Positions 1-32,619 of a stretch of 32,619 nucleotides of DNA are shown piece by piece. Both the position numbers and the translations under genes were made by a program. Positions within the stretch are counted from its first letter, which is position 1; every line of letters starts with the position of its first letter. Below the pieces are notes generated by a model, which was not told the DNA's origin, searched no databases, and worked only from the letters and a program-made list of their open reading frames with translations. Location of the stretch: NCBI GenBank assembly GCA_016203395.1, contig JACQMV010000049.1, positions 1 through 32,619 on the forward strand, written 5' to 3'. The stretch comes from Candidatus Woesearchaeota archaeon. GTDB taxonomy: Archaea > Nanobdellota > Nanobdellia > Woesearchaeales > ARS49.

Positions 1-82
1 GACTCACTTTCTCCCCCTGAAGACTGTTCAAATTACATAATGCACTATTAGAATTTTTAACAGTTTATAAATACCAGCATAT

Positions 83-1258
83 CTAATTCACCCTTCTGCC
101 AGATGAGTCCATGTTACCATACCAATGACCGGTCATTCCATCTACATTGGAAGGCGCACCTATTCTTCTACCAGATGAGTCCATGTCACCATACCAATGA
201 CCGGTCATCAACGGCATTTCCACTTCTTCAGAAGAAGGCATACACTGTTCATTTGGTGTGGCTAGTTGCACTTTCTTACGCCGCAATGGAGAAATAGTTA
301 TTGGCTTGTTCAAGTATGTTCGTATGCAATACGTACACACATCCTGCTGGCTCGCTTTCCTGCCACGTTCAAGAAAATCCATAAATCTCTCATTCTCTCG
401 CAGGATCTCTATTGGTTTGATAATTCCTTCTGGATCTTTCGTGTCAAACGTTATAGTGTGTATTTGCATGTGCATATCTGTAGGGCATGGCACCCTAAGC
501 ATGCCATCGGGTGTGACACGCACCATATAATGATTCTTTAAGTCAATTCCGCAAGGGCATTTTTTTGCTTTGCTTTTGTGCATTAAGATGTTATCTCTGC
601 CAGCATAAACAATTGGTCGCACAGCATATGCAATATAGTGTTTACTGTTTCTGCCAGCGTAATACTCGTCTGCAGTTGCAAACTGCGGCGTAAGTCCCTC
701 CTCCTCAAAGATAGCACAAACCTGTTCATGTATTTGCATCTCCTTTTCCTTTTTAATTATTAGTGTATGATGAGGCACGACTACGTTAACCTCATTCCTT
801 ATATTTTCTGCCATTGTTCTTAACGCGTTTTGCAATAGAACAGGCGAAGCATTAAATTCTGCATCATTGTGTGATGCATCAATGCCTATACATACTGTTT
901 CCAACCCGCTATCTTTGAGTCTGCGCCATAATTCAGCATCGCACTTATTTCCATTAGAATTTAATCTCGTTGTCATTCCATGAGAAGAAGCATACTTCAC
1001 TGCCTGAACCAAATGTGGCACGATAGTTGGTTCGCCTCCTGTAAACAAACAATACTTTATTCCATGAGCCACTGCTTGTTCCACAGCAGCCATTATGGTT
1101 TGCATATCCAACGCCCGCACTCTTCCTTTTGGGAAGTAAGAATTCGTGCAGCATGCAGGACATAGCGTATTGCAATCATATGTCATCTCGAGCACGATTC
1201 TTGGAACGCTGTTGCCTGTCAACTTATCACGAATACTTTCAGTCTCTTCTGCATCCAT
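83..1258 (-). CDS. Radical SAM protein with auxiliary Cys motifs and a C-terminal tandem-repeat tail
   Basis: CNTLCPACC (CxxxCxxC) motif, FTGGEPT, further Cys clusters (KKCPCG, VPCPTD, DVCTYC); C-terminus carries MTGHWYGxMDSSGRR twice. Confidence 0.85.
   Translation of the reverse strand: MDAEETESIRDKLTGNSVPRIVLEMTYDCNTLCPACCTNSYFPKGRVRALDMQTIMAAVEQAVAHGIKYCLFTGGEPTIVPHLVQAVKYASSHGMTTRLNSNGNKCDAELWRRLKDSGLETVCIGIDASHNDAEFNASPVLLQNALRTMAENIRNEVNVVVPHHTLIIKKEKEMQIHEQVCAIFEEEGLTPQFATADEYYAGRNSKHYIAYAVRPIVYAGRDNILMHKSKAKKCPCGIDLKNHYMVRVTPDGMLRVPCPTDMHMQIHTITFDTKDPEGIIKPIEILRENERFMDFLERGRKASQQDVCTYCIRTYLNKPITISPLRRKKVQLATPNEQCMPSSEEVEMPLMTGHWYGDMDSSGRRIGAPSNVDGMTGHWYGNMDSSGRRVN
99..208 (-). repeat. 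In-frame 72-nt-period direct repeat encoding MTGHWYG(D/N)MDSSGRR
   Basis: ccagatgagtccatgt(t/c)accataccaatgaccggtcat at 99-136 and 171-208. Confidence 0.95.
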
Positions 1259-1288
1259 ATTCCCAACATCTCCCAGCTGAATAAAAAC

Positions 1289-2512
1289 CTAATCATATTT
1301 TATATCGTCGTGATTAATAGGCCATTTGCTTGGATGTTCTGGTGGTTCATCATCAAACAGCGCAATTATCTTCTGCGGCAGTTTTTTTGGCATAGGCATG
1401 ATCTTACCTTTTTTCTTCGGCTCTGGCGTACTGACCTCACCATCAACCAGATGCTTAGCTGTTCCATACAAGTCTGCACCTTTGCAAAGCACTGGCATTT
1501 CTGGTTTTGGCACATCCACGACAGGCAGGTATTCAACCATTTTCTTCCCACCAGAAACTGGCTTTAGCTTGCCAAACTTGGCACTACCTTTAACATCTCC
1601 CTTATGCTCATCAAACAGCCCGAACCACGGAAGTCCTAGACTTTGATACGTTTCTATTGTTATTGGACTTTCTGGTGGCTGTTCTCCAGTTATTTGCAAA
1701 AATTGTTCACTGCTCACCAGATGAAGAGTAACACCTTCTTTTGCAGAATCACACCACACCTCAACCCCATAAGGATCAGGGTAGATGCTCTGAGTTATTT
1801 CCCCTCCACGACCAAGCCCCATTCTTTGCACATCGCACGCTCTTAACAATTTTGCATGCCCTCCTCCTGCATGAAGACAGGAAGAGTATGCCTTTTGAAG
1901 GTGTGCACCAAAAATAACTGATGTATCAGCACCCAAAGACAACCCGCCTTCTTTTAAAAGTATTCCACCTATCACGTGCTCAAGCGGTGTTTCGTCCAGA
2001 ATGAGCTTCGCTCCTTTTTTTGGCTCAAATACTGCTATCTGTATGCCTCCAAACTTTTCTTCTCCAGTAATCTGACCTTCTACTGTTTCCCCTGAACCTA
2101 ACTCTGCTGCAACAAACTGATAAATTCTTCCATCTTCTGCTTTGAATCCATCCAGCCATGGCTGAGGAGGAACCACAATATAATTCTGCTTGACAAGCTT
2201 TTCGCCAAGCTTTTCCCCTGAAACTGCATTAATCATTCCAGCACCAATAAGCAATGCTCTTGGCACTTTCTGCTCCCTGCCAAAAGACATCCACATCGCT
2301 TCGTGCTTGTACATAGGCATGAAGTATCCTGACTCCATTTCCTTTGGCACTCCTGACTTAAAATCATCTACCTTGTAAAGTGGGAATCTTCCCAGACCTG
2401 CTGGCAATGAATTTATCCGCCCTTCAGGAACTCTTACTGTTCTTTGGAAACCTATTGATAAATCACCTACACTCACATACTCTGCTTTTTTTGTTTCAAC
2501 AACTGTTCTCAT
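1289..2512 (-). CDS. Conserved hypothetical protein (407 aa), resembling from memory an actinobacterial family with PPQPWLDG / YPDPYGVEVW / GLPWFGLFDE motifs
   Basis: Long ORF; start at MRTVVETKK preferred over the 472-aa extension because GGAGG (2521-2525) precedes it and a TATA-like gatatatac lies further upstream. Confidence 0.7.
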   Translation of the reverse strand: MRTVVETKKAEYVSVGDLSIGFQRTVRVPEGRINSLPAGLGRFPLYKVDDFKSGVPKEMESGYFMPMYKHEAMWMSFGREQKVPRALLIGAGMINAVSGEKLGEKLVKQNYIVVPPQPWLDGFKAEDGRIYQFVAAELGSGETVEGQITGEEKFGGIQIAVFEPKKGAKLILDETPLEHVIGGILLKEGGLSLGADTSVIFGAHLQKAYSSCLHAGGGHAKLLRACDVQRMGLGRGGEITQSIYPDPYGVEVWCDSAKEGVTLHLVSSEQFLQITGEQPPESPITIETYQSLGLPWFGLFDEHKGDVKGSAKFGKLKPVSGGKKMVEYLPVVDVPKPEMPVLCKGADLYGTAKHLVDGEVSTPEPKKKGKIMPMPKKLPQKIIALFDDEPPEHPSKWPINHDDIKYD

Positions 2513-2566
2513 TTTGATTACCTCCAATATGAGTAGTGTAATACTGTGCTTGATATATACTTTTCC

Positions 2567-2599
2567 TGTGTAAACCACACAATGATACACAGTTGTGTA
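2567..2599. promoter_or_regulatory. Two inverted repeats (TGTGTaaaccACACA and TACACAgtTGTGTA) in the divergent promoter region
   Basis: Read directly at 2567-2581 and 2586-2599, just upstream of TATA-like tttttatata (2611-2618) of the AbrB-PhoU gene. Confidence 0.55.
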
Positions 2600-2638
2600 C
2601 TCAGATATCTTTTTATATACCGCTAATCTTCCAAGTTC

Positions 2639-3538
2639 ATGAAGAGACGAATTGTCCAACATGGTTCCAGCTCCCTGACAGTCACACTGCCTTACAGCTG
2701 GGCACAACAGTTTAACCTTAAGAAAGGAGACGAGCTAGAGGCAGATATTCGTGGTAATTCAGTTGTGTTCTCTACAGCCAAAGCAAAAGGTTCTGCTAAA
2801 AAAGAAGTGGAGGTTTCACAATTCGGCGTGTTTACAAAGAACAACCTTAGCCAGGTTTACCAACTTGGCTATGATGAAGTTATTATCTACCTTGACAACG
2901 AAACTGGTGTTGAGGACATTAAACAAAGAATAGCCGAATGTCTGGGTTTTGAAATTATCAACATAAACGAAAGAACTATTGAGATTAGAAGCATTGCCCA
3001 CACGCTTGAGCAGGATTTTGATGTGCTGTTACGCAAAACATTTCTCATAACAAAACAAATGGGCGATGAACTATTTAAAGCCCTCAAGGATTCTGAGTTC
3101 TCCAAGCTTAAAAACATACGCACACTTGAATCACTGAATAACAAGTTCGTGCTTGCCTGCATACGCATTCTAAACAAGAGAGGATATTCAAATCCTGATA
3201 GAACTATGCAAATGTATGATATGCTGAAACTTATAGAAAGATTTTGTGATGAATTCAAGCATATTTGTGACATTAAATACACCCGTGCGCTGGACAAACG
3301 AATATTATCCTTTTTTGACAACCTGCTGAAATATTATGATAATTTTTATCAACTGTTTTATAAATTTAGCGTGCAGGGAAAAAAGAAGGTGTATCTTGAT
3401 AGAAAAGAATTACTACAGTCGGCCCATAAATTACTTCAGAACACTAAAGCAGAAGACACTGTTGCACTACACCACCTTCTTGCTGCACTTGACAAAGCTT
3501 ATGATGCTGCTGGAGAATACTTCACTATGATTCTCTGA
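2639..3538 (+). CDS. AbrB/SpoVT-type DNA-binding domain + PhoU-like protein (archaeal phosphate-regulator type)
   Basis: MKRRIVQHGSSSLTVTLPYSWAQQFNLKKGDELE N-terminal AbrB-like domain followed by an all-helical PhoU-like region. Confidence 0.8.
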   Translation: MKRRIVQHGSSSLTVTLPYSWAQQFNLKKGDELEADIRGNSVVFSTAKAKGSAKKEVEVSQFGVFTKNNLSQVYQLGYDEVIIYLDNETGVEDIKQRIAECLGFEIININERTIEIRSIAHTLEQDFDVLLRKTFLITKQMGDELFKALKDSEFSKLKNIRTLESLNNKFVLACIRILNKRGYSNPDRTMQMYDMLKLIERFCDEFKHICDIKYTRALDKRILSFFDNLLKYYDNFYQLFYKFSVQGKKKVYLDRKELLQSAHKLLQNTKAEDTVALHHLLAALDKAYDAAGEYFTMIL

Positions 3539-4988
3539 CAAAGGTTTTTGCACTAGCATGAAGATACGCAACTTTAGAAGACTTGATAATTAATGACAAC
3601 ACCTCACGCCGGAATTCATGCATTAAACCACTATATCTTTGCAGTTCAGGTACGAGATCCTTACCAGTTAATCTGCTGAATTCCTGCAAATGCCATGCTG
3701 CCCTATGCTTTCTTTCGTCTGAAGGCCCGAACTCCTCCTGAGTCCATACCTGATCTGCTATCTTCATTGCATGCCCTACAGCTTGCCAGATTGCAACTGT
3801 TCTGTTATAGTTGGATTGTGTACACTTTGAATGAGCAACCTGATTATATGCAGTTAGGTAAGCACGACTCCAAGCATCATAAAGATCATCTTTAATTGCC
3901 TCTCTGAAAGGAGCAATGCTTAATCCAAACAAAGCAAACATTGCCTCGTCTTCAGCACTACTTCCAAGCCGAGCAAGCTCAAAATCATATATAGTTATGT
4001 CTCCAGTGTTAATACCCAGTCGCACGTTTGCAGCAGTCATATCACCATGAACAAATCCATTTCTTTGCGTAATAACCTCCTCAAGCTGCGACAAACTCCT
4101 GCTGGTAGTTTGCAATCCAAAAGGTTGCCAGAATCTCTCTTTGAATACCTGAGTCATTGGCTGGTATTCCAAGCACAACCCATATTTTTCTGCCTTGCCA
4201 AGATTTTCTGTAATCAGCACCTGAATTCTAGCCAAACACTTAAGAACCCTACACCCTGTTTCCACAAGCGTAAACGGGCTATACGCGCCTGTCTTTATTT
4301 TTTCTGCAAGATCTGCCTGCCCTGTGTGCAAAGAAGCCATATCACCATTAATACAGAAAAGACCATACTTATTTGAGAACTCTTCAGGGTGCTCATCAGT
4401 TAAAAGGCGAAGGCAAGGCAATCCAAGCTCCATGCACAAGAGATTTAATGCCATATCCTTTCTAGCCAAATTCAACTTATCGCCATATTCCTTAATATAT
4501 ATACTGCCATCCTTTCTGCCATCTCTATCCTCGCAAGTATAATGTATAACTGCCTGTGGAATCCGAGTTGACTTAACTTTCTTCACTAAACTTTCAACAC
4601 GCACATCTCTTAATCGCATATTCTTTTCTAAATAACTAATAAGCCGAGTAATGAAATCTCCCTCTGGATTGTAAAGCACCTGACCATCTTTTATATCATA
4701 AAAAACTCCTTTAGAACTTAACTTTGCTTTAAAGACAGGATGCTTCTTTTTTTCAGCCGAAGAAGATAAAACTGTTCTGTAAGGGGCCGAGCCCTTTAAG
4801 TACCGAGGCGACTGCGATAGCCGCTCTGCAGGTTCACCTAATGTCAACGGGTCTCCAAAAGTCAGTCCTGCTTTCAAAGGCACATCGTCTTCCAAAGCAA
4901 TATGAAATGCTAACACGTCGTCCCTGTCAAGCTGTCCGGTAACACTAGCCAACACTGTTCCGTCTAGTGCATCAAACGCTTTGCTCAT
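3525..4988 (-). CDS. Protein-kinase-like / aminoglycoside phosphotransferase-like protein
   Basis: GFVHGDMTAANVRL...ITIYDFELARLG catalytic-loop and DFE-like motifs; start at MSKAFDAL likely. Confidence 0.65.
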   Translation of the reverse strand: MSKAFDALDGTVLASVTGQLDRDDVLAFHIALEDDVPLKAGLTFGDPLTLGEPAERLSQSPRYLKGSAPYRTVLSSSAEKKKHPVFKAKLSSKGVFYDIKDGQVLYNPEGDFITRLISYLEKNMRLRDVRVESLVKKVKSTRIPQAVIHYTCEDRDGRKDGSIYIKEYGDKLNLARKDMALNLLCMELGLPCLRLLTDEHPEEFSNKYGLFCINGDMASLHTGQADLAEKIKTGAYSPFTLVETGCRVLKCLARIQVLITENLGKAEKYGLCLEYQPMTQVFKERFWQPFGLQTTSRSLSQLEEVITQRNGFVHGDMTAANVRLGINTGDITIYDFELARLGSSAEDEAMFALFGLSIAPFREAIKDDLYDAWSRAYLTAYNQVAHSKCTQSNYNRTVAIWQAVGHAMKIADQVWTQEEFGPSDERKHRAAWHLQEFSRLTGKDLVPELQRYSGLMHEFRREVLSLIIKSSKVAYLHASAKTFVRES

Positions 4989-5066
4989 AACACATGATAT
5001 GCCTGCGGATAATATAAAGTTGATGTTCTGAAAAAGATTAAATATCCCTTCCTTTAACTCATTATT

Positions 5067-5678
5067 ATGAAAGACGTTATTTTTATTACAGGCAACGAGC
5101 ACAAGTTTGAGGAATTTTGCAAGTGGATACACTCAGTAAAGCTAAAAAGAAAGAACATTAATCTGCCGGAATTGCAAGGCCTTCCTGAAGAAATAGCAAA
5201 AGAAAAAGCAAAACTTGCCTGCAGCATACTAAAAAAACCCTGTTTTGTTGATGATACATCATTAGTATTCAAATCCTGGAAAAGCTTGCCAGGACCATAC
5301 ATAAAATACTTTCTTCAGGAATTAGGAGTAAAAAAACTAAGCAGATTACTGCACGAAACAGGTAATGATTACCGCGCCACAGCAATAACAGTCATTGGCT
5401 ATTGCGAACCGAATAAGCATCCTGAAGCGATATCAGGCAAAACACAAGGAAGGATAGTAAAACCAACAGGACCTCAAAATTTTGGCTACGACTCAATATT
5501 CAAGCCCAACAACAGCAATAAAACTCAAGCACAGATGACCAAAGAAGAAAAATCAAAGCACTCTTGCAGAATGAAAGCAATAAAGAAATTTGAAAGTTTT
5601 CTGAAACAAAAACGTAATGCGAGGAGCAGGATAAGCAGAAAAGGTGCGAAGAAGGGTTTAAATAAGCGCAAACCATAA
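5067..5678 (+). CDS. rdgB: HAM1/RdgB-family non-canonical purine NTP pyrophosphatase
   Basis: ITGNEHKFEEF, FVDDTSLVF, PGPYIKYF, GYDSIFKP motifs; TATA-like ttaaatat about 25 bp upstream. Confidence 0.85.
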   Translation: MKDVIFITGNEHKFEEFCKWIHSVKLKRKNINLPELQGLPEEIAKEKAKLACSILKKPCFVDDTSLVFKSWKSLPGPYIKYFLQELGVKKLSRLLHETGNDYRATAITVIGYCEPNKHPEAISGKTQGRIVKPTGPQNFGYDSIFKPNNSNKTQAQMTKEEKSKHSCRMKAIKKFESFLKQKRNARSRISRKGAKKGLNKRKP

Positions 5679-5703
5679 ATAAGCGACAGATACTTTCTAT
5701 TAT

Positions 5704-6186
5704 ATGAACATTGAAGAGATATTTCAAAAGGTCAAAAGTGCGTTTCCAGAAATAAATTCAAGAATTATCGTCTATGGCAAAAGATCGTTTATGTCTAGCT
5801 CTCCATTAACCGGCAACATTTATTATAATCAGAAAGATATTGAACAAAAAAGGTTTTCAATAGAAGCATTGAAAGGTGCACTTGCACATGAGCTGGCACA
5901 TCAAATAGCATATAAGAAGATAGGACTTGTCGGTCGACTATTCTTTAAACTGCGATATCGTCTAAGTAAGAAATACAAAAGAGAAAGTGAAATAATTGCA
6001 GACGAAGTAGCTGTTAAAAGGGGCTTCGGAAAGAACCTCATTCAGCTAACAACCGAATATCAAAAAAAGTTCGGAAGGCGCAGATTTGACGAAAGAATCA
6101 AGCCATTTCATTTGACGGTTTATGAAATCCGAGCAATGATGCAAAAGAAAGCTAAACCAGTACGTCTTACTCAGACCCTTTTATGA
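5704..6186 (+). CDS. Small HExxH zinc metallopeptidase-like protein
   Basis: ALAHELAHQIAYKK motif followed by a downstream EIIADEVAVKRG glutamate motif. Confidence 0.7.
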   Translation: MNIEEIFQKVKSAFPEINSRIIVYGKRSFMSSSPLTGNIYYNQKDIEQKRFSIEALKGALAHELAHQIAYKKIGLVGRLFFKLRYRLSKKYKRESEIIADEVAVKRGFGKNLIQLTTEYQKKFGRRRFDERIKPFHLTVYEIRAMMQKKAKPVRLTQTLL

Positions 6187-6275
6187 GTTTCCAATCAGGC
6201 AAATGAGTTATCTGACCGTGGGATTCCCGGTGTTTGATGGGCATAGTTTAGATTTCCCAACTTCCCTGCATATTC

Positions 6276-6602
6276 TCACTTAAGTCCTTCTAACTTTTCA
6301 ATAAGCGCAGAGTATAATTCCTTCTTTTTTTTTGGATGCAGCTGAAACAAAACCTTTTCTACCAGCTTATCCGATATTGTGAAAATGTAATTGAGCTTTA
6401 TTACACTATCCTTTATTGCGCCATCTTCCTTAGTCAGTTTTATTCCCTTCATTTCAACGTTGCTTGTAATACCTGCTACAACTAGGTTATCAAACTCCTG
6501 AAAAAGCACAACTGCCGGCCTTTTTTTGACTTCAAAAGTGTCAGTGAACTGCAAGTTTGCTAGAACAACATCTCCTGAGCTAAGCACGCTCCCACCCTTC
6601 AT
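6276..6602 (-). CDS. MazF/PemK-like toxin
   Basis: GDVVLANLQFTDTFEVKKRPAVVLFQEFDNLVVAGITS is typical of MazF/PemK. Confidence 0.85.
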   Translation of the reverse strand: MKGGSVLSSGDVVLANLQFTDTFEVKKRPAVVLFQEFDNLVVAGITSNVEMKGIKLTKEDGAIKDSVIKLNYIFTISDKLVEKVLFQLHPKKKKELYSALIEKLEGLK

Positions 6603-6807
6603 CTTCCTTATTATCCCAAAGCGCTCTCATTTTGGGTTGCTGCACCTTATGAAGAAATTCATCATACTGATTATGTTGTTTAACCTTCTTGAAAACGTCT
6701 ACCATCTTAATAATCAGTTCATTGTAAGTCTGACGAGGATGTTGCTTCACTTTCTTTAAAGTAGCAACCACTCTCTTATCCAACTGTATTGTTGTAGCAT
6801 CTGCCAT
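6580..6807 (-). CDS. Antitoxin partner of MazF-like toxin (RHH-like)
   Basis: MADATTIQLDKRVVATLKKVKQHPRQTYNELIIKMVDV; overlaps toxin start by 23 bp; internal Met preferred over the 120-aa extension. Confidence 0.7.
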   Translation of the reverse strand: MADATTIQLDKRVVATLKKVKQHPRQTYNELIIKMVDVFKKVKQHNQYDEFLHKVQQPKMRALWDNKEDEGWERA

Positions 6808-6840
6808 TATATATTCACTATAGACAGTTAATGGTTTATT

Positions 6841-6892
6841 ATATATAAAGCTTGTCATACGCCCGTCACATTTATTGCAATACAGATGGCAC
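6841..6892. repeat. att-like direct repeat, left copy (relic of tRNA-Leu 3' end + flank)
   Basis: About 42/52 identity without gaps to 8024-8075, which spans the tRNA-Leu 3' end and its downstream flank. Confidence 0.6.
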
Positions 6893-6931
6893 GATAAACA
6901 GGAGAGATAAGAAGCAAAGCCAGTACGAACA

Positions 6932-7180
6932 CTACTGTTCATCTTTATGATACAAATCCAGAAGTAGTATTTCGTCCTTTTCCTTGAAATAAGCGCACGA
7001 AATCCTAAATGGAGCCATGTAAATCTCTCGCGTGCCTTTTCTTGTGCACCTCATTGGTTTACCTATTTCAGGAGTATTTCTTATTTTTTCCAGCTGTTTT
7101 GCAATTCGCTCTCTCAAAACAGTGTCCTTTATTTTGCATACAGTTTTATACCAAGATTTCGTTGTAGCTAACTTAGTCAT
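6932..7180 (-). CDS. RelE/ParE-family toxin
   Basis: WYKTVCKIKDTVLRERIAKQLEKIRNTPEIGKPMRCTRKGTREIYMAPFRISCAYFKEKDEILLLDLYHKDEQ. Confidence 0.8.
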   Translation of the reverse strand: MTKLATTKSWYKTVCKIKDTVLRERIAKQLEKIRNTPEIGKPMRCTRKGTREIYMAPFRISCAYFKEKDEILLLDLYHKDEQ

Positions 7181-7443
7181 TTCCGCAGTTCTTTCAAATA
7201 ATCGTTAAAATCAACAGTCCTGAACTTTCCCTGCTCGTATTCCTTCCACGCTTCTTCAGTTCTTCTAGCAAACTCAATATCCTCTGCTAGTTGTTTGGAA
7301 AGAGAATCTGCTTTTTTGAGAATAATTCTTTCTTTATCCTTAATCATCAACACCTTTTGCCCTGCAGGATATTACTTTCTCATCTCAGAGGGGATTACTA
7401 TCTGTCCTTTAGTGCTTACAGTCTCTATGGCAATTATTTCCAT
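7177..7443 (-). pseudogene. AbrB-type antitoxin with in-frame TAA at codon 24
   Basis: Translation MEIIAIETVSTKGQIVIPSEMRK*YPAGQKVLMIKDKERIILKKADSLSKQLAEDIEFARRTEEAWKEYEQGKFRTVDFNDYLKELRK*; stop overlaps RelE start (ATGA); TAA at 7372-7374. Confidence 0.8.
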
Positions 7444-7560
7444 AAAGCTGGTAAGCCATAACTTACTTATGAGGATTGCTATGAGGATTGCAGGATTCGG
7501 AAAGTAAACAAAGAGAACAGACCAGATGCATTTATATACTGAAAAACTCTTTTATCACAT

Positions 7561-7749
7561 ATGTCAGAAATAGAGCATCTTACGAGGGATTTGCACGACC
7601 TAAAGCAAGAAGTGGCAATCATACGTCATATCTTATCAGAGGAAGGAAAGCCTTTTGAAAAAGTGATTAAGCAGCTTAATGATGCGCGAGCAACCCCTGA
7701 CAGCGAATACATCTCTCATAAAGACCTAAAGAAAAAGCTATTGCGATGA
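7561..7749 (+). CDS. RelB-like antitoxin
   Basis: Small acidic/helical protein immediately upstream of RelE with ATGA overlap; TATA-like tttatata upstream. Confidence 0.65.
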   Translation: MSEIEHLTRDLHDLKQEVAIIRHILSEEGKPFEKVIKQLNDARATPDSEYISHKDLKKKLLR

Positions 7750-7991
7750 CTTATGAAATAATTTGGCATCCTGTTGCAGCTAAAAATCTCGAAAGCCTGC
7801 CACACCATGATGCTACACGAGTTTTGAAGAAATTCGACGAATTATCCGAGAATCCGTTCAGATTCTTAGAGCATTTTGAAGGTGGTGGCTACAAATTCCG
7901 CGTTGGAAATTACAGGGCAATAATTGATGTTGATTTTGAAAGAAAGCTCCTCAAAGTCAGAGTGTTTGACAAACGAGAACGAATTTATTAG
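7746..7991 (+). CDS. RelE-family toxin
   Basis: MTYEIIWHPVAAKNLESLPHHDATRVLKKFDEL...GGYKFRVGNYRAIIDVDFERKLLKVRVFDKRERIY. Confidence 0.88.
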   Translation: MTYEIIWHPVAAKNLESLPHHDATRVLKKFDELSENPFRFLEHFEGGGYKFRVGNYRAIIDVDFERKLLKVRVFDKRERIY

Positions 7992-8023
7992 TAGGGTACA
8001 CTAAGCAGAAAAAAGTACGTAGC

Positions 8024-8075
8024 ATATATAAAGCTCGTCATACGCTTAGCACCTTTATTTCAATGCGGATGGCAG
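8024..8075. repeat. att-like direct repeat, right copy overlapping tRNA-Leu 3' end
   Basis: Matches 6841-6892 at offset 1183. Confidence 0.6.
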
Positions 8076-8147
8076 GATTCGAACCTGCGAAGGCACTAAG
8101 CCACACGGCTCTGAACCGTGCACGTTTGGCCACTTCGCTACATCCGC
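8065..8147 (-). tRNA. tRNA-Leu (anticodon CAG)
   Basis: Acceptor GCGGATG/CATCCGC, anticodon stem CACGG-TTCAGAG-CCGTG, long variable arm, T-arm GCAGGTTCGAATCCTGC. Confidence 0.93.
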
Positions 8148-8289
8148 GAGTATGACGAGCGGATATTCGGAAATTTAGATGCCGATAATCCGCAATACTG
8201 TGCATGACTGTGGTGACTTAATAAGTTTTCGCGTAGCTTAGTAATAAGCCATCCATGACTCAATAGGAAGGATAGTGACATTTCTTTTT

Positions 8290-8440
8290 TAGCAGCTCCT
8301 GTGGCTTGGCAGGTATTGAATATATACCACGTTGTTGTCATACTTACCAATTAATATATGTTTGCACTGTGCTTGCAATCATTCGCAGCAGTAGTGTAAC
8401 AGCCACAAACTGATGTATGACTCTTATCTGGCAAATATAC
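8290..8440 (-). repeat. Decayed copy of the MITE-like repeat family
   Basis: cctgtggcttggc...gttgttgtcatacttacc...atatgtttgcactgtgcttgcaatc aligns imperfectly with the copies at 21.8 and 28.4 kb. Confidence 0.4.
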
Positions 8441-8524
8441 ATACCGTATAATAATTTCATAAGGGCCGAAGAACACTACTGTAATTTACAGCAAACAATT
8501 AAGCTTACGCTATAAGAATCATCC

Positions 8525-9067
8525 TTACCTGTGACAAGGAACATTAAGAAGCTGTTCCATCCAGTTGATTAAATTCTTCTCAACATCCGAGGAAGAAACA
8601 GCGGCAATAGAAAGTGCGCTCATAGCATCACTGCCATCAATTGACTTGCTGAAAACGCTACCTTTGGGATGCATCATGAAAATTGTCGGCCTGTAAACAC
8701 ACGTATCACCTTCTTTAACAGGAGCATCGGTTATTCCATCTATGGTTTGGCATGGAAACACAATGACAGTTTTGTTTGGACTTGCATGGCGAAACAAGTA
8801 CAGCCCTGAAGGAACAAATTCAAGATAATATGTCGGGTACCAGTAAAGTCGTAGTTTGTCGTGCTTTTGAACATCGCTGAATTTATCAAAGTGCCCTTCA
8901 GGAAGATCAACAATGACTCTTTTGCTAACGGGAATTAATTGCAATAAATGCTGAAATATACTATCAATACCGCTGGCTTTGTAACAAAACTGGTCTCGCG
9001 GAGCCCATTTATCAACTACCTGATTGAATAAAGCAATGCTTTCTGCCTGCCACTCTGCAATATTCAT
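8525..9067 (-). CDS. Hypothetical protein (180 aa)
   Basis: Intact ORF, no recognised domain. Confidence 0.55.
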   Translation of the reverse strand: MNIAEWQAESIALFNQVVDKWAPRDQFCYKASGIDSIFQHLLQLIPVSKRVIVDLPEGHFDKFSDVQKHDKLRLYWYPTYYLEFVPSGLYLFRHASPNKTVIVFPCQTIDGITDAPVKEGDTCVYRPTIFMMHPKGSVFSKSIDGSDAMSALSIAAVSSSDVEKNLINWMEQLLNVPCHR

Positions 9068-9217
9068 AGGAGATAAAAAAAAGCATGCTATTTAAAAAGA
9101 AGCTGTTTGTCTGACCAATTTCATTGCGCTTGATTTCCTAAAAACGAGCAAATACTCTGAACTCTTGTCAGAACATATCTTAACTGATTCTGCTAAAAAT
9201 CATCTGAACGAATGAGA

Positions 9218-9443
9218 CATTTGCCTTGCAGCTCTTGCTAATTCTTGTCTTAAATTAGGTCATAACCTATCAGCAGGTCATGTGCTCTGACTGTGGGTTT
9301 AACGCAATTAGCTGTTTTATTGACAGGAGCAATACAATTTGTTGCAGCCGGTTGCAAGCACAACGCAAGCAAAAGGTAAAGGCTTGGTGTGACAATAAAA
9401 CAAAATACATTCAAATTACCAGTCAAGCCACGAGAACTGAGAG
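9218..9443 (+). repeat. MITE-like repeat, copy 1 (subfamily with GGTTTAACGCAATTAGC)
   Basis: Extensive identity to copies at 15.1, 21.8, 28.4 and 32.4 kb. Confidence 0.85.
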
Positions 9444-9458
9444 AAAATAACAATACCT

Positions 9459-9530
9459 CATTTGATTATTATTAGCAGAGCCGGAAAAAGAACCACAACG
9501 CATTTGATTATTATTAGCAATTGCCGGGCA
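9459..9530 (+). repeat. Two tandem copies of short module catttgattattattagca...ccgg
   Basis: catttgattattattagca occurs twice, about 42 bp apart, each followed by a ccgg-containing stretch. Confidence 0.75.
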
Positions 9531-9564
9531 AAAACTAATTTATTTAAGTTTAGTATCTGCCAAG

Positions 9565-11280
9565 CTAGTGCTTTATTTCTTTAAGGAACTTATTTACAGG
9601 AAGGCAATTCAGAACGTTCTTTTTCTCACACCAACCGCGCCTTGCATTAGCAACTCCGTATTCTAAAAAACGCAAATCGTCAATATTATGGCTATCAGTT
9701 CCTATTACCAGCTTAACACCCGACTCAATTGCTTTTCTAATCATTCCGAAATCAAGATCTGTTCTTTCAGGATAAGCATTTATTTCCAAAGCAGTGCTTG
9801 TCTGAACTGCCTTTTCGCATATTTTGCTGAAATCAATAGCATAACCATCCCTTTTAAATATGACTCTGCCTGTCGGGTGACCGATGCAGTGAACAAACGG
9901 GTTCTCCATTGCACGACATATGCGTTTTGTCATTTCCTCTTTGCTCATAGTGAATGCTCTATGAACAGAAGCAATACAAAAATCCAGTTGTTTAAGCACG
10001 CTTGCTTCGCACTCAATTCTTCCTTCCTTATCCATATCAACCTCAAGCCCTTTCAGTATAGTAATAGAATTCTTTTTTCTCGCGCTGTCAATTGCTTTGG
10101 AATACCTCTGAAATCTCTTTGCATCAAGAGCATTAGCAATTTTTAGCTTTCCATAATGGTCAGTAATTGCAATATATTGAAGACACTTTCCTGCTCGCGC
10201 AGCCATTTCTTCAACAGTGTTATTCCCATCTGAAAAAGTAGTATGCATCTGAATGTCTGCTTTAATATCCTGCATCGTAATTATTTCCGGCAGTTTGCAT
10301 TTTTGTGCGGTTTCTATTTCCCCACGAGCTTCTCGCAATTCCGGCTCAATGTATTGCATTCCGAGAGTTTTGTACAACTCTTCTTCAGTCCTCCCTGCAA
10401 TGAACTTTCCTGTTTTTCTACTAAAAAGCCCGTATTCTGAAAGCTTGTAGCCCTTTTGAATCGCTATCTTTCTTAGAGCAATATTGTGCTCTTTACTTCC
10501 AATAAAATAATTCATTGCTGCACCATATGATTTTTTAGGAATTACGCGCAAATCACATGCTATTCCCTCATTGAGGAAAACGCTTGCTTTCGTAGGACCC
10601 TTTGCAATAACCTCCTTTACATTAGCCATAGAACAAAACGCATCAATCACTGTAGAAGAACTGCTTATTGCAAGAATGTCAATATCTTTTACTGTTTCTT
10701 TACGCCTTCTCACACTTCCAGCAATATCCACCGTTTCCACTCCTTCAACTGTTTTCAGTGCATTAGCAAGCATTTCTGCTATTGGCACGGCTTCTGACAG
10801 AAGTATGCGCTCTCCTTTTCTTTTTAGAATGTCTAAACCCTTCAGAATGTTCTGCTCGCTTTTTTCGCCAAAACCAGAAACCGCACACACCTTATGCTGT
10901 TCAATAGCATTACGCAAATTACTTATACTTTTTATTTTCAACTGTTTGTAAAGAACCTGTGCTTTTCGTGCACCCAAACCGGGAATGTTCATCAATTCAA
11001 GAAGCCCTTTTGGCATTTTTCTCTGCAATTCACTATATTCGCGCATTCTTCCTGTTTTTATGTATTCTTCAATCTTTTTTGCAATCGCTTTTCCTACCCC
11101 CGGAATTTCCTGAAGGGCCCGGAGTCCTTTTTCATTATACATCTCACCTAAATCTCTTCCTAAACCAGAAATGTTCATTGCTGCCCTGCGGTAAGCCACT
11201 GGCTTCCACAGTATCTTAAGAAAATCAAGAATATCTGCCATTTCATAAAACATTGCAGAAATTTGCTTGTTCATAGCCAA
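9565..11280 (-). CDS. polX: DNA polymerase X family with C-terminal PHP domain
   Basis: HhH motifs (LQEIPGVGKAIAKKI, LMNIPGLGARKAQVLYKQL), nucleotidyltransferase GSVRRRKETVKDIDIL, PHP motifs DIQMHTTFSDG and GTDSH. Confidence 0.93.
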   Translation of the reverse strand: MAMNKQISAMFYEMADILDFLKILWKPVAYRRAAMNISGLGRDLGEMYNEKGLRALQEIPGVGKAIAKKIEEYIKTGRMREYSELQRKMPKGLLELMNIPGLGARKAQVLYKQLKIKSISNLRNAIEQHKVCAVSGFGEKSEQNILKGLDILKRKGERILLSEAVPIAEMLANALKTVEGVETVDIAGSVRRRKETVKDIDILAISSSSTVIDAFCSMANVKEVIAKGPTKASVFLNEGIACDLRVIPKKSYGAAMNYFIGSKEHNIALRKIAIQKGYKLSEYGLFSRKTGKFIAGRTEEELYKTLGMQYIEPELREARGEIETAQKCKLPEIITMQDIKADIQMHTTFSDGNNTVEEMAARAGKCLQYIAITDHYGKLKIANALDAKRFQRYSKAIDSARKKNSITILKGLEVDMDKEGRIECEASVLKQLDFCIASVHRAFTMSKEEMTKRICRAMENPFVHCIGHPTGRVIFKRDGYAIDFSKICEKAVQTSTALEINAYPERTDLDFGMIRKAIESGVKLVIGTDSHNIDDLRFLEYGVANARRGWCEKKNVLNCLPVNKFLKEIKH

Positions 11281-11414
11281 AGAGTGGCTTCAGAATATAT
11301 AAACGTTACATCATTACAGTAAAGTAAAGATTCCACTGTTTAAGGACTGTGCTTGCGAAGAATGCAAAAAACCACCGTATTGTTTTTAAAGTATCTGTTC
11401 ATTCATAGAACATA

Positions 11415-11819
11415 ATGAAATATCAAAGAATTGCTGAGGCCACAATTGAAATCCTCCCTGATGGAACGCCCATAATAGAGATGTTAATGGCAATAGCCAA
11501 AATATCATATGACACAGCAACTCCAAGAGGACTTGGCCGTTTACAACCATTCCAAACACCAAGTCTAGAATTGTGTCTAGAGAAATATATAAGACATAAA
11601 GGTGAAACGCCCGTAATGTTATTGATGGACTATATTGCTGGAAGGGATTGCCGAACAAAAGTCTTTCAAGGAAAAGATGCAAAATGGTATTTAGATGCTT
11701 ACGCTTTTCAACAAAGAAAAGTCACATCTGAAGAATTTATCCAAAGAATTATAAGAGACCCTGCAGAAGCATTCTTAGATAAGGTCATTCAAGAGATAAA
11801 TAGAACGAAAAAAGCATAG
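11415..11819 (+). CDS. Hypothetical protein (134 aa)
   Basis: Intact ORF with TATA-like tttttaaa upstream. Confidence 0.55.
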   Translation: MKYQRIAEATIEILPDGTPIIEMLMAIAKISYDTATPRGLGRLQPFQTPSLELCLEKYIRHKGETPVMLLMDYIAGRDCRTKVFQGKDAKWYLDAYAFQQRKVTSEEFIQRIIRDPAEAFLDKVIQEINRTKKA

Positions 11820-11831
11820 TGGAAAAAATAG

Positions 11832-12497
11832 TCAAACACTGATCTCAAATGCTTTTATCTTTCTGTGAAGGGTTTCAAACCGTATTCCTATTGCTCTTGC
11901 TGTCTGACTTATATTGTTATTGTTCTCCTTCAATGCCTGTGCAATAAACCGCTTTTCCCATTCTTTTTCAGCAATATCAAGCTCCCATTCCTCTGGAAGT
12001 TCTTTTGCAATCTGTCTGCTGAGATCAGGGATTTTTTCATACAGCGTACGAAACCGTGATGGATGAATTGCCGGCTTGTATTGCTCAACAGTCTGCTGTA
12101 TTGCTTCCTTGACAAGCCCTTCCTGCTCATAGCTCTTTGCAGGATGCTCACGTAACTCATCTGCATCAATGCCTAAATTCTTAATCAACCTGTGAATGGT
12201 CTCCCTTTTCAGTCCTGCAACACTGGCTGCTTCAGACACGTTACCAAGATGTTTCTGCAACAGCGCAGAAAGAAATTCTTTTCTGAAATCCTTTCTTGCT
12301 TCTTTGAAACTTTTTGAAGTATCAACAGGAAAACTTATCAATGGTTTTTTTAGTCTGTCAGAAACATCCTGCTCAAGCTCATTTAAATGAATACCTATAT
12401 ACTTCTGCACTGCACTGCTGACTAATGGCTTCACCCTTGCTTCAACTGCTTTTTCAAGCTTCATTGGCGTTTTGAATAGCAGGAGGTATTTATTCAT
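11832..12497 (-). CDS. Protein with two Fis-type (HTH_8-like) helix-turn-helix repeats
   Basis: FRKEFLSALLQKHLGNVSEAASVAGLKRETIHRLIKNLGI and WEKRFIAQALKENNNNISQTARAIGIRFETLHRKIKAF. Confidence 0.7.
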   Translation of the reverse strand: MNKYLLLFKTPMKLEKAVEARVKPLVSSAVQKYIGIHLNELEQDVSDRLKKPLISFPVDTSKSFKEARKDFRKEFLSALLQKHLGNVSEAASVAGLKRETIHRLIKNLGIDADELREHPAKSYEQEGLVKEAIQQTVEQYKPAIHPSRFRTLYEKIPDLSRQIAKELPEEWELDIAEKEWEKRFIAQALKENNNNISQTARAIGIRFETLHRKIKAFEISV

Positions 12498-12571
12498 TAC
12501 TGTTCACAACCCCATTAAAATATCATGCCGGCGTTTTCTTTCAACTCATGCTAAAAACACACTGAGTGAGT

Positions 12572-13048
12572 TTACTTCAGGACAATTATGTTGGTCATTC
12601 CTCTTCTTTTTCTCTCAAGAATTTCCTTTGATTCTAGCTTGTCAAGTATTCTGCTTATTTTTACTTTCCCCCATTGCGTTTCTTTTATAAGCTCGCCTTG
12701 GTATGCACTTCCTTGTTTGGCTTTTATTAGCTCATAAACCATTTTTTCTTCATCATCTAGTGTTGATATGTCAATGTTTTTGAAGTGTTTTTCAGTTTTT
12801 GCAGGAATGTAAGCAATATAGCCGCCAAGCCCCAGCATCGCGAATACAATGACATAAGCAAGTATTATCACCCATGAAAAACTGCTTTTGTGCACAGGAC
12901 ACTCCTTCATATCATGGTCTGTTTCGTAGAATTTCTCGCAAAGCACTGTTGATTTTGAGTCGTTGTCTATCTTAATTGCTGTCAAAAGCACTATGAGCAG
13001 GGCTGCTATTCCGATAATTGCATACCCTGTCTTCTTGTTTTCAAACAT
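12572..13048 (-). CDS. Two-TM membrane protein with C-terminal winged-helix domain
   Basis: Two hydrophobic segments; C-terminus DDEEKMVYELIKAKQGSAYQGELIKETQWGKVKISRILDKLESKEILERKRRGMTNIIVLK. Confidence 0.7.
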   Translation of the reverse strand: MFENKKTGYAIIGIAALLIVLLTAIKIDNDSKSTVLCEKFYETDHDMKECPVHKSSFSWVIILAYVIVFAMLGLGGYIAYIPAKTEKHFKNIDISTLDDEEKMVYELIKAKQGSAYQGELIKETQWGKVKISRILDKLESKEILERKRRGMTNIIVLK

Positions 13049-13139
13049 GATATTACCTCATAATTAAGATTTATAAAGGTTTGCAGTTTTTGTAACAGTT
13101 TGCGAAATTATTAAATAGCTGTTTGATTATACCCTTCAC

Positions 13140-13562
13140 ATGAACTACCGCTTTCTGGAAGATGTGGCAATTGCAGATATTGCATTTGAGGCATTCGGAA
13201 GAACTATTGAGATGCTTTTCAGGAATTGTGCAATTGCAACAGAAGCAGTTCAGTGTGATGTTAAAAACCTGAAAAAGAAAATAACCAAGGAGTTTGAGGT
13301 AAAAGGAAAAAACGAAAAAGAATTACTGTATAACTTCCTTGAGGAACTGATATACTACAAAGATGCAGAAGGGCTGTTGTTTTCTTCATTCAAGATTAGC
13401 ATTGTTAAGAAAGGAGAATTGCATTTGAATGCAGTATGCAAGGGCCAGGAAGTAAATAGCAAAACACGGGTGTTTACTGATGTCAAGGCAGTAACCCACC
13501 ACATGTTTGAACTTTCAAAAAAAGAAAAACAATGGTATGCTCGCGTCGTGCTTGACATATAA
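13140..13562 (+). CDS. Archease
   Basis: MNYRFLEDVAIADIAFEAFGRTIEMLF...AVTHHMFELSKKEKQWYARVVLDI; adjacent to rtcB; TATA-like attaaata upstream. Confidence 0.88.
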   Translation: MNYRFLEDVAIADIAFEAFGRTIEMLFRNCAIATEAVQCDVKNLKKKITKEFEVKGKNEKELLYNFLEELIYYKDAEGLLFSSFKISIVKKGELHLNAVCKGQEVNSKTRVFTDVKAVTHHMFELSKKEKQWYARVVLDI

Positions 13563-13592
13563 GCTTTTAAACCAGCAAATTATGAATTGCCC

Positions 13593-15050
13593 ATGGTTCC
13601 TTCAGAACTAAAAAAGATATCAGATGTTGTATGGGAGCTTCCACGCCACTGGAAAGGTAAGGACATGCTTGTTCCGGCAAGATTTATTGCTAATGACGCC
13701 CTGATAAAAAACATGGATGACGGAGTTTTCGAGCAAGCAACAAATGCTGCCTGCCTTCCCGGAATAGTTGAGCACGCATTATGCATGCCTGATGCTCATT
13801 GGGGTTATGGTTTTCCTGTTGGCGGAGTGGCTGCTTTTGATGCAGAATCAGGAATTATAAGCCCCGGAGCAATAGGTTTTGACATAAATTGCGGCATGTC
13901 TTTACAAGTTACTAATCTTACAGCAAAAGATGTCATGCCAAAAATTAAAGAGTTAATGGATCTGTTGTTCAAAAGAGTTCCTTCAGGCGTTGGAAGCAAG
14001 GGATTCCTTTCATTGTCACAACAGGATTTTAAAAGAGTAATGCTGGAAGGCGCTAAATGGTGTGTAAGAAACGGGTACGCATGGGATGAAGACCTTGAAA
14101 GAATTGAAGCAAATGGAAGAATTCAGCAAGCAGACCCTTCATGTGTTACAGACAAAGCAATATCCCGAGGAATCAACCAGCTCGGAACATTAGGAAGCGG
14201 AAATCACTATCTTGAGGTTCAACTGGCAAAATCAAGCATGATTTTTGATACACGTATCGCAAAAAAATTCGGCATAATTCACGGAGACCAAGTCGTTATA
14301 ATGGTGCATTGCGGTTCGAGGGGCTTTGGTCATCAGGTTGCAACAGATAACATCAAGGAGTTCATTGAAGCAATGAAAGTTTACAAAATAAAAGTAAATG
14401 ACAGAGAACTTGCCTGCGCGCCATTCAACAGCAAAGAAGGACAAAAATACTACAAAGCAATGGCTTGTGCTGCTAACAGTGCATTTGCCAACAGACAGAT
14501 AATAAGGCACAGAATTAGAGAATGCTTTGCAGAAATCTTCAAAACAAGCGCTGAAAAATTAGGAATGCATCTCGTGTATGACGTGGCGCATAATATTGCA
14601 AAAATAGAAGAGCACGTTGTTAATGGAAAAAAGACATCCTTGATTGTCCACAGAAAAGGTGCAACAAGAGCTTTTCCTCCGGGCCATCCTGAACTTGCTA
14701 ATATTTTCCAGTCAACAGGGCAACCAGTTATTATTGGAGGAAGCATGGAAACAGGAAGTTACCTTCTTGTCGGCACTGAAGGAAGCATGAAAAACACCTT
14801 TGGAAGCACTGCCCATGGTTCTGGCAGAACAATGTCAAGAACAAAAGCAAAGAATCTCGTGAAAGGCGAAAAACTCCTTAAAAGCATGCTTGAACGAGGC
14901 ATCTACGTCAAAACCGGCTCTTATTCTGGCGTTGCAGAAGAAGCAGGCATGGCTTACAAAAACATTTCAGAAGTTGTTGACACAACTGAAAAGGCAGGCA
15001 TATCAAAAAAGATAGTCGGGTTAGTCCCTATTGGAAATATTAAAGGCTGA
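13593..15050 (+). CDS. rtcB: tRNA-splicing ligase RtcB
   Basis: PDAHWGYGFPVGGVAAFD, DINCGM, GTLGSGNHYLEVQ, HCGSRGFGHQVATD, HGSGRTMSRTKA motifs; no intein seen. Confidence 0.97.
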   Translation: MVPSELKKISDVVWELPRHWKGKDMLVPARFIANDALIKNMDDGVFEQATNAACLPGIVEHALCMPDAHWGYGFPVGGVAAFDAESGIISPGAIGFDINCGMSLQVTNLTAKDVMPKIKELMDLLFKRVPSGVGSKGFLSLSQQDFKRVMLEGAKWCVRNGYAWDEDLERIEANGRIQQADPSCVTDKAISRGINQLGTLGSGNHYLEVQLAKSSMIFDTRIAKKFGIIHGDQVVIMVHCGSRGFGHQVATDNIKEFIEAMKVYKIKVNDRELACAPFNSKEGQKYYKAMACAANSAFANRQIIRHRIRECFAEIFKTSAEKLGMHLVYDVAHNIAKIEEHVVNGKKTSLIVHRKGATRAFPPGHPELANIFQSTGQPVIIGGSMETGSYLLVGTEGSMKNTFGSTAHGSGRTMSRTKAKNLVKGEKLLKSMLERGIYVKTGSYSGVAEEAGMAYKNISEVVDTTEKAGISKKIVGLVPIGNIKG

Positions 15051-15085
15051 ACAGCACCCCTAAAAATAACAGAAGTTAACAGAGT

Positions 15086-15299
15086 ATTTGCCCCACAACC
15101 CTTGCTGAGTCCTATCTTAAATGAGGTTATAACTTATCAGCAGCTCATGCGCTCTGACTGTGAACTTTAATGTGCTCAACTGTTTATTTGTCTTGAGAAA
15201 TACTATTTGTTGCAGCCGGTTGCGAGCGCATTGTAATGGCTTGGTGTGGCAACAAAACAAAATACCTTCAAACTACTCATCAAGCCACAAGGGCTGTGG
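15086..15299 (+). repeat. MITE-like repeat, copy 2
   Basis: Ends CCACAACCCTTG (15093-15104) and CAAGGGCTGTGG (15288-15299); core shared with other copies. Confidence 0.87.
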
Positions 15300-15326
15300 A
15301 AAAATAACAACCTCTTCTTTGATATG

Positions 15327-15440
15327 TCGGAAATTGCTCTTGACGCAAACTACTGACTTCAGTCCATAGTAAGGACGAGCAATTTCCGAGCATGCTCAAG
15401 AACCACTTAATGCAATCCTTCTTTAGCAGGTGGTTCTTGA
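15327..15440. other. Two consecutive long perfect inverted repeats (possible structured RNA or element end)
   Basis: TCGGAAATTGCTC/GAGCAATTTCCGA (15327-15339/15377-15389) and TCAAGAACCAC/GTGGTTCTTGA (15396-15406/15430-15440). Confidence 0.8.
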
Positions 15441-15562
15441 CAAGTATTAGCAGTTTCAATGTTACAGAGAATACAACAAGCAGAGATGGTGCTCATGAAT
15501 TTATTAAAATATACACACTGCTAAGCGAACAATTAAAACAATAAGCCAAGAGATCTTGTTCT

Positions 15563-16258
15563 GTGCATCACCATATAGAGACAAAGAATACTGTGCTGAA
15601 TGGCGACTTTTTTAAAACAACTGAATACTCCGGTGCAATGACGTTCACTCTTGAAAAACTCATGAAGCGTGTAAAATCAGAACTCTCAAAACCAAATCTG
15701 CCTGATTGGGATGTTATTTTTGCTAACATGCGGATTTCAGGGCTGCTTTATCAGAATATTCGCTGGCACCAGCTAAAAGGCATTGCAGGCGAAGCATACA
15801 TGATTCAATGGCTTGAAGGATTTTCTTGGAATCATTTAAGAGTGACTCTTTTTCCAGAACCAGCAAGCATACCTGAAAATTATTACATCATCAAAAAGGG
15901 CTGGCGCACTATAATCAACTACCCTCATCAAAAACAAGTGGAGTTAGACGGAATTGTTGAGGTTGATTCTTATAGAATATTCTGCGAGATAAAAACAGGC
16001 GAATGCAGAGATTATCCTGACCTATTAAGAAAAATAGCTGAGAAAGAGCGTGTTGGAAAACAAGTGTTTTGTGCACCAACAAAGAACGTGCCATGGGTTT
16101 TATTGCTAAACAAAGATGAATACTCTCAAAGAAACGGAGCTTTGGAAGAATGGGAAAATGCTGTGCGCATAGTTGTTCCAATGTATGCTGGCAGAAGCCA
16201 GTTTGACAGTGATTTGCGCAATGAATGCAAAAAACGAAATGTAACATTTTTAATGTGA
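15563..16258 (+). CDS. Putative PD-(D/E)XK-like nuclease
   Basis: QVELDGIVEVDSYRIFCEIKTGE resembles the D...ExK core; start may be the internal MTFTLEKLM. Confidence 0.5.
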   Translation: MHHHIETKNTVLNGDFFKTTEYSGAMTFTLEKLMKRVKSELSKPNLPDWDVIFANMRISGLLYQNIRWHQLKGIAGEAYMIQWLEGFSWNHLRVTLFPEPASIPENYYIIKKGWRTIINYPHQKQVELDGIVEVDSYRIFCEIKTGECRDYPDLLRKIAEKERVGKQVFCAPTKNVPWVLLLNKDEYSQRNGALEEWENAVRIVVPMYAGRSQFDSDLRNECKKRNVTFLM

Positions 16259-16268
16259 AGAATAATCA

Positions 16269-16796
16269 ATGAATAAAATGGCAGTATACACACGAACAGG
16301 AGACAATGGGGAGACATCATTGTATGGAGGCATTAGAGTAAGCAAAACATCTCCAATAATTCATGCTATTGGCACAATTGACGAACTGAACAGCAGCATA
16401 GGAATTGCAAGGTCTTTCTGCACAGACAAAAAAATTGACACAATTCTTGAGAAAATACAAAACCAGCTTTTTAATGCGCAAGCACAACTGGCAAAAGGAA
16501 GCAATGTTCGCGTTGATATCCCAAAGATTGAACTAAAGCACATTGTTGAGATTGAACAAATTATTGACGGGTATGAGAAAAAACTACCAAAACAATCCTC
16601 ATTCATTCTACCTGCAGGAACAAAGCAAGCAACGTTACTGCATTTAGCAAGAACAATATGCAGAAGAGCAGAAAGAATCGCCTTCAGTGCAGCTGTTAAA
16701 GGGATTTTACCGCAATACTTAAATAGGGTTAGCACCTTGTTATTTATACTCGCAAGAGCATCTAATAAGAAGGATGTGGGGGTAAAATATGAATAA
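16269..16796 (+). CDS. PduO-type ATP:cob(I)alamin adenosyltransferase
   Basis: YTRTGDNGETSLYGGIRVSKTSPIIHAIGTIDELNSSIGIA...RTICRRAERIAF. Confidence 0.93.
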   Translation: MNKMAVYTRTGDNGETSLYGGIRVSKTSPIIHAIGTIDELNSSIGIARSFCTDKKIDTILEKIQNQLFNAQAQLAKGSNVRVDIPKIELKHIVEIEQIIDGYEKKLPKQSSFILPAGTKQATLLHLARTICRRAERIAFSAAVKGILPQYLNRVSTLLFILARASNKKDVGVKYE

Positions 16797-16914
16797 ATGC
16801 GACATTTGTGGCATAGACGGAGCAACGTATAAGATGAAAAATCCTGAAGGAGACAATGTTTTCTTGTGCGAAACATGTCATGAAAGCTGCGGCGAAGAAT
16901 ACGAAGACGCGTAA
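16789..16914 (+). CDS. 41-aa zinc-ribbon-like microprotein
   Basis: Manual translation MNKCDICGIDGATYKMKNPEGDNVFLCETCHESCGEEYEDA*; overlaps ATR stop; GGGGGT upstream; absent from the ORF track because of its length. Confidence 0.7.
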   Translation: MNKCDICGIDGATYKMKNPEGDNVFLCETCHESCGEEYEDA

Positions 16915-16946
16915 CCCTTTTAAAGCACTCGCTACTACTAATACAC

Positions 16947-18032
16947 ATGGGGGAAATATATAATATCAAAATAACACTGGCAGAAGCATGGATGTATTCT
17001 CCGAAAAACACGTGTGTGCGCTTGCACTATCCGAAATCTCCAGAAGTTTTAACACAACGACTTCCGCCAAATCTTGAATTTGGAATACGCACCCTGGAAG
17101 GGCTTATGGAAGGAAGGGTTATGCGTATCGGCACTCGTGCTCAGCCAATCAGACCTGTATCATCTGGCGTTTTTCCATTGTTTAAAGAGGAAACTAAAGG
17201 AACAATATTCTGCCACAGAAGAGGAATTAGCGCTCCAACTCACAAGATGTATCACAGTGCCTGCCTCGGGTTTACAAACTCAGAAGATGGCGTGTATTCT
17301 TCAGAAGGAATAATGCGAACTGCATTAAGGGAATGGAGTGAAGAACAGTTGTTAGTAACAAAAGAATCAGCAGGAAAAAAACCATGGCTGTTAGTCACCA
17401 CAAACACCAAGCAGTATGTTGAACAAACAGTCGCTCGTCTGGAAATGGATATTGCAGGATACAGGGAAGAACATGCAGACTTTCTACAGGGAGTAGATTA
17501 TTTAAAAGTAAATACAAATGGAAAAACATGCTTGTTTTGTACTTCTGGCTTTATTGAAATGCTTTGGGAAAGCTTGACAGGAATAAACTTATTGCAAATA
17601 CTTCATTTTCCAAACGTTAGCAGCGAAGAAATAGTCCCTCTTGATACAGAATTCCGGCTCAAGAACAACACGCCAGAGCACTTGAATCTTGAGGTTTATC
17701 AAATTCCTTTTTCAGAAGTGTCAGGAAAAAGATTTGGAACACCATTAAAAAATTTTGAAGTCAGACAGGTAAGATTTGAAAAAGGCGTGCCTGTTTTCTA
17801 CACACCTGAATATTCGCAACCTTATTACTCAGTTGAAGGTCTTTTTGTTAAACACCCGCACGTTTGGGCACCTGAAGACGCAATTTGCAGAATTCTTTGT
17901 GCATTAAACGTCCCTATTGGTATAAAAGAAAAAACCACAACTAACTGGCTGGAAATAGAACACTGGAAGGAAAAAACCATCCTTGAACAAGGACATGCAG
18001 GACTACTGGCTGAAGATGTGCTAATTAAATAA
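16947..18032 (+). CDS. Hypothetical protein with a Nudix-box-like segment
   Basis: EGIMRTALREWSEEQLL approximates the ExxxxxxxREUxEExGU half of a Nudix box. Confidence 0.45.
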   Translation: MGEIYNIKITLAEAWMYSPKNTCVRLHYPKSPEVLTQRLPPNLEFGIRTLEGLMEGRVMRIGTRAQPIRPVSSGVFPLFKEETKGTIFCHRRGISAPTHKMYHSACLGFTNSEDGVYSSEGIMRTALREWSEEQLLVTKESAGKKPWLLVTTNTKQYVEQTVARLEMDIAGYREEHADFLQGVDYLKVNTNGKTCLFCTSGFIEMLWESLTGINLLQILHFPNVSSEEIVPLDTEFRLKNNTPEHLNLEVYQIPFSEVSGKRFGTPLKNFEVRQVRFEKGVPVFYTPEYSQPYYSVEGLFVKHPHVWAPEDAICRILCALNVPIGIKEKTTTNWLEIEHWKEKTILEQGHAGLLAEDVLIK

Positions 18033-18104
18033 AACAAACTCTCCACTCGCAGCTATACCTGCTGCAAGCTGCAGGATATTAAACCCTATTTTGCAATAAC
18101 CACT

Positions 18105-18140
18105 TCTTCTTTGACACGTATTAGCAGGTGCGGGAAAATA
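18105..18140 (+). repeat. Solo short module cttctttgacacgtattagcaggtgcgggaaaataac
   Basis: Matches the RC of 28336-28365 (ttcccggacctgctaatacttataaaagaag) and the 9.46-9.53 kb modules. Confidence 0.6.
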
Positions 18141-18145
18141 ACAAA

Positions 18146-18167
18146 GTTGTAGCTTTTTAACTACAAC
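18146..18167 (-). terminator. Hairpin + T-rich tract overlapping the nrdJ stop codon
   Basis: Perfect 7-bp stem GTTGTAG/CTACAAC with the TAA in the loop, followed on the minus strand by TTTGTTATTTT. Confidence 0.5.
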
Positions 18168-21096
18168 CGATGGAGTTGCCGCAGTTGAGACATTTGTAGC
18201 ATGTTGCGTTCCTTACTGTAATATGACCGCATATATTACAGGCAGGCGCATCCCCCATCATGTTTGCGAATTGCTGATTCACTGTTTTTGCTGAGTCTGC
18301 CTGCTTCAGTGTTTGCTGCTGGGGCATCTGCAGAAAATCTGTTCTTCCGAGGTATTCTGCTCCAATAATACGGAATATAAAGTCAACAACAGACGTGCAC
18401 GTCTTTATTTGAGGATGGTCTGTGAAGCCCATTGGCTCAAATCTTTGGAAGGTAAATTTGTTTACATATTTTTCCAAAGGCACACCGTGCTGCAATCCTA
18501 TACTTACTGCTATTGCTAAACAATTCATTATTGAACGCATTGTAGCTCCTTCTTTGTACAGGTCAAGGAATACTTCACCCAGCCGGCCATCAGGATATTC
18601 TCCTGTTCGTACGAATATTTTTTGTCCTGCTACCTTATATCCATAGGTGTAGCCCTTTCGTTTTTTAGGAAGATCTTCCTCTCGCCCTCTGTTGTGTAGT
18701 GGTTCTTCTTGTTTTGTTCCTGAACTTAATGGCTGTGATGCTTTGCATCCATCCCTGTATATAGAGATTGCTTTCAGTCCTAACTTCCATGCGTCCATAT
18801 AGCCAGAGTATATTTCCTCTACTGTTGTTTCGGCTGGCATGTTTACTGTTTTGCTTATTGCTCCTGAAATGAATGGTTGAACTGCTGCCATCATCCTTAT
18901 ATGACCTAATGGCGCTATGAATCTTTTGCCTATTCCACACTTGTTTGCGCAATCAAATACAGAATAATGCTCTTCTTTAACGTGTGGAGCTCCTTCTATT
19001 GTTTGCGCCCCTCCTACGTACACACTTGCTTGTTTGATTTGTTCCTCGCTCAGCCCTTTTTCTTTCAGTGCTTTAGGATTGATGTGAGGCGTCCATTCAT
19101 CTATACTCTTGTTTTTTGATACGTATTCCTGTGTTTCTTTTATTTGTTCTTCAGTAAGCCCCAGTGTTTTTAATTGTTCAGGGCTTACAAATGGCGCATT
19201 GTCCAGTGTTCCTTTTCCAAGCAGGTAAGTTAGTATTTCTGCTGTCTGTTCTTCAGTATAGCCGAGATTTTTTATTGCCAACGACGTGCTCTTGTTTACT
19301 ATTTTGAAGTAGCCGCCTCCTGCAAGCTTTTTCCATTTAACAAGGGAAAATTCTGGCTCAACGCCTGTTGTGTCACAATCCATTAACAGCCCTATTGTTC
19401 CTGTTGGTGCTATGACTGTTGCCTGCGCATTTCTGAAGCCATGCTTCTCTCCAAGCGCAATTGCTTCATCCCACGACTCTCTTGCTGCTTTTAGTAACTC
19501 TTCAGGGCATATTTTTATGTCTATTGCATATGCAGCATCTCTGTGCTTGTTCATAACTTTAAGGAACGGCTGTGCATTCTTTTCATAGCCATTAAATGCG
19601 CCCACTATCTCAGCCATTTCTGCGCTTGTTTTGTAACCGTGCCCTGTCATGATTGCAGTGATTGCTGCTGCAATGCTACGTCCTTTCTCACTGTCATAAG
19701 GTATTCCGTTTATCATCAAATACGTGCCTAAGTTGGCATACCCCAGTCCTAAAGGCCTGTATTCATGAGTGTTTTGTGCTATTTGCTTTGTCGGATAGCT
19801 GCTTAAATCAACAAGAATCTCCTGCGCTACGAATACAATTCTTGCAGTGTGCTTGAATGCCGAAATGTCTAACTGATTGTTTTCTTTTGTGTGCTTCATT
19901 ATATTTATGCTTGCAAGATTGCACGCGCTGTCATCTAAGAACATGTATTCTGAGCAAGGATTACTTGCGTTTATTCTCCCAGTATTTGGGCATGGGTGCC
20001 AATCGTTTATTGTTGTATCAAACTGCAGTCCAGGATCTGCGCACTCCCAGGCAGCTTGACATATTTTGTTGAAAAGTTCTTTTGCACGATATTCTTTTGC
20101 TACTTTTCCTGTTGTGCGTTCTATTGTTCTGAATGAGCTATCTGAAACAACTGCCTGCATGAATGCCTCTGTCAATCTTACGCTGTTGTTGCTGTTCTGA
20201 CCAGACACTGTTTTGTACGCTTCTCCATTGAAGTCTGAAGGATAGCCAGCTTTAATGAGTATTTTTGCTTTCTTCTCTTCTCTTGCTTTCCACTCAATAA
20301 AGTCTTCTATTTCCGGATGCTCTACATCCAGTATAACCATTTTTGCAGCTCTTCTTGTTGTGCCCCCGCTTTTTATGCTTCCTGCTCCTTTGTCAAATAC
20401 TTCCAAGAAACTCATAAGTCCTGAACTTTGGCCGCCTCCTGATAGTTTTTCTCCTTTTGCCCTTAGTTTTGAAAAATTTGTTCCTGTTCCTGAACCATAC
20501 TTGAATAATCTCGCTTCACTTTTTACGAGCTCAAATATTGTTGAAAGATCATCTGTTACGCTTTGTATGAAGCAAGCACTACACTGAGGTCTTGAATACC
20601 CATCAATTACTTGAGTGATTTTTTCTTTCTGGAAATCCCATGCATAACTCTCGCTTGTTCCTTTTATTCCATACTCTGAGTATAGCCCGCAATTAAACCA
20701 TACAGGACTATTAAACGCTGCTTTCTGCGTTATTAGTATGTGCAATAATTCACTTTCAAATGCCTTTGCGTCATTTTCTGTTGCAAAGTAGCCCTGCTCT
20801 TTTCCAAAATTGCTTATAGTGTGTGCTATTCTCCACACTAATTGTTTTGCTGATGTTTCAGAACCACCGTTTACGCCTGCTTTTCTAAAGTATTTACTTG
20901 CGATTATATCTGTAGCAAGCTGCGACCATGTCTTAGGAACTTCTACATCTTTCATTTCAAAAACAATCCTGCCATCTGGCTCTGTAATTGCTGAAGTTCT
21001 TTTTGTATACTCAATAACCTCAAGAGGGTTCCTCTCGTCTGTAAATTCTTTTTTTATTACTAGCCCTTTATGCTTTAGCTGCGACTTTTGTTCCAT
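18157..21096 (-). CDS. nrdJ: Adenosylcobalamin-dependent (class II) ribonucleoside reductase
   Basis: FNSPVWFNCG, PQCSACFIQSV, KYGSGTGTNFSKLR, NPCSEYMFLDDSACNLASIN, VIAPTGTIGLLMDCDTTGVEP; C-terminal Cys motifs. Confidence 0.96.
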   Translation of the reverse strand: MEQKSQLKHKGLVIKKEFTDERNPLEVIEYTKRTSAITEPDGRIVFEMKDVEVPKTWSQLATDIIASKYFRKAGVNGGSETSAKQLVWRIAHTISNFGKEQGYFATENDAKAFESELLHILITQKAAFNSPVWFNCGLYSEYGIKGTSESYAWDFQKEKITQVIDGYSRPQCSACFIQSVTDDLSTIFELVKSEARLFKYGSGTGTNFSKLRAKGEKLSGGGQSSGLMSFLEVFDKGAGSIKSGGTTRRAAKMVILDVEHPEIEDFIEWKAREEKKAKILIKAGYPSDFNGEAYKTVSGQNSNNSVRLTEAFMQAVVSDSSFRTIERTTGKVAKEYRAKELFNKICQAAWECADPGLQFDTTINDWHPCPNTGRINASNPCSEYMFLDDSACNLASINIMKHTKENNQLDISAFKHTARIVFVAQEILVDLSSYPTKQIAQNTHEYRPLGLGYANLGTYLMINGIPYDSEKGRSIAAAITAIMTGHGYKTSAEMAEIVGAFNGYEKNAQPFLKVMNKHRDAAYAIDIKICPEELLKAARESWDEAIALGEKHGFRNAQATVIAPTGTIGLLMDCDTTGVEPEFSLVKWKKLAGGGYFKIVNKSTSLAIKNLGYTEEQTAEILTYLLGKGTLDNAPFVSPEQLKTLGLTEEQIKETQEYVSKNKSIDEWTPHINPKALKEKGLSEEQIKQASVYVGGAQTIEGAPHVKEEHYSVFDCANKCGIGKRFIAPLGHIRMMAAVQPFISGAISKTVNMPAETTVEEIYSGYMDAWKLGLKAISIYRDGCKASQPLSSGTKQEEPLHNRGREEDLPKKRKGYTYGYKVAGQKIFVRTGEYPDGRLGEVFLDLYKEGATMRSIMNCLAIAVSIGLQHGVPLEKYVNKFTFQRFEPMGFTDHPQIKTCTSVVDFIFRIIGAEYLGRTDFLQMPQQQTLKQADSAKTVNQQFANMMGDAPACNICGHITVRNATCYKCLNCGNSIGCS

Positions 21097-21550
21097 TTTT
21101 TATACCTCGCTTGAGTTCTGTTATTGTTTTTAAAAACTGTGTTGGATCTTTGAACTTCTGATATACTGATGCAAATCTGACATAGGCAACTTCGTCCATG
21201 CTTTTCAGCCCATCCATTACAAATTCTCCTACAATCCTGCTCTTGATTTCAGTTTTGTTGAGCGCCAAAAGCTTACTTTCTACTTTATCAACTGCTCTTT
21301 CAATACGTTCATTGCTAATCCCTCTTTTTTCAAGAGCAAGCTGCAATCCTTTCAGTATTTTGTCCCGATTATACGCCTCATATGTTCCATCCCGCTTTAT
21401 TATTGTAATTTCTGTCTTCACAATTTTTTCGTAGGTCGTCCATCTTTTTTGGCATGTGAGACATTCCCTTCTTCTTCGTATTTCATTATCAGGAGTTCTT
21501 CTGCTTTCCAGAACCTTTGTTTTGTCTTTGAGACAGTACGGGCATTTCAT
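21068..21550 (-). CDS. nrdR: Transcriptional repressor NrdR
   Basis: MKCPYCLKDKTKVLESRRTPDNEIRRRRECLTCQKRWTTYEK; overlaps nrdJ start by 29 bp. Confidence 0.95.
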   Translation of the reverse strand: MKCPYCLKDKTKVLESRRTPDNEIRRRRECLTCQKRWTTYEKIVKTEITIIKRDGTYEAYNRDKILKGLQLALEKRGISNERIERAVDKVESKLLALNKTEIKSRIVGEFVMDGLKSMDEVAYVRFASVYQKFKDPTQFLKTITELKRGIKNGTKVAAKA

Positions 21551-21612
21551 GGCACTTTATCGTCGGAAACACCATATGTGGCGGTATTATTTTTCCCGAC
21601 GACACTATGCCA
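21550..21612. promoter_or_regulatory. Long imperfect inverted repeat at the nrdR start
   Basis: TGGCACTTTATCGTCGG (21550-21566) vs CCGACGACACTATGCCA (21596-21612), 13/17 complementary. Confidence 0.55.
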
Positions 21613-21730
21613 CTAGCCGAACTTCCTTATAAACTTTCCGATTTTTGAGCCCAGTAGAAAAGTTAAATAATCCAAGCAGCTGCGAATAATCATTTACAAA
21701 TGTTTTATTGTTGTCCTACCGCCCTCTCAA

Positions 21731-21800
21731 AAAAAATAAGAGTGCAAGATGATGATGCTTTCCACAGCCCTTCATAAAAAGGATAAGAGTGTAAGATGAT
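21731..21800. repeat. Tandem near-duplicate AATAAGAGTG(C/T)AAGATGAT flanking a TIR-like fragment
   Basis: aaaaaataagagtgcaagatgat (21731-21753) and aaaaaggataagagtgtaagatgat (21776-21800) bracket ccacagccctt. Confidence 0.7.
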
Positions 21801-21810
21801 ACTACGTTTC

Positions 21811-22034
21811 TGCAGCACTTGTGGCTTGGCTCATGATTTGAACGTATCTTTTCTTGTCGTCACACCAAGCCCTTACCATGTGCTTGCGTTGTGTTTGCAA
21901 CAGGGTGCAACAAATTGTATTGCTCTTGTCAATAAAACTGCTAATTGCGTTAAAGTTCACAGTCAAAGCACAAGCGCTGCTGATAAATAATAATCTAATT
22001 TAAGATAAGAACTAGCAAGATTAATAAATAATGC
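21811..22034 (-). repeat. MITE-like repeat, copy 3 (same subfamily as copy 1)
   Basis: RC shares tttaacgcaattagc(a/t)gttttattgaca with copy 1 and ttgttgcaccctgttgcaaacacaacgcaagcacatggtaagggcttggtgtgac with copies 4 and 6. Confidence 0.87.
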
Positions 22035-22049
22035 CTGACTAAATGAAAC

Positions 22050-22415
22050 ATGCCGAATATATTGATAGCAGATGATGACGTATCAAACAGAAGCTTATTA
22101 AGAACAATTGCTGAAAGAGTTGGCAAAGCAATCGAAGTAAGTAACGGAGAAGAAGCAATCGCAGTGATGAAAAAACAAAAGATTTCATTAGTGCTTGCAG
22201 ACAATATAATGCAGCCAACAGGTGGAGAAGAAGTGGCAGAGGTAGCAATGAAAGCCAGAATGCCCTACCTAATAATAACTGCAACACCAGATTCAGTATC
22301 AGAAAGACATAAAAAACATACAGTAGCAAAACCATGCAGTGCAACAGAACTTGAAAAGAAAATATACGAAAGAAGCCACCCCTGCGCTTTTGCAATGTAT
22401 TACACACAAGCTTAA
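22050..22415 (+). CDS. Stand-alone response-regulator receiver domain (CheY-like)
   Basis: ILIADDDVSNRSLLRTIAE, LVLADNIMQPTGGEEV, IITATPD, VAKPCS. Confidence 0.75.
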   Translation: MPNILIADDDVSNRSLLRTIAERVGKAIEVSNGEEAIAVMKKQKISLVLADNIMQPTGGEEVAEVAMKARMPYLIITATPDSVSERHKKHTVAKPCSATELEKKIYERSHPCAFAMYYTQA

Positions 22416-22440
22416 AAACAGGAATAACCTATTCCAATAA

Positions 22441-24783
22441 ATGAAGCAGAAATTTTACATAATAGAGCTAACCTATAAAATAGAAAACAATAAAGCAGTA
22501 ATAATAATCTACGGAAGAACACAAACAGGAGAAAGCATAATCCTCAAAGACAGAAATTTTGAACCATACTTTTACGTGCTGTCAGCAGACGAAAGAATAG
22601 AACACATTGCAAAAGAAAACCACAAAGTCGTAAAAACAGAAACAATAACAAAAAAACTAATAGAAAAACAGGTAACAGCAACAAAAGTATTCGTGAACCT
22701 TCCATCAGCAGTTCCAGAACTAAGAGAGGAAGCAAAGAAATACGGACAAACACTTGAGGACGACATATTATTTGTTAGAAGATACCTTATTGACAAAGAA
22801 ATAACCCCATTAACACTATTAGAAGCAGAAACAGAAAACAACGAAATAATAAGCATAAAAAAAGCAGACGAAGAACCAATAAAACCAAAAACAATAGCAA
22901 TAGACATAGAAACATACACGCCACAAGGAAGCTTTGAAATAAGCTACGAAAACCCCATCATAACAATTGCACTGCACGGAGACAACTTCCAAAAACTTCT
23001 GACATGGAAAAAAACAAACATTCAACAGGCAGAAACACTTACAACAGAAAAAGAAATGCTTGAAAAACTCGCACAATTAATAAAACAATACCAGCCAGAC
23101 TTTATTATCGGCTACAACAGCGACAGCTTTGACATGCCATACATAATTGCAAGAGCAAAAAAACTCAAAGCAAAAATAAACATAGGAAAAGACAACACCG
23201 ACCCGGAAATAACAGGAAAAACCCACAAGGAATGCAAAATAACAGGAATAAGCCACATTGACATACTACGCTTCGTAAGAAGAGTCCTCGGAATGACAAT
23301 GAAAACAGACAGCTTCACCCTAGAAGCAGTAGCAAGCGAACTACTAGGCGAACACAAACACGACTTCCCATACGAACAAATAGGACCTGCATGGGATTCA
23401 GGAAACATAAAGGAACTGGCAGAATACAACCTCCATGACGCAAAACTAACATACAAAATATTTGAAAAAGCATGGCCTGCACTCCTTGAATTCACAAAAA
23501 TAGTAGGACTAACACCATTTGACATATCACGGCTGTCATTCTCCCAATTCGTTGAATGGTTCATGGCAAGAAAAGCATTCCAACAAAACGAATTACTACC
23601 AAACAAGCCAACATACAAAGAACAAACAAAAAGAATGAACTTCCAAGCAAAAGGAGCGCTCGTGTTTGAACCAAAACAAGGCGTTTACAAAGACATAATC
23701 GTATTTGACTACAGAAGCTTATACCCGAGCATAATTGCCTCAGCAAACATAAGCCCCGGAACACTAAACTGCGAATGCTGCAATGAAAAAGTGCCAGAAC
23801 TAAACATACACTTCTGCAAGAAAAAGAACGGATTCATAAGCACAATCATAAAAGAAATAATATCCTACAGAACAAGCATCAAAAAACAACTAAAAACAAA
23901 CAACGACCCATTACTTGAAGCAAGAGTGTATGCCCTGAAAGTGCTGCTCAACAGCTTCTACGGCTACATGGGATTTGCAGCAGCAAGATGGTACAGCGCA
24001 GAAAGCGTAGAAGCAACAACAAGCTACGCAAGACACTACATATCCCAAGTCAAAGACAAAGCAACAAAAAGCGGATTTAAAGTAATCTACGGCGACACAG
24101 ACTCAGTATTCATAACACTTGAAGAAAAAACAACAAGTGATGCAAACAAACTGCTTGAACAAATCAACAAAGAACTACCAAAACCAATGGAACTAGAAAT
24201 GGAAGGACACTACTTATCAGGAATATTCGTAAGCACAAAAGGAACAACAACAGGAGCAAAAAAAAGATACGCATTATTAAAAGAAAACGGTGAACTGAAA
24301 ATAAGAGGATTTGAAACAATACGAAGAAACACTGCAATTATAGCCAAAAAAACACAAGAACAACTAATAAGAATAGTCCTACAAGAAGGAAACTCACAAA
24401 AAGCAATTTCGTTAATCAAAGAAACAATAAAAAAACTAAGAAAAAACGAAGTAGCTGTCAAAGACGTCATAATAACAACACAAATACAAAAAGAAACAAG
24501 CAAATACGACAGCGTAGGTCCCCACGTAGCAGCTGCAAAACTCCTTGAAAACAAAGGCATCAAAATCAGCAAAGGAATGATAATCAGCTACATAATAGGC
24601 AGAGGAACAGGAAGAATAAGAGACAGAGTAATTCTACCAAAAGAAGCAAAACAAACAGACTACGACGGAGAATACTACATAACAAACTCCTTACTCCCGG
24701 CAGTAGAAAATATACTAAACGCAATAGGCATAAACCTTTCAGACGTCATAAATGAAGGACAAAAAGGATTAGGAGAGTATTAA
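22441..24783 (+). CDS. polB: Family-B DNA polymerase
   Basis: Exo motif IAIDIETY, DYRSLYPSIIASANISPGTL, KVLLNSFYGYMGF, YGDTDSVFI, no intein seen. Confidence 0.96.
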   Translation: MKQKFYIIELTYKIENNKAVIIIYGRTQTGESIILKDRNFEPYFYVLSADERIEHIAKENHKVVKTETITKKLIEKQVTATKVFVNLPSAVPELREEAKKYGQTLEDDILFVRRYLIDKEITPLTLLEAETENNEIISIKKADEEPIKPKTIAIDIETYTPQGSFEISYENPIITIALHGDNFQKLLTWKKTNIQQAETLTTEKEMLEKLAQLIKQYQPDFIIGYNSDSFDMPYIIARAKKLKAKINIGKDNTDPEITGKTHKECKITGISHIDILRFVRRVLGMTMKTDSFTLEAVASELLGEHKHDFPYEQIGPAWDSGNIKELAEYNLHDAKLTYKIFEKAWPALLEFTKIVGLTPFDISRLSFSQFVEWFMARKAFQQNELLPNKPTYKEQTKRMNFQAKGALVFEPKQGVYKDIIVFDYRSLYPSIIASANISPGTLNCECCNEKVPELNIHFCKKKNGFISTIIKEIISYRTSIKKQLKTNNDPLLEARVYALKVLLNSFYGYMGFAAARWYSAESVEATTSYARHYISQVKDKATKSGFKVIYGDTDSVFITLEEKTTSDANKLLEQINKELPKPMELEMEGHYLSGIFVSTKGTTTGAKKRYALLKENGELKIRGFETIRRNTAIIAKKTQEQLIRIVLQEGNSQKAISLIKETIKKLRKNEVAVKDVIITTQIQKETSKYDSVGPHVAAAKLLENKGIKISKGMIISYIIGRGTGRIRDRVILPKEAKQTDYDGEYYITNSLLPAVENILNAIGINLSDVINEGQKGLGEY

Positions 24784-24796
24784 AAAATAAAAAAAA

Positions 24797-25006
24797 TCAC
24801 GAGCGATGACAGCCGTGATACTCTGAAATAGCATTTGCAGTGCTTACAGCGTGCAAATCATTCAAAACAGAATGTTTCTGAACAGCAACCTCTACATCAG
24901 CAAACATTCCACGCTGATCAGCAACAACAAAACACTCCAGCGAATACACACCTAAAACACTACATTTATTCCCACACACGTTTTCTGCTACATTTTCCAA
25001 CCGCAT
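24797..25006 (-). CDS. Third small ORF of the RiPP-like operon (69 aa, Cys-containing)
   Basis: MRLENVAENVCGNKCSVLGVYSLECFVVADQRG...YHGCHRS; preceded by TAGGAGGTGATGAAAATG. Confidence 0.65.
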   Translation of the reverse strand: MRLENVAENVCGNKCSVLGVYSLECFVVADQRGMFADVEVAVQKHSVLNDLHAVSTANAISEYHGCHRS

Positions 25007-25018
25007 TTTCATCACCTC

Positions 25019-25324
25019 CTAACTATAGTCAGGACAGGGAGTTTCATGACATGGCGCACCAGGACGACTTACACGGCGAGAAACATAATTCCCGCAAGGA
25101 TGTGCAACACAATCGCACAATCTCCCTTTTTTGCTTTTATCTTTTTTGCCTTCGCAACTGCAGTTATCATAACACCTGCAAATATAGTCACACTTACAAT
25201 GAGAATTGCAACTACGGAAAGTCCTATCCTCATCCAAAGAACGCTTCCCACCAAGAGGAATAACAACAAACACACTAACACCAGACTCACCAATGCCAAT
25301 ATCAATATCCTCAAGCAGTAACAT
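25019..25324 (-). CDS. Putative RiPP precursor A (101 aa, about 12 Cys)
   Basis: MLLLEDIDIGIGESGVSVFVVIPLGGKRSLDEDRTFRSCNSHCKCDYICRCYDNCSCEG...CPDYS; SD GGAGGTGAAAGGAATG. Confidence 0.72.
   Translation of the reverse strand: MLLLEDIDIGIGESGVSVFVVIPLGGKRSLDEDRTFRSCNSHCKCDYICRCYDNCSCEGKKDKSKKGRLCDCVAHPCGNYVSRRVSRPGAPCHETPCPDYS
25190..25316 (-). repeat. Leader-coding direct repeat (precursor A copy)
   Basis: 127 nt aligned to 25484-25610 with two differences. Confidence 0.95.
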
Positions 25325-25336
25325 TCCTTTCACCTC

Positions 25337-25630
25337 CTAACGATAATCCGGACAGCAATGACGAGTACAAATACAAGCGCAAACTTCAGAACAATAGTCA
25401 CTACACGTATCACTAACGCAATAACACCCTTTCTCCTTTTTGCTATTGCAATCACACGTTCCATGATCCTTACAAATAGGATTACACTTACAATGAGAAT
25501 TGCACCTACGGAAAGTCCTATCCTCATCCAAAGAACGCTTCCCACCAAGAGGAATAACAGCAAACACACTAACACCAGACTCACCAATGCCAATATCAAT
25601 ATCCTCAAGCCGTAAGTTGTTTGTTGTCAT
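25337..25630 (-). CDS. Putative RiPP precursor B (97 aa, about 15 Cys)
   Basis: MTTNNLRLEDIDIGIGESGVSVFAVIPLGGKRSLDEDRTFRRCNSHCKCNPICKDHGTCDCNSKKEKGCYCVSDTCSDYCSEVCACICTRHCCPDYR; overlaps the rSAM 3' end. Confidence 0.72.
   Translation of the reverse strand: MTTNNLRLEDIDIGIGESGVSVFAVIPLGGKRSLDEDRTFRRCNSHCKCNPICKDHGTCDCNSKKEKGCYCVSDTCSDYCSEVCACICTRHCCPDYR
25484..25610 (-). repeat. Leader-coding direct repeat (precursor B copy)
   Basis: 127 nt aligned to 25190-25316 with two differences. Confidence 0.95.
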
Positions 25631-26972
25631 GATTGCGCCTACTTGCAAGCAATTTAATCTCATAAACCATCAAATCTTGGTTTATGCCACAACGCTTGTT
25701 GTTGCGAGTATCATAAAGCCCTCCTGAAGCAGAATACACTTTAGCAAGGCAATCACCAGCGCACGTAAATTTAGCAATACAGTCAGCACAATAAGGCATT
25801 TTGTCAATAGTTCGCTCGCTCAAACGAGCTATCTTTTCCTTATCAAACACAAAACCGTCATTAGCATCATATGTTCCAATGAAAAAAACATTTGAACGAG
25901 GATCACTCTTCCTGCAAACCTCCAAACATGAGGTTACATCACCTGTAGGAACAACAAAAAAGTTTCTTCCAACAGCCCCACAAAAGGCAGTTGTAAACTC
26001 ATGCAGACGACAGGCAGAATAATCAACACCTACACCGAGTTCCTCTCCCACCTTACGCGCTTCAATAGCATACTTTACAAAATCACTACTACTAGGAGCT
26101 TTTGCACCAGTAGTAAAACAACGCCCTGTCTCTGCCAACGGCTCCAAATGAAAGCTCTTATTAGAAGAAATTTGTTTGAAAAATCTTACAATATCAGACA
26201 TGTAAAATACAGACTCCCGAGTTATTGTCGCTCTAAGACCATAATCCTTCTTATGCTCCTCAAGATACTTAACAGTTCTCACCACAGCATCAAAAGACGG
26301 CTGGCCTCCTGCTTTTGGTCGTTGAGTGTTTTGTATTACCTCAGGCCCATCAAGAGAAATATTCAGGTGACCAATATTCTCAGCAACCCACTCAAGAGTT
26401 TCCTGACTAAAAACACCATTAGTAGCACTATTAACCTGTCCTTTCAGTTCATGCTTTGCACACGCGTCTCTAAAATAAGCAACAGACATCTTAACAATAG
26501 GGAGAACGCACGCAAGAAGCGGCTCGCCACCACCATGAAAACCCAAAGAAGCATGCTTTGTTTTTAACTTGACAGCATTGTTGATAACCAAATCTATTGC
26601 TGCTTTCGCAACATTCCATTCTAAATCTTTCTCTGCATCTAAGCCCGCATTTGCATAACAATAAACACAACGCAAATTACACTTATAAGTTGGCATGAGT
26701 GTTACGCTAGTGGGCAAATATTCTCTTTTTCGCCCATTCTCACAAGTAGAAGAAGGAGTTTTCTTTTCCTCGTCAAGAATCCCGCACTCAACTAATGGCT
26801 GCAACTGAGGGTGCGTTTCAGAATCAACACCCTCTCTTGCAGCAGACTTTAACGCAGAAACAGTTGCAGAATTAACTTCTGCAACGCACCTGTTCAGAGG
26901 AGCATACAAAAGAAAAGAACCATTTTCAGTTGGCAGAACAAACAATTCTTTAACTGGCTTCAGTTTTGCCAT
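25605..26972 (-). CDS. Radical SAM/SPASM peptide maturase-like protein
   Basis: YKCNLRCVYCYANAG (CxxxCxxC), GFHGGGEPLL, SPASM-like C...CLEVC...YCADCIAKFTCAGDCLAKVY...CGINQ; N-terminal FLLYAPLNRCVAEVN segment. Confidence 0.9.
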   Translation of the reverse strand: MAKLKPVKELFVLPTENGSFLLYAPLNRCVAEVNSATVSALKSAAREGVDSETHPQLQPLVECGILDEEKKTPSSTCENGRKREYLPTSVTLMPTYKCNLRCVYCYANAGLDAEKDLEWNVAKAAIDLVINNAVKLKTKHASLGFHGGGEPLLACVLPIVKMSVAYFRDACAKHELKGQVNSATNGVFSQETLEWVAENIGHLNISLDGPEVIQNTQRPKAGGQPSFDAVVRTVKYLEEHKKDYGLRATITRESVFYMSDIVRFFKQISSNKSFHLEPLAETGRCFTTGAKAPSSSDFVKYAIEARKVGEELGVGVDYSACRLHEFTTAFCGAVGRNFFVVPTGDVTSCLEVCRKSDPRSNVFFIGTYDANDGFVFDKEKIARLSERTIDKMPYCADCIAKFTCAGDCLAKVYSASGGLYDTRNNKRCGINQDLMVYEIKLLASRRNHDNKQLTA

Positions 26973-26993
26973 AACAAGAGTATATTTGAAAGT

Positions 26994-27006
26994 AAGATTT
27001 ATATGT
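26994..27006. promoter_or_regulatory. Shared/bidirectional TATA-like element (agatttatatgtt)
   Basis: Lies about 25 bp from the rSAM ATG (26972) and about 25-30 bp from the TrmB-like ATG (27031). Confidence 0.55.
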
Positions 27007-27030
27007 TGGTGGTCGCTTTATGCGACTACT

Positions 27031-28284
27031 ATGAACTCTTTAGGGCTTACAAGCACTGAACAAAAGATTTTCACTGAAATACTTGCAAGAGGAGAAATCT
27101 CACTAGGAGAAATAATAAAGCATTTAGGACTGCACAAAGGAACAGTTTACAACAGCATAAGAAGATTACAGGCAAAGGGCTTTGTTGCATTCAGCGAAGG
27201 CGCGAATTGCAAAATTTATTCTATCAACCGACTCGCACTCAAAAACCTCCTTGATTCAGAACAAAAAAAACACAATGAAACAGTAAAAAACATTCAGGAA
27301 TTGCTACGAACGACAGCACAAATAAAACAGGACTCTGCAACAGTGCAGGTATTAACAGGAACAGAAGGATTCAAAACATTCTTCAACGACCTATACCGAT
27401 GGGGGGCAAACACAAAAAAAGAGTATTTGTTCATGGGAAAAGGCAATGAGATGATAGACTACCTTGGAATGAATTACTACAAAAAAACACAGATTATAAA
27501 GAAAAAACTCGGAGTGCAGTGCAGAGTAATTCTGAACGAAACATCAAGAATCCAACCAGTAAGCAAGTATGTTGTCGGAAATGTGAGATATATGAAAATG
27601 GACTACAAAAGCCCTGAAAGCACATGGATATACGACAGCAAAGTTGTCATAGTGCTCTGGGACTCAAAACCAATATACACAATAATAATCAGCAGTGATG
27701 GATTAGTGAAGAGCTACACAAGCTATTTTGAAAGAATGTGGCTTGATTCAGAAGGCGCAATAATAAAACTAGAATCATTCCACAAAGTAAACGTGAGCGA
27801 ACATGTTGAAAAAATGCAAAAATCATTTGAAGTATGCGGAATCAACTGCCTAATTCCAGTCCACGAAGGAAGAGCAAACATTATCCGCCTTTTGACAGAA
27901 AACGGAAAAGCAAGAATACTTATGGCAGATCCTAAAGGGAAAACCTTCAAAACAAGAATACGGCTAGAAGAAAGAAATATTAAGTCAATGAGCAAAAGCA
28001 GAATACTATACGAATGGAAATCAGTCATAGCAAACCTTAAAGACATTCAGACCATCACTGGAAAAAAAATAGAAATAAGAACATACAAAGAACCGATTGA
28101 CAGACGCATAATGATCATAGACGACAACAAATTCTTTTATTCAGAATACAGCAACACCCCTGCAAAATACGGAAGCTCAGAACCGCACCTGTTTATAGAC
28201 AAATCACTAAACCAAAAAGGCGCACTAGCAATACGCAAAAGATTTGAAGAATTATGGAAAAAAGCAACACCACTGCAAATATAA
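27031..28284 (+). CDS. TrmB-like transcriptional regulator
   Basis: MNSLGLTSTEQKIFTEILARGEISLGEIIKHLGLHKGTVYNSIRRLQAKGFVAFSEG N-terminal wHTH plus long sensor-like C-terminus; internal Met start preferred. Confidence 0.75.
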   Translation: MNSLGLTSTEQKIFTEILARGEISLGEIIKHLGLHKGTVYNSIRRLQAKGFVAFSEGANCKIYSINRLALKNLLDSEQKKHNETVKNIQELLRTTAQIKQDSATVQVLTGTEGFKTFFNDLYRWGANTKKEYLFMGKGNEMIDYLGMNYYKKTQIIKKKLGVQCRVILNETSRIQPVSKYVVGNVRYMKMDYKSPESTWIYDSKVVIVLWDSKPIYTIIISSDGLVKSYTSYFERMWLDSEGAIIKLESFHKVNVSEHVEKMQKSFEVCGINCLIPVHEGRANIIRLLTENGKARILMADPKGKTFKTRIRLEERNIKSMSKSRILYEWKSVIANLKDIQTITGKKIEIRTYKEPIDRRIMIIDDNKFFYSEYSNTPAKYGSSEPHLFIDKSLNQKGALAIRKRFEELWKKATPLQI

Positions 28285-28295
28285 TCTTTTTACCC

Positions 28296-28365
28296 ACCGC
28301 TGCTAATACTTATCAAAGAGCGCGTAATTCTTTTCCCGGACCTGCTAATACTTATAAAAGAAGCT
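28296..28365 (-). repeat. Two tandem short modules (ctgctaatacttat(c/a)aaag)
   Basis: ctgctaatacttatcaaagag and cctgctaatacttataaaagaag. Confidence 0.7.
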
Positions 28366-28374
28366 GTTGTTTTT

Positions 28375-28555
28375 CTACAGCCATTGTGACTTGATGAGTA
28401 GTTTAAATGTATCTTGTTTTGTTGTCACACCAAGCCCTTACCATGTGCTTGCGTTGTGTTTGCAACAGGGTGCAACAAATTGTATTGCTCAAGACAAATA
28501 AACAGTTGAGCACATTAAAGTTCACAGTCAGAGCACAAGGGCTGTGGGGCAAATG
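28375..28555 (-). repeat. MITE-like repeat, copy 4 (short form lacking a 45-bp 5' segment)
   Basis: Identity to copies 3 and 6; CAAGGGCTGTGGGGCAAATG end. Confidence 0.87.
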
Positions 28556-29077
28556 CCTCATTTGCTCAGAGAATTCTTAACAGAAGCTGCAAAGCAAAAA
28601 CTCCATTTTCCCAAACTTATTCTTGGCAGTGGCAATTATTTTATTTGTTCAGTGTATTTTTGGCATGACAGAGCAGATTTAACACTGCTGAGAATAACGG
28701 GAACGTTTAAAAACCACGCATTAATTCTCATTAAAAAGGTTAAAATGAACGACATTCCTGCAAAACCACGCGAATTGGCTTTTGAATTCAATCTTGACAC
28801 TCTGAAAGATGATCCGACACTACACTCGCTCAAAATAGAAGGTAAAACGATAGAAAAGCAGAGACTTGAAGATGCAATATACCATGACAGGTTCCCATTT
28901 AATCGCGATGAGTTTGAACTGTTCGGACTAGGCATATCGGGTATAGAGCGCGTACAAACCCGAATAGGAATATATCAACGAGTTGGAAAACCAACTGTAC
29001 GGCTAGATACTCTTGGTGGCAGAAGCGGGTATCATCGTATAGCAACATTAGAATATGAGTTACAAGAAGGAAAATGA
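28553..29077 (+). CDS. Hypothetical protein
   Basis: ORF 28544-29077; ATG at MPHLLREF lies at the repeat boundary. Confidence 0.55.
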   Translation: MPHLLREFLTEAAKQKLHFPKLILGSGNYFICSVYFWHDRADLTLLRITGTFKNHALILIKKVKMNDIPAKPRELAFEFNLDTLKDDPTLHSLKIEGKTIEKQRLEDAIYHDRFPFNRDEFELFGLGISGIERVQTRIGIYQRVGKPTVRLDTLGGRSGYHRIATLEYELQEGK

Positions 29078-29078
29078 C

Positions 29079-29378
29079 ATGGCAAACAGAAAATTAGACT
29101 TTATTGTGGTTCACGTGTCAGATAGAGCGAAACAAGCCACACTAGCCGAATTAGCAAGCGAAACCCACCTAAGAATGATTCAAGAAACCGCAGATGAAAT
29201 ACAAAGCGCAGCCACAAAATCACTAGCAATTACACAAATAGACAATGCCCCAGCCAATGTCACCGGATTAAAAATGACAGGCAAAACATCTGTAGAAAAT
29301 ATTGAAATAACATATACTACTGCTGACGGAGAAACTCATACAAAAGGATACACAAGAAAAGAGTTTTACGCGTTGTAA
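29079..29378 (+). CDS. Hypothetical protein
   Basis: MANRKLDFIVVHVSDRAKQ..., 1-nt gap after the upstream stop; likely translationally coupled. Confidence 0.55.
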   Translation: MANRKLDFIVVHVSDRAKQATLAELASETHLRMIQETADEIQSAATKSLAITQIDNAPANVTGLKMTGKTSVENIEITYTTADGETHTKGYTRKEFYAL

Positions 29379-29397
29379 AGTCTTGAACTGAAAAAAA

Positions 29398-31056
29398 TTA
29401 ACTCGGCATACCCGGCAGTTCTGGAGGCGGTGCAATAACCTCTCCAAGTTGACAATTATTTGAAACCTTCAACAAAATAACAGGAGGAACCTCAATAAAT
29501 CCATCCAACGGAATCCTTACATACTGATATGCTTGACTATCAAAGAAGTAAGCCCTACGTATCCTGCAATTACCTGAAATACCACGTAATGAAACTCCAG
29601 AAGATAATACACTAGAAAGCATCCTCTCTCTGCTTAGAAAATTCCAGCCCTTATACAATCTAATCTTGTCATAAGCCACCAAATCACTACCAAACAAAGG
29701 ACCATAATCAATCGTTCCGCTTTTTGCAGCATACACCCACGTGCCTGTGCTTACAAACTCACGAACTTCCTCATCGCTCATATCATCCAGCTCATCACGC
29801 TCTGGCTGAGGCCACACCCTCACATAATCCTGCGAAGGAAGCAAACCATAAATCACTTTAATATCCTCAACTAACAAATCTCCTTTCATTCCTTGATTCA
29901 AAGGATCAATAAGCCCGGGAACTAAATTCCAGCCATTGAACAATCTAACCTTGAAATGCTCTGGAAAAGGCTTTTCTGGTTCATTAGAAATAACAGACCA
30001 TTTGGACTCACCATTGAAGTAACCCAATCTTACAGCCCTGCATTTTGCAGCCAAAGGCGTTCTATACACACTTGAATTATACGTATTACCAAACTCATCA
30101 CCAAACTGAATAAATACCTCATAATCCAAAGGCAAAGCAATTGAAAGATAATGCTCTTTTGGATACCCACTCTGACCACCACCATTATAGCCCTCTCTGA
30201 ATTTATACTTGAAAAATACATTAATACTGGAAGCAATATCTGAATCTATGGAAATATCAGCCATCGGATACATTGTAAGCTCGCCAACATCAACAATATT
30301 CTGACCGGAAACGTTCGTCACAACTTCTTCCGGCAACGCATCAAAACGCGTCTCTCTTAAAGCCATTGAAAACCCATTAAAATTCTTACCGAGCGTGATG
30401 TATGCATAATCATAACATCCTCTGAAAAACGACCACGAACCACCAGTATTATCCTCTCTTGATGTATGACCCTCACTAAGCTTGAAATCGCTTGAAACAC
30501 TAAACTGAAAGTTACCATTCTCATCACTAACAACTTCTGAAGGCGAAAAATTATACGCACTCATTAATTGAGCACCTGCAATCGGCTCACCAGTTAGCTG
30601 ATCAACTAATCGTCCTTTAATCAAAATCGTGTAAACATCACTTTCTTCACTTTCATTCGCAACATCCACTAATTCTAATTCTTCTACTTCACCAAGCTCA
30701 TCATTTGAATCAGACAATACCACCACATTATCACCCGGCTGAATACTATCCCGTGTTGTAACAGTTGTGTCAGAACTTGTTGATTCAGAAGAAGACTCAT
30801 CATGAGACTGCTCTACACTAGTAGTTGTGTCTGTAACAGTAGTATCTGAGCTTGTTGAATCTGAGCTTGTTGAGCCAGTTGTCACTCCTGAACCTGCACT
30901 AGACTGTATAACACTATTAAGATTGATATCCTCTATGTCACCAAGCTCATCCAAATCATCTGAAACCATCCCCGTATTGCTTCCAGAGATAAAATAAAAA
31001 ACCGCAAGAGTGAGTGCTGCAATAACAAAAATACCATATGAGTTTTGCTTTCTCAT
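29398..31056 (-). CDS. Membrane-anchored/secreted protein with Ser/Thr-rich region and carboxypeptidase-regulatory-like domain
   Basis: N-terminal TM (YGIFVIAALTLAVFYFISG), S/T-rich stretch, IKGRLVDQLTGEPIAGAQLM...VSDENGNFQFSV. Confidence 0.7.
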   Translation of the reverse strand: MRKQNSYGIFVIAALTLAVFYFISGSNTGMVSDDLDELGDIEDINLNSVIQSSAGSGVTTGSTSSDSTSSDTTVTDTTTSVEQSHDESSSESTSSDTTVTTRDSIQPGDNVVVLSDSNDELGEVEELELVDVANESEESDVYTILIKGRLVDQLTGEPIAGAQLMSAYNFSPSEVVSDENGNFQFSVSSDFKLSEGHTSREDNTGGSWSFFRGCYDYAYITLGKNFNGFSMALRETRFDALPEEVVTNVSGQNIVDVGELTMYPMADISIDSDIASSINVFFKYKFREGYNGGGQSGYPKEHYLSIALPLDYEVFIQFGDEFGNTYNSSVYRTPLAAKCRAVRLGYFNGESKWSVISNEPEKPFPEHFKVRLFNGWNLVPGLIDPLNQGMKGDLLVEDIKVIYGLLPSQDYVRVWPQPERDELDDMSDEEVREFVSTGTWVYAAKSGTIDYGPLFGSDLVAYDKIRLYKGWNFLSRERMLSSVLSSGVSLRGISGNCRIRRAYFFDSQAYQYVRIPLDGFIEVPPVILLKVSNNCQLGEVIAPPPELPGMPS

Positions 31057-31087
31057 ACTCGCAACCCACACCTACTAGTATATAAAA

Positions 31088-31771
31088 CTATGGCAAGTCA
31101 GGCAAGTCAGGAATATCTCCTAAATCATCATCCAACCCTGGAAGAACCGGAGGAGCAATAATATCATAATCTCCTTCATTATCTGCTGAATAAGAATCCT
31201 GCGGTAAACCAGGAGGAGATGGAACCGGACTGCTTAAAGGAACTGTTGCAGAAGAAGTTCCAGATGATGCATAATACCCAGCAGATGACCCAGACGGCGT
31301 AGATAAAGGTGAAGAAGCACTAGAAGCAGATGACACAGAAGAACCAGCAGATTGCCTTGGAGTGTATTTTGCTGCAGAAGAACTTTTAGTTGGCAGCTTT
31401 TGCTGAGCAACGTTAGTTTTTGGCAAAGAAACAGGTTTGGAAACTGGCTTAGACACTGAAACAGAAGAAGAGGTTTTTTTAGAAACACTCTCAACCAAAC
31501 CCAAATCCTGACCTCTTAGAACAAGAGAGTCCTCAAACTCATCAACTACTGGCTCTGGCTTGAGAAAAGTAAATGCAGAAAACACAGCAAGCATCACAAT
31601 CACAATCACTCCAACATAAACACCAAGTTTTGGAAAAGGCTTTTTTACAGCAGCTGCAAGAGCAGCATCAACCTCTTTTTGAGGATAATGCGGTGCAAGC
31701 GCAGCATGAAGAACATCAGAACTATAGCCCTCTTTCAGCCGCTGCTTAACATATTCCAGCAAAGTATCCAT
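31088..31771 (-). CDS. Single-TM protein with Ser/Pro-rich extracellular region
   Basis: TM LGVYVGVIVIVMLAVFSAFTFL followed by a Ser/Pro/Lys-rich tail ending IIAPPVLPGLDDDLGDIPDLPDLP. Confidence 0.65.
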   Translation of the reverse strand: MDTLLEYVKQRLKEGYSSDVLHAALAPHYPQKEVDAALAAAVKKPFPKLGVYVGVIVIVMLAVFSAFTFLKPEPVVDEFEDSLVLRGQDLGLVESVSKKTSSSVSVSKPVSKPVSLPKTNVAQQKLPTKSSSAAKYTPRQSAGSSVSSASSASSPLSTPSGSSAGYYASSGTSSATVPLSSPVPSPPGLPQDSYSADNEGDYDIIAPPVLPGLDDDLGDIPDLPDLP

Positions 31772-31817
31772 AAATACTCAGCCAGCAGTGGGAGTATATA
31801 TTTCTTTTCCTTCACAA

Positions 31818-32216
31818 CTATGCAGCCATATCAAGCATTCTATCAGTTACTAACATAAGCCGCAAACCACCTTTTAATACTGCATCATGTATTATTGCAT
31901 GCGCGTTTTCAAGCTGTGATTTTGAATGCTTAACCTTTTCAGAAAGCTCCCAACTACTCGCACCACTAAGTATGCCAATCACAGTAGTACGATCTTGACT
32001 AAACTCAATCACTCCAGAAACAATATCTCCGGGAGAAAGCTCCTTGTTTTTATTCAACAAATCCCGTGCATTTATAGAATGACTTTCTGCCTGAGAAAAA
32101 GCAAAAATCTGCCTGCTAACAACATTCACAAGCAAAAAAATAGACTTATGTACTGGCTTGATTAACGCAGTCACAACAGATTTTGAAATACCGACACTAT
32201 CATCAATTACTAGCAT
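31818..32216 (-). CDS. Hypothetical protein (start MLVIDDSVG)
   Basis: ORF; TATA-like ctatttatt about 26 bp upstream of the internal ATG at 32216. Confidence 0.5.
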   Translation of the reverse strand: MLVIDDSVGISKSVVTALIKPVHKSIFLLVNVVSRQIFAFSQAESHSINARDLLNKNKELSPGDIVSGVIEFSQDRTTVIGILSGASSWELSEKVKHSKSQLENAHAIIHDAVLKGGLRLMLVTDRMLDMAA

Positions 32217-32331
32217 AAACACACGTAAAGCAAGAAGAATAAATAGTTTTCTGTTGAAAACTTCGCAATAGCCCAAAAAAAAAGCAAGTCAAAAGTTTGC
32301 CTATGCTAAAATATGCTTGAGTAAATGAACT

Positions 32332-32417
32332 TATTGCCAAACGGTTCTTATGCTCTGACTGTGAACTTTAATGTGATCAACTGTTTATTTGTCATGAGCA
32401 ATACCATTTGTTGCACC
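32332..32417 (+). repeat. MITE-like repeat, partial copy 5 (short form)
   Basis: tgctctgactgtgaactttaatgtgatcaactgtttatttgtcatgagcaatac(c)atttgttgcacc. Confidence 0.8.
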
Positions 32418-32443
32418 ACTGGAAATAACCTGAGTTGGTACTG

Positions 32444-32619
32444 CATTTTTCCCATAGCCCTTGCTAATTCTTATCTTAAATGGGGTTATAATTTATCAGC
32501 AGCCCTTGTGCTCTTACTGTGAACTTTAATGTGCTCAACTGTTTATTTGTCTTGAGCAATACAATTTGTTGCACCCTGTTGCAAACACAACGCAAGCACA
32601 TGGTAAGGGCTTGGTGTGA
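32444..32619 (+). repeat. MITE-like repeat, copy 6 (truncated by window end)
   Basis: cccatagcccttgctaattcttatc...ttgcaccctgttgcaaacacaacgcaagcacatggtaagggcttggtgtga. Confidence 0.88.

Follow-up and report, generated by a model that had tools for sequence, protein, structure and literature searches.

Cysteine-rich small proteins beside a radical SAM/SPASM maturase in a DPANN archaeon: a probable new family of ranthipeptide-like RiPPs

What does a radical SAM (rSAM) enzyme act upon when its gene is followed by small open reading frames (ORFs) rich in cysteine? The question is raised by a stretch of 32,619 nucleotides from a Candidatus Woesearchaeota archaeon (hereafter the window, that is, the whole stretch analyzed), in which the original prediction had placed a RiPP locus with leader and core organization at positions 24797-28284. 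Radical SAM RiPP clusters have already been counted in archaea, including DPANN, and few archaeal products are known (PMC12144867). We estimate a probability of roughly 0.78 that this operon encodes a new RiPP family, ranthipeptide-like in its action, with ORFs A and B, and perhaps C, as the precursors. The genome (about 0.9 Mb; 884 kb, 88.6% complete) encodes one such enzyme.

The operon occupies positions 24797-26972 of the minus strand and runs from the enzyme gene (455 aa, 25605-26972) through ORF A (97 aa, 25337-25630) and its paralogue ORF B (101 aa, 25019-25324) to the predicted third small ORF, here ORF C (69 aa, four cysteines, 24797-25006). This part of the predicted range stands as a peptide operon, and the remainder lies outside it, being occupied by a divergent gene for a TrmB-family regulator on the plus strand (27031-28284; Pfam TrmB, 4.5e-10). 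The end of the enzyme gene and ORF A overlap by 26 nt. As read from the sequence, ORFs B and C are each preceded by the Shine-Dalgarno sequence TAGGAGGTGA (25333-25338 and 25015-25020, minus strand), which overlaps the stop of the preceding ORF and stands 8 nt from the ATG both times. The start codons of A and B are ATG 25630 and ATG 25324, respectively; the lengths of 108 and 104 aa in the ORF list come from in-frame starts farther upstream. The start of ORF C (ATG 25006) was chosen by Shine-Dalgarno spacing, and a T-run lies downstream of its stop. The leader resemblance of ORF C was non-significant, and its role as a precursor is uncertain. Between the regulator and enzyme genes, an imperfect palindrome (TGGTCGC-TTTAT-GCGACTA, 27010-27028) adjoins the TATA-like TTTATATG and is a candidate operator, with the TrmB-family protein as a possible regulator of the peptide operon. 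A TrmB-family regulator is also found near a precursor in the related archaeal locus L015 (8233-8988).

The enzyme is a radical SAM/SPASM peptide maturase (Pfam Radical_SAM, 6.8e-10), and both cysteine motifs originally noted in it were borne out by the homologue alignment. The CxxxCxxC cluster motif (C98-x3-C102-x2-C105; 26658-26681, minus strand) and the seven cysteines of the SPASM region (C331, C349, C395, C398, C404, C408 and C428; 25689-25982, minus strand) are invariant across 17 homologues. An extra cysteine, C285 in the sequence GRC (26118-26120, minus strand), is shared by all nine of the closest homologues and missing from the enzymes that stand beside larger Cys-tailed proteins (see below). 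The AF2 model of the enzyme (pLDDT 88.7) opens with three strands and two helices, which is the order of an RRE; this RRE-like domain (residues ~1-65; 26778-26972, minus strand) has the same strand-strand-strand-helix-helix order in two models and the alignment with CteB is full length, while Pfam PqqD gave no match to the enzyme at E <=1. CteB is the best solved match both by sequence (5wgg, 3e-21) and by full-length fold (5why, 8e-22, TM 0.72/0.78), and anSME, ChlB, SkfB and SuiB are among the other fold matches. The enzyme scores under the cut-off of every NCBIfam model. SCIFF, nif11-type and PapB maturases scored highest, with the same picture for four relatives, and several cyclophane and sulfatase models matched weakly. 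Among the NCBIfam models, none for a defined non-RiPP rSAM family fits the enzyme; membership of such a family had been named in the original prediction as contrary evidence. Docking was approached by folding a continuous L114 protein in which the stops separating enzyme from peptide were read through; the leader came out disordered (pLDDT <50) and received no confident placement.

ORFs A and B, with an overall identity of 65%, have the Cys counts, the conserved N-terminal half and the Cys-rich C-terminal half that had been described for them, that is, a predicted leader (25505-25630 in A, 25211-25324 in B) and core (25340-25504 with 15 cysteines per 55 residues in A, 25022-25210 with 12 per 63 in B). 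A conserved leader joined to a diverged core was seen in three independent paralogue pairs from separate lineages. At the DNA level, leaders are 94-97% identical (111/114 in window A/B, 107/111 in L115 b/e and 107/114 in L021 a/b), whereas core alignments contain many gaps and agree at 68-71% of the aligned bases (112/164, 57/81 and 58/84, respectively). In the window pair conservation returns (88%) at the C-terminal CPDY[R/S] and the junction, and the variation is thus confined inside the core. Across loci, leaders open with a loose xRLE[D/S/N] motif and frequently close with RTF. A held-out leader profile ranked only win_A, L117, L115b and L115e first or second and missed L116 and L118, and we therefore call leader homology across loci loose.

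Related loci were gathered by the enzyme alone, and 20 of them were tested for neighbouring small ORFs. In 12 of the 20, a small CxC-rich ORF was detected on the strand of the enzyme and no more than 400 nt away, compared with a background of 10 small CxC-rich ORFs over both strands of 132.6 kb of distant flanking sequence. Outside the WD40-associated branch the pairing amounts to 12/14, the split into 14 and 6 loci having been made post hoc. The eight loci lacking a paired ORF comprise archaeal L010 and L011, where the neighbouring small ORF has five to six cysteines but a single CxC, and six from the branch beside larger Cys-tailed proteins. One archaeal locus, L115 (8908-10191), carries five precursors in tandem for one enzyme, their leaders being related and their cores different. 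In the tree, the window enzyme groups with those of L114, L115 and L015 (support 88/96; one row of this group is very long and doubtful). The enzymes that neighbour Cys-tailed proteins fall into a supported branch of their own. Few further enzymes came from searches of the order (where L007 and L017 carry the same proteins), phylum and class, which makes the distribution patchy; 378 genomes of the class yielded no new members. When 377 genomes were queried with a precursor profile, every match below E 1e-10 sat in an enzyme-bearing genome. Among the same 377 genomes, those free of the enzyme held no significant precursor relative, and the orphan leader homologues that had been proposed as counter-evidence were therefore not seen. 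Weak matches in enzyme-free genomes (E >0.003) were short Cys stretches in unrelated loci. A viral carrier was also considered and dropped, because viral contigs held only eight distant relatives (<=31% identity).

Because relatives show the same enzyme-peptide pairing, the small ORFs are very probably substrates of the rSAM enzyme. The reading of the locus as a leader-plus-core RiPP operon has thus been strengthened by the pairing in distant lineages, the three leader/core pairs, the CteB-like model and the 377-genome search. As regards maturation and export, no C39 peptidase/transporter was found in the 88.6%-complete genome, and a reading of the ORF lists of the flanks, rather than full annotation, brought up no dedicated or common gene for a protease, transporter or exporter.

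In the bacterial branch, the neighbours of the enzyme in L018, L020, L024, L025 and L027 (hosts in Acidobacteriota, Armatimonadota and Chloroflexota) are proteins ending in Cys-rich tails such as CTCDQICTC or PCGxPxPxGAxCxCNC, with WD40 repeats confirmed by Pfam in L020 only. These proteins resemble the window peptides in their CTC[N/D] motifs and even Cys lags. They differ in having a large carrier instead of a small leader peptide and in the separate, supported branch of their enzymes.

Next we analyzed how cysteines are spaced within the cores. In the pooled cores, Cys pairs were enriched at lag 2 (55 observed versus 31.5 expected) and lag 6 (58 versus 28.3), and depleted at lag 1 (CC, 4 versus 32.7) and lag 3 (CxxC, 3 versus 30.8). 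Specifically, 33 of 54 CxC sites were followed by D, N or E (12.7 expected, z 7, 0/1000 shuffles), although these residues are absent after ~40% of the sites and the shuffles overstate independence somewhat because of paralogues among the cores. With one peptide per locus the count was 18/34 versus 7.9 expected, and D/N/E at other placements near Cys showed no clear enrichment. Since the rule was derived from the pooled cores themselves, the held-out bacterial tails weigh more: they showed CxC[D/N/E] at 10 of 26 sites (1.9 expected, 0/2000 shuffles; fewer than six independent cases, as the tails are mutually related) and zero odd Cys lags from 1 to 7. In the held-out small ORFs of L009 and L022, which are acidic and have few sites, the figure was a non-significant 5/7 versus 3.9. 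The combination of evenly spaced cysteines and a CxC[D/N/E] unit matches no described family that we found.

The closest known systems share some of these features. SCIFF ranthipeptides (CteA/CteB, TIGR03974) likewise combine an rSAM/SPASM enzyme bearing an N-terminal RRE-type domain (predicted in the window enzyme) with a small Cys-rich precursor, but the window enzyme scores 110.9 against a cut-off of 425, SCIFF has six cysteines per ~45 residues whereas the window peptides have 12-15 in CxC-type units, and, unlike in SCIFF, there are several precursors per operon. The model of PapB, the maturase of the freyrasin precursor PapA (NF047865), matches all 17 homologues, and acidic residues lie near Cys in both systems; however, the window enzyme scores 106.8 against 340, and the CX3D spacing of PapA is not enriched in the window-type cores (CX3D/E, 8/52 versus 12.6 expected). 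The NxxC ranthipeptide of Streptococcus (PMC8326336) is alike in having Asn three residues from Cys, yet here D/N/E comes three residues after the first Cys, and [D/N/E]xxC outside CxC contexts occurs at its expected frequency (14/54 versus 13.9). Periodic Cys targets and related maturases are also known from the CefB Cys-every-fifth (NF038107) and CXXX-repeat (TIGR04115) systems; with cut-offs of 600 and 350, the two models give the window enzyme 85.1 and 70.5, respectively, and Cys spacing in the window-type cores alternates between 2 and 4 (period often 6) instead of 5 in CefB and 4 in CXXX-repeat peptides. As the family features tested for SCIFF and PapB were lacking, membership of either is not claimed; the peptide family most likely works like these two systems.

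By this analogy, the predicted N-terminal RRE of the enzyme would bind the leader (38-42 residues in A and B, and perhaps present in C), which bears the loose xRLE[D/S/N] start, a hydrophobic stretch after it and frequently the RTF end. The SPASM clusters would then hold a substrate Cys in the core while the 5'-deoxyadenosyl radical abstracts a hydrogen from a nearby residue, giving a thioether that would most likely link the first Cys of CxC[D/N/E] to the Asp, Asn or Glu three residues on. Such thioethers would be those of ranthipeptides with a different spacing. Asp, Asn, Glu and Thr are all among the acceptors used in ranthipeptides (PMC8326336, PMC9413430), and PapB tolerates Cys-Xn-Asp with n from 0 to 6 (PMC9413430). 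We consider the chances of a Cys-to-D/N/E thioether, by extension from CteB and PapB, to be about even. A RiPP made by other rSAM chemistry on or near Cys (the alpha-carbon thioether of sactipeptides, conversion of Cys to formylglycine, epimerisation or C-C crosslinks) is a reasonable possibility that we hold somewhat short of probable. The fold matches to anSME, ChlB, SkfB and SuiB and the weak cyclophane and sulfatase matches speak for it, but CteB is well ahead of these by fold and sequence score, and the D/N/E preference behind CxC suits acceptors of non-alpha thioethers. For formylglycine in particular, the enzyme scores only 77.3 against the cut-off of 349.45 for the sulfatase maturase TIGR03942, and no CxPxR motif was read in the peptides.

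The other rivals dispute that A and B are modified, or that they are genes. Metallothioneins contain CxC, and this, together with the very high Cys content of A and B, would suit Cys-rich metal-binding (metallothionein-like) or redox proteins, with the rSAM enzyme serving something else or only assisting. However, CxxC and CC pairs are usual in metal sites, and the near-absence of CxxC argues against ordinary sites of this kind, as does the rarity of CC. A and B are also without a Pfam, NCBIfam or PDB match, and the adjacency of the enzyme and the leader/core pattern would be left unexplained. The metal-binding alternative that accompanied the original prediction is therefore weakened by the depletion of lags 1 and 3, and we judge it unlikely. 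Far less probable still is that A and B are not the true genes and that the hydrophobic frames overlapping them, at 25330-25608 and 25069-25314 (minus strand), are. These ORFs are long and the +1 frame outscores the Cys-rich frame in codon statistics, which did not mark A and B as coding and were uninformative for the small ORFs. On the other hand, the spacing of the AGGAGG upstream of ORF B suits the ATG of its Cys-rich frame, and other lineages have Cys-rich ORFs with leader-like N termini beside the enzyme.

A bolder reading, which we hold less likely than not, is a RiPP class of its own with a CxC[D/N/E] crosslinking unit as its hallmark. It would occur in DPANN archaea as well as in bacteria of several phyla, and both small leader peptides and tails of larger (WD40) proteins would bear the unit, whose two cysteines may both take part in a new ring topology. 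No description of this peptide family was found in the open-access papers searched. In a DPANN archaeon whose genome measures about 0.9 Mb, the locus offers a compact, expressible putative enzyme-substrate pair with a testable target motif, and the hypervariable cores hint that the products may act in interactions with other cells.

Two further features of the window were observed. A dispersed repeat of ~173 nt is matched at 53 places of the 884-kb genome, with 76-100% identity. On the plus strand, two of its copies (21807-21979 and 28372-28544) flank the polymerase/RiPP segment, and further copies lie on the minus strand at 9281-9431, 15141-15302, 32347-32417 and 32500-32619. A second radical SAM protein (83-1258, minus strand) has a duplicated C-terminal tail, MTGHWYG[D/N]MDSSGRR, which is possibly a fused or repeated target.
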